DNA of 64,000 nucleotides. It comes from Acidobacteriota bacterium (GTDB lineage: Bacteria > Acidobacteriota > UBA6911 > RPQK01 > JACQSY01). The position numbers and the translations under genes are program-made. The stretch is taken from contig JACQSY010000020.1 of NCBI GenBank assembly GCA_016211085.1, positions 62,001-126,000 on the forward strand, written 5' to 3'. This document shows, in pieces, positions 1-64,000 of the stretch; within the stretch, counting starts at the first letter, position 1; every line of letters begins with the position of its first letter. The notes beneath the pieces are model-generated. The model did not search any database. It was not told where the DNA came from and saw nothing but the letters and a program-made list of their open reading frames with translations.

Positions 1-319
1 ACAGGTGTACATTTGTTGCTGCAACCTTCCGGTCGGGTGAAGGTTGCGCGCGGTCTCCGCGTCGCTCGTCGTTGCCGATGTCCCTGTATCGGCTCCTCTT
101 CGCCCCCTGGCAAGACCCACTGGCAAACGTACGCTTGTTTATGCTCTGAAACACTAAATATTGGAAAAGTGTTTTCGCAATGTCAAGCTCACATTCAAAG
201 GTTGCGCAGAGGTTGCGCTGAGATATCGCAGACACGGGTCAAGATGGCAAGAACCGCGCAATGTGCAAAGACTTGACTCGACCCGCCGGCAGTGTTTTGC
301 TTCTTAGTCGTGACCAGCA
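1..319. other. Gene-free leader region
   Basis: I see no convincing gene here. An 87-codon open frame at 13-276 on the plus strand resembles no family I know and has an Arg/Cys-rich composition typical of chance frames. The words GGTTGCGC recur several times (near 43, 200 and 212), but they form no ordered array. The stretch probably holds the promoter of lpxB; I could not place it with confidence. Confidence 0.4.
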
Positions 320-1576
320 ATGTGTAAGCCCTCTAAAAGAGGTTTCCCTTTGTCTGTAGATTCTTCCTTCTCGTCAGATTCGTCAGATTCACAAGAGCCG
401 TCGAACGGAACTCGGTCTTTCGATGCAGGTTCCAATGTTCTGGTAGTGGCCGGGGAAAGCTCAGGAGATCAACATGCGGCAGGTTTGCTGAGCGCACTGC
501 AGCAGGAGTGTCCCGGAAGGAACTTTAAGTTCTTTGGAAGCGGAGGCCGTCATCTAGCTGCCCTGGGCACTGAACTATTTTGCAACGTGGAGCAGCTTGC
601 CGCCATTGGAGCCTGGGAGGCTTTAGAGCACCTGCAGGACTACTGGAGGTTGTACCGGTTAATCTTAAGAGAGAGCAGACAAAGACGTCCGTCCATTGCG
701 ATTCTGGTTGATTTCCCTGAGTTTAATTTACGCATTGCTCCTCGTCTAAAAAGGATGGGTATCCCGGTCTGTTACTTCATCAGTCCTCAGATCTGGGCCT
801 GGCGAAAGAGCCGGATTCGTACCATCCAAAAATGGGTAGACCTGATGCTGGTGATCTTCCCATTCGAGCAGAGTTTCTACGAAGCCTACAATGTTCGCGC
901 CCACTACATCGGAAATCCATCTGCATCGCGTCTCCTGGACATGGCTTGGAAAGCGGAGAGATCTTCTCAGGACAAGCCCAAGGTGGCGCTGCTTCCGGGC
1001 AGCAGGAAAAAGGAGGTGGAACAGATTTTCCCCTGTCAGCTGGACGCGGCACGTTTCATCGCCCAGCGACACCCGGCTCAGTTCTGGGTGGTCAAGGCTC
1101 CGGCGTTGGAGCGCGAGCGGCTGGTCAGTGTATACGAGCGGTGGCTGCAGCGAGGAAATGATCCTCTTGACCTTCAGATCCGAGAAGAAGGAACGGACTA
1201 CCTGCTGCCGCAGGTCGATTGTGCCATAATAAAAAGCGGTACCTCCACTCTGGAAGCGATGCTTCTTCAGGTTCCCTTCGCAATGGTGTACCGGGTGTCC
1301 AGGCCGACATGGTTCTTGTTAAACGGTCTGGTGCGCACCGATGTTTATTGCCTGGCCAACCTGATCGCAGAACGAGAAATTGTGCCGGAGTTTGTGCAAG
1401 CCGAGGCTACGGGCGAACGAATCGGGAGCTTTATGCTGGAGTTGCTGCAGGATCATCAGCGACGTGAGGAGATTCGTGAGCAGTTGCGTCTTGCGGCCGA
1501 AAAGCTGGGGCGGCGCCCGGCCTACCCGGAAGGGGCGCGGTTGCTTGCGCGATTTCTCGGCTGTCAAAAACAATGA
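320..1576 (+). CDS. lpxB: Lipid-A-disaccharide synthase
   Basis: LpxB joins UDP-2,3-diacylglucosamine to lipid X, giving the lipid A disaccharide at the inner face of the inner membrane. The 418-residue product shows the family N-terminal signature VLVVAGESSGDQHAAGLL (about residues 40-57), a LLPGSRKKEV loop near 225 and SGTSTLEAMLLQVP near 305, in the usual order of this GT-B glycosyltransferase. About 38 Ser-rich residues precede the family start, so the true start may lie downstream at a non-ATG codon. I kept the ATG because no better start with a ribosome site is visible. The next gene begins 13 bases after the stop. Its presence shows a lipopolysaccharide-type outer membrane. The family call is secure; the start is not. 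Confidence 0.93.
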   Translation: MCKPSKRGFPLSVDSSFSSDSSDSQEPSNGTRSFDAGSNVLVVAGESSGDQHAAGLLSALQQECPGRNFKFFGSGGRHLAALGTELFCNVEQLAAIGAWEALEHLQDYWRLYRLILRESRQRRPSIAILVDFPEFNLRIAPRLKRMGIPVCYFISPQIWAWRKSRIRTIQKWVDLMLVIFPFEQSFYEAYNVRAHYIGNPSASRLLDMAWKAERSSQDKPKVALLPGSRKKEVEQIFPCQLDAARFIAQRHPAQFWVVKAPALERERLVSVYERWLQRGNDPLDLQIREEGTDYLLPQVDCAIIKSGTSTLEAMLLQVPFAMVYRVSRPTWFLLNGLVRTDVYCLANLIAEREIVPEFVQAEATGERIGSFMLELLQDHQRREEIREQLRLAAEKLGRRPAYPEGARLLARFLGCQKQ

Positions 1577-1589
1577 TCTGTCAAAAGTC

Positions 1590-3569
1590 ATGATCAGAAC
1601 GGTATTTATTTTCATCCTAATCTCTTCGGCTCTGCTCCACGCTCAGGAGCAGGGCGACCGAAGACAGATCGACGTCGAGCACTACGCGATCGAGGTCCAG
1701 CTCGAACCGGAAAACAGTGCAATTCAGGGCCGTGTTCAGGCGCGACTAAAGATCTTGCAGGAAATCTCCAGTCTGCCCTTCGAGCTAAACAGCCGTGTGA
1801 CGCTGACAGACGTCGTTGATGAACAAGGCACCCGCTACACTTCCCGCTTTGAAGATTACGAAAACGGCAGAATTCGCATTCAGAATGGCAAAGCTTTCAA
1901 ACCGGGAGCGGTGCTGAACCTGACCTTTGATTTTCAAGCGAGCCTTGAAAAAGAAGAGTATGCCTTTTTGGAGACACCGCAGACCGAGCAAGCAATGATC
2001 AGTGCAGAAGGAGCCCTGCTGCTGGGTGAAGGAAAGTGGTTTCCCTCTTACAACCTGCCTGTGGACGTGGCCACGCTGGACTTAAAGGCCACCGTACCTC
2101 TTGGCTTCAGCGCTGTTGGGCCTGGCAATTTGGAAAGAATCGAAACGGCTGGGATTACGGAGACCTTTCATTGGACCAGTGCGTTGCCCGTTGGGGAGAT
2201 CCCGCTGCTGGTCTTCCGATACCTGAGGCAGGAGTTCTCGGGTGGAGCGACACCCCTTCAATTCTACCTTTTTGAAAACTACGGCGGCGACCCGCAACCC
2301 CTGGCCCATCAGATTTCCTCATTGCTGGGATACTACACCTCGGTTTACGGGCCCTTGCCGGATCCTTCGCTGACGGTGGCTCAGGTGGGGAACATCCAAC
2401 TTCCGTCCACTGGTTCGCGGGGTTTGGTCTTGCTGGAAAAGTCGCTGGTGGAGACGAAGACGCCTGCCACTTTTGAACTGGCAAGGCGTGTTGCGCGTCT
2501 GTGGTGGAGCCATCCCGTGCAGATGGAAAGCGGCCGCGATGCCTGGTTGGAAGAGGGATTTTCGACCTATGCCGCACTCCGGTTCATCGAGGTGAAGCAG
2601 CCGGATAATTTTCTTACGGAGTTGAATAAACTGGCTGTCCAGGCCTTGAAGTACGAAAAGAGAGGTCCGGTCATCTATGGACTTGAGCTGCGGAGAGGCT
2701 CTCCAGAGTATGAGTCTATTGTGACCAGCAAGGGCGCTTGGGTTCTCTACATGCTTCGCCAGCTGGTGGGCGATGAGAGGTTTCACACGCTGGCCGCGGA
2801 GTGGCACGGCCGTGCCTTGGCACAGGCTGTCGAGACGCGGGCCTTTGTCGATTTCGTGCGCGAGAAGACCGGAGAGGATTTCGGGTGGTTTTTTCTTCAG
2901 TGGGTGGAGTCGGTTGGTGTGCCTGAATTTCGAGTGGAATACAAGATTTTCAAGTTGCGTGAGGGAGGTTTCCGCATCCGCGGCCACATTGGGCAAAACC
3001 TGGAGCCGTTCAAGATGCCTGCTGAGATCACGATCGAGACCAAAGGCCAGCCGGAAACCCAGAAGCTACTAATCCAGGGCAAATCTACGACTTTTGACTT
3101 CCGGACCGAGAGCCTACCGCTGCGCATGGTAGTGGATCCCGATGGAAAAATTCTCTTTGACTCTGAGGCTCGGCAGGTTTCTGTACAGGTAGCTCTTGGA
3201 GAGGAATATCGCGCGAAAGGAGAGATTGCCGAAGCAATTCGCGCTCTGGAAAAGGGGAGGGTGCTGAATCCGCGCAGTGCGCTGGCGCATTTCCGGCTGG
3301 GAGAGATTTTCTTCGAGCAACACAATTACACCAGCGCCGCCAACAGCTTTCGAGACGGCTTAAACGGCGATTTGAAACCGAACTGGATCGAGACGTGGTG
3401 TTATATTTACCTCGGAAAGATTTACGATGTGCTAGGGGAGCGTCAGAGGGCGCTGGCCGAATACCAGAAAGCCATCAACACCAAAAACGACTATAACGGA
3501 GCGCAGGAGGAAGCGCAAAAGTACTTGAAAGCGCCCTACTCGCGGCCCAGGAGTTCAGCCAGCAACTAA
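1590..3569 (+). CDS. Secreted M1-aminopeptidase-like protein with TPR tail, catalytic site lost
   Basis: 659 residues. The ATG at 1590 directly opens a signal peptide (MIRTVFIFILISSALLHAQ); the frame is open further upstream but that part overlaps lpxB. The body has the layout of an M1 (gluzincin) peptidase: an N-terminal beta domain, then a catalytic-like domain with the conserved WLEEGFSTY near residue 318. At the place of the zinc motif HExxH, however, the sequence reads RRVAR just before WW (about 298-302), and the usual GAMEN segment is also degenerate. Both zinc histidines and the catalytic glutamate are therefore replaced. About residues 530-650 form tetratricopeptide-like repeats. Inference: a periplasmic or outer-surface binding or scaffold protein, not a peptidase. 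The fold call is good; the role is unknown. Confidence 0.78.
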   Translation: MIRTVFIFILISSALLHAQEQGDRRQIDVEHYAIEVQLEPENSAIQGRVQARLKILQEISSLPFELNSRVTLTDVVDEQGTRYTSRFEDYENGRIRIQNGKAFKPGAVLNLTFDFQASLEKEEYAFLETPQTEQAMISAEGALLLGEGKWFPSYNLPVDVATLDLKATVPLGFSAVGPGNLERIETAGITETFHWTSALPVGEIPLLVFRYLRQEFSGGATPLQFYLFENYGGDPQPLAHQISSLLGYYTSVYGPLPDPSLTVAQVGNIQLPSTGSRGLVLLEKSLVETKTPATFELARRVARLWWSHPVQMESGRDAWLEEGFSTYAALRFIEVKQPDNFLTELNKLAVQALKYEKRGPVIYGLELRRGSPEYESIVTSKGAWVLYMLRQLVGDERFHTLAAEWHGRALAQAVETRAFVDFVREKTGEDFGWFFLQWVESVGVPEFRVEYKIFKLREGGFRIRGHIGQNLEPFKMPAEITIETKGQPETQKLLIQGKSTTFDFRTESLPLRMVVDPDGKILFDSEARQVSVQVALGEEYRAKGEIAEAIRALEKGRVLNPRSALAHFRLGEIFFEQHNYTSAANSFRDGLNGDLKPNWIETWCYIYLGKIYDVLGERQRALAEYQKAINTKNDYNGAQEEAQKYLKAPYSRPRSSASN

Positions 3570-3587
3570 CGACGCGTCTAGGTGAGG

Positions 3588-4012
3588 TCAAGCTGCTTGT
3601 GTAAATAAGTTGAGGGTGCGGTTTTTCCATTGGGGATCGAATCGGTTGAAGATGGAGAGGACGATTCGATCCCCAATGGCCATGTTGACAAAGCAGACCA
3701 TCGGTCGGGCACGTCTGCGAACCTCGACAAAGCATCGTTCAATGACATTGGTGGTCCGAAGCTTTCGGCGCAAGTGTTTGGGAAAGCCGAAAAAGGCCAG
3801 CAGCTCGGGCAGGTCCTTTTGCAGGGAAATGACCTGCCTGGGGTAGGCCCCTTGCCACCGGTGCTTGAAGTGCCGGAAGGCCGCGATCGCCTCGTTGCGG
3901 CTCTCTGCCAGGTCCGACCGTAAAGGTCTCCCCAAAAGCTCTCTTTGACCTCGCTCAGGAAATGCTGGAACTGCTCGGTTAGCGGAACTACTCTTTTCAT
4001 GGGTGTAAGCTC
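3588..4012 (-). pseudogene. IS256-family transposase remnant, internally deleted
   Basis: Two pieces of a mutator-type (IS256) DDE transposase lie on the minus strand. The N-terminal piece starts at 4000 or slightly upstream and carries LTEQFQHFLSEVKESFWGDL. It joins, out of frame near 3935, a C-terminal piece with RNEAIAAFRHFKHRWQGAYP, the conserved TTNVIERCFVEVRRR (holding the catalytic Glu) and the ending LFTQAA. A full-length family member is about 400 residues, so some 240 residues including the first two catalytic Asp are missing. The frame change sits exactly at the deletion junction. The gene cannot encode an active transposase. Confidence 0.85.
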
Positions 4013-4055
4013 CTTTCTCTGAAAGGTCGGTCTCTTGACAGAAACCAACTTACAC
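3599..4055. mobile_element. IS256-type element remnant, approximate limits
   Basis: The limits are set by a short shared end word: GTGTAA at 3599-3604 on the left and its complement TTACAC at 4050-4055 on the right, each placed just outside the transposase remnant. The match beyond these bases is weak (GTTG follows in both), so the true termini and any target-site duplication are not established. The element lies directly downstream of the M1-like gene and next to the ISNCY remnant. Confidence 0.45.
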
Positions 4056-4109
4056 TCTCTCCCTTTCACACCATCAAGATTACGTCACCCGCGACTCGGC
4101 TAAGTCACA

Positions 4110-5470
4110 TGTCCGTAGCAAATCAAGATGTCCGCTTTTTGTAGCAAGTGATCTGTCCGGTCGAGTTTTTGGTTCATGAGTTCCGCAGTGTGGGGAGTTC
4201 GCCGAAGGGGCGGTGGGAACGGTGGGAAAGCCGAAGGCTTTTGCAAGCCGCTGTGGGAATCCCGCTTTGGGGGATTTCCATCAAGGGCGGCCGTTCCACA
4301 GGCCTGCTGTTCTTTCTTTCTTTCTTTTTTGCTTCTTTTTTCTTTCTTCAGCAGAAGCTTGGCCATCCTCTGTCGGTCGCTATGCAGCTTTGTTTTTACT
4401 CTGCTGTGGTTGAACCGAAAGCGGCTCTCCCTGGGCGCGGTAGCAGCCCAGCAGGTGGGGACCACAGTAGAGGCTGAGGGTCTCATCCAGATGCCTGCAC
4501 ACCAGGGCGCGACAGCGCGCCATGCTGAAGCGAAATTTCTGTGGTGCAATCTGCAGCGTCAAGGAACCGAACGTCACCGTATTGTCGTTTTTTACGATGC
4601 GTTCCTCCTGGTGGGAGAAGATTTTTGGCAGCGCGGCTCCGGCATAAGGGACAAAGGCCGTGCCCTGATCTGGTGCCGGCACGCGGAAGTGCCGGTTGTG
4701 ATAAGGGATCCAGTGGTCGCGCAAAAAGGCATTGGCTGGGTTCAAGCTTTCAATGCCACGCTGGCGCAGCTCCTGGGGGAGTCTCCCTTGCCAGGTGCCA
4801 AAGAAGCGTTCGCAGCGTCCCCGGGTTTGGGGCGAGTAAGCCGGAATCAACTCGATCCCTCATGGCTCAAAAGCCCTCCCGATCTGGGTGTGGCGTTGTC
4901 GGCTGGGCCCCTCTCCGGCCTTCGGAGTGTGGAAAAAATGGCTGCCCCGGTCCGAGTAGACGGAGCAAAAACCCCGTGCTTCTCTGCCACCTCTTTGAAG
5001 GCCGCCATGACGGTGGCTGTACTCTCCTCTTCGACAAGTTGGGCGTAGTAGACCTCGTTGGTGGCATCCTCCAGGACCGCGATGAGGGTCATGCTGGACC
5101 CTGGTCAGCCAAGCGTGGCGGCTGCCATCCACATGCAGGAGCATGCCCGGAAGGGGACGCCGCGGCCTCTTGTTTCGATGCTTGCCCCGCTTACGGCTCT
5201 GGGCCACCAGTCCGGCAGTCTGCAGAGCATTTTTGATCCACGTGTAGCTGAGATCGATGCCGTGCTCCTGTTGGAGCTTTTCCGTAAAATGCCTCACGTT
5301 AAAATCGAAGTATTGCATCACCTTTTGAATCTTCATTGCTCGCTCCAGTGCACGGGCCCGATAAAGTCCCATCGATACTCCTCCCTAAAAGGAGCCTTTA
5401 TCCTAAGCCCGGCTCCAAGACCGGACATTTCATTTGCTACAGAGGGCGGACACTTCATTTGCTTAGCACA
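4110..5470. mobile_element. ISNCY-type insertion sequence remnant with long inverted ends
   Basis: The left end (4110-4163) and right end (5417-5470, read on the minus strand) match over about 50 bases. Both contain, in order, TGT, a word close to TAGCAAAT, TGTCCGC, TGTAGCAA and TGTCCGGTC. Within each end the word TGTCCG recurs (4110, 4129, 4154 on the left; 5422 and 5447 as CGGACA on the right), probably as transposase binding sites. The element begins TGT and ends ACA, about 1.36 kb. No clear target duplication is visible. It holds the broken transposase gene at 4380-5372 and a pyrimidine-rich tract at about 4307-4352. Confidence 0.75.
4380..5372 (-). pseudogene. ISNCY-family transposase, deleted, frameshifted and stopped
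   Basis: The minus strand encodes recognisable blocks of an rve/DDE integrase-type transposase: YFDFNVRHFTEKLQQEHGID, a basic KRGKHRNKRPRRPLPGM run, HVDGSRHAW (first catalytic Asp), ATNEVYYAQLVEEESTATVM, YSDRGSHFF (second Asp), IPAYSPQTRGRCERFFGTWQ (catalytic Glu) and a C-terminal LDETLSLYCGPHLLGCY. The blocks do not share one frame: the VYYAQLVEEE block is shifted relative to its neighbours (about 4950-5095), and an in-frame TGA sits at 4860-4862 between FEP and GIELIP. Near 5320 the sequence jumps from ALERAMKIQKVM straight to QYFDFN, so the usual helix-turn-helix part (roughly 70 residues) is missing. Inactive. Confidence 0.88.
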
Positions 5471-5509
5471 CAAGAACAGTTTGTAGTTGACTTCTTACCA
5501 GCTTGTGAC

Positions 5510-5545
5510 TAGCGTGTACAAAACTGTATACCGGCGTACATATTT
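5510..5545. promoter_or_regulatory. Cluster of evenly spaced small palindromes before the MFS gene
   Basis: Three related words lie about ten bases apart: TGTACA at 5515-5520, GTATAC at 5526-5531 and GTACA at 5536-5540. The outer two form an inverted pair and the middle one is its own palindrome. They lie 40-65 bases before the MFS start, where an operator for a dimeric repressor would be expected. No regulator gene is adjacent. Confidence 0.3.
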
Positions 5546-5578
5546 CACTCCGCCGGAAAGAAACAAGGCAGGGGAATA

Positions 5579-6855
5579 ATGGGCGAACCGACTGGAGTTG
5601 TCACAGACTACACCACCGCGAAGGGCGCTGCGGTTCCCTGGTACCGCCAGGCGACGCCCTACCAGAGGAAAACACTATTGGCCGCCTGGCTGGGGTGGAT
5701 GATGGACAGCATGGACCTGATGCTGTACTCGATGGTGGTCTCCTTCGTCATTCGTGATTTGGGGGCGAGTCAAGGGATTGGGGGGCTCTGGTCTCGGTAG
5801 CGCTCTTCGCCGCCGCCCTGGGAGGAATGCTGTTTGGTTTTATTGCCGATCGCATTGGCCGGACCAGGGCGATGATTGCCTCCATTCTGGTTTATTCGTT
5901 GGCCACTGCAGCCTGTGGGTTTGCTCAGAATATCTGGCAGCTGGCGGTCTTCAGATTCATACTGGGCCTGGGAATGGGGGGAGAATGGGCTTCAGGGGCC
6001 GCCCTGGTTTCGGAGACGTGGCCGCCGGAACACCGTGGGAAAGCACTCGGCATCATGCAAAGCGGCTGGGGCGTAGGCTATGCGGTTGCCGCTGCCGTGG
6101 GTGGCCTGCTGCTTCCTCTTTATGGTTGGCGCGCCGTGTTCTTTGCGGGAGCCGCCCCCGCTTTACTCACCCTATGGATCCGCACCGGCATCGAGGAACC
6201 TAAGATCTGGAAAGAAGCGCGACGAGAACAAAAGAGCCAGGACGCGGCGAAATTCCGTGACCTCTTTTACCCTCCCTATCGGCGCTACACTGTGGTCGTT
6301 TCCTGCATGAGCACGTTGACCCTGTTTGGATGGTGGGGGCTTTTCAGCTGGATCCCCGCCTATCTCGGTCAACCCGTCTCCGAAGGGGGGGCGGGGCTGA
6401 GTATTGTGAGAACTTCCATGTGGGTAATTCTTATGCAGACTGGAATGGTGGGAGGAGCCATTGGTTTCGGATTTATAGCCGACCGCCTTGGAAGGCGCGT
6501 GACGTATGCACTCTTTCTCCTTCCGGCAGCTGCTTTGATTCCTATTTACGGCAGCGCGGCGAGTCCCTTGCTGCTCCTGCTTTTGGGGCCGCCTCTGGCT
6601 TTCTTTGGAAATGGGCATTTTTCAGCACTGGCTCCCATCACGGCGGAATTGTTTCCTACGAGGATTCGCGCTACCGCTCAAGGGTTCACTTACAACATAG
6701 GCCGTTTGGGCAGTCTGGTCGCTCCCCCTTTGGTAGGTTTCCTGGCTCAGGAGCACGGCTTCGGGCTGGCGTTTTATGCCAGCAGCGTGGCCTATACCTT
6801 TGCAGCAATCGTGGCTTTCCTGCTTCCGGAAACGAAAGGGAAGGTTCTGAAATAA
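5579..6855 (+). pseudogene. MFS organic-acid/sugar transporter, one-base frameshift
   Basis: A major-facilitator transporter split into two frames. The 5' part (5579-5800) gives PWYRQATPYQRKTLLAAWLG and the first membrane helix, then runs into a stop. The 3' part continues with ALVSVALFAAALGG, FGFIADRIGRTRAM (the family motif between helices 2 and 3), the GLGMGGEWASGAALVSETW block of the aromatic-acid/sialic-acid symporter group, and the second half with FIADRLGRRV. The break is in a run of six G at 5780-5785; seven would restore one 425-residue frame. The ribosome site GGGGAATAATG fits the ATG at 5579. Either a natural frameshift (possibly slipping) or a sequence error. Confidence 0.82.
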
Positions 6856-7069
6856 GAGAATCTCCTGGCCCGCCAAACTGATCGAAGATTCAGTATGGAA
6901 CAATCCTGCGGGAAGGATCGTGAAACGTGCCTGGCCGGGCGGCGCAGTAAGTGGTCTACTGCCCTGTAAACCAAATTGACCCATTCCGCCACTTCCTCCA
7001 AAATGTTGCGACAAGAGCGGAGCTTGTCTGGATCCGGTGAAGCTTCGTTGCCAGGACTATGGGAAAATC

Positions 7070-8377
7070 ATGTTTAAAATGAAAGTCACTCATTCGTTTC
7101 ACACACTATTTCTAATGTTGTGCTTTTTCGCGGTTTCCTCCCTCCAGGCTCAGGAAACTCTGACGCTTCAGGAATCCTTGGCTCAGGCAAAGGCTAATCC
7201 CCGATACCAGGCAAGATTGCAGTTTGCCGAGTCGCTCCAGGGGAAAGCCATTCAGGCGGGAAAGAGGCCGAACCCTTATCTGGAAACGCAGGGAGAGTTT
7301 GTGCCGTCGGATGTTTCTGAAGAGCACTCGCTTTCCCTGGTGCTCTGGCAAAAATGGGAACGAGGTGGAAAACGGAAATTCCGCACCGAGGTCGCTCAGT
7401 CCGAAGTGAAGCAGTTCACCCTGGAGTCTGAAGACTTCTTGCGCTCTTTGACGGCGGAGATAAGTTTTGCATACATCAACTTGCTGCAACTGGAAAAACA
7501 AATCGAGATTTTAGAGGGTTATAGCCAGCGAATTGGACAGCTGATCAAGGTTGATGAAATCCGAGTCAGCGAAGGCGAGATCGCGGCATTGAATCTTGAT
7601 TACCTGCGTTCAGAAGTGCTGCTTTTTGGCGCGCGAAAAGATCAGATGGAGTCTGAGTTAAAAAGAAGTCGATACCGCTTCAATGAGCTGGTGGGCCTGC
7701 CTGCCGACTCGTCTCATCGCTTGCAGGTCGACGAATTTCCCCGACCGGCGCTTCCTGCGCCCCAGCAGGCTATTGCTTATGCCCTTTCCAACCGTCCGGA
7801 TCTCAAGCGGCTGCGGGAGGCGATTTCCGGTGCTGATGGGCGCATAAGGCTAGAACGGGCTCTTGGAAAGCAGGATTGGTCGCTTGGATTAGGGTACAAG
7901 CGTGCGCGGGATGGGTTCGATGACATTCGACTTACTCCCCTTTCCCATGGTCTTACAGATACGGACCACCTAATGGAAGTGAAGCTTACTATCCCGTTCG
8001 CAGTATGGGATAATAATGCCGGTAACATTGCCGCAGCCATAGGCGCCAGGAAAGCCACGGAACGCGATTTGGAAGCGGCAGAATCTCGAGTAAGAAGAGA
8101 GGTTCTTTACGCGCTGGAGCAGGTTCGTATCAGCCAGCGGCAGATTGAGACCTATCAGAAGAATCTACGGCCTCAGGTCGAGGACCGATTCCGCCGTATT
8201 GAGGCTTCCTACCAGTTGACCGGTCAAGGTCATCTTGATTGGCTTCAAAGCTTACGAGACGCGGTGGACGCCAGTATGAACGTGCTTGGAAGTGATTTCC
8301 AATTGTGGAAGTCACTGGTTCAACTGGAACGGGAGCTAGGCGGAAGTATTGAAGAAGCCACACGTGCCGGTTCATAA
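7070..8377 (+). CDS. TolC-family outer-membrane efflux channel
   Basis: 435 residues from the ATG at 7070; a second ATG lies at 7079 and the frame is also open from 7037. I chose 7070 because it leads into a signal peptide (KVTHSFHTLFLMLCFFAVSS, ending LQAQ). The mature part has the long alpha-helical hairpin composition of outer membrane factors (OEP family), with Pro-rich YALSNRPDLKRLREAI typical of the repeat. It would be the trimeric exit duct of the RND pump encoded downstream. The same-strand genes 8417-14556 follow closely, consistent with one operon. The closest families are the CusC/CzcC type found with metal pumps; substrate not shown by sequence. Confidence 0.88.
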   Translation: MFKMKVTHSFHTLFLMLCFFAVSSLQAQETLTLQESLAQAKANPRYQARLQFAESLQGKAIQAGKRPNPYLETQGEFVPSDVSEEHSLSLVLWQKWERGGKRKFRTEVAQSEVKQFTLESEDFLRSLTAEISFAYINLLQLEKQIEILEGYSQRIGQLIKVDEIRVSEGEIAALNLDYLRSEVLLFGARKDQMESELKRSRYRFNELVGLPADSSHRLQVDEFPRPALPAPQQAIAYALSNRPDLKRLREAISGADGRIRLERALGKQDWSLGLGYKRARDGFDDIRLTPLSHGLTDTDHLMEVKLTIPFAVWDNNAGNIAAAIGARKATERDLEAAESRVRREVLYALEQVRISQRQIETYQKNLRPQVEDRFRRIEASYQLTGQGHLDWLQSLRDAVDASMNVLGSDFQLWKSLVQLERELGGSIEEATRAGS

Positions 8378-8416
8378 TTAGGCGTCTGTCAGGAATACTT
8401 TCGTGGAGCAGGAAGA

Positions 8417-8965
8417 ATGAAAAAAACGCTGTTTGTGGTCTTACTCCTGTGGGCTTTTCTGGCGCCGGTTGCCGCCCACGAAGCAACACTTTCTCACGCG
8501 ACGTTGAAGACAATTTTTCCTGAGGCTGAGAACTTCATCACGCGCAAAAAAGTTTTCTCTGCCCAGGAAGTGGCCAGGATTGAAAAAACACTTCAAAGCA
8601 CTCTGCCCGAAGCCGACAAGAATCTCACTATGTTCGTAGCCGTTGCAAAAGACCCAAAGACGCAGAAGCCGCGTTCGTTGGGCGCCGTTTTGATGGTCGA
8701 CGCCCAGGGTGCACAAGGTCCGGTCGATTTGGCCGTCAGTTACCGAATGGATGGCAGCGTACGAAAAGTGGTGGTGCTCAAGAACGATGATGACAAGAAG
8801 CTCGAAAGCCCTTCCTTTCTCCGTCAATTCGAGGGAAAAGGCCCGTCCAGCGGCTGGGAGATAGGGAAAGACCTTCAGTTGAGCGGCAACACCACCAGTT
8901 CCAAGGCTGTTATCCTGGCCGTGCGGCGCGGAATGCAACTTTTTCAGGCGGTACGAGGTCAATGA
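8417..8965 (+). CDS. Periplasmic FMN-binding-domain protein
   Basis: 182 residues with a signal peptide (MKKTLFVVLLLWAFLAPVAA followed by HEATL). The rest fits the FMN-binding domain of the RnfG/NqrC/NosR group: a central strand region around LGAVLMVDAQGAQGPVDLAV, a DGSVRKVVVLKN segment and a C-terminal LSGNTTSSKAVILAVRRG. In the family, flavin is attached to a Thr in a motif like SGAT-x-S; here the sequence is SGNTTSS, so a Thr is present but the Ala is replaced by Asn. Its ATG follows the channel gene by 39 bases and its stop overlaps the next start (ATGA, 8962-8965). Inference: a redox partner of the efflux system. Flavinylation is possible but unproven. Confidence 0.75.
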   Translation: MKKTLFVVLLLWAFLAPVAAHEATLSHATLKTIFPEAENFITRKKVFSAQEVARIEKTLQSTLPEADKNLTMFVAVAKDPKTQKPRSLGAVLMVDAQGAQGPVDLAVSYRMDGSVRKVVVLKNDDDKKLESPSFLRQFEGKGPSSGWEIGKDLQLSGNTTSSKAVILAVRRGMQLFQAVRGQ

Positions 8966-10527
8966 AAAAGATTTCGGCAGTCTGTACCCTTCTTTTTACA
9001 GGATTTGTTTGGGGCCACGAAGGTGTGCAACACGGGGCAGGTGACGAGATTCACCCGCGTCTTGAAGTCATCCAAGCCGGCCCAGGCGATCGTTTTCGCA
9101 TCACGGTGGCTCAGCTGCCCGATGCGCCCCTGGAAGGACAAGCAACACAATTTCTGATCAAAGCTGAACAGAAGATTGAAGGGGGAGATGCCCTGCTTGG
9201 AGAAACCTTGCCCTTTGAGGGGGAGCTAGAGGCTTCCTTTAAAGGTCCAGGTAAAAGCGAGGTCGCCAGCCTTAAGAAGGAAGAAGAACCGGGAATATAC
9301 CGGTTGGAATATAGTTTCAATGAGTCCGGAGAATGGCAGCTTCTGATCAAACTTGCATCGGGTGCGGATGAAGTATCCGCCTCGGTTCCCGTCCGCATAA
9401 AACCTGTACCCCGAAACTGGACTCTGCTTCTTTTGCAGGGTTGCATTGCATTTGCAGCTATTGGCTTTGCGGTTCACCGAGCGTTGGTCAGTGCTCCGCG
9501 AAGCACCGCCATTGTTCCTTCCTTGATTAGTTTGATCATTGGCGGAGGCGCTTTGATCGGCTTGCGACAACTGTGGCCGCCTCCCTTTGAAGTATCAGGA
9601 AACGTTCTCGAGGTGGGGGCACTTCTGCAACAGGAACAAGAACAGCCTGTTCTGCTTGAGGAAGAACCACAGTCAGTCAGTTCGTCAGGGTCCGTCGACG
9701 CTTATGTCTCGCCAACGGCGGCTTTCAGCGGCATTGTCGTTCACGCAACCGATCGGATTGCAGAGGTGCGCAGCCCGCTGGCTGGAGCTGTGGTCTACAA
9801 GGGCAAAGTCCCCACCGTGGGGGACCGGGTGCGTTCCGGGCAGGTTTTGGCGCACATCCAAAATAAGTTTAATGTCCACGATTATTCTCATTTGTTTAAT
9901 CAAAGGTGGGACCTTGTTAAGGTTGTTCTACGGGCGAAGGAAACACAGGTGCGGGCCGAGGCCGCCTATGAGCGCGCGGCTTATCTTCTGGAGTTGGGAA
10001 CCATTTCAAAGAGGGAATTTGGAGCCGCCGAATTGGCTTTGAACACCGCTAACGAAGCCCTTAAGGAGGCCGAAGAACGCCTGGCGCTTCATGACAAGCA
10101 AATTGCGCAGACCGACCTGAAAGAGACTGAAGTGGTTGCACCCATTGACGGACAAATCAGCCGGGCCACGTATTCCTTGGGACAGGTCATTTATGAGGGC
10201 GATCCTATATTTCAAATTGTCGATCCGTCTGTGGTTTGGGTAGAAGTGAATGTCTTGCCCAGGGACGTGAGCCGGCTGCAGGGTAAGTCTCAAGTGACCT
10301 TACGTTCCCACGCCTTTCCCGAAAAATCCTTCCGGGGACGGCTGCTTCGTGTCCGGGCCGATGCGGATCCTGTCTCAAAAGCTCTACGTTATGTCTATGA
10401 AGTTCGAAACAAGGAGTACTGGCTTAAACCGGGAATGCTGTTGGATGTCGAAGTGGGCGGCAAAACAGAGGGAACCCAGATTGCGACGGCCGGCGATCAC
10501 TCAGGTCCGGTAGGGGGTGGAAATTAG
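8962..10527 (+). CDS. RND periplasmic adaptor with N-terminal sensor-like domain and membrane hairpin
   Basis: 521 residues in three parts. Residues 1-18 are a signal peptide, followed at once by a His-rich start (GHEGVQHGAGDEIH). About 30-148 is an Ig-like beta domain. Two hydrophobic helices (about 152-176 and 183-203) then form a hairpin in the inner membrane. Residues about 255-510 are a HlyD/CusB-type membrane-fusion protein: lipoyl half (SPLAGAVVYKGKVPTVGDRV), helical hairpin (RAEAAYERAAYLLELG), second lipoyl half (VVAPIDGQISRATYSLGQVI) and beta barrel. Typical adaptors lack the first three parts. The gene overlaps its neighbours by 4 and 1 bases, so translation is probably coupled. The adaptor role is firm, the N-terminal role is inference. 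Confidence 0.85.
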   Translation: MKKISAVCTLLFTGFVWGHEGVQHGAGDEIHPRLEVIQAGPGDRFRITVAQLPDAPLEGQATQFLIKAEQKIEGGDALLGETLPFEGELEASFKGPGKSEVASLKKEEEPGIYRLEYSFNESGEWQLLIKLASGADEVSASVPVRIKPVPRNWTLLLLQGCIAFAAIGFAVHRALVSAPRSTAIVPSLISLIIGGGALIGLRQLWPPPFEVSGNVLEVGALLQQEQEQPVLLEEEPQSVSSSGSVDAYVSPTAAFSGIVVHATDRIAEVRSPLAGAVVYKGKVPTVGDRVRSGQVLAHIQNKFNVHDYSHLFNQRWDLVKVVLRAKETQVRAEAAYERAAYLLELGTISKREFGAAELALNTANEALKEAEERLALHDKQIAQTDLKETEVVAPIDGQISRATYSLGQVIYEGDPIFQIVDPSVVWVEVNVLPRDVSRLQGKSQVTLRSHAFPEKSFRGRLLRVRADADPVSKALRYVYEVRNKEYWLKPGMLLDVEVGGKTEGTQIATAGDHSGPVGGGN

Positions 10528-11387
10528 TGATTCGCATTTTTAGTTTTTTAACCGTCGTTATCTTCGCGCTACCGGTCACTTTTGCTCTTCCGCTGGAGGA
10601 CGATCTAATTGACGCAAAGGCGGTCAACCCCGCAGGGTTTCTAGGTGAGGTAATCGCCAAGCCGCAACTGGTTGCGGAAGTGGTAGCTCCTTTGTGGGGC
10701 AAGATCTACCTGGAAAAAGATGTTTTCGTCGGTGCGCCGGTTAAGAAGGGCCAGAACTTGGCAAGGATCGTTCTCGAGCTCAATGCAGTCGAACGCCTTC
10801 TTCTCAATGATCGCACCATTGAAATCAACCAGGTGGCTGAAGCGGCCCGTCACAGGACGCGTTCCACACTAAGCGATTATATGCGTGCCCAGAAAATCGC
10901 TGAGCAAAATCCAGAATTCAAGGCCGAGGCGGAACGGCGCAAGAAAATTTACGAGAATGCGGTTAATGAATACCAAACGCTGATGCAGCAAAAAGCCCGT
11001 CAGTCCAGTGTGATCAAAAGCCGCGATCCCCGAACGCTGGTGGTGACCGCGCCCATTTCAGGTTACATAAGTGAAATCCTCTTTGTTCCCGGTGAGGTGA
11101 ACGCGACTGATGAATTCCGCAGGATGTTTACCATTGTGGATCTTTCTACGGTGTGGATTCACGTGGATGTTTATGAAAAAGACCTTTCGTTGATCCGCTC
11201 TGCCCGGTCGGCTCACGTTACAACTGAAGCATTTCCGGGGAAAGTTTTTTTGGCACGTTTTCATGCGCTGGGAAGCGAAATTGCCCCCCAAACTCGAACC
11301 ATCCCGGCGTATTTTGAGGTGGCAAACCCTGGAGAAGCCTTGAAGATCGGAGTCCCGGTCCGCATAAAGCCTCTCCAGACCGAGTAG
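10527..11387 (+). CDS. Second HlyD-type efflux adaptor
   Basis: 286 residues from a GTG that overlaps the last base of the preceding stop. A signal peptide (IRIFSFLTVVIFALPVTFAL) is followed by a short membrane-fusion protein: first lipoyl half VVAPLWGKIYLEKDVFVGAP, a helical hairpin (about residues 90-150, with QNPEF and YENAVNEYQTLMQQ), second half VVTAPISGYISEILFVPGEV and a beta-barrel part with STVWIHVDVYEKDL. It is half the length of the adaptor before it and only distantly similar, so the locus encodes two non-identical adaptors for one pump. RND pumps use six adaptor protomers per trimer, so a mixed ring is possible. The family call is secure. Confidence 0.88.
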   Translation: MIRIFSFLTVVIFALPVTFALPLEDDLIDAKAVNPAGFLGEVIAKPQLVAEVVAPLWGKIYLEKDVFVGAPVKKGQNLARIVLELNAVERLLLNDRTIEINQVAEAARHRTRSTLSDYMRAQKIAEQNPEFKAEAERRKKIYENAVNEYQTLMQQKARQSSVIKSRDPRTLVVTAPISGYISEILFVPGEVNATDEFRRMFTIVDLSTVWIHVDVYEKDLSLIRSARSAHVTTEAFPGKVFLARFHALGSEIAPQTRTIPAYFEVANPGEALKIGVPVRIKPLQTE

Positions 11388-11409
11388 GCCCAGCAAGACT
11401 TCAAAAATA

Positions 11410-14400
11410 ATGCTGAACGCTATAATTCGTTTTTCCCTACAAAACCGGCTGCTCGTGGTCGCGGCCTCAGCTTTTATCGCCGTCTATGGAACTTACTTGA
11501 TCATTCATTTTCCCATTGACGTGCTGCCCGACATCAACCGTCCAGTTGTGACGATCATGACCGAGTCGCATGGTCTTGCTCCAGAGGAGGTGGAACGTCT
11601 GGTGACCTTTCCCCTGGAGACTCTGCTTAACGGCGCCACCAATGTGGAGAGGGTCCGTTCCGTCTCGGCTCCCGGTCTCTCGATCATTTACGTCGAGTTT
11701 GACTGGAATACGGACATCTATATTGCACGCCAAATTGTGAACGAGCGACTGCAGCTTTCTGCAGCACAACTTCCTCCCGCTGTGACGCCGGTCATGGGGC
11801 CCATTAGTTCCATCATGGGCGGTATCCACCTTTTAAGCGTTCGGGCTGAAAACGGGGCCGCCTCTGAGCTCGACCTTCGCACCCTTGCCGACTGGGTGAT
11901 CCGCCCCCGACTGCTTGCCATTCCTGGTGTGGCCCAGGTCGTCAACATGGGAGGCGGCGTCAAGCAGTATCAGGCCCTGTTGGATCCCAATCGAATGCGC
12001 GATCTCTCCATCAGCCTCGCAGAGGTTGAACAGGCGGTCCTCTTTTCGAACTCCAGCACTAGCGGAGGTTTTCTTGATCGGCAGGGTCAGGAGTTTCTAA
12101 TCAGAAACGTAGGCCGTATTCAAAGCCTGGAGGATCTGGCCAACACCGTCGTGGCTGTTCGAGGCAACGTCCCCGTTTACGTGAAAGACATCGCACGCGT
12201 GCAGTTTGGTGCTCGAATCAAGCGTGGGGAGTCCTCTTACGAGGGCCAGCACAGCGTGATCATGCAAATCACCAAGCAGCCCGGCGCCAATACTGTGGAG
12301 TTGACCAGAAAGGTCGAAGCGGCGTTGGCTGAGATTCGCCAGGGCCTTCCCAAAGGGGTGGTGGTGGACGAGGCTGTTTTTAGACAGGCTGATTTTATCG
12401 AGCATGCCATAGCCAATGTTATAGAAGCGCTGCGCGACGGCTCTATCCTGGTTTTCATCGTCCTAATTATTTTTCTGCTCAATTTTCGCACCACTGCTAT
12501 CACACTTACGGCCATACCGCTGTCCTTCATGATCACCGCGCTGGTTATGAAAGCTTTGGGCATCGGAGTCAATACCATGACCCTGGGAGGGCTGGCGATC
12601 GCCATTGGCGAGTTGGTGGACGATGCAATCGTAGATGTCGAGAACGTTTTTCGCCGTCTCCGCGAAAACCGCCAGAAAGAAAAACCGGAGCCACCTCTCA
12701 CCGTGGTTTTTAGAGCATCCAGCGAAATTCGTAATTCCATTGTTTATGCGACGTTGATTGTCATCCTGGTCTTCTTACCTCTCTTTTTTCTGAGCGGCGT
12801 GGAGGGGCGCCTGTTCACACCTCTTGGGGTGGCCTATGTTGTGTCCATTCTGGCTTCTCTGGTCGTTTCGCTGACGTTAACTCCAGTTCTGTGTTATTAC
12901 CTCCTACGCCGAGCTCGCATCCTGGAGCGCAAACATGACGGCTGGTTAGTCCGCCATCTGAAGCAGCTGGAAACTCGCCTGCTTGCGGTTACATTGGATC
13001 ATCCGTGGAAGGTGATCATCGGTGCAGCCTTGTTGGTGGTTATCTCCATTTCGCTCGTGCCTTTGATGGGTCGCGAATTCCTTCCACCGTTCAATGAGGG
13101 AAGTTTCACTGTCCTGGTACTGGCAAGACCGGGAATTTCTTTGGAACAATCTGATCGTCTAGGCTCCCGCGCCGAACAGCTCATCCTCCAGGTGCCGGAG
13201 ATCGTTTCAACAGGCCGCAGGACGGGACGGGCTGAGCTGGATGAGCATGCTGAGGGTGTGCACTATTCGGAAATTGAGGTCACAATTAAAGAAGGCCGCT
13301 CCAAGGATGAAATCATGGCCGACATCCGAAACCGGCTTTCTCAGATCCAGGGAGTCGAAGTCAATATTGGTCAGCCCATTTCACATCGTATTGACCACTT
13401 GCTCTCAGGCAGCTTTTCTCAAATCGCGGTCAAGATTTTTGGAGAAGATTTGACCACCCTGCGGCGGCTGGCTGAGCAGGTGGAGGATGTGATGGATGAT
13501 GTCCCCGGGGTAGAAGATCTTTACATTGAGCAACAGGTACAAATTCCTCAAATACGGATCCAGATAGACCGTTCGGCATCCGCCAAGTACGGCATCCCCG
13601 TAGGTCAGATTACGGAGGCGCTGGAATCTGCCTACAACGGGCGCGTTATCACTCAAGTCCTGGAGGAACAGCGCAGCTTTGATGTTTTTCTGAGATTGGA
13701 TGAGCCTTGGCGGAGCACTTTGGATTTTGTTGACGATTTGCCCATCGATGTTCCCGGCGGGAGCAAGGTTCCTTTGAGTCAGCTGGCCAGCATTGAAATG
13801 GCCACCGGGCCCAACCAGATCCTGCGCGAAAATGCGTTGCGACGCATTGTGGTCCAGTGTAATGTTGCTGGAAGAGATCTGGGCAGTGTGGTCCAAGATA
13901 TCCAACAACGCGTTAAGGATCAGGTGGAATTCCCGGAAAGTTATTTTGTCAGCTACGGCGGACAGTTCGAAAGCCAAATCAGTGCAACACGATTGATTTT
14001 TCTGCTCTCCATCATTTCCATAGGGGGTATTTTTGTGCTGCTCTATGGGCATTTTGGACATGCCCGTATTGCGCTGCAGATCATGTCCAATCTGCCCCTG
14101 GCCATGATTGGCGCCGTCGCCGCTATCTTTATTACCGGGGGGACGCTGTCGGTGGCCACCCTTGTAGGATTTATTACGCTATGCGGGATTGCTTCGCGCA
14201 ACGGCATCATGATGATCTCGCACTACATCCACCTGATGCGATATGAAGGTGAAGTTTTTGGCAGGCCAATGATTGTTCGGGGTACTCTGGAACGGCTTGT
14301 TCCCGTGATGATGACGGCTCTCACAGCAGCAATTGGGGTGCTTCCTTTGGCTCTCTCTCAAGGTGTTCCCGGGAAGGAAATTCTGCATCCTGTTGCCGTC

Positions 14401-14556
14401 GTCATTTTAGGTGGTCTTTTGAGCTCAACTTCCCTCGATATGGTGGTGACACCGGCGCTTTTCTACAAGTTCGGTAAAGCGATCTTCGAAAAGCCTATGG
14501 TTGTAAAAACGGACGATTTGGAACAGGAGGCAAAAAGACTCACGGCGATGGGCTAA
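11410..14556 (+). CDS. RND efflux permease, heavy-metal (CusA/CzcA-like) type
   Basis: 1048 residues, the normal length for an RND pump. It begins with the cytoplasmic-edge helix MLNAIIRFSLQNRLLVV, then helix 1, the first periplasmic pore domain (DVLPDINRPVV, FDWNTDIYIARQIVNERL), helices 2-6 and the second half with the same plan. The helix-4 motif reads AIAIGELVDDAIVDVEN near residue 400; the acidic residues relay protons. This matches CusA/SilA in having Ala where CzcA has the first Asp. Two membrane blocks (about 340-545 and 870-1030) are clear. It uses the proton gradient to drive substrate from periplasm or membrane through the TolC-like channel. Metal specificity is inferred from family resemblance. 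Confidence 0.93.
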   Translation: MLNAIIRFSLQNRLLVVAASAFIAVYGTYLIIHFPIDVLPDINRPVVTIMTESHGLAPEEVERLVTFPLETLLNGATNVERVRSVSAPGLSIIYVEFDWNTDIYIARQIVNERLQLSAAQLPPAVTPVMGPISSIMGGIHLLSVRAENGAASELDLRTLADWVIRPRLLAIPGVAQVVNMGGGVKQYQALLDPNRMRDLSISLAEVEQAVLFSNSSTSGGFLDRQGQEFLIRNVGRIQSLEDLANTVVAVRGNVPVYVKDIARVQFGARIKRGESSYEGQHSVIMQITKQPGANTVELTRKVEAALAEIRQGLPKGVVVDEAVFRQADFIEHAIANVIEALRDGSILVFIVLIIFLLNFRTTAITLTAIPLSFMITALVMKALGIGVNTMTLGGLAIAIGELVDDAIVDVENVFRRLRENRQKEKPEPPLTVVFRASSEIRNSIVYATLIVILVFLPLFFLSGVEGRLFTPLGVAYVVSILASLVVSLTLTPVLCYYLLRRARILERKHDGWLVRHLKQLETRLLAVTLDHPWKVIIGAALLVVISISLVPLMGREFLPPFNEGSFTVLVLARPGISLEQSDRLGSRAEQLILQVPEIVSTGRRTGRAELDEHAEGVHYSEIEVTIKEGRSKDEIMADIRNRLSQIQGVEVNIGQPISHRIDHLLSGSFSQIAVKIFGEDLTTLRRLAEQVEDVMDDVPGVEDLYIEQQVQIPQIRIQIDRSASAKYGIPVGQITEALESAYNGRVITQVLEEQRSFDVFLRLDEPWRSTLDFVDDLPIDVPGGSKVPLSQLASIEMATGPNQILRENALRRIVVQCNVAGRDLGSVVQDIQQRVKDQVEFPESYFVSYGGQFESQISATRLIFLLSIISIGGIFVLLYGHFGHARIALQIMSNLPLAMIGAVAAIFITGGTLSVATLVGFITLCGIASRNGIMMISHYIHLMRYEGEVFGRPMIVRGTLERLVPVMMTALTAAIGVLPLALSQGVPGKEILHPVAVVILGGLLSSTSLDMVVTPALFYKFGKAIFEKPMVVKTDDLEQEAKRLTAMG

Positions 14557-14560
14557 TCTC

Positions 14561-14583
14561 GGTAAGCCCCTTTCCGGGTTACC
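14561..14583 (+). terminator. Possible hairpin after the RND pump gene
   Basis: Five bases after the stop of the pump gene, GGTAA-G-CCC and GGG-TTACC can pair around a six-base loop. A T run does not follow, so this is at best a weak or factor-aided terminator. Confidence 0.3.
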
Positions 14584-14647
14584 CTTCAAACCCACAAAAG
14601 CGAAAGCGATTAACATGGCCTCCCGGGGTTTTGACCGGAGGATTCCT

Positions 14648-14695
14648 ATGAACGGCCTGAAGCCGAATTCGCTTTCCCCTCTCATTGCTGGGTGA
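14648..14695 (+). CDS. Possible 15-residue leader peptide
   Basis: A 15-codon frame (MNGLKPNSLSPLIAG) with a strong ribosome site, GGAGG ending six bases before the ATG. It lies between the pump gene and the FAD oxidoreductase gene. An 8-base inverted repeat (GAAAGCGA at 14602-14609 and TCGCTTTC at 14669-14676) encloses the start. The peptide has no telling amino-acid run such as those in classic attenuators. It may be a leader or chance. Confidence 0.25.
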   Translation: MNGLKPNSLSPLIAG

Positions 14696-14782
14696 GTATG
14701 ACTGGAAAGAAGGACCTGGTATTCATTTAAAGACGATGTCTGTGGCGACCAAGTTTGTAAAATCCTCAACAGGAGGGGCCTC

Positions 14783-16138
14783 TTGAGTTCCCACGACCAG
14801 GGAAGACATGTTGCGGCGGTTGTTGGTGGCGCCATAGCTGGATCCGTAGCTGCAGAGGTCTTGACTTCGGCAGGCGTGCTGTGTGTAGTCCTGGAGCAAA
14901 ATGACCGTCCTTATGGAAAGATTGAGGACGGACTACCTCGCTGGCATGTCAAACAGCGGAAGCTGGAATATGAGCGCATTGATTCCCGCCTGGATCATCC
15001 CTGCGTCCATTTTCTGCCGCGCACTCGTCTGGGAAGGGACATCGACTTTAGAGAATTGATTGAGCAATGGGGTTTCAGCGTGGTTCTTCTTGCCAACGGC
15101 GCCTGGAAGGACCGTCCTCTCCCGGTTGAAGGCATTGATGAGTACGTTTGTAAAGGGTTGGTTTATCAGAATCCGTTGATTTACTGGTTTAATCACAAGA
15201 ACGAAAAAAGCTACACAGGCCCTCGCTATGAAATTCAGCCTGGAACCATTGTGATCGGGGGAGGATTGGCTTCTATTGACGTTGTAAAAGTCATTCAGTT
15301 CGAGTTGTACGAGAAAGCGTTGTGCGCGCGAGGGATTGATACTTCGATGCTTGAGCTCGAGCACAAGGGTGTTCCTGCCGTGTGCGCCTCCCACCAGATC
15401 GATCCGGGTGAGTTGATGATCGACGATTGTACTCTGTATTACCGCCGCAGAGCAGTGGACATGCCTCTGGCACAGTTTCCCGAGAACGCCTCCCAGGAAC
15501 AAATTGAAAAAACACAAGCGGTGCGAAAAAAAATACTCACTCGCGTCATGGAAAAATACCGCGTCCGTTTTAAAGAATGCCACGCCCCTGTCGGGGCCCT
15601 GGTGGAGAACGGCCGCCTGGTGGGTCTTCGTTTCATTCAGACTCGCGTCGAAGGCGGCAAGGCGGTTCCCCTGCCTGGTTCCGAGCTAGAGGTCTACACA
15701 TCCCTGGTTGTATCTTCGATCGGCAGTATACCGGAACTAATCCCCGGGATCGAGATGAAGGGGGAGCTTTACAAATTTTCTGATCCTGAGACCGGAGAAT
15801 ACATGGGCTGCGAGGGTGTATTTGGAATTGGCAATGTCGTTACCGGCCAGGGAAATATCATGATCTCGCAGAAACACTCTCAGCAACTTTCCAGGCGCAT
15901 CCTCGAAAACTATCTGGGTTTAGGGCCGAGAGATACGGTCAGTCCGCTCTTTGAGAACGGGGAGGAGGTGGTACGTCAAAAGCTGGAGCCGGTCAAGGCT
16001 GCTATACAGAAAAAGCCGCCGCTGTCCACCGCGCAAATATCTTGTATTCTGGAACGTGTGCAACGCCGGCAGCGTGAAATCGGGTATAAGAACTACCGCG
16101 ATTGGATTAAGAAGGTCACCCCCCCGGACCTCGAATAA
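14783..16138 (+). CDS. FAD/NAD(P)-dependent oxidoreductase, GltD/ferredoxin-NADP-reductase-like
   Basis: 451 residues from a TTG start preceded by AGGAGGGG at the right distance. Residues 12-50 are the FAD-binding Rossmann fold (VVGGAIAGSVAAEVL, then VVLEQNDRPYGKIEDGLPR, as in GltD and adrenodoxin-reductase-like enzymes). A second nucleotide fold starts near 155 (TIVIGGGLASIDVVKV) and a C-terminal FGIGNVVTGQGN closes the FAD site. The first glycine motif reads GGAIAG, not GxGxxG, a mild deviation. No iron-sulfur cysteines are seen. It follows the RND operon on the same strand after 226 bases; the physiological electron partner is unknown. The FMN-binding protein at 8417 is periplasmic and this enzyme cytoplasmic, so direct contact is unlikely. 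Confidence 0.82.
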   Translation: MSSHDQGRHVAAVVGGAIAGSVAAEVLTSAGVLCVVLEQNDRPYGKIEDGLPRWHVKQRKLEYERIDSRLDHPCVHFLPRTRLGRDIDFRELIEQWGFSVVLLANGAWKDRPLPVEGIDEYVCKGLVYQNPLIYWFNHKNEKSYTGPRYEIQPGTIVIGGGLASIDVVKVIQFELYEKALCARGIDTSMLELEHKGVPAVCASHQIDPGELMIDDCTLYYRRRAVDMPLAQFPENASQEQIEKTQAVRKKILTRVMEKYRVRFKECHAPVGALVENGRLVGLRFIQTRVEGGKAVPLPGSELEVYTSLVVSSIGSIPELIPGIEMKGELYKFSDPETGEYMGCEGVFGIGNVVTGQGNIMISQKHSQQLSRRILENYLGLGPRDTVSPLFENGEEVVRQKLEPVKAAIQKKPPLSTAQISCILERVQRRQREIGYKNYRDWIKKVTPPDLE

Positions 16139-16182
16139 GCCGCGTTCGTTTCATTCTGCGAATCCTGAGTTCCAGAAACGCA

Positions 16183-17004
16183 TTACCTGCTGACGCGGAC
16201 CGGGAAACTGCAGGAGACAACCCGGCTACCGATTTTGAATTGTGCGAAGATCCTGTAATCTCCTGCCTGAGAAAACGTGTAACGTACGGGTACAACGGGC
16301 CCCAAATAGGACTGTGAGGCGCCGGAATCTCCGTGGTGCCCCCTATGTCCGCCTCCGCTAAGATCCTCCTGTACAAAACTGTGGGTGTGACCGAAATCCA
16401 GCAGATCGCTTTTCCAAACAGCGACGTGAACTTCCGAACCAAGGTATACCTCGAGATTCTTGACGTCGTCTCCTTTCTCATCTTTGAGAAAAAACTGAAG
16501 CGATGCCGGCCGATTTGCCTTTAACTCTGAAGGCTCGATGGAAAGCCCAATATAGAATCCTTCAAAGTAACCCGCGATCGGCGGCTTTCCTTTAGCTTCC
16601 GGCACAGTCAGAACTACCCGTTGGACGGTTCGTTTTCCATCGGCGACGTAATCCACCACAATTTCATAACGGCCACTTGTCGGAAAGACGAAAGGGAAGT
16701 GAAAAGTGGCTGCATTAATATCGTCCTGAGTAAGCGGACCGTAATCGTCGTGGTGGACATGTCTGAAAAAATCCAGGGACTGATTGACTATGAAGACGTG
16801 CACCAGGCGGTCATGAGATATTTCCAGGTTTTGCGCAGGGCGTCCATTGGTTTCCAGGATCTGAAAGAATACTTCCACCTTTTCCCAGGGCTCAAGTCGC
16901 GGCTCCACCCAGTACCTCAGGGTTGTTTCTGAATTCTTCGCGGCGGCTTGACCGAAAAACATCAGCACGCCGAGCACTCCTGGGAGAAAGAATTTCCCCT
17001 GCAA
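16183..17004 (-). CDS. Secreted His-rich two-domain protein, putative metal binding
   Basis: 273 residues, TTG start with GGAGG upstream (minus strand), signal peptide GKFFLPGVLGVLMFFGQAAA. The protein consists of two similar halves, each an Ig-like beta domain with the pattern HV-x-(V)-x-L-D-F-x-H-x-H: LVHVFIVNQSLDFFRHVHHD (about 66-85) and VHVAVWKSDLLDFGHTHSF (about 190-208), followed by a GGGHRGHHGD loop. This motif is familiar from periplasmic domains found beside metal efflux pumps. It lies convergent to the oxidoreductase gene, 45 bases apart. Inference: a periplasmic copper or other soft-metal binding protein related to the RND locus. No enzymatic motif. Confidence 0.6.
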   Translation of the reverse strand: MQGKFFLPGVLGVLMFFGQAAAKNSETTLRYWVEPRLEPWEKVEVFFQILETNGRPAQNLEISHDRLVHVFIVNQSLDFFRHVHHDDYGPLTQDDINAATFHFPFVFPTSGRYEIVVDYVADGKRTVQRVVLTVPEAKGKPPIAGYFEGFYIGLSIEPSELKANRPASLQFFLKDEKGDDVKNLEVYLGSEVHVAVWKSDLLDFGHTHSFVQEDLSGGGHRGHHGDSGASQSYLGPVVPVRYTFSQAGDYRIFAQFKIGSRVVSCSFPVRVSR

Positions 17005-17092
17005 CGCGTTCCTCCGACAAAATCACTACTGTGATTGTTGAATTCCGTTTTATCTTGCCAGAAAAATAAAGAATGGTAAAACGTGTTTTGCA

Positions 17093-18607
17093 ATGATTCG
17101 AAAAGCATCCGCCGTCATGGTTACTCGCCTCCAGCAAGACTTGGAGGTTTATCTGGTCAGTCGAAATGTCGAGCTGAAATTTTTTGGAGGTTATGAAGCT
17201 TTTCCTGGAGGCTCTATCATTGAAGATGACGCCAGGGTGCCGATTTCACACTTGCCGGAAAACGCCGGTCAGGAAGTGGCTTCTTTTTACGTTTCTGCTG
17301 CCCGCGAGCTGTTCGAGGAAGCAGGCCTATGGTTGGGGCACGGGATAGCCGTGGGTCGGGAAGCGCTTGATGAGTATCGGTCGCGGCTGATAAATGGCAA
17401 CATTACTTTTTCACAAATCATTCACCAAACTCGTCATCAGCTGGATGCCCGTGATCTGGAACCCGTCTGCCGCATCACCACACCTCCGTTCGCTCCGGTC
17501 CGCTTTGAAACACAGTTTTTCCGCTTCAAACCGCCCGCTTCAGCATTGCCTGTGATCTGGCCGGGAGAGCTGGATCACGGTGAGTTTCTATCACCGGCGG
17601 TCGCCTTGCAAAACTGGATTGAAGGCGAACTTCCGCTGGCGCCACCCGTGGTCTTGATCCTACAACACCTGCGCGGCCGCCCGTGGGATTCCTTCTTGAT
17701 CGCCGTTCGGGCAATGGCGGATTCCTACGCAAGAGGTCATCTGCATCAGACGTTCTTCACGCCCGGTACCCTGACGGTGCCGTTGCAAACCCGCACGCGG
17801 CCCCCTGCAACGCACACCAATGCTTATCTGATTGGCGAGCAGCAATTCTATTTGATGGATCCAGGCCCAGAAGATGCCAGAGAGCAGGAACGCCTGTTTG
17901 CTCTCATCAACGAAACCTTGCAACTGGGAAGAGAATTCAAGGGAATCATCGTGACACACGGGCATCCGGACCATATTGGAGCTGCAGAGCCCTGTGCCAG
18001 ACATTACCGGGTTCCAGCTTTTACACACCCCTTGAATGCTCACGCACTGAGTGGCATACAGGACCTGAGGCCTCTTCAGGATGCCGGCCGGCTTCCACTG
18101 GGCATAGCTCCGGACGGATCTCCCGGTTGGACATTGACCGCCCACCACACACCGGGACACGCTCCAGGCCATCTTTGCTTTCAGGAAAGCCGATATCAGG
18201 CACTGTTTGCCGGCGATATGGTTTCACGTCTCTCATCCATCCTGATCGATCCTGACAACGGCGGAGACATGGTGGAGTACCTGCAGTCGCTCGAACGTTT
18301 GCAGCGACTGGCCTCCGGAGCACTTTATCCAGCGCATGTGCCTCCGCAACTCAATGGCAGGAAACTCATCGAACAGGCGATCAGCCATCGTCAGAAACGT
18401 GAAGAACAAGTTCTAGAAGCTCTGAGGAAAGGGCCACAGAATCTGGATCAGCTCGTGGAGAAAGTTTACTTCGATGTCGACCGAATCATGTGGCCTCTTG
18501 CCAGTCGCTCATTGCTGGCTATCTTGCAGAAGTTGAAGCGGGAACAGAAAGTCAGAGAAATGTTTTCCGTTTTTGGTCTGCCTGATTCCGTCAGGCACGG
18601 GCATTAA
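17093..18607 (+). CDS. NUDIX - metallo-beta-lactamase - winged-helix fusion protein
   Basis: 504 residues. Residues 1-200 are a NUDIX hydrolase of the NUDT19/CoA-pyrophosphatase kind: FPGGSI with an insertion before RELFEEAGLWL (the catalytic helix RExxEE). Residues about 225-430 are a metallo-beta-lactamase fold of the LACTB2 kind, with TNAYLIG, LMDPG, the metal site THGHPDHIGAA near 287, HHTPGHAPGHLC and LFAGDM. The last 75 residues fit the winged helix that closes LACTB2-like proteins (KGPQNLDQLVEKVYFDV). NUDIX enzymes cut nucleoside-diphosphate bonds and LACTB2 is a single-strand RNA nuclease, but the substrates here are unknown. It ends 21 bases from the convergent permease gene. Confidence 0.85.
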   Translation: MIRKASAVMVTRLQQDLEVYLVSRNVELKFFGGYEAFPGGSIIEDDARVPISHLPENAGQEVASFYVSAARELFEEAGLWLGHGIAVGREALDEYRSRLINGNITFSQIIHQTRHQLDARDLEPVCRITTPPFAPVRFETQFFRFKPPASALPVIWPGELDHGEFLSPAVALQNWIEGELPLAPPVVLILQHLRGRPWDSFLIAVRAMADSYARGHLHQTFFTPGTLTVPLQTRTRPPATHTNAYLIGEQQFYLMDPGPEDAREQERLFALINETLQLGREFKGIIVTHGHPDHIGAAEPCARHYRVPAFTHPLNAHALSGIQDLRPLQDAGRLPLGIAPDGSPGWTLTAHHTPGHAPGHLCFQESRYQALFAGDMVSRLSSILIDPDNGGDMVEYLQSLERLQRLASGALYPAHVPPQLNGRKLIEQAISHRQKREEQVLEALRKGPQNLDQLVEKVYFDVDRIMWPLASRSLLAILQKLKREQKVREMFSVFGLPDSVRHGH

Positions 18608-18628
18608 CGAAGCGCTGACAACCGCTTC

Positions 18629-20089
18629 TTACTTCCTCTCCTTGTTGCTCCATAAAAGGTATACAGGTATGCCCGTCAAAACCAGCAGAAGCCCTGGGAT
18701 GGTATTGGGACGCGTCTTTTCAGCAATGAGGAGATCCAGAGCAATGAGGGTTGCGCAGATTATGTAGACGCCGGGTACCACCGGATAACCAAAGGCACGA
18801 TAAGGACGGCTGGCCGATGGCCGTTTTCTCCGGAGTACAAACAATCCCATAACCGTGAGTATGTAAAAGATCAGGACTGCAAAAACTACATAGTCCAATA
18901 GATTGCTGTAGACGTTCCCGTATCTGCCCGTGGCAGGATCGAAAGTGCGCGGAAGAATCAAAAGGGAGGCCCAGATTGCCTGAAGCACCAGCGCTGTGGC
19001 AGGTACACGGTGCGGGTTCAACGTTCCCACTCGTCGGAAAAATAATCCATCCCGTGCCATCGCCCAGTAAACGCGGGCGCCGCTAAGAATGAGTCCGTTG
19101 TTGCAGCCAAAGGTAGACACCATGATGGCGATGGCCATCAATACCGAAGCCTGCTTTCCCAGGATGACCTCCATAGCGGCTGTTCCCACGCGGTCAAAAG
19201 GGGCTTTTTGGATTTCGGAAAGTGAAAGCGTAAACAGGTATGCAAGATTGGCCAGGACGTAAAGCAACGTCACCAGCCCTGTGCCGAGAGCCAGCGACCA
19301 TGGGATATTACGATGAGGCTCCTTCACCTCGCCTGCAGTAAAAGTAATGTTGTTCCAGGCGTCCGCCGAGAAAAGAGACCCCACCATGGCTGTACCCAAA
19401 ACCATCAACAGCGCGATGCCGGAGAGAGGAATGCCAGTTTCAGTGGCGGGGGAAAGAAACTCACCTTGATAAACGGCGGAATCGGCGCGGTCAGCCCAGG
19501 CGATCCCGAGAAAGATCAGCGCGATTAGAGCGCCGGTTTTGGCTACGGTGAAAATATTTTGAACGATCTTTCCTTCGGTAATTCCGCGTGTATTGATAAA
19601 GGTGAGGAAAATAATGACCGCAAGGGCCAAAAGTTGTGCGGTGGACAAGGAAAGAGAAAATCTGCCTGCTGTCCCATAATTGAACAGGAAGGTCTCTTCA
19701 CCGATTAATTCAGGAAGCAGCACTCCGGTAAAGCGTGCAAAAGCCACTGCCACTGCGGCAATTGTTCCGGTCTGGATCACTACGAAAAGGGTCCAGCCAT
19801 AAAGAAAACCCCACATGGGCGAATAGGCCTCTCGCAGGTACACGTATTGCCCACCCGCTGACGGCATCATGGCAGCCAGTTCGCCATAGCTCAAGGCCGC
19901 AGCAAGAGTTAACACACCGGTCACTAACCAGGCAATCAACAGCCAGCCCGGAGAACCCAGTTGGCGCGCCATGTCAGCTGAGACGATAAAGATTCCGGAG
20001 CCGATCATCGAGCCGGCAACAATCATCGTTGAGTCGAACAGGCCGAGTACTCTTCTAAAACCCTGTTCTTGAGCCATTCCGGATTTCAA
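18629..20089 (-). CDS. APC-family amino-acid permease (LAT-like)
   Basis: 486 residues with about 12 membrane helices. The start shows the family helix-1 motif STMIVAGSMIGSGIFIVSAD, where the unwound GSGIF binds the amino-acid backbone, followed by a Gly/Pro-rich helix 2 with LSYGELAAMMPSAGGQYVYL, and TFGCNNGLILSGARVYWAMA in helix 8. This places it in the APC superfamily near eukaryotic LAT-type exchangers. The start codon lies 13 bases after the stop of the paralogous permease upstream, so the two are co-transcribed. Substrate not predictable; small neutral amino acids are likely. Confidence 0.88.
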   Translation of the reverse strand: MKSGMAQEQGFRRVLGLFDSTMIVAGSMIGSGIFIVSADMARQLGSPGWLLIAWLVTGVLTLAAALSYGELAAMMPSAGGQYVYLREAYSPMWGFLYGWTLFVVIQTGTIAAVAVAFARFTGVLLPELIGEETFLFNYGTAGRFSLSLSTAQLLALAVIIFLTFINTRGITEGKIVQNIFTVAKTGALIALIFLGIAWADRADSAVYQGEFLSPATETGIPLSGIALLMVLGTAMVGSLFSADAWNNITFTAGEVKEPHRNIPWSLALGTGLVTLLYVLANLAYLFTLSLSEIQKAPFDRVGTAAMEVILGKQASVLMAIAIMVSTFGCNNGLILSGARVYWAMARDGLFFRRVGTLNPHRVPATALVLQAIWASLLILPRTFDPATGRYGNVYSNLLDYVVFAVLIFYILTVMGLFVLRRKRPSASRPYRAFGYPVVPGVYIICATLIALDLLIAEKTRPNTIPGLLLVLTGIPVYLLWSNKERK

Positions 20090-20102
20090 GGCAGATGTTT
20101 TC

Positions 20103-21674
20103 TCAAGGGTGAGGGTCGTCGGGAGGAGCTCCGGTGTGAGTCACCAGAGCGCCGGCACCGGAGACCCCGTGCTTCGTGATCTCGTGCCGCAAGTGACGCG
20201 ACATGACGCTGTGTTTTCTCCCGTAAAGGAAGTAAATGAAAAAGCCAATAAGGAGCCAGATAAATAAACGAAGCCAATTCTCAGGCGGCAGCGCAAACAT
20301 CAGCATGAGGCAAGTACAAACCCCCAGTATCGGAACCCACGATCCCAGGGGAGCGCGGAAAGGTCGTTCCACCTCCGGATGGGTTTTGCGCATGACCAGG
20401 ACCGCTGCACAGACGATGACGAATGCGAGCAGCGTACCGATATTGACCAGATCCGCCAAAATTCGCAAAGGTAGGAATGCCCCCATCAGCGCCACAAAAA
20501 TGCCGGTAAGGATGGTTGATTTCCACGGAGTCCGGTAACGGTCGTGCACTGCTCCAAAGAAGCTGTGCGGGACCAGCCCATCTCGCCCCATCGCCAGTAG
20601 CACTCGAGGTTGGCTCAGCATCAATACCAGCAGAACCGATGTAATTCCTGTCAGGGCGCCGATGGAAATCAGGAATTGCGCCCAGGGAAGACCCATCTGT
20701 CGAAACGCGTCGGAAACGGGAGCGTCCACGTTAATTTGATGATAGGGAACCATCCCGGTAAGAACGGCTGAGACGGCAATGTATAGGATGGTGCAGAGAA
20801 GCAGAGAAGTGATGATGCCTATCGGAACGTCTCTTTGCGGGTTGCGTGACTCTTCAGCATGCGTCGAAACGGAGTCAAACCCGATGTAAGCAAAGAAGAT
20901 GATGGCAGCACCGGCCAGCATACCCAGCGGTTCCCCCCCTGCTCCGGTTTGTCCAAAGAGTGTCTTGCCAAAAAAGCTGATCCCTGTCAGCCCGTAGGGG
21001 GCCAGGGGTTGCCAGTTCTTGGGGTCGATATAAAAAAAACCCACCGCGATGACAAAGAGGACCACCAAAAGCTTTACGCCGACCATGACCGCATTAAAAC
21101 TGGCGCTTTCGCGAATTCCCCTGACCAGCACAATGGTAATGATGGCCGCGATGACGATGGCGGGAAGATCCAGCACCGTACCCGTCGACACCAGCCGGCC
21201 CGCGGCAGGATCGTAGTCGAAAGGAGCGTTGGTCAATGCATGCGGCAGCTTCAACCCAAAAATACCGATAAAATCCTGGAAGTAATGCGACCATCCATGG
21301 GCCACTGTTGCAGAGGCGACAGTGTACTCCAGGACCAGATCCCAGCCGATGATCCAGGCGAACAGCTCTCCCAATGTGGCGTATGCATAGGTGTACGCCG
21401 AGCCGGCGACCGGAACCATCGAGGCAAACTCGGCATAGCAGAGAGCGGCAAATATACAGGCGATGCCCGATACCAGGAACGATAGAACCAGAGCCGGTCC
21501 CGTCTTGTCGTGAGCGGCCACCCCCGTCAACACAAAGATCCCGGTTCCGATAATCGCTCCAATTCCCAGGCTCGTCAGTTGGACCGGCCCGAGCACGCGC
21601 CGCAGACGGTGCTCTCCGGCCATTTCCTCTATGAGCAGTTGGATCGGTTTTCTTGCAAATAGTTGTGTGGCCAT
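20103..21674 (-). CDS. APC-family amino-acid permease (CAT-like)
   Basis: 523 residues, about 12 helices. It begins with LRRVLGPVQLTSLGIGAIIG and GTGIFVLTG (helix 1), continues with FAALCYAEFASMVPVAGSAY and TYAYATLGELFAWIIGWDL, and holds FFAYIGFDSVSTHAEESRNP, the signature of the cationic-amino-acid-transporter (CAT/YfnA) branch. It is the first gene of a two-permease operon. The fold is shared with the next gene, but they belong to different APC branches, so the pair probably broadens amino-acid uptake. Confidence 0.9.
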   Translation of the reverse strand: MATQLFARKPIQLLIEEMAGEHRLRRVLGPVQLTSLGIGAIIGTGIFVLTGVAAHDKTGPALVLSFLVSGIACIFAALCYAEFASMVPVAGSAYTYAYATLGELFAWIIGWDLVLEYTVASATVAHGWSHYFQDFIGIFGLKLPHALTNAPFDYDPAAGRLVSTGTVLDLPAIVIAAIITIVLVRGIRESASFNAVMVGVKLLVVLFVIAVGFFYIDPKNWQPLAPYGLTGISFFGKTLFGQTGAGGEPLGMLAGAAIIFFAYIGFDSVSTHAEESRNPQRDVPIGIITSLLLCTILYIAVSAVLTGMVPYHQINVDAPVSDAFRQMGLPWAQFLISIGALTGITSVLLVLMLSQPRVLLAMGRDGLVPHSFFGAVHDRYRTPWKSTILTGIFVALMGAFLPLRILADLVNIGTLLAFVIVCAAVLVMRKTHPEVERPFRAPLGSWVPILGVCTCLMLMFALPPENWLRLFIWLLIGFFIYFLYGRKHSVMSRHLRHEITKHGVSGAGALVTHTGAPPDDPHP

Positions 21675-21797
21675 ATTTACCCCTGAAGTTAAAACTTGGC
21701 ACCCATTATCAGTTGCGTTGGACCAACTTGCAAGAAATTGCAGAGTAAAACCAAGCTTTCCGCCCCATTATTTCGATATCTCTGCAAAAAGACTGGT

Positions 21798-22712
21798 ATG
21801 GCAGGAAAGGAAAAATTTATAATCCCACTTTCAAATGCGGGTTGTGAATTTCCGCTTCCTGCTCTGACCGGAGAAATGCTCACAAAAGAATTTGGCCCCG
21901 GATCTGTCAATGAGCTGACGGTAACCACCACACCTGAGATGGGAGTAACCCATCTGGGGCCTGGTTCCCCGGCTCTCCTGTCCACACCGTGGATGATCTC
22001 CTGGATGGAAAAAGCGGCGCAGCGGCTGCTTGCAACCCATCTGGATCCAGAATACGGATCGGTGGGCTATCGTGTGGATGTGCGTCACCTGGCTGCAACG
22101 TCCATAGGCGCTACCATTCGCGTACGCGCCGTGGTTTCCCAGGTGACGGGTAAGAGAGTTGTTTTTTCAGTCGAAGCTTTTAATGAGCGTGAGAAGATCG
22201 GCGAAGGATGGCACGAAAGGGTGATTATTGAAAAAAAGCGCTTCTCAAAGGCAACTTCAATTGAAGAAAGACTGCGTTCCTTGAAAATTGACTTGCCGCA
22301 GGCGGGCTCCGCTATTGGAAATTATTTGCCCGCGGTGTTGCATCGCGGCCTGCTTTACGTTTCTGGGCAGCTTCCACGTCGTGAAGGCAGGACGGAATTC
22401 TCTGGAACAGTCGGTGTGAATCTGACCGTGGAACAAGGCTACGAAGCGGCGCGGTTGTGCGCTCTTAACGCACTGAGCGTGGCGCGACAGCACCTCAGCG
22501 ACCTCAGCCTCATCTGCGGGGTTCTGCGCGTGGCGGGCTTTGTGCGCAGCGCGCCCGATTTTGGAGACCAGCCGGCTGTGGTCAATGGCGCCTCAGATTT
22601 GTTCGTGCAGCTGCTGGGAGAGGCTGGAAAGCATTCTCGTATTGCCGTCGGCGTCGCTGAATTGCCAGCAGGTGCGGCTGTGGAACTGGAAGTGGTCTTC
22701 AAGGTGGATTGA
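21798..22712 (+). CDS. Fluoroacetyl-CoA-thioesterase-like domain fused to RidA-family domain
   Basis: 304 residues if the ATG at 21798 is used; the frame is open from 21696 and another ATG lies at 21876, so the start is uncertain. Residues about 25-160 match the hot-dog FlK-type thioesterase, with the expected Thr (LLSTPWMISW), Glu (MEKAAQRLL) and His (DVRHLAATSIGATI). Residues about 165-304 match RidA/YjgF: GNYLPAVLHRGLLYVSGQLP, SGTVGVNLTVEQGYEAARLC and SRIAVGVAELPAGAAVELEV, including the Arg that binds substrate carboxylate. RidA proteins hydrolyse reactive enamines or imines; FlK-like enzymes hydrolyse small acyl-CoAs. The stop overlaps the next start (TGATG). Unusual fusion; the exact substrates are unknown. 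Confidence 0.8.
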   Translation: MAGKEKFIIPLSNAGCEFPLPALTGEMLTKEFGPGSVNELTVTTTPEMGVTHLGPGSPALLSTPWMISWMEKAAQRLLATHLDPEYGSVGYRVDVRHLAATSIGATIRVRAVVSQVTGKRVVFSVEAFNEREKIGEGWHERVIIEKKRFSKATSIEERLRSLKIDLPQAGSAIGNYLPAVLHRGLLYVSGQLPRREGRTEFSGTVGVNLTVEQGYEAARLCALNALSVARQHLSDLSLICGVLRVAGFVRSAPDFGDQPAVVNGASDLFVQLLGEAGKHSRIAVGVAELPAGAAVELEVVFKVD

Positions 22713-23173
22713 TGTCGGTGAAAAAGGGTGCTACTCCCGTCGAGTACGTCCAGTGCTTTCGGATCCGGTTTATGGATACCGATCTCTCGGGCCGGGTACA
22801 CTATGCAGCAATTTTCAGGTACTTCGAAGCTGCTGAACACGAATTGTTGCGAATGCTGCGATTCCCTTACAGCCGTCTGCATACCCTGCACAGGATTCAA
22901 GCTCCCCGAGTGAATGTGTGGGCCGACTTCAAACGTCCACTTCAGTACGATGATGAGGTCGAAGTCCGATGCCACGTTGCCAGCGTCGGGAACACTTCTT
23001 TTACATTCGGCTACAGGATCTATAAAGATCGAGTGCTGACGGTGGAAGGAGGTTTGACGGCCGTCACCGTTGATGAAGGCGGAAAACCGATCGAGCACCC
23101 CTCAGAGTTCCGAGAGGCTTTGAAACGAGGGCTGGGAACCGTCTCTTCGAAAAGGTCTGATAAGAGACGCTAG
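22712..23173 (+). CDS. 4HBT/YbgC-type acyl-CoA thioesterase
   Basis: 153 residues, single hot-dog domain. The N-terminal FRIRFMDTDLSGRVHYAAIF has the family Asp and the HYA turn of 4-hydroxybenzoyl-CoA-thioesterase-like enzymes, followed by the helix YFEAAEHELLRML and WADFKRPLQYDDEVEVRC. It cleaves an acyl-CoA to acid and CoA. ATG at 22712 overlaps the stop of the thioesterase-RidA fusion gene, so the two are translated together. The carboxylase subunit gene starting the next operon converges from the other side, 16 bases away. Confidence 0.85.
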   Translation: MSVKKGATPVEYVQCFRIRFMDTDLSGRVHYAAIFRYFEAAEHELLRMLRFPYSRLHTLHRIQAPRVNVWADFKRPLQYDDEVEVRCHVASVGNTSFTFGYRIYKDRVLTVEGGLTAVTVDEGGKPIEHPSEFREALKRGLGTVSSKRSDKRR

Positions 23174-23189
23174 TGCAGTGTCCCACCCT

Positions 23190-24737
23190 TCACACCGGCA
23201 TCAAGCTATGCTTCTTGCGAGGCCTCTCTTCTTTCTTCCCCAGCAGCATGTCTAGTGAGCGGATGAGTTCGCAGCGCGTTTGATCAGGCCTCAAGGCAGC
23301 GTTTGCCACCTGCTTGGATAATGCATCAAAGGGTCCGCTGAATTTTTCGGCATATTCTTTCATTTTTTGCTGTCTTGTCTTCTCGGGATCCTCTGACTGT
23401 TCGATTTCTCTCTTGAAAATAACGTTGACCGCTCCTTCCCCTCCCATAACCGCCAGTTCCACAGCAGGCCACACTAGAAATCGGTCTGCGCCCATTTCCC
23501 GAGTGCACATGGCCAGCTTGGCCCCGCCATATCCTTTGCGCAACGCGACCGTGATCTTGGGAACCGTGGCTTCCGCGTAGGCGTAAAGCAATTTAGCCCC
23601 ATGGCGAATGATGCCCTTTTGCTCTTGTTGTTTGCCTGGAAGGAAACCAGGCACGTCCATCAGCGTGATAAGAGGCAGGTTGAAGGCGTCGCAAAACCGG
23701 ATGAATCGAGCGGCCTTGTCAGAAGCGTCCGCGTCCAGGCTTCCGGCAAGAAACATCGGTTGATTGGCAATGATTCCAACGCTGTGACCGTCAAGACGGC
23801 CCAACCCGATAACCACGTTGCGCGCGAACTTCGGTTTGAGCTCAAGAAAGTCACCACCGTCCACAATCATCCTGATCAGATCGAGAACGTTATAAGCGCG
23901 CCTGAAATCATCCGGTACAGTCTCCTCTATGCCCGTAAGCAGACGGTTCGGAGAGTCGCCGCTGTCTACCCGCGGCGGCGGTGCTTCAAAGTTCGAGGGG
24001 AGGAAAGACAGCAATCGACGTATAGTTTGCAGACATTCGGAATCATCTCGGGCCGTGTAATCCGCCACTCCGGAAATTTCCGAATGAATCCTGCTTCCGC
24101 CCAACTCCTCCATGGTAATTTCTTCCCCCACCACTTCCTTGATCACGGCAGGACCGGTAATAAACATGTGGCTGGAACCCTGGACCATCAACACCAAATC
24201 AGTCAGAGCAGGAGAATACGCAGCCACACCAATACAGGGGCCCATGATCGCGGAAATTTGTGGGACCACGCCGGACGTCAGGGAATTTTCGAAAAATATA
24301 CTGCCGATGGCTTTGGTAACGTCCAAGCCCTCCTGAATGCGGGCTCCGGCGGAATCATAGAGACCGATGAGCGGGATTCCCTGTTGCCGCGCCGATCGAA
24401 TGGCATGACTGATTTTTTCGGCATGGGTGCTGCCCACTGCTCCGGCGAGCAGGGTTCGGTCCTGAGCAAAGACACAAACAGGGCGGCCTCCGATTTTCCC
24501 GTAGCCCGTGACGACCCCGTCGCCGGGTTGACGCTTCTGGGCCATTCCAAAATCGGTGGCCTGGCTCTGGGCCAGCATAAATTCTTCTAGAAAGGTGTTG
24601 GGATCCAGCAGTCTCTGAATTCGTTCGCGCGCGGTGAGCTTCCCCTCGTCCTGCTGTTTGCGAGTTGCCCCCGGCTCACCGCCCCGCACTTTTTGTTCGA
24701 GTTCGTTAAGTCTTTCCTGATACTCCTTGCGCCCCAT
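23190..24737 (-). CDS. Acyl-CoA carboxylase/decarboxylase carboxyltransferase subunit (MmdA-like)
   Basis: 515 residues, typical of the carboxyltransferase of methylmalonyl-CoA decarboxylase and of propionyl-CoA carboxylase beta chains. It has the two crotonase-like halves: N-terminal GKLTARERIQRLLDPNTFLE, VFAQDRTLLAGAVGSTHAEK, GLYDSAGARIQEGLD; C-terminal GSLDADASDKAARFIRFCDA, LPLITLMDVPGFLPG and RKGYGGAKLAM. It moves the carboxyl group from the substrate to biotin. It is the last gene of a minus-strand operon with beta, gamma-like and biotin-carrier genes, and 3 bases separate it from the beta gene. With those partners, decarboxylation with sodium export is more likely than carboxylation. 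Confidence 0.92.
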   Translation of the reverse strand: MGRKEYQERLNELEQKVRGGEPGATRKQQDEGKLTARERIQRLLDPNTFLEEFMLAQSQATDFGMAQKRQPGDGVVTGYGKIGGRPVCVFAQDRTLLAGAVGSTHAEKISHAIRSARQQGIPLIGLYDSAGARIQEGLDVTKAIGSIFFENSLTSGVVPQISAIMGPCIGVAAYSPALTDLVLMVQGSSHMFITGPAVIKEVVGEEITMEELGGSRIHSEISGVADYTARDDSECLQTIRRLLSFLPSNFEAPPPRVDSGDSPNRLLTGIEETVPDDFRRAYNVLDLIRMIVDGGDFLELKPKFARNVVIGLGRLDGHSVGIIANQPMFLAGSLDADASDKAARFIRFCDAFNLPLITLMDVPGFLPGKQQEQKGIIRHGAKLLYAYAEATVPKITVALRKGYGGAKLAMCTREMGADRFLVWPAVELAVMGGEGAVNVIFKREIEQSEDPEKTRQQKMKEYAEKFSGPFDALSKQVANAALRPDQTRCELIRSLDMLLGKKEERPRKKHSLMPV

Positions 24738-24740
24738 GGG

Positions 24741-25877
24741 CTACGTCCCTAATCCCTGGATCAGAGAGAGCATGATAGCTGCTGCAATGATTGAGCCGAT
24801 CTGGCCTCCCACGTTGGCACTCATGGCGTGCATCAACAGATGGCTCTTGCGATTGTATCTCTGCCCTTCCATCTGCACCACCCGGGCGGACATCGGAAAA
24901 GCTGAAATCCCAGCCGCTCCGATCAGAGGATTGATTTTTCCACGGCTGAGGAATGACATCAGCTTTCCCAGGAGAACGCCGGCGGCCGTGTCAAGAATGA
25001 TGGCAATCAGACCCAGGCACAGAATCATCAGCGTCTCCCAACGCAGAAAATTCTTGGCCTGCATGGTGGCGCCTATGGAGAGCCCCAGCAACAGCGTCAC
25101 GATGTTAGTGATCTCGTTTTCTGAAGAGTTCTTGAGTCTCTCCACGACTCCTGATTCCTTCATGAGGTTGCCCAGCATCACCATTCCAATTAAAGGCGTC
25201 CCCATGGGAGCAATGAGCGAAGCGGTGAGGGTCACAGCAATGGGGAAAACGATCTTGGTGGTGCGTGAAATCGGCCGCCTCACGGCGCCCATTACTATTT
25301 TCCGTTCCTTACTGGTGGTCAGCAAACGCATGATTCCAGGTTGCAGGAGAGGCACCAGCGACATATAGGAGTATGCCGCCACGGAAACCGCCGCCAGCAG
25401 GTGGGGCGCGTATTTGGAAGTCACATAGATGGCGGTGGGACCATCACAGGCGCCGATGATTCCGATGGCCACGGCTTCCAATTGGGTAAAACCCAGCGCC
25501 AACGCCAGCAGGAGCGTCAAGAAAATGCCACACTGGCCTGCCGCTCCTAACAAAATGATTTTGGGATTCTCCAGCAGAGGCTGGAAATCAATCATGGCGC
25601 CGATCCCGATGAAGATCAGTATGGGAAAAATCTCGGTGAGAATGCCGGTTTCGTAAAAATACCGCAGCACCCCGTCCTCTTCCATAAGGCCCGCCATCGG
25701 GATGTTCACGAGGAGAGCTCCAAAGCCTATCGGAAGCAATAGCAGAGGTTCAAAACGGTGTCGAATACCCAGGTAAAGCAGAAGGCAGCCCACTAAAAGC
25801 ATGAAGGCTTCTCCGACTCCAAGATTCGACAAGCCTAAACCGAGGGCGCGCAACGCCGTGGGGAGGGCGGAATCCAT
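24741..25877 (-). CDS. Sodium-translocating decarboxylase beta subunit (MmdB/OadB)
   Basis: 378 residues from the ATG at 25877. The frame is open to 25961, but that extension would overlap the small gamma-like gene, and the ATG at 25877 gives the family N-terminus. A polytopic membrane protein with IEAVAIGIIGACDGPTAIYV-like sequence; the DGPT motif holds the Asp that binds sodium in the OadB family. The C-terminal SANVGGQIGSIIAAAIML is also conserved. It uses the energy of decarboxylating carboxybiotin to pump sodium ions out. Start follows the gamma-like stop by 2 bases. Confidence 0.93.
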   Translation of the reverse strand: MDSALPTALRALGLGLSNLGVGEAFMLLVGCLLLYLGIRHRFEPLLLLPIGFGALLVNIPMAGLMEEDGVLRYFYETGILTEIFPILIFIGIGAMIDFQPLLENPKIILLGAAGQCGIFLTLLLALALGFTQLEAVAIGIIGACDGPTAIYVTSKYAPHLLAAVSVAAYSYMSLVPLLQPGIMRLLTTSKERKIVMGAVRRPISRTTKIVFPIAVTLTASLIAPMGTPLIGMVMLGNLMKESGVVERLKNSSENEITNIVTLLLGLSIGATMQAKNFLRWETLMILCLGLIAIILDTAAGVLLGKLMSFLSRGKINPLIGAAGISAFPMSARVVQMEGQRYNRKSHLLMHAMSANVGGQIGSIIAAAIMLSLIQGLGT

Positions 25878-25879
25878 GA

Positions 25880-26026
25880 TTATTTTTTCGCCTCTGACTT
25901 GATCTCCGTCTTCACAGGAAAAATCTTGCGCAGAAGGATGATCAGTACGCTGAAGATCCACAGCATGAGCAAGGTCCCGCCCATGCCAAACAACGCCAAC
26001 GTCCAGCCAAAAGTCCAGTCATCCAT
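25880..26026 (-). CDS. Tiny gamma-like subunit of sodium-translocating decarboxylase (OadG-like)
   Basis: A 48-residue protein starting MDDWTFGWTLALFGMGG. One membrane helix (about residues 7-32, LALFGMGGTLLMLWIFSVLI) is followed by a short charged tail ending VKTEIKSEAKK. In the family, gamma subunits have a single N-terminal helix and hold the complex together. The helix pattern and the Gly-Met-Gly-Gly stretch agree with OadG, although family members are usually longer, with an extended periplasmic or cytoplasmic tail. The gene sits exactly where the gamma gene is expected, 8 bases after the biotin carrier and 2 bases before the beta gene. Confidence 0.8.
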   Translation of the reverse strand: MDDWTFGWTLALFGMGGTLLMLWIFSVLIILLRKIFPVKTEIKSEAKK

Positions 26027-26034
26027 GATTCGCG

Positions 26035-26250
26035 TTACTCGATCTCCGCCAGAAGGTCATCTGCCTGAACTGATTGTCCCGGTTCCACCAGGATGTTCTT
26101 GATGGTTCCGGAAACAGGGGCTGATACAAAAATCTCCATTTTCATGGCTTCCATGACCAGCACCACTTCATCCTCTTGAACCGTGTCCCCAACTTGTTTT
26201 TCCAGTTTCAGAATTTTTCCGACCATGGGAGCAGTTACCGATGTTGCCAC
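26035..26250 (-). CDS. Biotin carrier subunit (biotinyl domain protein)
   Basis: 71 residues, a minimal biotinyl domain. The biotin acceptor lysine lies in VMEAMKMEIFVSAP (about residues 28-41), inside the standard half-barrel layout with APMVGKILKLEKQVGDTVQE at the start and GTIKNILVEPGQSVQADDLL at the end. It carries the carboxyl group from the carboxyltransferase to the membrane beta subunit. First gene of the four-gene minus-strand decarboxylase operon. A promoter is probably in the 92 bases shared with the divergent ubiX gene. Confidence 0.93.
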   Translation of the reverse strand: MATSVTAPMVGKILKLEKQVGDTVQEDEVVLVMEAMKMEIFVSAPVSGTIKNILVEPGQSVQADDLLAEIE

Positions 26251-26342
26251 GTTTTCCTCCGTATTTAACGCTCACAAATTAAGAAATGTTTCCCTGCATT
26301 GTCAAATTTTTTGCTTAAAAAGTGCTCGGTTGACAGTAACAA

Positions 26343-26975
26343 GTGCATTCACTACTATTCACCCGATTGACCGAAGCGGCCCCTCCTCGACCCAAGCGTT
26401 TGGTTGTTGCCATTGCGGGAGCGTCAGCCCCCGTTTACGGGATCCGTTTACTCGAGGCCCTCAGGCCGATTCGTGCTGTGGAAACTCATCTGGTGCTCTC
26501 CAAAGGAGCCCAACGTACCATTCCTTTGGAAACAGATTGGTCTGTAAAGCAGGTTGCAGAGATGGCCAGTGTCGTGCACGACCTGGAAGATGTCGCGGCC
26601 AGTATCTCCAGTGGTTCCTTCAAGACCGCGGGAATGGTCGTCGCGCCTTGCTCGATGAACACCCTTTCCGGCGTGGCCACGTCTCGTGCTGACAACCTGA
26701 TTACTCGGGCGGCTGACGTAACTCTGAAAGAGCGTCGAAAGCTGGTTTTGTTGGTTCGGGAAACTCCTCTGCACCTGGGTCACATCCGGAACATGTTAGC
26801 GGCGGCGGAAATGGGTGCCATCATTTTCCCGCCAGTGCCCGCCTTTTATCATCGGCCTCAAAGTGTCGATGATATCGTGAACCACACCATCGGTAGAATT
26901 CTGGACATCTTTGAAGTGGAGCACGATCTTTTCAAACCATGGACCGGACCCCGCAGCAGCACACCGGCCCCCTAA
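26343..26975 (+). CDS. ubiX: Flavin prenyltransferase (UbiX family)
   Basis: 210 residues, GTG start; an alternative TTG lies at 26367. RLVVAIAGASAPVYGIRLLE carries the FMN-phosphate loop (GASA), KTAGMVVAPCSMNTLSGVATSRADNLITRAADV the central flavin region, and KERRKLVLLVRETPLHLGHIRNM the prenyl-binding site. It makes prenylated FMN, the cofactor of UbiD-type decarboxylases. No ubiD lies nearby in the window. Stop and the end of the convergent DUF5916 gene overlap by 4 bases. A TTGACA at 26330 may be coincidental because it is too close to the start. Confidence 0.92.
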   Translation: MHSLLFTRLTEAAPPRPKRLVVAIAGASAPVYGIRLLEALRPIRAVETHLVLSKGAQRTIPLETDWSVKQVAEMASVVHDLEDVAASISSGSFKTAGMVVAPCSMNTLSGVATSRADNLITRAADVTLKERRKLVLLVRETPLHLGHIRNMLAAAEMGAIIFPPVPAFYHRPQSVDDIVNHTIGRILDIFEVEHDLFKPWTGPRSSTPAP

Positions 26976-29167
26976 AACTCAAAAGAGTGAGTGAGCTTTA
27001 ATACCAGGGAGCGATCCAGCTGGCGGTCGAACCCTTCTCCACTTCGAAAATTGTTGAACACGATAAACAGATCATCTCCCGTTCGATAAATATAGTTGAG
27101 CCGGAAGTTGACCCCCACCAGATCATTCGTGCTGTTGTACTGAATCAGAGTACTGGTCAGCCATTTGCGACTGAGGGCAAAATTGAATCGGCTATTGAGC
27201 TGGTGAAAGTTCACAGGAAGTTTTCCAGCCATCCCGATACGATTGAAGCTGTAATCCACTTCTGCGGAGAAGCTGCTGTTCAGCTTGAAGACTGGGTTTA
27301 AGCTTAAATTTTGCCGCTTGCCGCCTTCTCCAAAATAATTCCACTCGTGGCGATACTCGACACTTCCGCTGACTTTACGGGCAGGATTCAGGGTGTAAAC
27401 CAACGGCAAATACCACCATGAATAGCGCCCCGGTGGAACCACCAGGCCTCCCGGCAGCCGGAAAGGACGGATCAGATTTTCAGTTCGGCGATGAGGAGCA
27501 GGACGAATGGCGCTTCCGTCTTGAAACCTAAAATTTACATTAAGATGCACCACCTGTGCTTCCAGATCGTTGTGCTCAATGCGGCGAAAATGGTCCACGC
27601 GAACGCCCAACTCATACTGGCGCAGAACGCTGCTATGGGGCCGAGGTTTAATTCTAAAATTAGGAGCGTATTTGCGGACTCCGATGCCGCCGCGGTCCAG
27701 AAATCCCACATCCGTCTGGAAATTCCGCTCGAGAACGCTGTAATCAAACCCGGCGTTGACAAAATCATCCTGCCAGGCGGTACCGAAGGCTCCCACCCAC
27801 TGCTCGTCGCTGAAACCGTCCGTAAAAGAACGAGCCAGCATCCCCTTGATCTGCAAGTACTGCATCAGGACCAGGTTCTGATCGATGCCCACCACCCGGT
27901 TGAAGTCACCTTTCTCGCCTTGTCTATTGGTAATGAACATGCCGATTGAGGACCGGGAGAATATGTCTCTCTTGAGCCGAAAAATCGTAAAGTCGTCGCC
28001 CGGTCTCTGAAAGTAATCGTCTGTCTTGGCCTGCAAAAAACCGAGTGTGAATTTTTGAGCTAACCTTCCCGTTAACTTGGCGCCGGCGAGAATGGGAATA
28101 GGCTGGCCACCATCGGATAAACCAATCCGGCGTGTATGATAGAGCTTGATTTCCGGAGAGCTGGCTGCTTCTCCAGAGAACACGCCAAATTCAAAAATTC
28201 CAGCGCCCTCCAGAAAGAATTCCCGTTTTTCAGGAAAAAAAACCGGAACGCGGTCAAAATTGATGACCTGATTGTCTACTTCAGTCTCGGCAAAATCGGT
28301 GTTGGCGGTAAGGTCCAGTGTTAAGCCAGGCGTTACCGCGTACTTTAAATCTTCGAGACCCACATCACCCAGGTAGTTCGTAACACGCTCCTGCTTCCCT
28401 CTGTGCGCGGCGCGCAACGTTAGGTACGGCTTAATTCTCAATTGGTGCGATGCTTCAACCTCTACCAGCCCGCGCAGGTGCCCTGCTTGTGAGATCTGGT
28501 TGAAGTCGAAATTGCGGTCAAAATTGTTCCAGTACGCCTGCTCGTTTTTCCGTCGAATAATCCGCTCGAAATCAATACCGAGATCATGCTCCGAGTCCCG
28601 CGAAGAAAAACGAAGTGTCTTTACGGGAATCCGGATCTCGGCCACCCAGGACTCCTCATTGATCTTCGTCTCCACGTCCCACTTTTCATCCCAGTTCTCG
28701 TTGACATCACGCCCTTCCTCGGTAACCAGGGCGTCATACTGAGTCCCCCTTGGATTGATGCGAAACAGAAAAGCACTGCGGTGATCGTGAAACGTATCAA
28801 TGATGATGCTGAGACGGTCGTCGTTGGAAAAGGTGTTGTCGCGCCGCAACTCAGTGGCGCGTACGCCACTAATGTCACTGTCGAAGCAGATGGCGCCCAA
28901 ATACAGGTACTGAGCATCATAAAGGACCCTGATCTCGGTTTTCTCGGTTGCCGGCATTCCCTCATTAGGGTCCTTCTGCAGAAAATCAGCGGCAGGTATG
29001 GCAGATTTCCAGATGGGATCGTCCAGAATTCCGTCGATTCGTGGCGGCGTTTCGGTTCTTAAAATCTGCAGGGTCCGCTTTCCGTGCTGCCGCACGGTCG
29101 CTTGCTGAGCCGCCAGCATGGGAGCGAAAAACACTGCAATCAAAAGGATACTGTTGATTCTTTTCAT
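26972..29167 (-). CDS. Outer-membrane DUF5916 protein with CBM9-like domain
   Basis: 731 residues. A signal peptide (NSILLIAVFFAPMLAAQQ) is followed by a carbohydrate-binding-module-9-like domain (about 30-230: TPPRIDGILDDPIWKSA, TEIRVLYDAQYLYLGAICFD, VETKINEESWVAEIRIP) and a long beta-rich part, about 250-731, ending in an aromatic residue (THSFEF), as expected of an outer-membrane barrel. The combination is the DUF5916 family, common in Bacteroidota and Acidobacteriota, often near peptidases or glycan genes; its function is unknown. It may bind polymer at the cell surface. No obvious partner is adjacent. Confidence 0.82.
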   Translation of the reverse strand: MKRINSILLIAVFFAPMLAAQQATVRQHGKRTLQILRTETPPRIDGILDDPIWKSAIPAADFLQKDPNEGMPATEKTEIRVLYDAQYLYLGAICFDSDISGVRATELRRDNTFSNDDRLSIIIDTFHDHRSAFLFRINPRGTQYDALVTEEGRDVNENWDEKWDVETKINEESWVAEIRIPVKTLRFSSRDSEHDLGIDFERIIRRKNEQAYWNNFDRNFDFNQISQAGHLRGLVEVEASHQLRIKPYLTLRAAHRGKQERVTNYLGDVGLEDLKYAVTPGLTLDLTANTDFAETEVDNQVINFDRVPVFFPEKREFFLEGAGIFEFGVFSGEAASSPEIKLYHTRRIGLSDGGQPIPILAGAKLTGRLAQKFTLGFLQAKTDDYFQRPGDDFTIFRLKRDIFSRSSIGMFITNRQGEKGDFNRVVGIDQNLVLMQYLQIKGMLARSFTDGFSDEQWVGAFGTAWQDDFVNAGFDYSVLERNFQTDVGFLDRGGIGVRKYAPNFRIKPRPHSSVLRQYELGVRVDHFRRIEHNDLEAQVVHLNVNFRFQDGSAIRPAPHRRTENLIRPFRLPGGLVVPPGRYSWWYLPLVYTLNPARKVSGSVEYRHEWNYFGEGGKRQNLSLNPVFKLNSSFSAEVDYSFNRIGMAGKLPVNFHQLNSRFNFALSRKWLTSTLIQYNSTNDLVGVNFRLNYIYRTGDDLFIVFNNFRSGEGFDRQLDRSLVLKLTHSFEF

Positions 29168-29222
29168 ACTTCTTCAGGCGATCTGCCTTTTCTGTCAGTT
29201 GCTTGAGAAGATATCGTTCGGG

Positions 29223-30092
29223 CTAGTTTCGCTTGAGGTACTTCTCCAAGAATGAGAGCGTCACCTGCCATGCGTCGCGGGCCGCCGCCTCGCTGTAACG
29301 TTCCGGATTGGTGTCGTTGAAAAAAGCGTGCTGGGTTCCGGGGTAGATTTTATAGGTGAACGGTTTGTTCCTGGCTTTCATGGCATCCGCGGTTACCGCC
29401 ACCTGTGAAGTGATGCGTGTGTCGAGTTCGGCGTAAATCCCGAGGACAGGACACTGGATGGCGTCAAGGAGCTGGTGTTCAGGTGTTGTGCCGTAGAAGA
29501 CGACCGCAGCGTTCAGGTCAGGATCGGCGCAGGCAAGCAAAAACGAGCGGGCGCCACCCCAGCAAAATCCCACGGAAGCAACCGGCTGGCCCTGACAGTC
29601 CGGTCGCTGCTTCAAGTATCCATGCGCGGCCAGCAGATCCGCAGTTGCCTCCTCCGGTTTGATAGAGCCGATGAGTTCCCGTGCCTTGTCGGGGTTTTCT
29701 GCAGAAGCAGTGCCTCCTTTGCGGGAAATCAAATCGGGTGCCAGCGCCACATAACCCTCAGCCGCAAAGCGACGGGCGACGTCGCGAATGTGCTCATTGA
29801 GACCGCGGTTTTCGTGAATAACGATCACTGCAGGATTCGGTTTTCCGGACTCAGCCGGGAGGCAAAGATAACCCCCAATGGAAAACTCCGCAGAGGGGAA
29901 TGTGATGTCGGCCGTGTTGATATTGGCGCGGGCGGATTCCAATGAACTGATCAAGCCGGCAGCCATTCCGGAGGTTTCAAGGTACTGATGAACCGTGGCA
30001 TAGCTCCCCAGCAGGAGTGACAAACGCCCTAAGAACTGGCGGCGGTCGATCTGTCCCTTCCGATAAGCATCGGTCAACTCCTGAATCGTCAT
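29223..30092 (-). CDS. Dienelactone-hydrolase-family protein, probably Tat-exported
   Basis: 289 residues of alpha/beta-hydrolase fold. The catalytic triad of the family is visible: Cys in VGFCWGG (about residue 170), Asp in GIYAELDTRI (about 221) and His in PGTQHAFFND (about 253). Before the domain stands a twin-arginine-like segment (DRRQFLGRLSLLLGSYATV, about 16-34), suggesting export in a folded state. Family members hydrolyse lactones or esters; substrate unknown. The gene lies between the DUF5916 gene (same strand) and the divergent GWxTD gene. Confidence 0.85.
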   Translation of the reverse strand: MTIQELTDAYRKGQIDRRQFLGRLSLLLGSYATVHQYLETSGMAAGLISSLESARANINTADITFPSAEFSIGGYLCLPAESGKPNPAVIVIHENRGLNEHIRDVARRFAAEGYVALAPDLISRKGGTASAENPDKARELIGSIKPEEATADLLAAHGYLKQRPDCQGQPVASVGFCWGGARSFLLACADPDLNAAVVFYGTTPEHQLLDAIQCPVLGIYAELDTRITSQVAVTADAMKARNKPFTYKIYPGTQHAFFNDTNPERYSEAAARDAWQVTLSFLEKYLKRN

Positions 30093-30245
30093 CTTCCTGT
30101 GTACTCCTTCAAAGGGATGTAGTGTCTAAAACACACCTTCTCCCCAGGACATAGAAATCAGGTATTCTTTCTTGCATAGGAAATGACTGTCAAGCATATT
30201 TTCAAAGCCAGGTGAGAAAAAATCAGCGAGAAAGCAGGCTTCGAG

Positions 30246-30251
30246 TATAAT
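30246..30251 (+). promoter_or_regulatory. Candidate -10 box for the GWxTD gene
   Basis: A perfect TATAAT lies 53 bases before the ATG at 30304 in the intergenic region shared with the divergent hydrolase gene. The -35 position (TCAGCG at 17-base spacing) does not match consensus, so this is only a candidate. Confidence 0.35.
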
Positions 30252-30303
30252 GTAAAAGTTATAAGCCTCACAACCGGTGAGTAGCAGGAGACCTGGAAGG
30301 GTT

Positions 30304-31926
30304 ATGAAGAGTCTCTTAAATCTGAAAAAGAACCGTATCGTATGGGTGTTCGTGGTTTTTTCCATCTTTGGCGTGGCTCTCGCGCAATCCGGCAAAGCCA
30401 AAAAAGAAAGTGAACGAGACTATTACAAGAAATGGCTTGAAGAAGACGTGCTTTACATCATCACCGATGAAGAGAAGGACGTTTTCAAAAAGCTTCAGAG
30501 TGACGAGGAAAAAGAAAACTTCATTGAGCAGTTCTGGGCACGGCGAGACCCTACTCCTGAAAGCAGTCATAACGAATTCAAAGAAGAACATTACCGACGT
30601 ATTCAATACGCCAACGATCATTTCTCCTCAGGCATTCCCGGATGGAAACTCGATCGCGGACGAACCTACATCATGTTCGGCCCGCCGGACCGTATCGAAT
30701 CGTATCCTTCAGGCGGCCACTATAACCGGCCTTCGTGGGAAGGAGGTGGTTCCACCAGTACGGTTCCGTTTGAGCGCTGGGAATACCGTTATCTCGAAGG
30801 AGTGGGACAGGACATCGAGATTGAGTTTGTCGATCAATCTCTCAGCGGCGAATACCGGATGACCATGAATCCGGATGATAAAGACGCCCTGCTCCATGTC
30901 CCCGGGGCCGGCATGACCGACGCGGAACTCCTGGGCTATGCCAACCGCGTGGACCGTATCGTCCGCAAAACTTCGCCTATGCCCGGAAACAACCCGCTGC
31001 TGATCGGCTACGGAAGAGTTAAAGATCAGCCTTTCGAGAAGCTGCTCACCTTTACCAATCTGCAACGGCCTCCGGCCGTCAAGTTCAGAGATCTGCAGCG
31101 CCAGCAGACCCTGGTAACCATGAACATTTCCTACCAGCTGCTGCCTTTTGAGCTGCGCGCCGATCATCTGGCGATTGACCACGAGACCTACATGGTTCCC
31201 ATCACCGTGATGGTTCCCCATAAGGAGCTTCAATACGCTCCCAAGGATCAAGTGCAACGCGCCGTGGTCGGAATATATGGGCAGGTGACGTCCCTTTCCG
31301 GAAAAATTGTCACGGTTTTTGAAGAATCTCTGGTGACAGAGTCCGATGAGAAGAATCCCGCCGAGAACGCCCGTCTTAAATCCATCTACCAAAAGTCGCT
31401 GCAACTTCCGTCAGGACGCTACAAACTGGACGTTATTGTGCGCGATGAGAACAGCCAAAAGCTCGGCTCTCAGACTCTCAGCCTCATACTTGATAAAAAT
31501 AGGCCTGAAGACCTGAACATCAGTTCGGTGGTTTTGGCAAACAGAATCGATCTTGCTGAAACTTCAGGTCAGCCGAGTCCCTTTGGCCCGGCAAAGGTCT
31601 TCCCGAATATTGATGGAGTGTTTCGAGTTGACCAGCCGCTCCTGGTGTTTTTTCAGCTTTCTCATTTCAAGACCGATTCGGCACGTCAGGCCCCCGACCT
31701 GATAAGCGAAATGAAAATTATTCGTGATGACAGGGAAGTGCTTCGCGAGCAACTGCACATTGACAATGCTGCTGCACAGCAGTACGAGGATCGTGTGCAC
31801 GTCATTCATCAGGCGAGCTTGAAGGGAATGGAACCTGGGAAATACCAGTTGCATCTCCAGGTTTCAGACCAGATTTCGGGGCAACAGCTGGAGCGACGAG
31901 TTCCTTTTCAGATCGCGGTACAGTAA
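30304..31926 (+). CDS. GWxTD-domain secreted protein
   Basis: 540 residues from the ATG at 30304, preceded by GGAAGGG. A signal anchor (KKNRIVWVFVVFSIFGVALA) leads into the GWxTD domain: YYKKWLEEDVLYIITDEEKD, FKKLQSDEEKENFIEQFWAR, RDPTPESSHNEFKEEHYRRI and RGRTYIMFGPPDRIE, all typical of this family found mainly in Acidobacteriota and relatives. The C-terminal half (about 290-540) is beta-rich, with repeated strands such as VERRVPFQIAV-like ends, probably Ig-like. Family function is not established. Alone on its strand, with the next gene convergent after 18 bases. Confidence 0.85.
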   Translation: MKSLLNLKKNRIVWVFVVFSIFGVALAQSGKAKKESERDYYKKWLEEDVLYIITDEEKDVFKKLQSDEEKENFIEQFWARRDPTPESSHNEFKEEHYRRIQYANDHFSSGIPGWKLDRGRTYIMFGPPDRIESYPSGGHYNRPSWEGGGSTSTVPFERWEYRYLEGVGQDIEIEFVDQSLSGEYRMTMNPDDKDALLHVPGAGMTDAELLGYANRVDRIVRKTSPMPGNNPLLIGYGRVKDQPFEKLLTFTNLQRPPAVKFRDLQRQQTLVTMNISYQLLPFELRADHLAIDHETYMVPITVMVPHKELQYAPKDQVQRAVVGIYGQVTSLSGKIVTVFEESLVTESDEKNPAENARLKSIYQKSLQLPSGRYKLDVIVRDENSQKLGSQTLSLILDKNRPEDLNISSVVLANRIDLAETSGQPSPFGPAKVFPNIDGVFRVDQPLLVFFQLSHFKTDSARQAPDLISEMKIIRDDREVLREQLHIDNAAAQQYEDRVHVIHQASLKGMEPGKYQLHLQVSDQISGQQLERRVPFQIAVQ

Positions 31927-31944
31927 AGCGATGGGTATTTGGAG

Positions 31945-32670
31945 CTAACTGTACTTGTAGAAACCGCGTCCCGTCTTTTCTCCATGCCAGCCAGTGCTGA
32001 CTAATTTTTTCAGAAGAGGAGCGGGACGGTAGCGGTCATCACCCGTCTCTTTCTGAAGCCCTTCCAGAACAGCCAGGATTTCATCCAGGCCCGCTTGGTC
32101 TCCCCATCGTAACGGCCCAAGAGGGTAACGGGTACCCAGCCGCATGGCCAGGTCAATCTCCTCAGCCGCTGCCACTCCTTCATCCAAAGCTCGTGCGGCT
32201 TCGTTCACCAACAGGCTGAGGATGCGCGGAAAAATAAGTCCGGTCATTTCCTTCACCACAACGCAGCGCTTACCGAGCGCCTGGAAAAAATCCTGGGCTC
32301 TTCGCAAGAACTCCTGATTCGTGCGTAAGCCGCCGCTGATTTCTATCAGCTTTCTTTGTCCTATCGGCCGCAATGTGGCAAAGCCGACTACCTGGTTCGG
32401 GCCGGCCGACCAGGAGGCAATCTCCGTAGTTGGGAACCCGATGCATGAGGTCAGCAAAAGCGTCTGAGGAGCCATTCGTTCTGACAAGGAAGACATTACC
32501 TTTTGCTTTTCTTTTTGTGGACCCGGGGAAGCTTCAACGATGACCGCTGGTTGTGCCGTCAGGTCCTCAGGATTTACCGAGAGTGTCACATCCAAGGAAT
32601 ATTCGAGGCAAAGTTGAAAGATTTCCTCCGCCAGGGCATGTTGGCCAATTACAGCGATCTCACTTTTCAT
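31945..32670 (-). CDS. Active-site-dead 3-hydroxyacyl-CoA-dehydrogenase paralogue
   Basis: 241 residues from the ATG at 32670, overlapping the end of the upstream dehydrogenase gene by 11 bases. The Rossmann part lacks the glycine motif ([15 protein letters not shown] in place of GxGxxG). The residues that catalyse in the upstream paralogue are also gone: the HFFNP segment reads ATLRP, and the VNR segment reads FPR. The C-terminal helical 3HCDH domain ([50 protein letters not shown]) is intact. Together the two genes resemble the two halves of PaaH-like fused enzymes. Inference: a dimer partner or regulatory subunit. The frame is open to 32796, but that part lies inside the upstream gene. Confidence 0.82.
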
Positions 32671-33520
32671 ACCGGTAGAAGCCTTTGCCGGTTTTTCGGC
32701 CCAGGTGTCCCGCCTGTACCATTCGTTGTTGGAGAGGGCTGGGCCGGAAACGTGGGTCCTCAAATGAAGCGCGGTACAGAGACTCCGTAACTGCAAAATT
32801 TACGTCAACGCCGATCAGATCCATCAACTGGAAGGGACCCATGGCAAAGCCGCCGGCTTCCATCATGATCTGGTCGATTGTTTCCACACCGGCAATTCCG
32901 TCTGCCAGGATCTGAAGCGCCTCATTGTGGAAAGGCCGGGCGACGCGGTTGACGATAAAACCGGGAGAGTCCTTGACGCGAATCGGGCTCTTCCCGAGCG
33001 AACACGCGAGCGTCATAGCTCGTTCCACACTGGAGGAACTCGTCTGCTCGCCCTGGACCACCTCCACTAATTCCATCAGCACCGGCGGGTTGAAAAAGTG
33101 CATTCCCACCACTCTTTCCGGGTTTACCGTGGCCCCTGCAATGGCAGTAATGGAAAGCGAGGAAGTGTTGCTGGCAAGCAGAGCGTCAGGGCTGCAGCAG
33201 GAATCCAGGGCTTTGAAGATCCGTTGCTTGATCTCCAGTTGTTCGGTCACGGCTTCAATCACCACCCCCGCGTCACTGAGCCCGCTGAGATCGGCTGTGC
33301 TTTTCAGCCGGGAAAGAATTTCCTGTTCCTGCTGATCGCTAATTTGCCCTCGCGAGCGGCTCTTTTCCAATCTTTTGCGAATGCGAATCAGGCCCTGCTC
33401 CAGAGATTCTGCGGATACATCATGAAGGTAGGCCTCAAAACCAGCCTCCAAGCAGACCTGCGCGATCCCGGCACCCATGGTACCGGCCCCGATGATGGCG
33501 ATTTTTGCATGAGTCTCCAT
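32660..33520 (-). CDS. 3-hydroxyacyl-CoA (3-hydroxybutyryl-CoA) dehydrogenase
   Basis: 286 residues with all expected parts: NAD fold [20 protein letters not shown], then [13 protein letters not shown] (Ser), [18 protein letters not shown] (catalytic His) and [15 protein letters not shown] (Asn), and the C-terminal dimer domain ending [13 protein letters not shown]. It oxidises 3-hydroxyacyl-CoA with NAD in fatty-acid or butyrate metabolism. It is the upstream member of a two-gene unit with an inactive paralogue. Gene symbol not given because hbd and paaH cannot be told apart here. Confidence 0.93.
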
Positions 33521-33675
33521 CGCTTTTTCTTGATCACAGAAAACGCCAAATCACTCTCGACCGTGTCTCATATTGCACGATCGGCGGTGGCGGTTCAACA
33601 CCACTGTCGATCATTTAGTCGTTTCATCTTTGACCAAACATGCATATATTAAAAGGAGATTACCTAAACATTCAC

Positions 33676-34434
33676 ATGAAAGCTTTCAAATCACGAGTGT
33701 TCACGCGAGGAACACCCCTGATTAGTGTGGCCCTGGTTTGCTTCTTTTTCTCCGCTGATGGGGCTTTTGTTGCGCGCGACGACGATCGGGAAGCCAGTCG
33801 CGGGTCGGAATTTCTGTTTGCGCGGGTGCAGTTTAACTCCTATTTTTTCGGGGGAGGCTGGACGCCCGGCTGGGCGCACGATTACCCGAGGGCAGAGCGC
33901 AATTTTCTAAAGATACTTGCAGAAGTGACCTCAGTTAAAACTACTCCTGAATCCTACGTGATTGTCCGGCTGGAAGATCCCGGCATCATGAATTTTCCAT
34001 TGCTTTATTTTAGTGAGCCGGGCACCTGGGACATTACACCCGAGGAGGCGAGGAATTTTCGTGAATATCTGAAACGGGGCGGCTTTGCGATTTTTGATGA
34101 TTTCGACGGCCCTGCCCACTGGAGTAATTTTGTCCGATGCATCAAGGAAGTTCTCCCGGAAAGAAACGTGGAGGAGCTAAAACTGGAACACCCGGTGTTT
34201 CATTCATTTTTTGAGATTGAGACTTTGGAAATGCCGGCTCCGTATGCTGTTTGGGGTAAGCCCACCTTCCTCGGCCTCTCAGATGAGAAGGGCCGGCTTT
34301 TAGCAGTGGTCAACTTTAATAATGATATCGGTGATTACTGGGAGTGGTCTGATGAAAGCCTCTTCCCCATCGGATTATCCAACGAAGCTTATAAGTTTGG
34401 CGTGAACTACGTCATTTACGCACTCACCCACTAA
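33676..34434 (+). CDS. DUF4159-domain secreted protein
   Basis: 252 residues from the ATG at 33676; the frame is open from 33640. A good AAGGAG lies at 33651-33656, closer to neither ATG, so the start is uncertain. A signal-peptide-like helix (TPLISVALVCFFFSADGAFV) is followed by the DUF4159 domain with FLFARVQFNSYFFGGG, EARNFREYLKRGGFAIFDDF and GVNYVIYALTH at the end. The fold resembles glutamine-amidotransferase-like domains without catalytic residues. The family is often found near AAA ATPase/DUF58/VWA gene clusters, none of which is seen here. Function unknown. Confidence 0.78.
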   Translation: MKAFKSRVFTRGTPLISVALVCFFFSADGAFVARDDDREASRGSEFLFARVQFNSYFFGGGWTPGWAHDYPRAERNFLKILAEVTSVKTTPESYVIVRLEDPGIMNFPLLYFSEPGTWDITPEEARNFREYLKRGGFAIFDDFDGPAHWSNFVRCIKEVLPERNVEELKLEHPVFHSFFEIETLEMPAPYAVWGKPTFLGLSDEKGRLLAVVNFNNDIGDYWEWSDESLFPIGLSNEAYKFGVNYVIYALTH

Positions 34435-34910
34435 ATACCGCAATTCATAAATATAGTAACTTTGTTGGGAGCCCAACGGCGGCCAGAGGCAGGGCGACGA
34501 GGTGATGCTAGGTCCATCGGCGGGGAGGAGCAATGATGAGATAGGCGCCGTCGCGCTCCAAAACGCCGGCGGGTTCCGGGGACCCGGAAAGCGCTGTCAA
34601 GAAGCCTGCTCCATTCCCGCAGACCCTCGAGCACCCGGTCGCCAGACTGTCGTTCTTCAATCCTTTGTTTCAAAGAAATCGGGGGGAGTTCGGCCTGCAC
34701 TCCATGGACGGATTGATCATCAGGGGAGCAAAAGCCCTCATCGCATTTGACTCGGGGCCCGCTGGCTTGAAAACTGACCAGAGTGGCGGCACTGTTCACA
34801 GGTGAGCGCCGGTCCCACCCGGAAAGCCAGTATAGCACTCACTTCTCCTACCCTCGTTGCAAACTCTCGGGCGCTGTTGACGGCCCGGTGTGCTATCGTG
34901 CGGCTGTTTA
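34435..34910. other. 476-base stretch without a recognised gene
   Basis: Open frames here (a 135-codon minus frame and an 82-codon plus frame) overlap each other and resemble nothing known to me. A short inverted repeat GTTGGG-AG-CCCAAC at 34464-34477 could form a small hairpin after the DUF4159 gene. The part near 34850-34910 presumably holds the promoter of the symporter gene. It may also contain the decayed remains of a gene. Confidence 0.35.
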
Positions 34911-36119
34911 ATGTTCTCAAAAAGGTTCCCCTTGACTGCGCAGATTCTGGTCGGACTCGTTTTGGGAGTCGTCGTGGGTCTCCTGTTCCCCGACGTGGGA
35001 GTGCGCTTGAGAATAGTCTCCGACATTTTTTTGCGGTTGATTCGCATGATCATCGTTCCGCTGCTCTTTGCTTCTCTGGTAGGTGGACTGGTGGGAGACC
35101 AGAGCTTTCGGAAGATCGGCCGCTTGGGTCTTGTTACGGCGCTCTTCTTTCTCATCGCCACAGTGGTGGCTTTTGCTTTGGCGGCATTGGCAGCGGTAGC
35201 ACTCCGACCGGGAGCGGGAGCGCCGCTCACGCTGCCATCTCCTGCCGGACCGATCAGCAGCGGAAAGACGACCTTCTCTGAAGTCGTTCTCAACAGTGTG
35301 CCCGCAAGTGCTGTCGACGCTATGGCGCGCAACGACATTTTGCAGTTAGTAGTCTTTTCAATCTTCTTCGCCGTGGCGTTGTCGCGAATAAGACGCGCCC
35401 AATATCTCACTGGCCTGATCGAGGATTTACGCAGCGTCATGATGGTGCTTACGGATTTTGTGATGCGGCTGGCCCCGGCCGGCGTTTTTGCCGCCTTGGC
35501 CTATGCTCTCGCAGTTGAAGGTTTGGACCTCGTTTTTCGCGTCGCCCGTTTTGTGGTTGCAGTTTACCTTGGCCTGGCTCTTCTGGTGTTTGGGTTCTTT
35601 CTCTTGGTTTCTGTCTTGCTTCGCATTCGGTTTGGTGCGTTTCTAAAGGCCGCGGCGACCCCCTTTCTTCTGGCGTTTTCCACCTGCAGCAGCCAGAGTG
35701 CTTTACCGCGCGCACTGGAAAATATGGAAGCCTTTGGGGTACCAAGGGCCGTTGCGGGTTTTGTTTTGCCCGCGGGCTACTCATTTAATTTGACGGGGTC
35801 ATACGTATATCAGGTAATCGCCCTCTTCTTTCTCATCCAGAGTTACGGGATTCAAATGAGCTACAGTCAACTCCTTCTTCTGGTGATGGGATTGATGATC
35901 ACAAGTAAAGGGATTGCCACCGTGCCGAGAGCCAGCCTGGTGGTTTTAGCGGCGACGCTGACTAGTTTTCAGCTGCCTCTCGATGGTATCGCGATCCTTT
36001 TGGCCGTCGATCAGGTACTGGACATGCCGCGTACGGGTGTCAATGTGATCGGTAACTGTCTGGCATGCGTGGTCGTGGGAACTTTTGGCAATCCCCAAAG
36101 CCCCACCGATAAGAAGTGA
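34911..36119 (+). CDS. Dicarboxylate/amino-acid:cation symporter (DAACS family)
   Basis: 402 residues from the ATG at 34911 (GTG at 34890 in frame is possible). A glutamate/dicarboxylate transporter of the GltP/DctA kind: RLIRMIIVPLLFASLVGGL in helix 2-3, AFSTCSSQSALPRALENME as hairpin 1 (the family Ser-rich re-entrant loop), GVPRAVAGFVLPAGYSFNLT with the substrate and cation site in helix 7, GIATVPRASLVVLAATLTSF hairpin 2 and DMPRTGVNVIGNCLACVVV in helix 8 (the substrate-binding Asp/Arg/Asn region). It imports acidic amino acids or C4-dicarboxylates with sodium or protons. Not in an obvious operon. Confidence 0.93.
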   Translation: MFSKRFPLTAQILVGLVLGVVVGLLFPDVGVRLRIVSDIFLRLIRMIIVPLLFASLVGGLVGDQSFRKIGRLGLVTALFFLIATVVAFALAALAAVALRPGAGAPLTLPSPAGPISSGKTTFSEVVLNSVPASAVDAMARNDILQLVVFSIFFAVALSRIRRAQYLTGLIEDLRSVMMVLTDFVMRLAPAGVFAALAYALAVEGLDLVFRVARFVVAVYLGLALLVFGFFLLVSVLLRIRFGAFLKAAATPFLLAFSTCSSQSALPRALENMEAFGVPRAVAGFVLPAGYSFNLTGSYVYQVIALFFLIQSYGIQMSYSQLLLLVMGLMITSKGIATVPRASLVVLAATLTSFQLPLDGIAILLAVDQVLDMPRTGVNVIGNCLACVVVGTFGNPQSPTDKK

Positions 36120-36208
36120 CAGCGAGCGGCAAAGTCTCCCGCTTGAAAGTGAGAGCCTTTCTGCAACTATCGCAATCCTGAAGACTCAGAAACTAAAGGA
36201 GGTGTTGT

Positions 36209-36412
36209 ATGGTTCAGAGATCCTGCCCGGCGTGCGCCGGTAATGGGCTTTGCCACAACTGCAGCGGCAGCGGCATACAAAAATCTGCGGACCCTCTTTA
36301 TACCGGTGAAGTCCACCCCGGACCTGGTGCCAGCACTACCATGAGCCGGCCTTGTCCACATTGCAATGGGACCGGAACCTGTCAGCAGTGCCGTGGCTCC
36401 GGGAGCGAATAA
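36209..36412 (+). CDS. Small CxxCxGxG zinc-knuckle protein
   Basis: 67 residues with a strong ribosome site (AAAGGAGGTG). Four knuckles of the DnaJ central-domain type are visible: CPACAGNG, CHNCSGSG, CPHCNGTG and CQQCRGSG. Paired as 1+2 and 3+4, they could bind two zinc ions. A flexible Gly/Pro-rich link of about 20 residues (GEVHPGPGASTT) separates the pairs. No J domain or client-binding domain is present. Such free knuckle proteins may act as thiol-redox or folding helpers; the role is not shown. Followed 18 bases later by a small membrane protein gene. Confidence 0.75.
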   Translation: MVQRSCPACAGNGLCHNCSGSGIQKSADPLYTGEVHPGPGASTTMSRPCPHCNGTGTCQQCRGSGSE

Positions 36413-36430
36413 GGCCCGCAACAGGAATTT

Positions 36431-36613
36431 ATGTCGGCAACGGTGATTTATTTAATTGGCTTTTGCCTGTTCACGCTGGGAGTCGCCTATGGCGCTCACC
36501 TGATGGGATTGTCAGAGCGATGGATCACAACCATTGTTTTGATACTCCTGGGCTTGGGAATATTTACTGCAGCGACCCGGACCCGACATCGTGAACCTCC
36601 GGCTGAGCATTAA
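36431..36613 (+). CDS. Small two-helix membrane protein
   Basis: 60 residues with a ribosome site (AACAGGAATTT) before the ATG. Two hydrophobic helices (about residues 4-22, VIYLIGFCLFTLGVAYGAHL, and 31-47, ITTIVLILLGLGIFTAAT) are followed by a basic-acidic tail RTRHREPPAEH. No family is recognised. It lies 18 bases after the zinc-knuckle gene on the same strand and may be co-expressed. Confidence 0.6.
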   Translation: MSATVIYLIGFCLFTLGVAYGAHLMGLSERWITTIVLILLGLGIFTAATRTRHREPPAEH

Positions 36614-36670
36614 TTAACGCCGCTTTCCCATGGAGCCGGGCGTCGACTCTTGCGGCATTCCTGTGGGAGC

Positions 36671-37480
36671 CTATAAATTGAGCCGAGCGGGAAGTTCTGT
36701 TGCTTCCAGGTGAATGCCTACGAAAAAATCCCCAAATTGCCCGTAGACGGCGCTGACTTCGTCAAAGCGCATTTCATAAACGATTCTTTTGAAATAAACG
36801 GGATCGTCAGCGAACAACGTGACCCCCCACTCCCATTGATCCATCCCGGTCGATCCGGTCACCAGCTGCTGTACCTTGCTTGCAAATCTTCTTCCGGTGA
36901 TGGCATGTCCGCCCATCAGGCGCTTTCTGGTTTCAAAGTCCAGGGAATACCAGTTTTTCAGCTCGCCTCTTCCTTTGTTCATGGGATAAAAGCACATCAC
37001 GCGGTGGGACGGGAGCTTGGGATAAAGTCGCTCATTGACGTAGCGCTGCATGGCATCTCGAAAGGCTTGCATCTTTTGCTGGTACACGGGCGAATCCGCA
37101 GGGAGACCTTCTTTCTCGCGCAAGCTGCGGTCATAGTCGTCTTCTCGGGTGATGTACTCGGAAGTCTCGGTCATGGAAAGATACGAGTGTATTGTTTGTA
37201 GAGTCCCCCCCGGAAAGGAAGCCGCCACGGCGTTTTCGGCTTGATTAATATGGTTTAGATCCGGATCAATCAACATGAGGGCGAAATCCGCCTTGTGACC
37301 CACGATGGAGTACAGGTGGCCCTGGCAGTCTTTGTTGTTGCGGAACTTTTCCAAAACGCGTGAGAGACAATCAAAAGCCTGGGAGCGCTCTTGGGGTTCG
37401 AGCAGCTTCCAAAGTCTGCGGTCCACCCGATAAAAAAGGTGAAGCACGAACCAACCTTCTTGAGCCCGAATTGCATCCAT
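36671..37480 (-). CDS. hemQ: Coproheme decarboxylase (HemQ/ChdC, chlorite-dismutase family)
   Basis: 269 residues from the ATG at 37480; a TTG at 37519 is an alternative. The chlorite-dismutase-like barrel is shown by EGWFVLHLFYRVDRRLW, ADFALMLIDPDL, YPMNKGRGELKNWYSLDFET (with the conserved Tyr region), LMGGHAITGRRFASKVQQLV (His that ligates heme) and MDQWEWGVTLFADDPVYFKR near the end. HemQ turns coproheme III into protoheme in the coproporphyrin-dependent branch of heme synthesis. No other heme genes are adjacent. True chlorite dismutases have an Arg near the distal pocket, which I cannot place, so HemQ is preferred. Confidence 0.88.
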   Translation of the reverse strand: MDAIRAQEGWFVLHLFYRVDRRLWKLLEPQERSQAFDCLSRVLEKFRNNKDCQGHLYSIVGHKADFALMLIDPDLNHINQAENAVAASFPGGTLQTIHSYLSMTETSEYITREDDYDRSLREKEGLPADSPVYQQKMQAFRDAMQRYVNERLYPKLPSHRVMCFYPMNKGRGELKNWYSLDFETRKRLMGGHAITGRRFASKVQQLVTGSTGMDQWEWGVTLFADDPVYFKRIVYEMRFDEVSAVYGQFGDFFVGIHLEATELPARLNL

Positions 37481-37834
37481 GCTGCGTTTTAATATAGTTA
37501 ATTCCCGGCGTGCAGGCAAAGCTAGGCTCTCGACACGGCGGTCACGGACTTAGAAATGGCCGCGGAGAAAAAAGGCGTCACGTTTTGAGGCAGCACCCAG
37601 AAACATGATCCGGGCGGTGGAGCCACTCTGAGCCATTTTTGAGTTCTGGTGACTGATTCCCGGTAACTCAAAGATATTCTCGTGGGAGAGTTGGTTTCGA
37701 GTTGACCCGGCGAAAGGCGCCTATTCGTGCTTTTCTGAGGAGGGGGAATTGGTGAACGTGGAGCCTGTTCCCACTTTAGCCACCTTCGGCTCCCTTGCCG
37801 CTAATAAGGGAATTTCAAGTGAGGCTACGCGCTC
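37481..37834. other. 354-base intergenic stretch without a recognised gene
   Basis: This lies between hemQ and the sulfate-reductase gene, both on the minus strand. A 75-codon plus frame beginning near 37749 overlaps the reductase gene and resembles no family. I see no terminator with a T run and no RNA fold that I recognise. Confidence 0.35.
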
Positions 37835-38551
37835 TCAATCGGGAAGGATACTCGGCTTCCGCATATGGAGCCCGCACTCTTTATGGGTTTCCAGCTCCCA
37901 CCACCAGCGGCCTGCACGCGGGTCTTCGCCGGGAACAATAGCGCGGGTGCAGGGCGCGCAGCCGATGCTTGGATAGTTCTGGTCGTGGAGGCGATTGTAC
38001 GGTACCTGGTTTTTGCGAATGTAATCCCACACCTCGGCTTCGGTCCATTCGACGAGGGGATTGATCTTGATCCGATTGCCATCCTGTTCGACTTTGAAAA
38101 TGGAAGTTCTCGTCAAAGACTGCTCACGGCGCAAACCTGAAACCCAGGCGTCCAAACCCGCCAGGGCGCGTTGGAGAGGCTCTACCTTGCGGACATGGCA
38201 GCAAAGCCGGCGCAGTTCCACACTCTTGTAGAAAAGATTGATGCCCTCCTTCTGGACCATTTCCTCTACCTTTTCAGCCTTAGGGAAATGAATCTCCAGC
38301 GGCAGCCCGTAACGTTTTTCAACTTCTTCCATAAGCTGGTAGGTTTCCTTGGGTAGCCGTCCCGTGTCCAGCGTGAAAACACGAGGACGGGGGCTGATCC
38401 GGGTCAACAGATCAAGGAGTACCATGTCCTCCGCCCCAAAGCTTGAAGCCAGGGCTACGCGGTCTCCGTACTCTTCAATTGCCCACCGCAGCAATTCTAT
38501 GGTCGGGAGTTTCTCTTTTTCTTTTTGAAATGTGGCAAAGTCCATAGTCAA
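37835..38551 (-). CDS. cysH: Adenylyl-sulfate (APS/PAPS) reductase
   Basis: 238 residues. The nucleotide pocket is seen as VALASSFGAEDMVLLDLL with LDTGRLPKETYQL, and the adenylyl-sulfate loop as SGLRREQSLTR. Two cysteine pairs, RLCCHVRKVEPL and CAPCTRAI, are the ligands of a [4Fe-4S] cluster in APS reductases and are absent from cluster-free PAPS reductases. The catalytic Cys is in THKECGLH close to the C-terminus. So it reduces adenylyl sulfate to sulfite with thioredoxin. It is divergent from the sulfite reductase gene, 142 bases apart, which would take its product on to sulfide. Confidence 0.92.
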   Translation of the reverse strand: MTMDFATFQKEKEKLPTIELLRWAIEEYGDRVALASSFGAEDMVLLDLLTRISPRPRVFTLDTGRLPKETYQLMEEVEKRYGLPLEIHFPKAEKVEEMVQKEGINLFYKSVELRRLCCHVRKVEPLQRALAGLDAWVSGLRREQSLTRTSIFKVEQDGNRIKINPLVEWTEAEVWDYIRKNQVPYNRLHDQNYPSIGCAPCTRAIVPGEDPRAGRWWWELETHKECGLHMRKPSILPD

Positions 38552-38618
38552 ATCCGGGACAAGTCTACTAAAGTGTTCTGGGGCTGTTTTCCCCGTGCAG
38601 TTCGGAAGCCAGCCCTCC

Positions 38619-38646
38619 TTGACACGGTCAATTGATCGGATACACT
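38619..38646 (+). promoter_or_regulatory. Candidate sigma-70 promoter of the sulfite reductase gene
   Basis: TTGACA (38619-38624) and TACACT (38641-38646) are separated by 16 bases and lie 48 bases before the ATG at 38694. The -35 box is perfect and the -10 box has four of six consensus bases. Confidence 0.55.
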
Positions 38647-38654
38647 ATAACATT

Positions 38655-38677
38655 ATTCCGATAAACAAAGTCGGGAT
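38655..38677. promoter_or_regulatory. Inverted repeat, possible Rrf2-type operator
   Basis: ATTCCGA and TCGGGAT form a near-perfect inverted pair (one mismatch) separated by nine bases, just downstream of the -10 box. A protein bound here would block transcription. The layout recalls binding sites of Rrf2-family regulators such as IscR and CymR, which control sulfur and iron-sulfur genes. No such regulator is in the window. Confidence 0.38.
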
Positions 38678-38693
38678 TTTTTAGGAGTGCATC

Positions 38694-40988
38694 ATGAAAG
38701 CAAGTAATGGGGCTTGGCGCGAGCGGCTTTTGGGACGGATGCCCGAACACGTGGCGCGCGAGGTCGACATTTACGAGACGGAAATCGAGTTGCGCAAGCA
38801 GGGGAAAATAGAAGAGAAGCTCTTTGCGGAAACGCGGCTTCGCCGCGGGGTTTATGGTCAGCGTTACGACAACGGACAGCGCTGGGATGGGGAAAAAACC
38901 CAACAACTGGGGTTCCCCAGTGCTACGTTGACCAAAGGTCCGAGCACCGTTTGGGATGCCCCGGGAATGCAACGAATCAAGATACCTTTTGGGGGATTGA
39001 CAACCCTCCAGTTGGAGGTATTGGCTGAGTTAGCTGAGGAGTACTCGGATGGAATTGCCCACGTTACAACCCGACAGGATTTTCAGCTGCATTTTGTGCA
39101 TATTGAAGATACTCCCACTTTGATGAGACGGCTGGCTGCCGTGGGCATCACCACTCGCGAGGCTTGCGGAAACACCGTGCGGAACGTCACCGCTTGTCCT
39201 TATGCCGGCGTCTGCCGGGACGAAGCCTTTGATGTCACACCCTACGCTCGCGCCTGTGCTTATTTTCTGCTGGGACATCCGGACACTCAGGACTTTGGCC
39301 GCAAGTTCAAAGTAGCTTTTTCAGGATGCGAGCAGCACGCCTGCGGACTGGTCAACCTTCATGACATGGGCGCTGTTGCCGTGAAGCGGCTTGAAAACGG
39401 CAAAGAAAGGCGTGGCTTCGCGTTTTATGTGGGGGGCGGATTGGGCGCTGTTCCGCATTCTGCCAAGCTGTTCTCAGAGTTCCTGCCGGAGGAGGAGTTG
39501 CTCCCCACGGCCCAGGCCATTTCCCGTGTTTTTGCACGAATGGGTGAAAAGAAGAATCGCAACCGCGCCCGCCTGAAATTCCTGGTGAGTGATTTGGGGA
39601 TTGAGGAATTTCGGCGAATCGTCCTGGAAGAACGTGCCCAGCTTGCTCCTGATCCAGCTTGGACCGACTACCTGAAAAAGGTCGACGCGGTCACCGAGAC
39701 CCCGCTGAAGCTGTTGGCACCTTTGAATAGCCATTCTGTTCCGGAAGGATTTGAGCGCTGGCTCCAGACCAACGTGGCTCGCCAGCGTCAAGCAGGTTAT
39801 GCGGTCGCGACCATCGCGTTGCCCCTGGGCGATATCACTTCCGATCAATTGCGGTCGCTTGCCGGAATCGCCCGCAGACACGTTAACGACACCATTCGAA
39901 CAACGGTTGAGCAGAACATCGTGCTGCGTTGGGTACGCGAAGCCGATCTTCAGCAGCTTTACCTGGAGCTGAAGGAAATCGGGCTGGCAGAACCCGGAGC
40001 CGGCACCATCGTAGACATAGTCGCCTGCCCGGGGACGGATACCTGCAAGCTGGGTATTGCTTCCTCTCGGGGCCTGGCAGCAGAACTGCGCACCCGATTA
40101 GCAGAGCGCAATCATGAGTTGGAACAAGCGGTACAAAACCTTCACATCAAAATCAGTGGCTGCTTTAATTCCTGCGGACAGCACCATATTTCAGATCTGG
40201 GGTTCTACGGTGTGAGTCGTCACGTCGGCGGACATACCGTTCCTCATTTCCAGCTGGTATTAGGCGGGCAGTGGGCGCAGAACGCGGGAAGCTATGGGCT
40301 GGCTATATGTGCCATTCCGGCCAAGCGCGTTCCCGAGACGGTACAACGATTGACGGATCGTTACCTTAAGGACCGTGAGAGAGCTGAAAGCTTTCAGAGC
40401 TTCGTTAAACGTATTGGAAAGGCTGAGATCAAGCGTATGCTTGAGGACCTGATGCGAGTGCCGCCCCACAACGAGGATCCTTCTTTTTACTCAGACTGGG
40501 GAGACCCGAGGGAATTCACTATCGGGGACATGGGTGTGGGTGAATGTGCCGGAGAAGTCGTTTCTCGCGTGGCATTTGAACTTGCGGCGGCCGAGCGTGA
40601 GGTCTTCGAAGCTCAGGTCAGCCTTGAGCGCGGTGAGTATCAACAAGCGGGTGAAAAGGCGTACCAAGCCATGCTGCAAGCGGCGCGGGCCGTGGTTCGA
40701 ATGCAGTACTACGATGTACCGGGTGAGGCGGAGACCATTGTGAGAGAATTCAAGGCTCGGTTTTATGAGACGCAACTGTTCTTTGACCCGTTTGCAGGGG
40801 GGAAATTTGGTCAGTTTCTCTTTCGCGCTCACGAACGAGCCGCTGTTTCTTTTACGCAGGAATCGGCCCACCAGCGGATCGAGGAAGCGCAACTCTTTGT
40901 GGAAGCGGCATACAGTTGCGAAGCTCGTGTAAGCGCCGCCGGCAGTTTACCCAAGGCAAGCCCGCCGGCCTTGCAGAGCCGCTCCTGA
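38694..40988 (+). CDS. Siroheme nitrite/sulfite reductase with C-terminal HEPN-like extension
   Basis: 764 residues, preceded by TTAGGAGTGC. Residues about 80-600 form the duplicated siroheme-reductase core. The C-terminal half shows CPGTDTC (near 445-451) and ISGCFNSC (near 488-492), the ligands of the coupled [4Fe-4S]-siroheme centre. The N-terminal half also has CPYAGVC (near 168) and SGCEQHACG (near 213), where classical enzymes have lost the cysteines. About residues 604-750 are an added helical domain (EVVSRVAFELAAAEREVFEA, QAGEKAYQAMLQAARAVV, RIEEAQLFVEAAYSCEA) of HEPN-like pattern. With the divergent APS reductase, sulfite reduction is the likely role. It ends 7 bases before the next gene. 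Confidence 0.88.
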   Translation: MKASNGAWRERLLGRMPEHVAREVDIYETEIELRKQGKIEEKLFAETRLRRGVYGQRYDNGQRWDGEKTQQLGFPSATLTKGPSTVWDAPGMQRIKIPFGGLTTLQLEVLAELAEEYSDGIAHVTTRQDFQLHFVHIEDTPTLMRRLAAVGITTREACGNTVRNVTACPYAGVCRDEAFDVTPYARACAYFLLGHPDTQDFGRKFKVAFSGCEQHACGLVNLHDMGAVAVKRLENGKERRGFAFYVGGGLGAVPHSAKLFSEFLPEEELLPTAQAISRVFARMGEKKNRNRARLKFLVSDLGIEEFRRIVLEERAQLAPDPAWTDYLKKVDAVTETPLKLLAPLNSHSVPEGFERWLQTNVARQRQAGYAVATIALPLGDITSDQLRSLAGIARRHVNDTIRTTVEQNIVLRWVREADLQQLYLELKEIGLAEPGAGTIVDIVACPGTDTCKLGIASSRGLAAELRTRLAERNHELEQAVQNLHIKISGCFNSCGQHHISDLGFYGVSRHVGGHTVPHFQLVLGGQWAQNAGSYGLAICAIPAKRVPETVQRLTDRYLKDRERAESFQSFVKRIGKAEIKRMLEDLMRVPPHNEDPSFYSDWGDPREFTIGDMGVGECAGEVVSRVAFELAAAEREVFEAQVSLERGEYQQAGEKAYQAMLQAARAVVRMQYYDVPGEAETIVREFKARFYETQLFFDPFAGGKFGQFLFRAHERAAVSFTQESAHQRIEEAQLFVEAAYSCEARVSAAGSLPKASPPALQSRS

Positions 40989-40995
40989 AAACAAA

Positions 40996-41571
40996 ATGGA
41001 CTTACAGCAGTTGAATCTGAAATTCTTTGTGGAGGACCCCTCCGGTGTTGACCTGGCTTTGCTCCCGGTCATCTTCAACCGATGGATTAAAGAGAAGGTT
41101 GCCGAAGAACTGTTGATTGATGTCGCCGATTACCGCCACGTCTTTCACGGACCCGGGGTAGTCCTGATCGGCCACGAGTGTAACTTCAGCATGGATTGCG
41201 GAGGCGGACGCCTCGGCCTGCTCTATAATCGGAAGTCAAAGATGAGCGGGAATGATGAGGAGCGCTTGCAAAAAGTCTTCAAAGCCACGCTCACGGCCTG
41301 TCGTCGTCTGGAGTTGGATCCGCTTTGGAAGGACGGCTTGACTTTCCAGGGTGACGAATTCCAGTTAATTATAAATGACCGTCTGTTGGCACCCAATACG
41401 GATGAGACGTTGCAGAAACTGCAGCCCACGCTCCTCCCTTTTTTGGCTCGTTTTTACAAGGGTGCAAATCTTGTTGTGAATCGTGACGAGAATGAGAAGC
41501 AGCGTTTCAGTATGGCTGTCAGGAGCGACACCACCTTTTCGGTGGAAGAACTGCTTGCGAATCTCTCTTAA
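40996..41571 (+). CDS. Conserved protein of unknown function downstream of sulfite reductase
   Basis: 191 residues, 7 bases after the reductase stop, so surely in the same transcript. I do not recognise a named family. Visible traits: a soluble alpha/beta composition with no signal peptide or membrane helix, two cysteines in the segment IGHECNFSMDCGGGRLGLLY (about residues 58-77), and a Leu-rich helix near the C-terminus. The cysteine segment could bind metal or take part in thiol chemistry, which would suit a sulfur operon. This is inference from position. Confidence 0.6.
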   Translation: MDLQQLNLKFFVEDPSGVDLALLPVIFNRWIKEKVAEELLIDVADYRHVFHGPGVVLIGHECNFSMDCGGGRLGLLYNRKSKMSGNDEERLQKVFKATLTACRRLELDPLWKDGLTFQGDEFQLIINDRLLAPNTDETLQKLQPTLLPFLARFYKGANLVVNRDENEKQRFSMAVRSDTTFSVEELLANLS

Positions 41572-41607
41572 CCTTGCCGGGACTTGACCACCAGTTTCCA
41601 AAAGAGC

Positions 41608-42090
41608 CTACCAGTAAGACTCGTCCAGCTCGACCCCATCTTCCAGATACCAGCGTTCAGAATCGTACTTACGTGCCAGCAACACGAAGAGTTTCTTAAA
41701 CTTGGAAACTTCGGATCTCGGAACGGTGACACGCATCCCCAGCTTTTCATCTTTCGCAGGCAGATCGGTCTCACTTAGAACAAAACCTTGGACAGAGACC
41801 TTGTCGACGTTCCACCAGTTGCTGGTGTAGCCTTGATCGAAAGACACTGCTGCTTTGTCCAAAGTTGTGTCATTCTTTAACAGCTCAACCTTCACGTTGC
41901 TGAGCACTGTTCCAGCCACTCCGATGCCGACCCGATAGTCCTTACCCGCGGAAAGGTCGTTGAAGCGAGTGGTGAGGACCACCGCTTCACTGGTCGATTT
42001 CACCACAGGAGCGGTCATAGAGGCGCGTTCCTGAGCCAGCAAGAAAAGCGTTGTGACCCATGGTATTGTGAGTACGAATATTTTTTTCAT
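41608..42090 (-). CDS. Secreted protein of unknown function
   Basis: 160 residues from the ATG at 42090 (the frame is open to 42147). A clear signal peptide (MKKIFVLTIPWVTTLFLLAQ) is followed by a beta-rich domain with VVLTTRFNDLSAGKDYRVGI and VQGFVLSETDLPAKDEKLGM. It may be an Ig-like fold. The end is Tyr/Trp-rich (SERWYLEDGVELDESYW). No family recognised and no neighbours on the same strand. Confidence 0.55.
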   Translation of the reverse strand: MKKIFVLTIPWVTTLFLLAQERASMTAPVVKSTSEAVVLTTRFNDLSAGKDYRVGIGVAGTVLSNVKVELLKNDTTLDKAAVSFDQGYTSNWWNVDKVSVQGFVLSETDLPAKDEKLGMRVTVPRSEVSKFKKLFVLLARKYDSERWYLEDGVELDESYW

Positions 42091-42299
42091 TTTAATCCGT
42101 CTCCGCGAAATTAATGTCATTATCTTAGCACTACGGAGCCGTGTCAAATCGTCACCTTGAGCACGGTGACGTCAAGCCGCGGTGCCGCCGTGTTTCCCGT
42201 TTCTACTCCTCCTCGCTTGGCAGGCGAGTTCCAAGGGCAAAATTCAACATATTCAGTGGACGGGGACACTCGGTGGGGGCTTGAGCTATACTGCCTGTC

Positions 42300-42818
42300 A
42301 TGAGATTACAAACACTCTGGATAGGGCTGGGAGTTATCTCGGTTTTGGGGCTGGATCTGGCGGCAGAGATTTCTGCTCGCAACTTTCTTTGGATAAATTC
42401 CGAAGTCTGTACAGCGGGACAACCCTCGCTGCAGGATCTCGTCGAATTGAAAGGAAAGGGGCTGCGCTCGGTTTTGAGCCTTCGTCTACTGACGAAGGCC
42501 CCCATTGTTGTGGAAGAGGAGGAGCGGGCCAAGCAGCTTGGCCTCAAGTACTTCAATGTTCCCGTAGACGTGTCACGCCTGGACGAATCAAGCGTCGACC
42601 GTTTCCTGGAAATTGTCGCTGACCGAAGTAACCGACCCATTTTGATCCACTGTGCCAGCGCGGGTCGTGTCGGTGCTTTTTGGATCGTCCACAGGGTGCT
42701 GCGCGATGGTTGGAGCTTTGAAAAAGCCGAGGAAGAAGCCCGAAGGATCGGTCTGAACAACCGGGTTTTGTTGGAATTTGCGAGAGGATATCTCAGGAAG
42801 CGAGGTTTGGCCCCATGA
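42300..42818 (+). CDS. Exported tyrosine-phosphatase-like protein (DUF442/BLH type)
   Basis: 172 residues with a signal peptide or anchor (RLQTLWIGLGVISVLGLDLA). The domain has VCTAGQPSLQDLVELKGKGL, LRSVLSLRLL and FNVPVDVSRLDESSVDRFLE, followed by the P-loop ILIHCASAGRVGAFWIVHRV. The catalytic loop reads Cys-x4-Arg, one residue shorter than the usual Cys-x5-Arg of protein-tyrosine phosphatases and like the DUF442/beta-lactamase-hydrolase group. It could remove phosphate from periplasmic substrates. Stop overlaps the next ATG (ATGA). Confidence 0.75.
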   Translation: MRLQTLWIGLGVISVLGLDLAAEISARNFLWINSEVCTAGQPSLQDLVELKGKGLRSVLSLRLLTKAPIVVEEEERAKQLGLKYFNVPVDVSRLDESSVDRFLEIVADRSNRPILIHCASAGRVGAFWIVHRVLRDGWSFEKAEEEARRIGLNNRVLLEFARGYLRKRGLAP

Positions 42819-43156
42819 GCTCTATCGTCAAGGAAAGATGCGTTCCCTGCAGGCAGGGTGCGCCGAGGCTGACGCCTGAAGAGATCTGTGAGCTTTTGCC
42901 TTCAGTACCCGGGTGGAGCGTACAGGAACGAGAGGGGATTGCGCGTTTAGAACGCGTATTTCAGTTCAAGGACTTTGCGCAAGCTCTGCAATTCACAAAC
43001 GAAGTGGGGCGCATTGCTGAGGATGAGGACCACCACCCAGCGATCCTTACAGAGTGGGGCCGCGTTACTGTGAGTTGGTGGACCCACAAGATCGGGGGCC
43101 TTCATCGCAATGACTTCGTGATGGCGGCTAAGACCAACAGCCTCCTTAAGAAATAA
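42815..43156 (+). CDS. phhB: Pterin-4a-carbinolamine dehydratase
   Basis: 113 residues. The family core is clear: VPGWSVQEREGIARLERVFQ, FTNEVGRIAEDEDHHPAILT (the catalytic His pair) and VTVSWWTHKIGGLHRNDFVM. It removes water from 4a-hydroxytetrahydrobiopterin after aromatic amino-acid hydroxylation, and related proteins act in molybdenum-pterin or transcription contexts. Residues 1-20 include CVPC and form an extra tail. Overlaps the phosphatase-like gene by four bases. No aromatic hydroxylase gene lies nearby. Confidence 0.9.
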   Translation: MSSIVKERCVPCRQGAPRLTPEEICELLPSVPGWSVQEREGIARLERVFQFKDFAQALQFTNEVGRIAEDEDHHPAILTEWGRVTVSWWTHKIGGLHRNDFVMAAKTNSLLKK

Positions 43157-43176
43157 CCCCCTTGCTGTGGTTTATC

Positions 43177-46100
43177 TCAAAATCGCGTGTTTCCAAAAGT
43201 GTAGCGGATCCCTAGCTGAATCTCTCTTCCGGCGAAAAAGTTGTTAGGAGTTCCAAAAGCCGGGCCGGAAACTGAGTTCACATTCCGTACGTTAGCTCGA
43301 TTGGTCAAGTTGAAGGCTTCCGCAAGCACGCTCAAGCTGTGTTTTTCAGAAAGGTGCCATGTCTTCTCAACACGAAAGTCCACTTCAAAAAAGGGCTGCG
43401 TCCGGAACGTGTTGCGTGACTGACTGGTGTCTCTCTGATCCACTAACCCGTCGCCATCCTGGTCCGTGATTCCACGTGGATTGAAAGCGTTTCCAGACCT
43501 CCACGTCAGAATCGAGCTCAGCCTGAAGTCCCAGGGCAGGTCGGCAATGCCTTTAAACACGAAAATATGCGGGGCTGACTGATTGGAAGGACCATAGTCG
43601 AGCTCGGGATGATTGTTGTTGCTGAACGTCGATCCCACGTTGCCGGTGAGCAGATTGTCGCGCGCGCGTGAGCCGGTATAAGAGGCGTGAAAGCCATACC
43701 ACTGGCTGAACTGCTTTCTAAGTTCCAGCAGGAGGCCGTCGTAGTTGATCAGCCCGTCATAGGTCACCTGGTTAATGCGTGGCCCGCCATCCACCGTCCG
43801 TCCAAATTGAGGGTGGCCGGGACGCACATCGAAAAGATTTACGACGCGGCGTGTCAGGAGGTCCCGGCTGCGACGGTGAATGTAGGAAACAGAGAGTACC
43901 AGATCTTTAACCAGTTGCTGCTCGACCCCGATGTTGAAGGCACGCGTCCACGGCGTTCGGGCTTCAGAAAACTTGGAGATTTCACGAGTTAACTCCAAGG
44001 GGCCTCTCGGAAAAAAGGAGAGGACACGGTTGCCGACCAGCGAACCTCCGGGAACATCGAAAAATTCCCAATCGGTTCCGGGAAATGTCTTTTCCAGGCG
44101 CTCAATCGCCTGTTGAGGAGTCAGGCCGCTGAACTGTTGGATATTGTCGGCGGTGATGATGGGGGGGGCCGAGAGATTGGTCACATTAATCCCCAACAAC
44201 TCATAAAGTGCAAAGGGATTTTTTCGAAGGGCTTCAGCAAAGGCCACATAACTGGGGTTTTCCGCCGGTCCGCGTTTTCCATCCGGAGTAGGGAACCCCG
44301 ATGTGATCACAAGGTCAATGAGCGAGTCCGTGTAGTCAAACCCCAGTCGAGGGAGTGCCACGTCAAAAGCGCTCCGGGTAAAAACCCCACCCAGTTCCGG
44401 CACCGTGGCAGCTGCTGCCAACAAATTGCGATCATAATAAAGTCCCCAGCCCAGACGAACCACCGTTTTGTGATTGCCACCTACATCCCATGCCAGCCCT
44501 GCTCGGGGCGCGAAATTGTCCTTGTCACGATCAAACAGGGAGGCATAGTCGTAACGCAGTCCCAGGTTTAAGGTGACGTCCGGGCGGATCCGCCAGCTGT
44601 CCTGTAAAAAAAAGCCGAGATCATGATTGTGCATGTCAAGGGAAAGATTCCCGCCAGGATTGGCGGAAAGAGTGAAGAAACGAGCTGCTGATTGCGCAAA
44701 GCCGAGTTGCTGAAAACGTTCCCGCATGATCTCCGCAGCGTTGGGGTTGAGGAATGCAGCCGAGTACTCGACATCGTTGGTGATTTCATTGAAACCCGAA
44801 AGGCCGACCCTGTTCCAGTCCCACCCGAATCTAAGCTGATGCTCGCCGCTGCGGCCCAGCTGGTAACGGGCGAGCCTTTGTGCAAACTGGGCATACTGGG
44901 AGTCACGCCGGTTCTTACCCCCAAAAGGAGCGCCCACCTGGATAAATCCAGTACGCAGGAGGAGCAAAATGGGTTCCAGTCGGTTGTGACGTTCCAGATT
45001 GGACCCGTTTTGCGCGTCGACCCACTTAAAGGAAGTCTCAAGAAAGGTGTCCCCATTGAGTGACCAGGTTTCCCGGAGAGTCAAAGCCGTCGATTCTTGT
45101 TTTTCTGTGCGGGCGGCACTCGGCAAGGCGATGGTGCCCGCGATAGGGGAGCTGATCTCTCCGCTCACGTCGTCCCGACTGCGGCTGAAAAGGCCGTGCA
45201 GGCGGTGCGATTGGTTGACATGATGGTCGATTCGGAACAATCCGCGAAAACCCTCGGTACGAGGACCGATTGTAAAATCCTCGCGCGAAGAAGGGGTAGC
45301 GATGCCGCTCAGTATAAAAGCGGGGATACGGGAGCGGTCGATGTTAACTCCCCGGTCCTCATCCAGAACTTCGAAAGAGCCAAAAAAGAAAGCAGCATCA
45401 TGCCTGATGGGCCCTCCCGCTGTGAGACCCCACTGGCGGCGGTGGAGTCTTGGCACTTTCTGGCTTTTGACGTTGGAGGAGTCCAGGGAGTCGTTGCGTC
45501 CGAATAAGAAAGAACTGCCGGTCCATTGGTTTCCTCCGGAACGCGTGATGATATTGGCTACCCCTCCCTGGGCGCGTCCAAACTCTGCCTCTTGACCGGT
45601 GGTGATCACCTCGAACTCCTGAATTGAATCCTGGGTGAAATGTTGCAGAGGTCCTCCCGAAACTGCGTCGTTGTTGTCGGCGCCGTCCACTACGAAAGAT
45701 ATAGCGGCGCCTCTCTCCCCAAAGATGGAAACACGGGAAGCCTGCGAGGCGGCGGGCTCGGGCTTTGCTCCAGGCACCAAGGCGATTAAGTCTTCAAAAT
45801 TTCTGCCGTTCAGGGGAAGGGCGGCGATGGTGCGCTGGTTGACACGCGAGCTGATATCGGCACGAGCAACTTCGATGTCGGACGCGGCAGCGTCTACCTC
45901 GATGGTTTCCTCCAGTTCGCGGATCTTCAATGTGAAATCCAGGACCACTTTCTGATTTACGGCCAACGGAACTCCGGAATACGTGAGACTGCTGAAGCCT
46001 GACCTTTCAGCGACCACCTCATATGTACCCGGGGGGAGCAGGTTGAAATAGTAGACGCCTTCGGCGCTGGTGGTCGTTTCATATCTGAGCGCCGTACCCT

Positions 46101-46242
46101 GCACGCCGACGCGAGCCTGAGCTAGCACGGCGCCCGTCTCATCGCGAACCGTTCCACGAAGAGAACCAGTGACCTGTGAGAACACAGCGACTGGCCAAAG
46201 AAAAAAGACTAAAGACCAGATAATGAACTTCGTTCGAGCCAT
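43177..46242 (-). CDS. TonB-dependent receptor with carboxypeptidase-regulatory domain (Oar-like)
   Basis: 1021 residues from the ATG at 46242, which gives a signal peptide (ARTKFIIWSLVFFLWPVAVF). Residues about 25-110 are a carboxypeptidase-regulatory-like beta sandwich (QVTGSLRGTVRDETGAVLAQ, GVYYFNLLPPGTYEVVAERS). Then comes a plug domain (NQRTIAALPLNGRNFEDLIA, GERGAAISFVVDGADNNDAV) and the 22-strand barrel ending ...GIRYTFGNTRF with a terminal aromatic residue. This is the Oar-like receptor group abundant in Acidobacteriota and Myxococcota. It imports or exports large ligands with TonB energy; ligand unknown. Probably in one operon with the upstream receptor gene (28 bases apart). Confidence 0.9.
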   Translation of the reverse strand: MARTKFIIWSLVFFLWPVAVFSQVTGSLRGTVRDETGAVLAQARVGVQGTALRYETTTSAEGVYYFNLLPPGTYEVVAERSGFSSLTYSGVPLAVNQKVVLDFTLKIRELEETIEVDAAASDIEVARADISSRVNQRTIAALPLNGRNFEDLIALVPGAKPEPAASQASRVSIFGERGAAISFVVDGADNNDAVSGGPLQHFTQDSIQEFEVITTGQEAEFGRAQGGVANIITRSGGNQWTGSSFLFGRNDSLDSSNVKSQKVPRLHRRQWGLTAGGPIRHDAAFFFGSFEVLDEDRGVNIDRSRIPAFILSGIATPSSREDFTIGPRTEGFRGLFRIDHHVNQSHRLHGLFSRSRDDVSGEISSPIAGTIALPSAARTEKQESTALTLRETWSLNGDTFLETSFKWVDAQNGSNLERHNRLEPILLLLRTGFIQVGAPFGGKNRRDSQYAQFAQRLARYQLGRSGEHQLRFGWDWNRVGLSGFNEITNDVEYSAAFLNPNAAEIMRERFQQLGFAQSAARFFTLSANPGGNLSLDMHNHDLGFFLQDSWRIRPDVTLNLGLRYDYASLFDRDKDNFAPRAGLAWDVGGNHKTVVRLGWGLYYDRNLLAAAATVPELGGVFTRSAFDVALPRLGFDYTDSLIDLVITSGFPTPDGKRGPAENPSYVAFAEALRKNPFALYELLGINVTNLSAPPIITADNIQQFSGLTPQQAIERLEKTFPGTDWEFFDVPGGSLVGNRVLSFFPRGPLELTREISKFSEARTPWTRAFNIGVEQQLVKDLVLSVSYIHRRSRDLLTRRVVNLFDVRPGHPQFGRTVDGGPRINQVTYDGLINYDGLLLELRKQFSQWYGFHASYTGSRARDNLLTGNVGSTFSNNNHPELDYGPSNQSAPHIFVFKGIADLPWDFRLSSILTWRSGNAFNPRGITDQDGDGLVDQRDTSQSRNTFRTQPFFEVDFRVEKTWHLSEKHSLSVLAEAFNLTNRANVRNVNSVSGPAFGTPNNFFAGREIQLGIRYTFGNTRF

Positions 46243-46270
46243 GTTGAATGTTTTCCCGAAAGGATTCAGC

Positions 46271-48073
46271 TCAACGTACCGTGAGTTCCAAACCACCCAG
46301 GAACCAACGTCCGGGCATATCGACCCCCTGGATCTCCTGGTAGTCTGAGTCAAGCATGTTGAGACACTCGATGTAGAGATTTACTTTTCCAAAACTGCGC
46401 GCAAGACGGCCGTCCAGAACCCAGTAATCCCGGCCGTCCACCCTGCGCTTGTAATCCACTCTCTGTCCGAAACTGAACGACTGGGGGAGGTGCAAGGAGA
46501 AGAAACCACTGAAAGAATGCCGGCTGTAGTCGAGGACATATTTGGAAAGATAAGCGACAGGAGTGGCTTCGGTGTTGAGGTAAGCATATTGAAATTCCAC
46601 GTGGGACCCGCCATGCAGCAGATGTTGTATTCCCAACTCGACGCCGCGATTCTCGAGTCTACGGACGTTGGTGGTCTGCCATTTTTGCTTTGGCGTATCC
46701 CGGACCCAATCAATGACGTTTCGTTCCCACCGTGAAAAAAGCGTGAGGCTGCCTACCCACTGAGGGTGAAACATCCAGTCTGCACCTGCTTCCGCGCCCC
46801 AGGCCTTCTCAGGAGCCAGATTGGAATTGGCCTGATGATTAGGGTCGCGGTAATAGAGTTCAGTGAAAGTAGGAATACGGAAGGCCCGTCCGACGGCGGA
46901 GCGAATCTTAAAGGTAGGGGTGGCCCACCAGCTGGCGCTGACAGAAGGATTGGTACTGGAGACAAAATTAGAATAGTAGTCGTAACGAACTCCGGGGTAG
47001 ATGCTGACGCGGTCGCTCAGGGCAAACTGCACCTCGGCAAAGGCACTGCTCTTCGAGAATTCATGATCGCCGAGATTGTTAGATCGGATCCAGTCGCCTC
47101 CGGTTTCCACACCCATCGTCAGGTTGGTCTTTTCCGAAAAGTTCCAGTGTGCCTGGGCGCTTCCTCCGATTGCATGCGTACGGTGCCGGTTCTCCGCGAA
47201 ACCAGGCCTGCGAAAATCCCAAAGAAAATGGTCTCCATGGGTGCGGTAGAAAAATTTTCCTGTGAGGTCCCAGGAGTTCCTTCGGAAGAAAGGCTGGTTC
47301 AGCGTAACCAAGGTGCTGTTGGTCCACTCTCGAGACGGAGAAGGGCCGTAAAAGCCATTGGCCCCAAATTCCTTCCAGAGATAAGAAACCAGCAGCGAGG
47401 AATCCTTCCCCCAGCCGGTTTGAGATGTAAAGCCGACGGTTTGAAAATCACGTGCAAACATGAAGCCATGCGATCGATCTGCAGACGCGGTCACGGACTG
47501 TTGGATGCCGTTTTTACCAAAACCGGCTCCTGCCGCGCCCTGGAAGAACCCGAAATCGCCAACAGTGAAGCGAGCCTTTCCTCTCTCTCCTGGTTTTCGC
47601 GTGATGATGTTGATGGTCCCGCCGAATGCATCCGCGCCATGAAGTGAGGAACCGGGACCATACAGCACTTCAATTCGCTCGATATCCTCCAGCATGACCG
47701 GGATGTCTCCATTATGGTGCCCTGACTGTGTGTCGTTGATCCGGAAGCCGTTCACCAGAATCAGCGCCTGACCAAAGCCGGCACCGCGGGCTAAAAAATC
47801 ACTCTGAACACCTAAAGGACCCCGGGAACGGACATCCAGACTGGCCGCGTAACGAAGCAACTCAGGTACGGAATGGACCGGAAGCCTAGAGATTTGTTCC
47901 GATGTCAGCACAGTTACGGACCGAGAGACATTGTTAAAGGGAACCGGATAGGCGTTAGCCGTCACCACCACAGTTTCCCGCAGCGGCTGCTGAGCTGAAA
48001 GTGTGGGAATGAGCAGACACCCAATCAAAGAAAAGCGGCGGGCCTCACGTAACAATTTCCGATACGACACCAT
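46271..48073 (-). CDS. TonB-dependent receptor, BtuB/iron-siderophore-like
   Basis: 600 residues from the ATG at 48073; earlier ATGs at 48112 and 48139 extend the frame but do not improve the signal peptide (LIGCLLIPTLSAQQ). The TonB box may be ETVVVTANAYP. The plug is evident (EQISRLPVHSVPELLRYAAS, LDVRSRGPLGVQSDFLARGA, VNGFRINDTQSGHHNGDIPV, DIERIEVLYGPGSSLHGADA), and the barrel ends in LGGLELTVR. It resembles the BtuB/vitamin-B12 and catecholate-siderophore receptors but lacks a clear ligand signature. First gene of a two-receptor unit, divergent from the aminotransferase gene. Confidence 0.9.
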   Translation of the reverse strand: MVSYRKLLREARRFSLIGCLLIPTLSAQQPLRETVVVTANAYPVPFNNVSRSVTVLTSEQISRLPVHSVPELLRYAASLDVRSRGPLGVQSDFLARGAGFGQALILVNGFRINDTQSGHHNGDIPVMLEDIERIEVLYGPGSSLHGADAFGGTINIITRKPGERGKARFTVGDFGFFQGAAGAGFGKNGIQQSVTASADRSHGFMFARDFQTVGFTSQTGWGKDSSLLVSYLWKEFGANGFYGPSPSREWTNSTLVTLNQPFFRRNSWDLTGKFFYRTHGDHFLWDFRRPGFAENRHRTHAIGGSAQAHWNFSEKTNLTMGVETGGDWIRSNNLGDHEFSKSSAFAEVQFALSDRVSIYPGVRYDYYSNFVSSTNPSVSASWWATPTFKIRSAVGRAFRIPTFTELYYRDPNHQANSNLAPEKAWGAEAGADWMFHPQWVGSLTLFSRWERNVIDWVRDTPKQKWQTTNVRRLENRGVELGIQHLLHGGSHVEFQYAYLNTEATPVAYLSKYVLDYSRHSFSGFFSLHLPQSFSFGQRVDYKRRVDGRDYWVLDGRLARSFGKVNLYIECLNMLDSDYQEIQGVDMPGRWFLGGLELTVR

Positions 48074-48180
48074 TAAACGACCTCGCTGGCTGCGGTTAAT
48101 TGCTTCGAGCATCACGCAGTGCGTGAATTCAGTTCGCAAAACAACCCATTATGGTAAGTTCATTTGAGTTACTTCGCAAC

Positions 48181-48219
48181 TCTTTTGGGCAAGTCTTTTG
48201 GGCAAGAGGGTTGGGCAAG
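48181..48219. repeat. Three tandem 13-base repeats
   Basis: TCTTTTGGGCAAG occurs twice in a row (48181-48193, 48194-48206), and a third, diverged copy AGGGTTGGGCAAG follows (48207-48219). They lie between the divergent TonB receptor and aminotransferase genes. The core TTGGGCAA also occurs in a hairpin at 52694. Possible repeat-type regulator site or slippage product. Confidence 0.65.
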
Positions 48220-48277
48220 AGGGTGCCTCGGGTCGCAGGTAATCGTACTCTATTTGGGAAATGCTGCTCCCACCCTG

Positions 48278-48286
48278 TGCTACAAT
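48278..48286 (+). promoter_or_regulatory. Candidate extended -10 promoter of the aminotransferase gene
   Basis: TGC followed by TACAAT (48281-48286) fits the extended -10 form TGnTATAAT. It lies 58 bases before the ATG at 48344, with no strong -35 box. The tandem repeats are just upstream. Confidence 0.4.
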
Positions 48287-48343
48287 CGCATTCTTGACGC
48301 GCTGATTTCTAAAGAATCTTTCGCGGGAAATTTAGGAAACCGC

Positions 48344-49540
48344 ATGAACAGAACGTCCGTCGTTGACCAATTGCCGGTCTACATTTTTGATGAAATCAAT
48401 CGTTTGAAGCACGAGGCCCGAGTTGCCGGCCGCGATGTGATTGATCTTGGGATGGGCAACCCTGATCTTCCTACCCCCAGGCCAATAGTAGAGAAGCTGC
48501 GTGAAGCCGTCCTGGATCCACGGAATCACCGCTATTCAGTTTCGCGAGGAATCATGGGTTTGCGCCGAGAGTTGGCGCGTTGGTACGAAAGAAAATTCAG
48601 CATCTCTTTGGCAGACGAACAGATTCTGGTTACGCTGGGAGCCAAGGAGGGATTCACTCACCTTATCCAAGCAGTTGTGGATCCTGGGGAAGCCGTGCTT
48701 CTTACGAGTCCCTGTTATCCCATCCATCGCTATGCTGTTCAGATTGCACGAGCTCTTCCCGTAGCGCTGGCGGGCACGGAAACCGAAGGGCTCGTGGAAA
48801 AAATACAAACTGCCCTTCAGCAGGAGCCCCGTCCCCGGACTTTGATCCTCTCTTACCCCAACAACCCCACCACTCATTGTGTGGAGCGTAGCTTTTTTGA
48901 GGAACTGATTCCGCTTGCCCGAAGAGAAGATTTGTTGGTGATCCATGACTTCTCTTATGCAGATCTGGTCTTTGACGGGTACAAGGCGCCCAGCATCCTG
49001 GAGGTGCCCGGAGCATCGGAAGTGTCGGTAGAATTCTATTCCATGTCGAAGGGCTACAGCATGGCAGGCTGGCGTGTCGGGTTCTGTGTCGGCAATGCTC
49101 AGGTCATCAGCAAGTTGAGACGTCTTAAGAGCTATCTTGATTACGGGATGTTTCAGCCGATCCAGATTGCTGCGGCCATCGCACTCCGGGACTGTGACGC
49201 CGAGGTTGAAAAGATCAGAGAGACGTATGAAAAACGGCGCGACTGTCTGATTCAGGGCCTGGAGCGCCTGAATTGGGTAGTGCAGCCGCCGCGAGGCACC
49301 ATTTTCGTATGGGCTCCTCTACCCTCCCACTTCCGGCAGCGAGGCTCTCTGGAGTTCGCCCGGCACCTGCTGACCCAGGCCAATGTTGCCGTGTCACCCG
49401 GTATTGGCTTTGGTCCTGAAGGAGAAGGGTGGGTGCGAATGGCATTAGTAGAAAACGTCCAGAGGATCAGTCAAGCGGTCAGAAACTTAAAACGTGTTCT
49501 TCAACTGGAGGTCTCCAGCAACAAAGGACAGGCTGCCTGA
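48344..49540 (+). CDS. PLP-dependent aminotransferase (AlaC/LL-DAP-aminotransferase-like)
   Basis: 398 residues from the ATG at 48344 (AGGA upstream). The frame is open from 48164, but the first 60 codons there match nothing and run across the promoter region. Class I/II fold: VIDLGMGNPDLPTPRPIVEK, YSVSRGIMGLRRELARWY, LTSPCYPIHRYAVQIARA, ILSYPNNPTTHCVERSFFEE, DFSYADLVFDGYKAPS and the Schiff-base lysine in FYSMSKGYSMAGWRVGFCVG. It is closest in feel to alanine aminotransferase AlaC and to LL-diaminopimelate aminotransferase, which are hard to tell apart by eye. Cytosolic. Confidence 0.9.
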   Translation: MNRTSVVDQLPVYIFDEINRLKHEARVAGRDVIDLGMGNPDLPTPRPIVEKLREAVLDPRNHRYSVSRGIMGLRRELARWYERKFSISLADEQILVTLGAKEGFTHLIQAVVDPGEAVLLTSPCYPIHRYAVQIARALPVALAGTETEGLVEKIQTALQQEPRPRTLILSYPNNPTTHCVERSFFEELIPLARREDLLVIHDFSYADLVFDGYKAPSILEVPGASEVSVEFYSMSKGYSMAGWRVGFCVGNAQVISKLRRLKSYLDYGMFQPIQIAAAIALRDCDAEVEKIRETYEKRRDCLIQGLERLNWVVQPPRGTIFVWAPLPSHFRQRGSLEFARHLLTQANVAVSPGIGFGPEGEGWVRMALVENVQRISQAVRNLKRVLQLEVSSNKGQAA

Positions 49541-49581
49541 CCGGGGGTGTCGCAATCACATTCTCGAGGGCAGCGGCACGT

Positions 49582-50349
49582 TCAACGCGGCGGCATCCGC
49601 AACCCTCCGTCCAACCGGATTACCTCTCCGTTGATCATGGTGTTTTCCACAATGTGAAGGGCCAATGCCGCGAATTCTTCCGGAGGCCCGAATCGCTGGG
49701 GAAAAGGGACCTGCCGCGTCAGCGAGGTCCGGACACTCTCGGGCATTACTGCAGTCATAGGAGTATCAAAGACTCCCGGGGCTACGGTTGCCACACGTAT
49801 CCCAAACTGTGCCAACTCTCTTGAAGCGGGCAAAGTCATTCCGATAACGCCCGCCTTTGAAGCTGCGTAAGCGCATTGTCCAATCTGACCGTCAAAAGCG
49901 GCAATCGAGGCGGTGTTAACAATAACACCCCGCTCTCCATCGGGGTTCGGAGCGTTTCGAGTCATGGCGGCCGCTGCCAATCGCATGGCGTTAAAAACGC
50001 CAATCAGGTTGACATCGACCGCTCGCCAAAAACCTGCAAGTGAATGTACGCCTTTTCGGCCCACGAGCTTTTCCGCCGGTGCAATTCCTGCACAGCAGAC
50101 AAGAACGTGAAGGGCATCGTGTTTTTTTATGGCCGCATCTACTGCGCTCATTACAGAAGCTTCACTGGTCACATCCGTCTGGCAAAAAATAGCCGTGGTA
50201 CCCAACTCCTTTTCTAACGCAGCCCCTCCGACAACGTCAATGTCGGCAATCAAGACCCGCGCTCCCAAAGAGGAGAATAATTTTACGGTAGCCGCCCCCA
50301 AACCCGAAGCTCCCCCCGTTACCACTACACTTTTTCTGGCCACTTGCAT
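49582..50349 (-). CDS. Short-chain dehydrogenase, 3-hydroxyacyl-CoA dehydrogenase type II-like
   Basis: 255 residues from the ATG at 50349; an upstream ATG at 50415 gives an unnatural extra tail. Rossmann motif VVTGGASGLGAATVKLFSSL, NAG-like segment VCCAGIAP, catalytic Ser in VNTASIAAFDGQIGQ, and YxxxK in CAYAASKAGVIGMT. The C-terminal VENTMINGEVIRLDGGLRMP is typical of the HSD17B10-like group that oxidises 3-hydroxyacyl-CoAs. Divergent from the TAXI gene and convergent with the aminotransferase. With the 3-hydroxyacyl-CoA dehydrogenase pair at 32 kb, it points to active beta-oxidation. Confidence 0.88.
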   Translation of the reverse strand: MQVARKSVVVTGGASGLGAATVKLFSSLGARVLIADIDVVGGAALEKELGTTAIFCQTDVTSEASVMSAVDAAIKKHDALHVLVCCAGIAPAEKLVGRKGVHSLAGFWRAVDVNLIGVFNAMRLAAAAMTRNAPNPDGERGVIVNTASIAAFDGQIGQCAYAASKAGVIGMTLPASRELAQFGIRVATVAPGVFDTPMTAVMPESVRTSLTRQVPFPQRFGPPEEFAALALHIVENTMINGEVIRLDGGLRMPPR

Positions 50350-50497
50350 CCGGAAAGCATACGAAAACCGGTGCCATGCCGCAATTGGACCGGCGAATTG
50401 CGACCGCAGCACCAATTACAAGCTTGACACTTCTTTTGCAATTCGTGTACACGATGACTGCGTTTTCGAGGCTGTTCGATTTTTCTGAAGGGTTGAT

Positions 50498-51544
50498 ATG
50501 CGGAGTGGACGCCAAACAACTGCGCGCATCTGTCTGCTGCTTACGGTTATTGTGTGCATGGTCTTCTCATTCACCGGTTGCTCAGGTAACGCGGGAAAGA
50601 GCAGGCAGATAAAAGTCCTCAGCATGGGCACGCATGGGGTGGGCAGTCTTGTCAACGCCATGGGAACCGGGCTGGCCACTGTACTGAGTGAAGGCCTGGG
50701 GATTGAGGTAAGAGTGGTTGCATCCTCGGGTCCAACCGAGTGGCTTCCCATGGTCGCTTCGGAAGAAATGGATCTCGGAGTTCTTAATGCGTGGGACGCT
50801 CAGATGGGGAACGAGGGCAAATCGGTATACGGCCGGTTGTCCAATGGTAAGGGATTTCCGATTTTGCTGATAACCAGTGGTCATAAAGCTTTGAACGGGG
50901 TGGTAGTTCCGGAGAGCTCTGGAATACGGGCGCCTCAAGATCTGAAGGGAAGGCGCTATGTGGGCTTGTTTACGGGGAGTCCTGGAATTACGGCACAGGC
51001 AGAGGCAGCGCTTGCGAACTTCGGCTTAAAGGAAACGGATGTCAATCTGATCCCGGTGCCCAGCATCGATGCCGGGGTGAGGAACCTTGTGGAAGGCCGG
51101 GCTGAAGCCAGCATCGCCAATGTTGGAATGGGCATTGTTTCCGAGCTCGAGGCCAGCAGGGGGGCGCGTTTTCTGTCTTTTGATCCTTCACCCCGCGCGG
51201 TTCAAAAGATGCAGGCTAAGTTCCCTTCGACATTGTTTAAAGTCTCACCGGGCTCCGGCAAGACCGGCGTGCAAGCGGATACGTTCCTGATGAGTTACGA
51301 TTTTTATTTGGTGGGTCGCGCCAATCTTCCCGAAGAACTGGTTTATTTAATAGTCAGGACCCTTTGGGAGAAAAATGAGGAGCTGACCCGCATCAACACC
51401 CAGCTCCAAGACTGGACCCCTTCAAACTTCGTCACCAACTTCAACACGATTGCTTATCATCCAGGTGCCGTTCGCCTTTATCGAGAGAAGAACGTCTGGT
51501 CTTCGGAAATGCAACAGCGTCAGCAGGAGTTGGAGAAGCGCTAA
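50498..51544 (+). CDS. TAXI-family TRAP transporter solute-binding lipoprotein
   Basis: 348 residues. A lipoprotein signal (LLLTVIVCMVFSFTGCSG) with the acylated Cys at about 27. The body has VLSMGTHGVGSLVNAMGTGL, EWLPMVASEEMDLGVLNAWD and DLKGRRYVGLFTGSPGITAQ, the pattern of TAXI extracytoplasmic binding proteins, which capture glutamate-like or other organic-acid ligands for a TRAP permease. The permease genes are not in the window, so this is an orphan binding protein or works with distant genes. The amidohydrolase gene follows after 34 bases. Confidence 0.85.
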   Translation: MRSGRQTTARICLLLTVIVCMVFSFTGCSGNAGKSRQIKVLSMGTHGVGSLVNAMGTGLATVLSEGLGIEVRVVASSGPTEWLPMVASEEMDLGVLNAWDAQMGNEGKSVYGRLSNGKGFPILLITSGHKALNGVVVPESSGIRAPQDLKGRRYVGLFTGSPGITAQAEAALANFGLKETDVNLIPVPSIDAGVRNLVEGRAEASIANVGMGIVSELEASRGARFLSFDPSPRAVQKMQAKFPSTLFKVSPGSGKTGVQADTFLMSYDFYLVGRANLPEELVYLIVRTLWEKNEELTRINTQLQDWTPSNFVTNFNTIAYHPGAVRLYREKNVWSSEMQQRQQELEKR

Positions 51545-51578
51545 ACACAAAACGTTGTTAGTTTGAAAGGACACACGA

Positions 51579-52577
51579 TTGAAAATTGATGCTTTTAACC
51601 ATATTTTGCCCCGTAAGTACTTTGATCTGGCAATGAAGAAAGCAAGTTCAGGGTTCTATCTGGAAAGGCGCATTCGTGGCATTCCCGCTCTGGTAGACCT
51701 GGAGTTGAGATTTCGAATCATGGACGCGTTTGAGGAGTACTCGCAAGTACTGACCATTGCGTCACCTCCCTTGGAATTGCTGGCGCGACCCAAAGATGCG
51801 GGAGAGCTCGCTCGGGTGGCCAACGATGAACTTGCCGAACTGGTGGCAAAGTATCCCTCGCGCTTTCCGGCTGCTATCGCTGCTCTCCCTTTAAACGATA
51901 TCGACGCTTCTTTAGAGGAGCTCGAGCGGGCGGTCACAAAATTGGGGCTAAAGGGGGCACAAATCTACACACATATCAATGGGAAACCGCTGGATGCTCC
52001 GGAAGTTCGTCCTTTATTTGAAAAGATCGCCCAATACGATCTGCCACTGTTTTTGCATCCGGCGCGTGGAATGGATTTTCCTGATTATCCTACTGAGAAG
52101 GCCTCACGCTACGAGGTATGGCATGTATTCGGCTGGCCGTACGATAGCACTGTGGCAGTTACCCGGATCTTGTTCACTGGCATCTTCGACCAGTATCCCA
52201 ATCTTAAGATCGTGACCCACCATATGGGCGGGATGGTGCCGTTTTTTGAAGAGCGCATTCGTGGTGCTTATGACCAGTTTGGTACGCGTTCGGGCGAAGA
52301 CCGCGGACTTAAAGATCGGTTGAAAAAACACCCTTACGAATATTACCGGATGTTTTACGCTGACACTTCTCTGTATGGTTCGATTCCTGCCATGGAGTGT
52401 GCTCTGGCCTTTTTCGGCTCTGATCATGTGGTTTTTGCCACCGATATGCCTTTTGATTCCGAGGGAGGAACACGCTACATTCGGCAGACCTTGAAGGCGA
52501 TGGAAGGAATGACCGCCTCAATCGAAGACAAGCAGAAGATCTACGAGTCGAATATCCGTTCTCTGCTGAAAATGTGA
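51579..52577 (+). CDS. Amidohydrolase-2 / ACMSD-like decarboxylase family protein
   Basis: 332 residues from a TTG start (KIDAFNHILPRKYF), preceded by GAAAGGACAC. It fits the amidohydrolase-2 family, which includes aminocarboxymuconate-semialdehyde decarboxylase and 2-hydroxyacid decarboxylases. Metal-site elements: NHIL at the N-terminus (one of the usual two His is replaced by Phe), LPLFLHPARGMDF near 160, KIVTHHMGGMVPFFEERI near 212 and VVFATDMPFDSEGG near 292. Substrate unknown. Likely co-transcribed with the TAXI binding protein. Confidence 0.85.
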   Translation: MKIDAFNHILPRKYFDLAMKKASSGFYLERRIRGIPALVDLELRFRIMDAFEEYSQVLTIASPPLELLARPKDAGELARVANDELAELVAKYPSRFPAAIAALPLNDIDASLEELERAVTKLGLKGAQIYTHINGKPLDAPEVRPLFEKIAQYDLPLFLHPARGMDFPDYPTEKASRYEVWHVFGWPYDSTVAVTRILFTGIFDQYPNLKIVTHHMGGMVPFFEERIRGAYDQFGTRSGEDRGLKDRLKKHPYEYYRMFYADTSLYGSIPAMECALAFFGSDHVVFATDMPFDSEGGTRYIRQTLKAMEGMTASIEDKQKIYESNIRSLLKM

Positions 52578-52674
52578 GGACCGGCTGTCCCATACAGCAG
52601 GCTCTGAAGGCGGAGATTTGCTTCAGCACCCTTGGTGAAGGAGCAATTGAATAAGTCCGGGCTTGTTCCCGTTG

Positions 52675-52724
52675 CCGTTGCCCAAGCCGATTTCTTGGGC
52701 AACGGGAGGGGCTTCTTGCCCAAG
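52675..52724. terminator. Hairpin pair between convergent genes
   Basis: CCGTTGCCCAAG (52675-52686) and CTTGGGCAACGG (52694-52705) form a perfect 12-base stem with a 7-base loop. A further CTTGCCCAAG (52715-52724) can pair with the same arm. No T run follows on either strand. The position between two converging genes fits a bidirectional terminator. Confidence 0.5.
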
Positions 52725-52726
52725 GC

Positions 52727-54043
52727 CTACTGCGGTGCTTGTCGTTTGTAGCGGCGTGCTTTTAATTCATAACGGGGGAGCGAACCGTGAGCTGCGAGCT
52801 CGACATCAATGCGAAGGCCCAAACGCATCCTCATGGCCTCTTGAAGCCTCAACCTGACTCGTTCTCGTTCCGAATGTTGAAGGCTCCCGTCCACTTCAAT
52901 CTTCATCAACAGTTGATCCATAGACCCGTCTTTGCTCACCTGTCCTTCAAATTCCACGATCTCCTGAAATTCACGCAGAATCGCCTCCAGAGAACTCGGA
53001 TACACATTCACGCCTCGTATGGTCATCATATCGTCAGCACGGGACAGAATACCGCCCATCAGGCGGCGGAAGGTTCTACCGCAGGCACAGGGGCTCGTAT
53101 CGGACAGCCGGACCAAGTCACCTGTACGGTAGCGAATTACAGGATAGGCACAGCGGTTCAAGCTGGTGATTATCAATTCTCCAATTTCACCCGGCGTTAC
53201 CGGCTTGAGCGTGGCTGGGTTCACAGATTCTACGAGGAAATCAATCTCATTGACATGGACACCACCCGTTTGTAGGTGACACTCAAATCCGTACGCTCCG
53301 ATCTCTGAAGCTCCGATATGGTCATAGCATTTGGCGCCCCACAAGGTTTCAATCCGCTTCTTAGTCGCAGGGATGCTTGCTCCAGGTTCACCCGCATGAA
53401 TGGTGATTCGGATTTGGCTTGATGCTGGATTGATTCCGTGGAGCTGAGCAACTTCCGCCAGGTGCAGGGCATAACTTGGGGTGCAAACCAGGACGGTGGC
53501 CTGATGTTCGAAAATGAAATTGATGCGTTGGAGCGAGCTTTGCCCACCGCCGCTCAAGACGCGGCATCCCAGTTCCTGAGCCATCTCAAACGGGGGCCAA
53601 AAGCCGATGAAGGGTCCAAAGGAAAAAGCCAGGAAAATGCGGTCGCCCGGCACAACACCCGCCGCTCTGAAGATGTAACCCCAACACTTTTTCCATCCGT
53701 TCCAGCTTTCCTGAGTGTCAAGGACTGGCAACGGACGTCCCGTTGTACCGCTGGTCTGGTGGAGCCGGATGTACTGGTCTAGGGGGAAGGTAAGATTAGA
53801 ACCGTAGGGAGGATGAGCCTCGACGTCTCTTACCAACTCACTTTTGGTCGTGAATGGGACATGCTCCCAATCTTTAAAATCGGGAAGATCGCGCAAGCCG
53901 ATCTGCTCAAACTTATTCTTGTAAAAAACATTATTTTCAAGGACGGTTCTTAGAAAGTGCCTGAGACGTTCTTGTTGACGGATTTCCAGCTGATCACGTT
54001 TGAGTGTTTCCAGTTCACGATCGTAGAAGAAATTGTGATTCAT
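52727..54043 (-). CDS. Phenylacetate-CoA-ligase-like AMP-forming enzyme
   Basis: 438 residues of the adenylate-forming superfamily: IRLHQTSGTTGRPLPVLDTQ (ATP loop), CYDHIGASEIGAYGFECHLQ, YPVIRYRTGDLVRLSDTSPC and ADDMMTIRGVNVYPSSLEAI (hinge and C-terminal domain). It activates a carboxylic acid to its CoA ester, phenylacetate or a related aromatic acid in the PaaK family. First-described members have 430-440 residues, as here. The CoA ester could feed the nearby acyl-CoA dehydrogenase and thioesterase genes elsewhere. Gene convergent to the amidohydrolase. Confidence 0.88.
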   Translation of the reverse strand: MNHNFFYDRELETLKRDQLEIRQQERLRHFLRTVLENNVFYKNKFEQIGLRDLPDFKDWEHVPFTTKSELVRDVEAHPPYGSNLTFPLDQYIRLHQTSGTTGRPLPVLDTQESWNGWKKCWGYIFRAAGVVPGDRIFLAFSFGPFIGFWPPFEMAQELGCRVLSGGGQSSLQRINFIFEHQATVLVCTPSYALHLAEVAQLHGINPASSQIRITIHAGEPGASIPATKKRIETLWGAKCYDHIGASEIGAYGFECHLQTGGVHVNEIDFLVESVNPATLKPVTPGEIGELIITSLNRCAYPVIRYRTGDLVRLSDTSPCACGRTFRRLMGGILSRADDMMTIRGVNVYPSSLEAILREFQEIVEFEGQVSKDGSMDQLLMKIEVDGSLQHSERERVRLRLQEAMRMRLGLRIDVELAAHGSLPRYELKARRYKRQAPQ

Positions 54044-54179
54044 TAATTGCTCCAGGTAGATAGTGTGAGCGAGAAGCGGCGGCTGGTTTGATTGTGCAAC
54101 GAAGGGAACTGCAGTTTTACAGCCTTAGTACCCAGATTCATCACTCGCAAACGTTATCGTATTTATGGATGGGGGGTAC

Positions 54180-55316
54180 TTAGTGTGCGTGATGATGCGG
54201 TGCGGTGCTGGCGCTGCTTCGAAGCTCTTCCAATCGCGAAACTATGGGGTTAATCAACTCCGGCTCCGTCCTATTGAGCTTTTGGTAACACCGGAGCAGC
54301 AATTCCAGAGCATCTTTTTCTACATAATTAAAACCGCTTGCTTCAATCTCATGTGAATGCCGAATATCCAAATTCCGAATGAAATCCAGACTGCGGTTGA
54401 GAAAGCGGCTGGCATCCTCCCAGCGATCCATGCGGTGGTAGACCAGGCCGAGGTTGTAAACCGCTCGCCCCTCCGCCAGCTTGTCAGGAGCCTGGGTAGC
54501 TACCTCCAGGGCCCGCAAGAATGCTGATTCCGCTTTTTCCAGATTTCCATTCAGTAGTTGAGCACCGCCCACGTTGAGCCACGCGTTGGCTTCCCAAATT
54601 AGGTTGCGAACATTATGGGCGGCTTCCGTCGCTTGAAGTGAATAATCGAGAGCTTCATTGACTTTACCCAAATGCATGTAGCCTGTGCCAAGGTTATATA
54701 GAGCCAATGCTTCTTTGGTCGGATCTTCCAACCTCCGGGCAAGTTCGAGTGCGATACGGCAATCTTCCAGCGCCCTTGGTCCGTCGCCGACACCCAAATT
54801 CCCGTAAGCGCTGGTGAGGTAGGTTGAAAAGACAAAAGAAAGATCCTCGAGCAGTTCGGCAATCTTACGCACCGAGTGAATGAGATCGAGCGCCGGCCGA
54901 TATTCCTTTTGGTTAAGGAGCCGAGTAGCCTCGATCCGATCCCGCCTGACTTTGAAACGGCGGACAAACGTGTCATCCCCAGAGACCTGCATGAAAGCAT
55001 TCGCCAACCATAGACCATCTTCCAAAGTAGGTTCGGAAAACTGGACCTTACGCTGTTCCGGTTTTTCTCTATGTGAGTGGATGGAAGTATCCAGGTAGCC
55101 CAAGAGGCTCTTTAAAGCCGTCTCGACCTTCGGGCGCTCCTGCATGGCCGAGGTGGCGCAAGCCTGCTCTCTCTTGCGAGCGCAATCCAACAGCGTGGAC
55201 AACATGGCGTCGGGGGCTGCGGAGGGTGCCGACTGCAGCATCGATAAGGCGAGAAAGACAAAAAACATGGCAGTCACTATAGCACACAGCAAGAATTTTT
55301 TGCAGGAGGCTTTCAA
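54180..55316 (-). CDS. Secreted tetratricopeptide-repeat protein
   Basis: 378 residues. A hydrophobic signal (KFLLCAIVTAMFFVFLALSM) is followed by a helical region, with clear TPR units at about residues 165-330: AYGNLGVGDGPRALEDCRIA, ALYNLGTGYMHLGKVNEALD, AWLNVGGAQLLNGNLEKAES and AVYNLGLVYHRMDRWEDASR. The end is His-rich (TAPHHHAH), perhaps a metal-binding tail. TPR folds bind other proteins; the partner is unknown. Overlaps the end of the upstream PNPOx-like gene by four bases, so both are co-translated. Confidence 0.82.
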   Translation of the reverse strand: MKASCKKFLLCAIVTAMFFVFLALSMLQSAPSAAPDAMLSTLLDCARKREQACATSAMQERPKVETALKSLLGYLDTSIHSHREKPEQRKVQFSEPTLEDGLWLANAFMQVSGDDTFVRRFKVRRDRIEATRLLNQKEYRPALDLIHSVRKIAELLEDLSFVFSTYLTSAYGNLGVGDGPRALEDCRIALELARRLEDPTKEALALYNLGTGYMHLGKVNEALDYSLQATEAAHNVRNLIWEANAWLNVGGAQLLNGNLEKAESAFLRALEVATQAPDKLAEGRAVYNLGLVYHRMDRWEDASRFLNRSLDFIRNLDIRHSHEIEASGFNYVEKDALELLLRCYQKLNRTEPELINPIVSRLEELRSSASTAPHHHAH

Positions 55317-55783
55317 AGCAAAAGCAGCTTCTTAAAAACCAGTTCCCGATTTTCCCTCGTCATGCCCGGATCGTACCCCTCAAAGGTAATCCCTGAGGTA
55401 ATATGAGCAGTTGAAAGCCTGTCTTCGATGACGGAAACCACCCGTAAATCAAAGAGGTTTTCGCTGGGAGCCTCGGAAAGTTGAGGAAGAAGGGAACCGC
55501 TGCAACGAACGTAAAAACTCAGCGCAGGGTCCACCAGAATGAAGCTGATCTTACCATTTTTAAGAAGGTTTTCAGCGGCACGGCTCGACTTATACAACAG
55601 TACCAGCAGCCTGTGACGGTCGCGGGCGACCACCTCAGCGGGACTAAGCATTCCGTGCCGGGGCCAACCATCCGGGTCCACTGTGGAAAACAAAATTACT
55701 TTGTTTATTTTTTCGGAAAGGCGGTCGCTGTTCAAAAACAAAAACAAAGAGTCCGACAATGTAGCTCCCAGATCTGTGGCCAT
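55313..55783 (-). CDS. Pyridoxamine-phosphate-oxidase-like flavin/split-barrel protein
   Basis: 156 residues of the PNPOx-like split-barrel family: VILFSTVDPDGWPRHGMLSP, EVVARDRHRLLVLLYKSSRA, KNGKISFILVDPALSFYVRC. These proteins usually bind FMN or F420 and reduce a small substrate. Residues for pyridoxine itself cannot be confirmed. Second member of the cluster running 59008 to 54180 on the minus strand. Confidence 0.72.
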   Translation of the reverse strand: MATDLGATLSDSLFLFLNSDRLSEKINKVILFSTVDPDGWPRHGMLSPAEVVARDRHRLLVLLYKSSRAAENLLKNGKISFILVDPALSFYVRCSGSLLPQLSEAPSENLFDLRVVSVIEDRLSTAHITSGITFEGYDPGMTRENRELVFKKLLLL

Positions 55784-55903
55784 GAAGTCCTCGCCTCTAT
55801 GACGCAGCCTTCAACCGGTTACCGGCGGTCCGCTGCTCTTATGCTGTTTCAAACGTCAAGTGTTGGACCGATCTTTCCAGCATGGATTTGTAAGAATACG
55901 AGT

Positions 55904-56266
55904 TCATTCCCAGTAGGGACGTTTTCCGTAAAAAGAGTGAATCTGGCTTCCCCAAACGCGATTGCCCATTTTAGGCCAATGATTGCGATCAAAGCCAGGA
56001 GCTTGCTTTAGTTTCTCCAGATCTACATCAATGAGGAACTCCTTTTTTTCCATATCAAACAGCATGGACTGAAACGGAACGGCAAAGAGTTTCTCACCTA
56101 ATCCCAGGATGCCGCCGGCTGCAAGTACGGCATAGGCAATTTTCCCGGTTTCCATGTCCAGCACGAAATCCTCGATGGACCCTACGTGCACGTGGGAATG
56201 AGTACGAACCTTGCTGCCGATGATTGTAGTAGCGCGCAGGGCATCAGCTTCAACGAGCTTCACCAT
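55904..56266 (-). CDS. PRC-barrel domain protein
   Basis: 120 residues with one PRC-barrel fold: ALRATTIIGSKVRTHSHVHV, GSIEDFVLDMETGKIAYAVL and KLFAVPFQSMLFDMEKKEFL. Such domains serve in RNA-processing factor RimM and in photosynthetic reaction centre H chains, or as free stress proteins. The C-terminal tail (WGSQIHSFYGKRPYWE) is aromatic. Role unknown. Confidence 0.82.
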   Translation of the reverse strand: MVKLVEADALRATTIIGSKVRTHSHVHVGSIEDFVLDMETGKIAYAVLAAGGILGLGEKLFAVPFQSMLFDMEKKEFLIDVDLEKLKQAPGFDRNHWPKMGNRVWGSQIHSFYGKRPYWE

Positions 56267-56432
56267 TGTTTTTCTCCTTACTTAACGGACCCCCAAACGC
56301 GGCCACGGGAGGAGGTGCAATAAGCTTTCGGCCCGGCGTGACTTCCTCGCCGTATGTGCCGTTAACTCTATTATGTAGCAGGCGAGTCGCTTTTTGTGAA
56401 GGATCGGGGTCCTCAGCAAGAACCCAAAGCAA

Positions 56433-57599
56433 TTACTTTGGTGCGGGGACGGGTACTAATCTGAGAATTCGGTCGTCCTCTGCAGAAGGTCTGTTTCGGC
56501 CGTCCCGGTTGGAAGTGGATAGATAAAGCGTGCCGTCCGGTCCTTCCGTCAACGCCCGTAGCCGTCCGTACCTGCGCTCGAGAAGTTTTTCCTGGCTTAT
56601 GACGCGCCGACCCTCCAGAACCACGCGGACCAATGCCTGCCCTGCCAAGCTTGTGAAAAAAAGGTTTTCCTTAAATTGGGGAAAGGCTGATCCCCGATAA
56701 AAATGCGCCGCCGCGGGAGCAATAGCTGGGGTGAACTCGATTAAGGGTGGTTCGAGCCCGGCTTTTTCCTGGCGATGGTGGATCCCAGGCCATCCGTAAT
56801 TTTTCCCTTTCTCTACGATATTGACCTCGTCGCCGCCGCGAGGTCCATCAAAACCAGAGGGACCGTGTTCCGTTTGAAACATCAGATTGGTTGAAGGCTG
56901 CCAGTCGATTCCCTGAGCATTGCGATGGCCCAGCGACCAGATCTCCGGGCGTGCTCCCGCTTGTTTTACAAACGGATTATCGGCGGGGACGGAGCCGTCG
57001 TCGCTCAGCCTCAACGTTTTTCCCGCCAGCGAGTTCAGCTGGGCAGCTAAATTTCTCTCAGTGGCATCTCCAGTGGTGGCGTAAAGCTTTCCGTCAGGGC
57101 CGAACCGAAGAGCACAACCCGCGTGAAACGGTGCAGCGGGAATGTTCTCAAGGATGATGGTCCTTTCAGTCAGTCCTGCATCTGTTTCACGAAAGCGAAC
57201 GATTCGAACTCGCTGCTGATTCCGATGGTCATAAACATAGGAGAGGTACAGCCATTTGTTTTGTGCAAAGTTTGGATGCAATGCCAGCCCCATCAGACCG
57301 GTTTCGGCGGAACCACCGATTCCGGACGCGCGGCTGACGACGTCAGTGAGCACCATTACAGGATCCCGTTTAAGACGGCCCTTCTCCACGACCCGAACCC
57401 GTCCGGGCCGTTCCGTAATAATCAATCGTCCGTCGGGAGCAAAGACCATAGACCAGGGAACCTCCAGACCTTCAACAACCGTTTCCACCCGGAACAGGGC
57501 TTCTGTGTTCGACAGGGAAGATTCGCGGGCGGAGGGAGCTTCCCCACAGGTGACGGCCAGACCAATCACGAAGATGGTTAACGAGGGAAAAAGCTTCAT
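56433..57599 (-). CDS. PQQ-dependent aldose/glucose dehydrogenase-like protein
   Basis: 388 residues. A lipoprotein-like or Sec signal (LTIFVIGLAVTCGEAPSA, with Cys at about 19) is followed by a six-bladed propeller: GLEVPWSMVFAPDGRLIITE, GLMGLALHPNFAQNKWLYLS, RFGPDGKLYATTGDATERN, GHRNAQGIDWQPSTNLMFQT, EHGPSGFDGPRGGDEVNIVE, and LTEGPDGTLYLSTSNRDGR. This is the soluble aldose sugar dehydrogenase (YliI/Asd) family, which needs PQQ and calcium and acts in the periplasm. No PQQ genes lie nearby. Its start is 2 bases after the stop of the next upstream gene. Confidence 0.9.
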   Translation of the reverse strand: MKLFPSLTIFVIGLAVTCGEAPSARESSLSNTEALFRVETVVEGLEVPWSMVFAPDGRLIITERPGRVRVVEKGRLKRDPVMVLTDVVSRASGIGGSAETGLMGLALHPNFAQNKWLYLSYVYDHRNQQRVRIVRFRETDAGLTERTIILENIPAAPFHAGCALRFGPDGKLYATTGDATERNLAAQLNSLAGKTLRLSDDGSVPADNPFVKQAGARPEIWSLGHRNAQGIDWQPSTNLMFQTEHGPSGFDGPRGGDEVNIVEKGKNYGWPGIHHRQEKAGLEPPLIEFTPAIAPAAAHFYRGSAFPQFKENLFFTSLAGQALVRVVLEGRRVISQEKLLERRYGRLRALTEGPDGTLYLSTSNRDGRNRPSAEDDRILRLVPVPAPK

Positions 57600-57601
57600 T
57601 G

Positions 57602-58375
57602 TCAGCTCCTGAGGAAAGATTTCATGCCAGGGTTATCCGTGATAATTCCATCCACTTTCATTGAAAGCAGCTTGCGTGCATGCTCTGGCCTGTTCACAGT
57701 CCAAGCAAGCACTGCTAGGTTGTTGAGATGCGCGCGATGGACCAATTCTGCATCAACAAGGTTCCACCGTACCGCCACGACACGGGCGCACACGTTCATC
57801 GCAGCCCTGACCGGATCTACGGCCCGGAAATCAATTAGAACTCCCGTTTGGATATGGGGCTGAATCTCACGGGTTCTCCAGAGAACATGGTGATCGAAAG
57901 AGAGCACGATGGCTCGGTCCTCGATCGCATAGTGCCGAATCATATCGCAGACGAGCTGCTCGGATGAATCCACGTACGGAGGGCTCTTGATCTCGACAAG
58001 CAGTTTCTGGTCGCGTTTTCTAAAAAAAGAGAAGACTTTTTCCAAAAGGGGCAATTTTTCGTTAGCGAAAGAAGGATGGAACCAGGAGCCGGCATCCAGA
58101 TCAAGGAGTTCGCGGGCGGAAAAGTTCCAAACAGGGCCCTGGCCATTGGTAGTCCGGTCCACGGTCTCATCGTGAATGACAATGGCTCGATGATCTCGTG
58201 AAAACCGGATATCGAGTTCGATTGCGTCCGCCTTCAGCTGCACGGCCCGGCGAAAGGCGGCCATCGTGTTCTCAGGAGTCTCGGCTGACGCACCACGATG
58301 AGCAATCAACTGCAGCCTCACAGAATGAGTATAAATAATCTGCTGGAGAATCCGGGAAAAAAGACGACGGCGCAT
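57602..58375 (-). CDS. Glycerophosphodiester phosphodiesterase family protein
   Basis: 257 residues from the ATG at 58375; the frame extends to 58429. Catalytic motifs of the TIM-barrel GDPD family are intact: LIAHRGASAETPENTMAAFR (His and Glu), AIELDIRFSRDHRAIVIHDE (Glu/Asp metal ligands and second His) and LVEIKSPPYVDSSEQLVCDM. It hydrolyses glycerophosphodiesters to glycerol-3-phosphate and an alcohol. No clear signal peptide, so it may be cytosolic. Directly followed by the PQQ-dehydrogenase gene. Confidence 0.92.
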   Translation of the reverse strand: MRRRLFSRILQQIIYTHSVRLQLIAHRGASAETPENTMAAFRRAVQLKADAIELDIRFSRDHRAIVIHDETVDRTTNGQGPVWNFSARELLDLDAGSWFHPSFANEKLPLLEKVFSFFRKRDQKLLVEIKSPPYVDSSEQLVCDMIRHYAIEDRAIVLSFDHHVLWRTREIQPHIQTGVLIDFRAVDPVRAAMNVCARVVAVRWNLVDAELVHRAHLNNLAVLAWTVNRPEHARKLLSMKVDGIITDNPGMKSFLRS

Positions 58376-58456
58376 CTTCAAACGGATTTCCGAGGTGAGG
58401 TCCCACGATCGCGGCAAAAGCTCGGACACTTATCGGTAGCCCAGCGAAATTCGACA

Positions 58457-59008
58457 CTAGCGACGGCGTGTTCCTAGAATCAGGTCCCAGACGGGGCTGG
58501 TCACGCCGTAACAACAAGTGTCATTCACAAAGTGATGATAGAAATGATTGCGCCGCTGCCGATTCAAGAAAAGGCTGGTCCGCGAGCTCAGGTGTACATG
58601 GTAATGTACAAATTCGTAATAGATGAATCCCAGCCAGAGTCCCATCATCAGCGCGGACATGCTGATGAGGCTGCCGAGCAGGAAATAAAGCAACATCCCC
58701 AACACACCGGAAACCGGAATGCTGTAGATCGGCCTTATGAGAATTTTCTCGGAGTTTCGAGGATCAGCATGGTGGGAAAAGTGTAGCTGGGCCAGCAGAC
58801 GTTTAACGAATGGAGCCCTGGGTCTCCAGTGGAACAGGAAACGGTGCAGGACATACTCGGAAAATGACCAGAGTAGAAGGCCCACGAATGACAAAACGGC
58901 CGGAAAGGCCCAACCAGCCGCCTCTTCTCGAGCCATTGCCAAAGACATTAACAAGATGCCTAACGCCGGGAAGAACCAAAAGCAGTAATAACGACCTAAG
59001 AATTTCAT
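58457..59008 (-). CDS. Fatty-acid hydroxylase / sterol-desaturase family membrane protein
   Basis: 183 residues with four hydrophobic helices and the His clusters of the membrane di-iron hydroxylase family: YVLHRFLFH, LHFSHH, FVHYHVHL and NHFYHHFVNDTCCYG. The His residues bind two irons at the cytoplasmic face. It could hydroxylate or desaturate a lipid, consistent with neighbouring glycerophosphodiesterase and dehydrogenase genes. First gene of the long minus-strand cluster. Confidence 0.88.
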   Translation of the reverse strand: MKFLGRYYCFWFFPALGILLMSLAMAREEAAGWAFPAVLSFVGLLLWSFSEYVLHRFLFHWRPRAPFVKRLLAQLHFSHHADPRNSEKILIRPIYSIPVSGVLGMLLYFLLGSLISMSALMMGLWLGFIYYEFVHYHVHLSSRTSLFLNRQRRNHFYHHFVNDTCCYGVTSPVWDLILGTRRR

Positions 59009-59102
59009 CTGTTCTTTCCATATTATAATCTGCCGTCAGCAGTTCCCCAGGAGCATAACGGGTTTAAACTAATTTGGAAGTTTTGTATCGAAGGGGGAAA
59101 TC

Positions 59103-60071
59103 ATGAAGGCTATATGTTTTCATCAGCATGGTGATGCAAGGGTCTTGCAACTTGAAGAGTTGCCGGCTCCGAGCCTGAGAGATGGCGAGGTGCTGGTTCG
59201 GACGCAGGCGATTGGCGTCAATTTTATTGATATCTATTTTCGCAGAGGTGTCTACCCTGCAAAGCTTCCCATGGTCCCGGGGAATGAGGCTTCGGGGACC
59301 GTCGCTGAGGTGGGAAATGCAGTGACTGATTTCCATCAGGGCGACCGGGTTGTTTTCGTGATGACTTCGGGCAGCTATGCGGAGAACGTGGTAGTCCCCG
59401 CTTCACGCCTGGTTCGAGTGCCGGACGCTATCGACTCCAAAGTTGCCGCCGCAGCCATGCTGCAGGGACTCACAGCTCATTACCTCACTCATGGGTGTTT
59501 TTGGGTTCAGAAAGGCAACACGGTGCTGGTGCATGCCGGGGCTGGAGGCGTAGGACTATTGTTGATCCAGATTTGTCGGATGTTAAAGGCAAAGGTGATT
59601 ACAACGGTCTCGAGTGAAGAAAAAGCCAGGGTGGCTCGAGAGGCGGGCGCTGATGAGGTAATCGTTTACACTCATGAAGACTTCCAGCAAAAAGTGCAGC
59701 AACTCACGGCAGGCGCCGGGGTCGATGTGGTTTATGACTCTGTAGGAAAATCAACATTCGAAGATAGCTTGAAGAGCTTGAAAACCCGGGGATACCTGGT
59801 CCTGTTTGGACAGTCCTCAGGAGCGGTTCCGCCTTTTGATCCACAAATATTGAACACGAGAGGTTCTCTTTTTTTGACGCGTCCTTCCCTTGGTCACTAT
59901 ACGGCGACGCGCCGAGAGTTAACTGAGAGAGCCGAGGACCTCTTCAGGTGGATACGCGACGGGTCTCTCAAAATTCAGATTTATAAAGAATACCCTCTAA
60001 GGGATGCCAGACTGGCGCACGAGGCGCTGGAATCCAGGCAAACGGTCGGGAAAATATTGCTAATACCATGA
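59103..60071 (+). CDS. NADPH:quinone oxidoreductase (zinc-free MDR family)
   Basis: 322 residues, preceded by GAAGGGGGAAATC. A medium-chain reductase: MKAICFHQHGDARVLQLEEL, TQAIGVNFIDIYFRRGVY, PMVPGNEASGTVAEVG, GNTVLVHAGAGGVGLLLIQI (NADPH loop) and the C-terminal ARLAHEALESRQTVGKILLI. The cysteines that bind zinc in alcohol dehydrogenases are absent, which fits QorA-type quinone reductases. It reduces quinones with NADPH in the cytosol. A TATAAT at 59024-59029 lies 74 bases before the start and may be its -10 box, but the -35 box is poor. Confidence 0.92.
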   Translation: MKAICFHQHGDARVLQLEELPAPSLRDGEVLVRTQAIGVNFIDIYFRRGVYPAKLPMVPGNEASGTVAEVGNAVTDFHQGDRVVFVMTSGSYAENVVVPASRLVRVPDAIDSKVAAAAMLQGLTAHYLTHGCFWVQKGNTVLVHAGAGGVGLLLIQICRMLKAKVITTVSSEEKARVAREAGADEVIVYTHEDFQQKVQQLTAGAGVDVVYDSVGKSTFEDSLKSLKTRGYLVLFGQSSGAVPPFDPQILNTRGSLFLTRPSLGHYTATRRELTERAEDLFRWIRDGSLKIQIYKEYPLRDARLAHEALESRQTVGKILLIP

Positions 60072-60103
60072 CGCTGCACGAATTCCGTGGCGGACTCTGA
60101 CGG

Positions 60104-60322
60104 TTATTCGCCGCACATGCCGCGACGCGGGGCTCCACAGGTTCCGCAAGGTCCTGTTTCGAGAGCGGCGCTTTTGATGGAGCCGCTTACTGCAAAGGTG
60201 GAAAAAAGCTTCTCCGCCCGTGTGCTTCGGCAACCGGGACACTCGACCCTGGTGTTGGAGCCCGAGACGATGGTCTCGAATTGATAATTACATTCCTGGC
60301 AGCGGTACTCAAATATAGGCAT
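60104..60322 (-). CDS. FmdB-family zinc-ribbon protein
   Basis: 72 residues starting MPIFEYRCQECNYQFETIV, the N-terminal signature of FmdB-type regulators. CxxC pairs: CQEC and CPGC form the zinc ribbon; a second set, CGTC plus a late MCGE, lies in a Gly-rich tail. The family is said to regulate or assist other proteins; its role here is unknown. Alone on its strand, between two plus-strand genes. Confidence 0.88.
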   Translation of the reverse strand: MPIFEYRCQECNYQFETIVSGSNTRVECPGCRSTRAEKLFSTFAVSGSIKSAALETGPCGTCGAPRRGMCGE

Positions 60323-60344
60323 GCAGGTTATTATAAATCAGGCA

Positions 60345-61133
60345 ATGCGAAAAATGTCCGGCATCCCAGCAATGATTCGCACAATCCAGCTGGTCTTGGC
60401 GGTCTTCATACTCGCAGGCAGCGCTTTAGCCCGCCAGCCTCAAGAACGCGCGTTTACTTCCCAGCTGTGGGAGGAGAATCGGGACATTTTTGAGCACATC
60501 CTCGCTCATCCTTTCTTGAAGGGTTTGAGCGACGGATCCTTGGAAAAGGACGCTTTCTCTTTCTACATGATTCAGGACGCGCATTATCTGGGAGAGTTTG
60601 CACGTGCTTTGAGCATTGCGGCTTCAAAGGCGCCCAAAGAGGAATGGATGGCACTATTGAATACTCATGCCGCGGACGCTCTCAAGTACGAACGACAGCT
60701 TCACGAAAGTGTTTTCCGGGAGTTTGAAATTGCTCCAGCCCAGATTGCCGCTTTTGAGCCCTCTCCTGAGGCAGTTGCTTATACGAATTTCCTCCTGGCT
60801 ATCGCTTCCCAACATACGTTTGCTGAGTCCATCGCGGCGTTGCTGCCTTGCTACTGGATCTACTGGGAGGTCGGCAAGGAGTTGCGGCTGCGCGGATCGA
60901 AGAATGAAGTGTACCGGCGTTGGATCGAGACATATGCTTCTGATGCATATGGCGAAACTGTTAAAGAGGTGTTGAGGATGGTTGATGAACTGGCAGAAGA
61001 AGCTTCTCCATCACTAAGGCAGCGGATGAGAGAAAATTACCGGCGCAGTTCGCGATATGAATGGATGTTTTGGGATTCTGCTTATCATCGCCGGAAGTGG
61101 CCTCCCATTACTGGAGAGCAGCCTTCTCGTTAG
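60345..61133 (+). CDS. TenA/thiaminase-II-like protein with export signal
   Basis: 262 residues from the ATG at 60345; 60321, 60354 and 60372 are other in-frame ATGs. A hydrophobic stretch MIRTIQLVLAVFILAGSALA precedes RQPQERAFTSQLWEENRDIF, where TenA proteins normally start. The TenA domain is complete: DAFSFYMIQDAHYLGEFARA (Asp and Tyr of the pocket), LPCYWIYWEVGKEL (the catalytic Cys) and the late helix YASDAYGETVKEVLRMVDEL (Glu). TenA hydrolyses aminopyrimidines for thiamine salvage in the cytosol; an exported copy is unusual. No TPP riboswitch is visible upstream. The unknown gene follows 15 bases later. Confidence 0.8.
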   Translation: MRKMSGIPAMIRTIQLVLAVFILAGSALARQPQERAFTSQLWEENRDIFEHILAHPFLKGLSDGSLEKDAFSFYMIQDAHYLGEFARALSIAASKAPKEEWMALLNTHAADALKYERQLHESVFREFEIAPAQIAAFEPSPEAVAYTNFLLAIASQHTFAESIAALLPCYWIYWEVGKELRLRGSKNEVYRRWIETYASDAYGETVKEVLRMVDELAEEASPSLRQRMRENYRRSSRYEWMFWDSAYHRRKWPPITGEQPSR

Positions 61134-61148
61134 AACCTGCTGAAATTA

Positions 61149-61874
61149 ATGAAGCACACAGGAAACGAGCTGGCTCCGGCGTGGCCGCGGGCTTCAGGAG
61201 CCTTTCAAACTGAATTTATTGATTTTAATCGCGGCATTCGTGTAGGCCGCCTGGAAGCAAACCAGCGGATTACCCAGATATTGAAAACAGCATTAGAGGC
61301 TCGCTACTCTGAACCGTTTGTGATCGATCGATGGGGGCGTGGAGTGTTCTGGCAGTGGATTTGTTTCGTCCCCAGATCCAACCGCATGGTTAAGAAAATT
61401 TCTTCAGGAGCAAACTTCTCAAGCTCCAAATTTTTCATTGGCCTCGATAAGGAGGAGCGGTGCTTCCAAAGCGGGCTTCAGGTGGAGAGAGGATTTATTG
61501 AGGCGCCGAAGGAATATCCATATTGCCAACTACGAGGCGACTGGGATTGGCACCGTTTGCTCCGCGGTTTAAAGACTGACGCCTCTTTTCACGTGCTGCT
61601 GCAACGACTGGTGAAGCAGGAAGGGTTTTGTATTCGCGCGGGGGGCTGGGAAAAGTTAAAGCGATTTAGTCGAAACCATTCCTTCTCTGCCCGGCAACTG
61701 GTAAGCGCACTCTGCGCGCCGCCGCAGGAATGGGGCTGTTTTCAACTTTATTTTCCAGTAAGCGAATCTGAAGTGAGAACCTGTTCCGGGTGGGAGATGG
61801 TCGAGGCGATTCTCGCTGTTTTTCAGGAAGTGCTTCCTGTGATGAATCGCTGCATGGAGGTTGAACTGGCTTAA
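61149..61874 (+). CDS. Protein of unknown function next to TenA
   Basis: 241 residues. No family recognised. It looks soluble, with an Arg/Trp-rich beta region (FVIDRWGRGVFWQWICFVPR), a FFIGLDKEERCFQSGLQVER strand pair and a Cys-containing C-terminal part. No signal peptide and no membrane helix. It begins 15 bases after the TenA stop on the same strand, so it may be in the same transcript. Confidence 0.55.
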   Translation: MKHTGNELAPAWPRASGAFQTEFIDFNRGIRVGRLEANQRITQILKTALEARYSEPFVIDRWGRGVFWQWICFVPRSNRMVKKISSGANFSSSKFFIGLDKEERCFQSGLQVERGFIEAPKEYPYCQLRGDWDWHRLLRGLKTDASFHVLLQRLVKQEGFCIRAGGWEKLKRFSRNHSFSARQLVSALCAPPQEWGCFQLYFPVSESEVRTCSGWEMVEAILAVFQEVLPVMNRCMEVELA

Positions 61875-61886
61875 GGTCAACGGACT

Positions 61887-62093
61887 CTAAAGCCGGATGA
61901 AGCCCGATTCGTACGCCAGCACAATGGCCTCCTGCAAACTGCGGGCCTGAAACTTCTTTTGCAAACCGTCCACCACGGACCGATATTCATTAACCGTCAT
62001 TGAGAAGGTTTGGGTGATGTGGTGGGTCGGGTGTCCCTGAGCCAGCTGCAGCAAGACTTGCCTTTCAAGCCAGGAGAGATTCTGATCAACCAT
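61887..62093 (-). CDS. Solo LuxR-type helix-turn-helix protein
   Basis: 68 residues, essentially only a GerE/LuxR DNA-binding domain: LSWLERQVLLQLAQGHPTHH, ITQTFSMTVNEYRSVVDGLQ, KKFQARSLQEAIVLAYESGF. The pattern is the four-helix layout with the recognition helix around VNEYRSVVDGL, somewhat diverged from consensus (which has T-V-K-x-H). No receiver or sensor domain is present. Starts 43 bases after the citrate synthase stop on the same strand, so it may be the last gene of that unit. Confidence 0.7.
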   Translation of the reverse strand: MVDQNLSWLERQVLLQLAQGHPTHHITQTFSMTVNEYRSVVDGLQKKFQARSLQEAIVLAYESGFIRL

Positions 62094-62136
62094 GTCGTTC
62101 TTTTTACCACATTTTTTAAAATCTGGTTTCTAATCT

Positions 62137-63477
62137 TCAGGTTCTTTGAACCTTCTCCGCGGTTGGCGAAGCCGTGGATTGCTTTCCCGAAGAGATGGCA
62201 TCGGGCACATCACGCCGGTCAGGACCCATGTAAATCTGTCGAGGGCGGGCGATTTTCTGCTCAGGATCCCGGTGCATCTCTTCCCACTGTGCAAGCCAGC
62301 CTGAAGTGCGCGGAATTGCAAAAAGCACGGGGAACATGTCAGAGGTGAAACCCATCGCCTGATAAATCAAGCCGGAATAAAAATCGACATTCGGATAAAG
62401 TTTGCGGCTGACAAAATAGTCGTCCTGCAAGGCAATCCGCTCCAGTTCCAACGCAATGTCGAGCAGAGGGTTGGTTCCAGTCACCGCAAACACCTCATCA
62501 GACAGGCGCTTGATAATTTTTGCGCGAGGATCGTAGTTCTTGTAAACGCGATGTCCAAATCCCATCAGTCGAACTTCTCCTGCTTTTACCTTCTTGATGT
62601 ACTCGGTTACATGATCCTTGGTGGCGATCTGCTGGAGCATGCGCAGCACCATTTCATTGGCACCGCCGTGCAATGGTCCGTACAGTGCAGCTATTGCGGC
62701 GGCTGTCGACGAATAAGGGTCTACCTGCGAGCTGCCGACGCTGCGCATGGCATTAGTGCTGCAATTTTGCTCATGATCGGCATGAAGAATGAACAGGATA
62801 TCGAGAGCTCGTTCCAAAACAGGATTTAACCGGTATCTTTGTTCGTGCCGTTTGGAAACCATCGCCAGAAAGTTTCCACTATAGGAAAGATCCTCTTCAG
62901 GATATACATAGGGCAGTCCCGAACGATGCCGATAAGCATAAGCCGCGATGGTGGGGACTTTGGCTATGAGGCGCTGAATCTGGAGAAGACGGCGCTCCGG
63001 ATCCTGAGTGTTTTTGGCATCGGGGTAAAAAGTAGAAAGCGCCGCAATCGTGCTCATCAGCATCCCCATGGGGTGAGCATCGTAGTGAAATCCATCGATG
63101 AACTTCTTAATGTTTTCGTGCACCATCATGTGGCGTCGCAGAGTCTGATTCCACTCGGAATATTGGCTTGGGCTGGGAAGTTCGCCGAAGAGCAAAAGAA
63201 AGGCAATTCTAGGGTAATCATAGTGTTCGGCAAGTTGCTCGATGGGATAACCACGGTAACGAAGTATCCCTTTTTCACCATCGACCAGCGTGATGGCGCT
63301 ACGACAGCTCACAGTGTTTGTGAACGCCGGGTCATAGCTCATCATCCCAAATTCTTCTTCAGAAACCTTGATTTGACGCAAGTCTATGGCTCGAATGGTG
63401 TCGTTGGTGATGGGAATCTCATAGCTTTTCCCGGTGCGGTTGTCGGTGACTGTCAGCGTGTTCCGTGGCATAACCAT
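62137..63477 (-). CDS. gltA: Citrate synthase (type II)
   Basis: 446 residues, the length of GltA-type enzymes with the N-terminal regulatory beta domain (NTLTVTDNRTGKSYEIPITN, PAFTNTVSCRSAITLVDGEK). Catalytic elements: His in GPLHGGANEMVLRM, His in MGFGHRVYKNYDPRAKIIKR, and Asp in AMGFTSDMFPVLFAIPRTSG. It condenses acetyl-CoA and oxaloacetate at the entry of the citric-acid cycle. ATG at 63477 is followed by another ATG two codons later (63471), an alternative start. The C-terminal 25 residues (DVPDAISSGKQSTAS) are a loose tail. Confidence 0.95.
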   Translation of the reverse strand: MVMPRNTLTVTDNRTGKSYEIPITNDTIRAIDLRQIKVSEEEFGMMSYDPAFTNTVSCRSAITLVDGEKGILRYRGYPIEQLAEHYDYPRIAFLLLFGELPSPSQYSEWNQTLRRHMMVHENIKKFIDGFHYDAHPMGMLMSTIAALSTFYPDAKNTQDPERRLLQIQRLIAKVPTIAAYAYRHRSGLPYVYPEEDLSYSGNFLAMVSKRHEQRYRLNPVLERALDILFILHADHEQNCSTNAMRSVGSSQVDPYSSTAAAIAALYGPLHGGANEMVLRMLQQIATKDHVTEYIKKVKAGEVRLMGFGHRVYKNYDPRAKIIKRLSDEVFAVTGTNPLLDIALELERIALQDDYFVSRKLYPNVDFYSGLIYQAMGFTSDMFPVLFAIPRTSGWLAQWEEMHRDPEQKIARPRQIYMGPDRRDVPDAISSGKQSTASPTAEKVQRT

Positions 63478-63597
63478 TCCCCTGCGATAACCCTAAGAGC
63501 GACTGCAACAATACGGCTGTAATGGAGAACTCATAATACGGAACGCAATAATAACGAACTATTCTTTGGAACACAATTGCATGCTAGACTCGCCTCG

Positions 63598-64000
63598 ATG
63601 CTTGGCCTGTATGCCTCCTTCATGGTAGCAACGCTGCTCACAATTTCAGTCTACGCCCACAGTGTCTGGATTGACGGAAAGGCCTTTGCTTTTCAGATAA
63701 AGGAGCCAAAGGGCTGGATCCTCGACTTTCATTCCGCAGCCCAGATCGCAAACTTTGTGATGCATGAGGAAGGCACGACCTGGCGGGCGGCCGGAGCCTT
63801 AGTGAGCGTTCGCTTTTTTGAGAAAACCGGAGATGACTTGAAGAGCTTTGTAGACCAGGAATTCAGCCACCTGGCATACTCATGCCCCTTTTTTGAGACT
63901 GAGCAGTTGCCCACGCTGCCCCCAGCGGTCCCAGGATTTGATTTTATGGCTTTCGAGTGCTCGCCGCAGCGACACGAACTGGTCGCGGTTACTGAGCTGC
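63598..64000 (+). CDS. Secreted protein of unknown function, cut by window end
   Basis: An open frame starts with the ATG at 63598 and is still open at 64000 (134 codons seen). It opens with a signal peptide (MLGLYASFMVATLLTISVYA, then HSVWIDGKAFAFQIKEPKGW). The mature part has a beta-rich look, with RFFEKTGDDLKSFVDQEFSH and cysteines in SCPFFETEQ and FECSPQRH. I recognise no family. It reads away from the citrate synthase gene across a 120-base gap. Confidence 0.6.
   Translation, partial: MLGLYASFMVATLLTISVYAHSVWIDGKAFAFQIKEPKGWILDFHSAAQIANFVMHEEGTTWRAAGALVSVRFFEKTGDDLKSFVDQEFSHLAYSCPFFETEQLPTLPPAVPGFDFMAFECSPQRHELVAVTEL

Follow-up and report, generated by a model that had tools for sequence, protein, structure and literature searches.

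The window analysed here, a 64,000-nucleotide stretch of an acidobacterial genome, carries an RND efflux operon in which an FMN_bind-like exported protein, termed F, accompanies a CusA/CzcA-type pump. The operon belongs to the heavy-metal RND efflux operons and forms no new category, and the F-pump combination is real, conserved and, in the papers searched, apparently undescribed. As an explanation that we prefer tentatively, at somewhat less than even confidence, we propose that the flavin-domain fold of F took over a new task, the handling of metal in the periplasm as an accessory to an RND pump of the copper/silver type. A literature search for the pairing of FMN-binding proteins with RND, CusA or efflux, with subscription papers mostly outside its reach, yielded no report, and neither RND nor efflux occurs in the main text of two large surveys of flavinylated systems (PMC8238504, PMC11334425).

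The operon consists of five co-oriented genes at positions 7070-14556 of the window. An outer-membrane channel of the TolC/OEP family (7070..8377, plus strand; PF02321, E 3.6e-27; alternative GTG start at 7037) is followed by F (8417..8965, plus strand), a long adaptor with a CusB-type barrel-sandwich domain (adaptor 1; 8962..10527, plus strand; PF16576, E 3.7e-23, PF13437, and PF13115 below the cut-off at E 5e-4), a short barrel-sandwich adaptor (adaptor 2; 10527..11387, plus strand; PF16576, E 1.3e-27) and the RND pump (11410..14556, plus strand), which belongs to the CusA/CzcA heavy-metal family with 843 bits against a TIGR00914 cut-off of 701. The F gene runs 4 nt into that of adaptor 1, the two adaptor genes share 1 nt, and the remaining gaps measure 39 and 22 nt. 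Gene calls together with the Pfam and TIGR00914 matches thus confirm the gene order and the middle overlaps given in the original prediction. In a scan of the operon for promoters and terminators, sites were no commoner than in shuffled sequence. The source genome comprises 3.5 Mb at 87% completeness, and the named relatives are metagenome-assembled Acidobacteriota; class and order of the compared genomes were assigned by kinship.

F of the window scores 21.8 bits against PF04205, just under the cut-off of 22, and matches the NCBIfam model rnfG with E 4e-6, yet far under the cut-off of that model. Its AF2 model has a mean pLDDT of 89.7, and in Foldseek it comes closest to RnfG (E 8.6e-6) and NqrC (E 7.8e-5). 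F proteins fall into two groups, clade A from the class of the window and clade B from another acidobacterial class. With a clade-A profile, a sequence search of the PDB reached RnfG only at E 0.04-0.05. The structural model of a clade-B F matches NqrC weakly (E 0.03), which counts against the proposed metal accessory. A Pfam scan of a single clade-B F gave no FMN_bind match, and a mixed F set scanned at E up to 1 gave one for 7 of 34 members. Clade-B proteins mostly escape the FMN_bind model and are therefore likely to be filed as hypothetical lipoproteins. No CusF match to F was obtained in the Pfam scans. That the two clades are unrelated is ruled out by hhalign (98.9%, E 2.6e-17) and by a reciprocal profile hit.

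The flavin transferase ApbE joins FMN to the last residue of the motif D-x-x-[S/T]-G-A-[S/T]; in a tested protein, exchange of the motif Thr for Ala abolished flavinylation and exchange of the Ala for Val halved attachment (PMC12052999). An intact [S/T]GA[S/T] was found in none of the 39 aligned F members of both clades. The clade-A site reads SGNT in the window (residues 156-159), where Thr is kept at the flavin position, and elsewhere VGNP, AGNP, TGNP, VGNT, SGDS or VGDP, so that Pro occupies the flavin residue in six of nine proteins (six of the eight siblings of the window F). Clade B shows NGVD, NGAK, NGAD and similar, and the acceptor residue is absent. In the same alignment the Ala-Thr pair is kept by the RnfG of genome G052, by the ApbE-adjacent FMN_bind gene of the window's own genome and by two others. 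Since the motif is lost in the aligned F members and the comparison proteins keep its Ala-Thr pair, flavin-based redox chemistry is, on sequence grounds, not supported as the function of the F family, and F, judged by its motif, probably no longer takes up covalent flavin. The Thr of the window may still serve, or F may keep a loose non-covalent flavin site. A gene annotated as FMN_bind within an RND operon does not necessarily encode a flavoprotein.

A lack of ApbE in the genome is ruled out as the reason for the missing motif. The single ApbE found there (E 2e-57) is encoded on a contig separate from that of the operon (G000 contig C150; L028, 898-4335), beside an FMN_bind gene with an intact AGATLT. 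This cluster, which also holds a porin-like gene and a gene for a small membrane protein that is four-helix-like and has no Pfam match, is likely a genuine system of flavin-based electron transfer. No membrane electron-transfer partner was seen in the gene runs containing F at clade-A and clade-B loci. The original prediction had suggested that F, as a periplasmic flavoprotein, could adjust the redox state of the substrate, a metal or an organic compound, ahead of its export. The RnfG/NqrC fold, the Thr retained in the window, the halved rather than abolished attachment after Ala-to-Val exchange in another protein (PMC12052999) and the presence of an ApbE speak for this idea. We nevertheless regard it as very improbable in view of the 39 disrupted motifs, the missing electron-transfer partner, the position of ApbE next to a different, motif-intact FMN_bind gene, and an acceptor that is Pro in most clade-A proteins and absent in clade B, its replacement abolishing flavinylation in the tested protein (PMC12052999). 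F thus shares the fold (in the window) and the general domain layout with RnfG, NqrC and other ApbE substrates but differs from them in the lost motif, in the lack of an Rnf-, Nqr- or PepSY-type partner and in the constant company of an RND pump.

Seven further genomes, all from the order or class of the window, encode clade-A orthologues of F (33-59% identity). The complete order channel, F, adaptor 1, adaptor 2, pump is present in another family of the class (L019). Locus L021 shows channel, F and adaptor 1 before the contig ends, and L025, beginning near a contig start, shows F, two adaptors and the pump. Four genomes (L020, L022, L023, L024), all of one family, have F directly 5′ of the pump, and the module of channel, adaptor 1 and adaptor 2 is sited elsewhere without F (L146, L147, L148; in L150 visible only as the end of adaptor 2). 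An assignment of F to the adaptors is ruled out, since F stays with the pump where the operon is split. Within the order of the window, pumps with at least 57% identity were found in six genomes, exactly the six with F; the more distant pumps, at 50-52% identity, belong to different operons, and in these F was not found. These sister operons (L066, L074, L077-L083) are likewise of the CusA/CzcA type and come from genomes of the same order as the window; as far as their contigs reach, they have a channel and a single adaptor. They differ by the absence of F and, in several cases, by BlaI-like and M56-like genes upstream, recognised by sequence and not by Pfam. A second, lone F paralogue was observed near a contig end in genome G008 (L026, 531-1094), with no pump seen on that contig.

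Clade B was entered through a diverged F homologue in genome G338 (E 3e-19), and F was detected in 35 genomes of the class of G338. In all 29 loci read, F precedes the adaptor, and the order channel, F, adaptor holds for 28, the exception being a contig that starts at F. The pump follows downstream in the same run at 15 of the 20 longer stretches; four end at contig ends, and in L124 the pump is absent and the channel frame is broken. Conversely, a pump sharing at least 68% identity with the G338 pump is encoded in 29 genomes of this class, of which 24 carry F. Contig ends cut the operon in four of the five F-less genomes; in the fifth, G275, the operon belongs to the same pump clade and is intact, yet F is missing (L162, 5066-12404).

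In a maximum-likelihood tree of the pumps, all F-bearing pumps form one clade (UFBoot 100) that spans the two acidobacterial classes, with the group of the window at UFBoot 92. This single clade, the channel-F-adaptor order recurring at about 30 loci and the F-pump pair kept in the family with split operons show that F does not stand beside the pump by chance. The coupling of F to the pump in the original prediction is borne out by this co-occurrence (six of six in the order of the window, 24 of 29 in the second class), and a search of orthologous neighbourhoods, proposed there as a check, finds the gene conserved in both classes. For phyla beyond Acidobacteriota, coverage consisted of a contig pattern scan and a plasmid search. 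The pattern scan gave no match with a single F sequence and ten named loci with an F alignment, nine acidobacterial and one from Treponema (25% identity); a tblastn search of plasmids gave no match for either the window F or one clade-B F.

The main rival to a metal-handling role holds that F is a structural or gating subunit which docks on the pump or on the N-terminal domain of an adaptor, binds no metal and uses the old flavin fold as a mere scaffold. The split operons, which leave F with the pump and not with channel and adaptors, agree with this explanation. So does G275, whose operon lacks F and whose adaptor also lacks the N-terminal domain; this joint loss is a hint that F works with that domain, and an intact clade-B operon without F argues in addition against the metal accessory. 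Clade-A F proteins are poor in histidine and have no conserved cysteine. Their only invariant histidine is H21 (nine of nine), located just after an apparent signal peptide whose cleavage site was judged by eye, and in three of the nine it is the sole histidine; the histidines of clade B are absent. This sparseness fits a structural subunit and weighs against metal handling. What a structural subunit leaves unexplained is clade B itself, where H83, H108, H170, H214 and M204 are invariant, H107 is conserved to 96% and H212 to 89%, and where five of six histidine columns versus 38 of 143 others are conserved to at least 95% (Fisher p 0.008, uncorrected). We consider a purely structural role unlikely, though less so than the remaining alternatives.

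Most of the long clade-B loci have copper-type genes. The operons include, in varying combinations, YtkA/cupredoxin proteins, a stand-alone cupredoxin, DUF305, an HMA-domain P-type ATPase, a multicopper oxidase and MerR, each kind identified by Pfam in one representative (including Cupredoxin_1) and the rest by similarity or position. Four clade-A genomes have a CopC-CopD fusion at a distance of one gene from the separated channel-adaptor module, and Pfam confirms the fusion in two of them. No copper gene adjoins the operon of the window, which counts against the metal accessory. An exported YtkA-like protein is encoded convergently with it (16183..17004, minus strand) and was recognised by blastp of the loci, its distant homologues (24-29% identity) lying inside clade-B operons; a Pfam scan of this protein gave nothing above cut-off, and its membership of the system is tentative. 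Among the stresses listed in the original prediction, copper or silver is the best-supported substrate of the pump, an assignment made entirely from gene context.

Export of divalent metals (Zn, Co, Ni) or of organic compounds by the pump, with the copper genes adjoining it through co-selection only, is rather improbable. The nearest solved structures of the window pump are ZneA and CusA. In the PDB alignment, the CusA methionines Met573, Met623 and Met672 are replaced by Leu569, Tyr619 and His663, and in the residue table none of the other F-bearing pumps has Met at these positions either; the missing triad also argues against the metal accessory. A pattern of His, Glu and Asp (E609, D611, H613, E621, H659, D662, H663) is present in the pump and also in most F-less sister pumps, and the best solved relative of adaptor 2 is ZneB, a CzcB-like protein (PDB 3lnn). 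These residues, the relationship to ZneB and the lack of a copper gene beside the window operon favour divalent or organic substrates; such substrates are opposed by the copper-type genes of most long clade-B loci and, separately in clade A, by CopC-CopD beside the split module. The acidic proton-relay residues of TM4 (D404, D405, E411) are invariant in all F-bearing pumps, which also have in common M934, M935, H938 and H941 (window numbering) in a membrane segment. At 934-941 the residues of the F-less sister pumps are mostly Leu, Arg or Asp, a difference that possibly reflects an altered metal or proton path.

Both adaptors of the window match HlyD_D23/HlyD_3. Adaptor 1 has in addition hydrophobic segments and an N-terminal YtkA-like stretch that scores under the Pfam cut-off; in L025 it is the other adaptor that carries the long N-terminal domain. 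The N-terminus of the window adaptor 1 reads H-E-G-V-Q-H, and [A/G]-H-x-G-x-x-H occurs in each of the six clade-A adaptors read and in many, not all, of those of clade B. As sequence evidence for a role in metal binding this motif is only suggestive, because the F-less sister adaptors have His-rich N-termini too. The two different adaptors stressed in the original prediction are present in the window and in L019, L025, L146 and L147, but are a trait of this group only, the clade-B operons of about 30 genomes having one. Two-adaptor RND operons are unusual and not new, since TriABC-OpmH of Pseudomonas aeruginosa, a drug pump outside the heavy-metal family and without F, is likewise encoded with two different adaptor genes (PMC8277102).

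For the interpretation of F we return to the metal-handling accessory, whose model is the cus operon of Escherichia coli, ordered cusC-F-B-A, with CusF as periplasmic metallochaperone. In that system Cu(I) is exchanged between CusF and the N-terminal part of the adaptor CusB (PMC6235853). The acidobacterial operons resemble CusCFBA in the order of channel, small periplasmic protein, adaptor and TIGR00914 pump, and relatives of the window operon keep the company of copper genes. They differ in that F has the FMN_bind fold and not that of CusF, in the pump without the CusA Met triad and, in the group of the window, in the second adaptor. A CusF-like role is proposed because F occupies the CusF slot, a likeness of position only, and by this analogy the role of F would most likely be comparable to that of CusF. 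The channel, adaptors and CusA/CzcA-type pump would form a heavy-metal efflux complex, most likely for copper or silver, and F would bind periplasmic metal and either hand it to adaptor and pump or gate them with it. Candidate ligands are the conserved histidines and the one Met in clade B, and in the group of the window the mature N-terminal His of F, joined by the H-x-G-x-x-H at the N-terminus of adaptor 1. The more specific idea is distinctly less secure, about one chance in three in our judgement: F may represent a new periplasmic copper-binding family of Acidobacteriota, derived from FMN_bind by loss of the flavin site and, at least in the second class, gain of His and Met, which takes the place of CusF as donor or gate of a copper-exporting RND complex. 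If the metal-handling role is true, a redox-carrier fold was recruited as constant partner by a metal efflux complex, and a fold unrelated to that of CusF is able to do CusF-like work.

Several further genes were observed in the window. Minus-strand ORFs at 3578-5372 resemble broken transposase pieces; the only piece scanned (4863-5372) gave no Pfam match. The ORF at 5827-6855 encodes an MFS transporter similar to aromatic acid/sialate symporters and starts about 50-70 residues inside the family models, which suggests a truncation or frameshift at its beginning. A FAD/NAD(P)-binding oxidoreductase with weak likeness to the glutamate synthase small subunit (14783-16138) starts 226 bases 3′ of the pump and was not seen in the related operons. 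At 38694-40988, the window encodes a nitrite/sulphite reductase-type protein with two NIR_SIR and two ferredoxin-like half domains.
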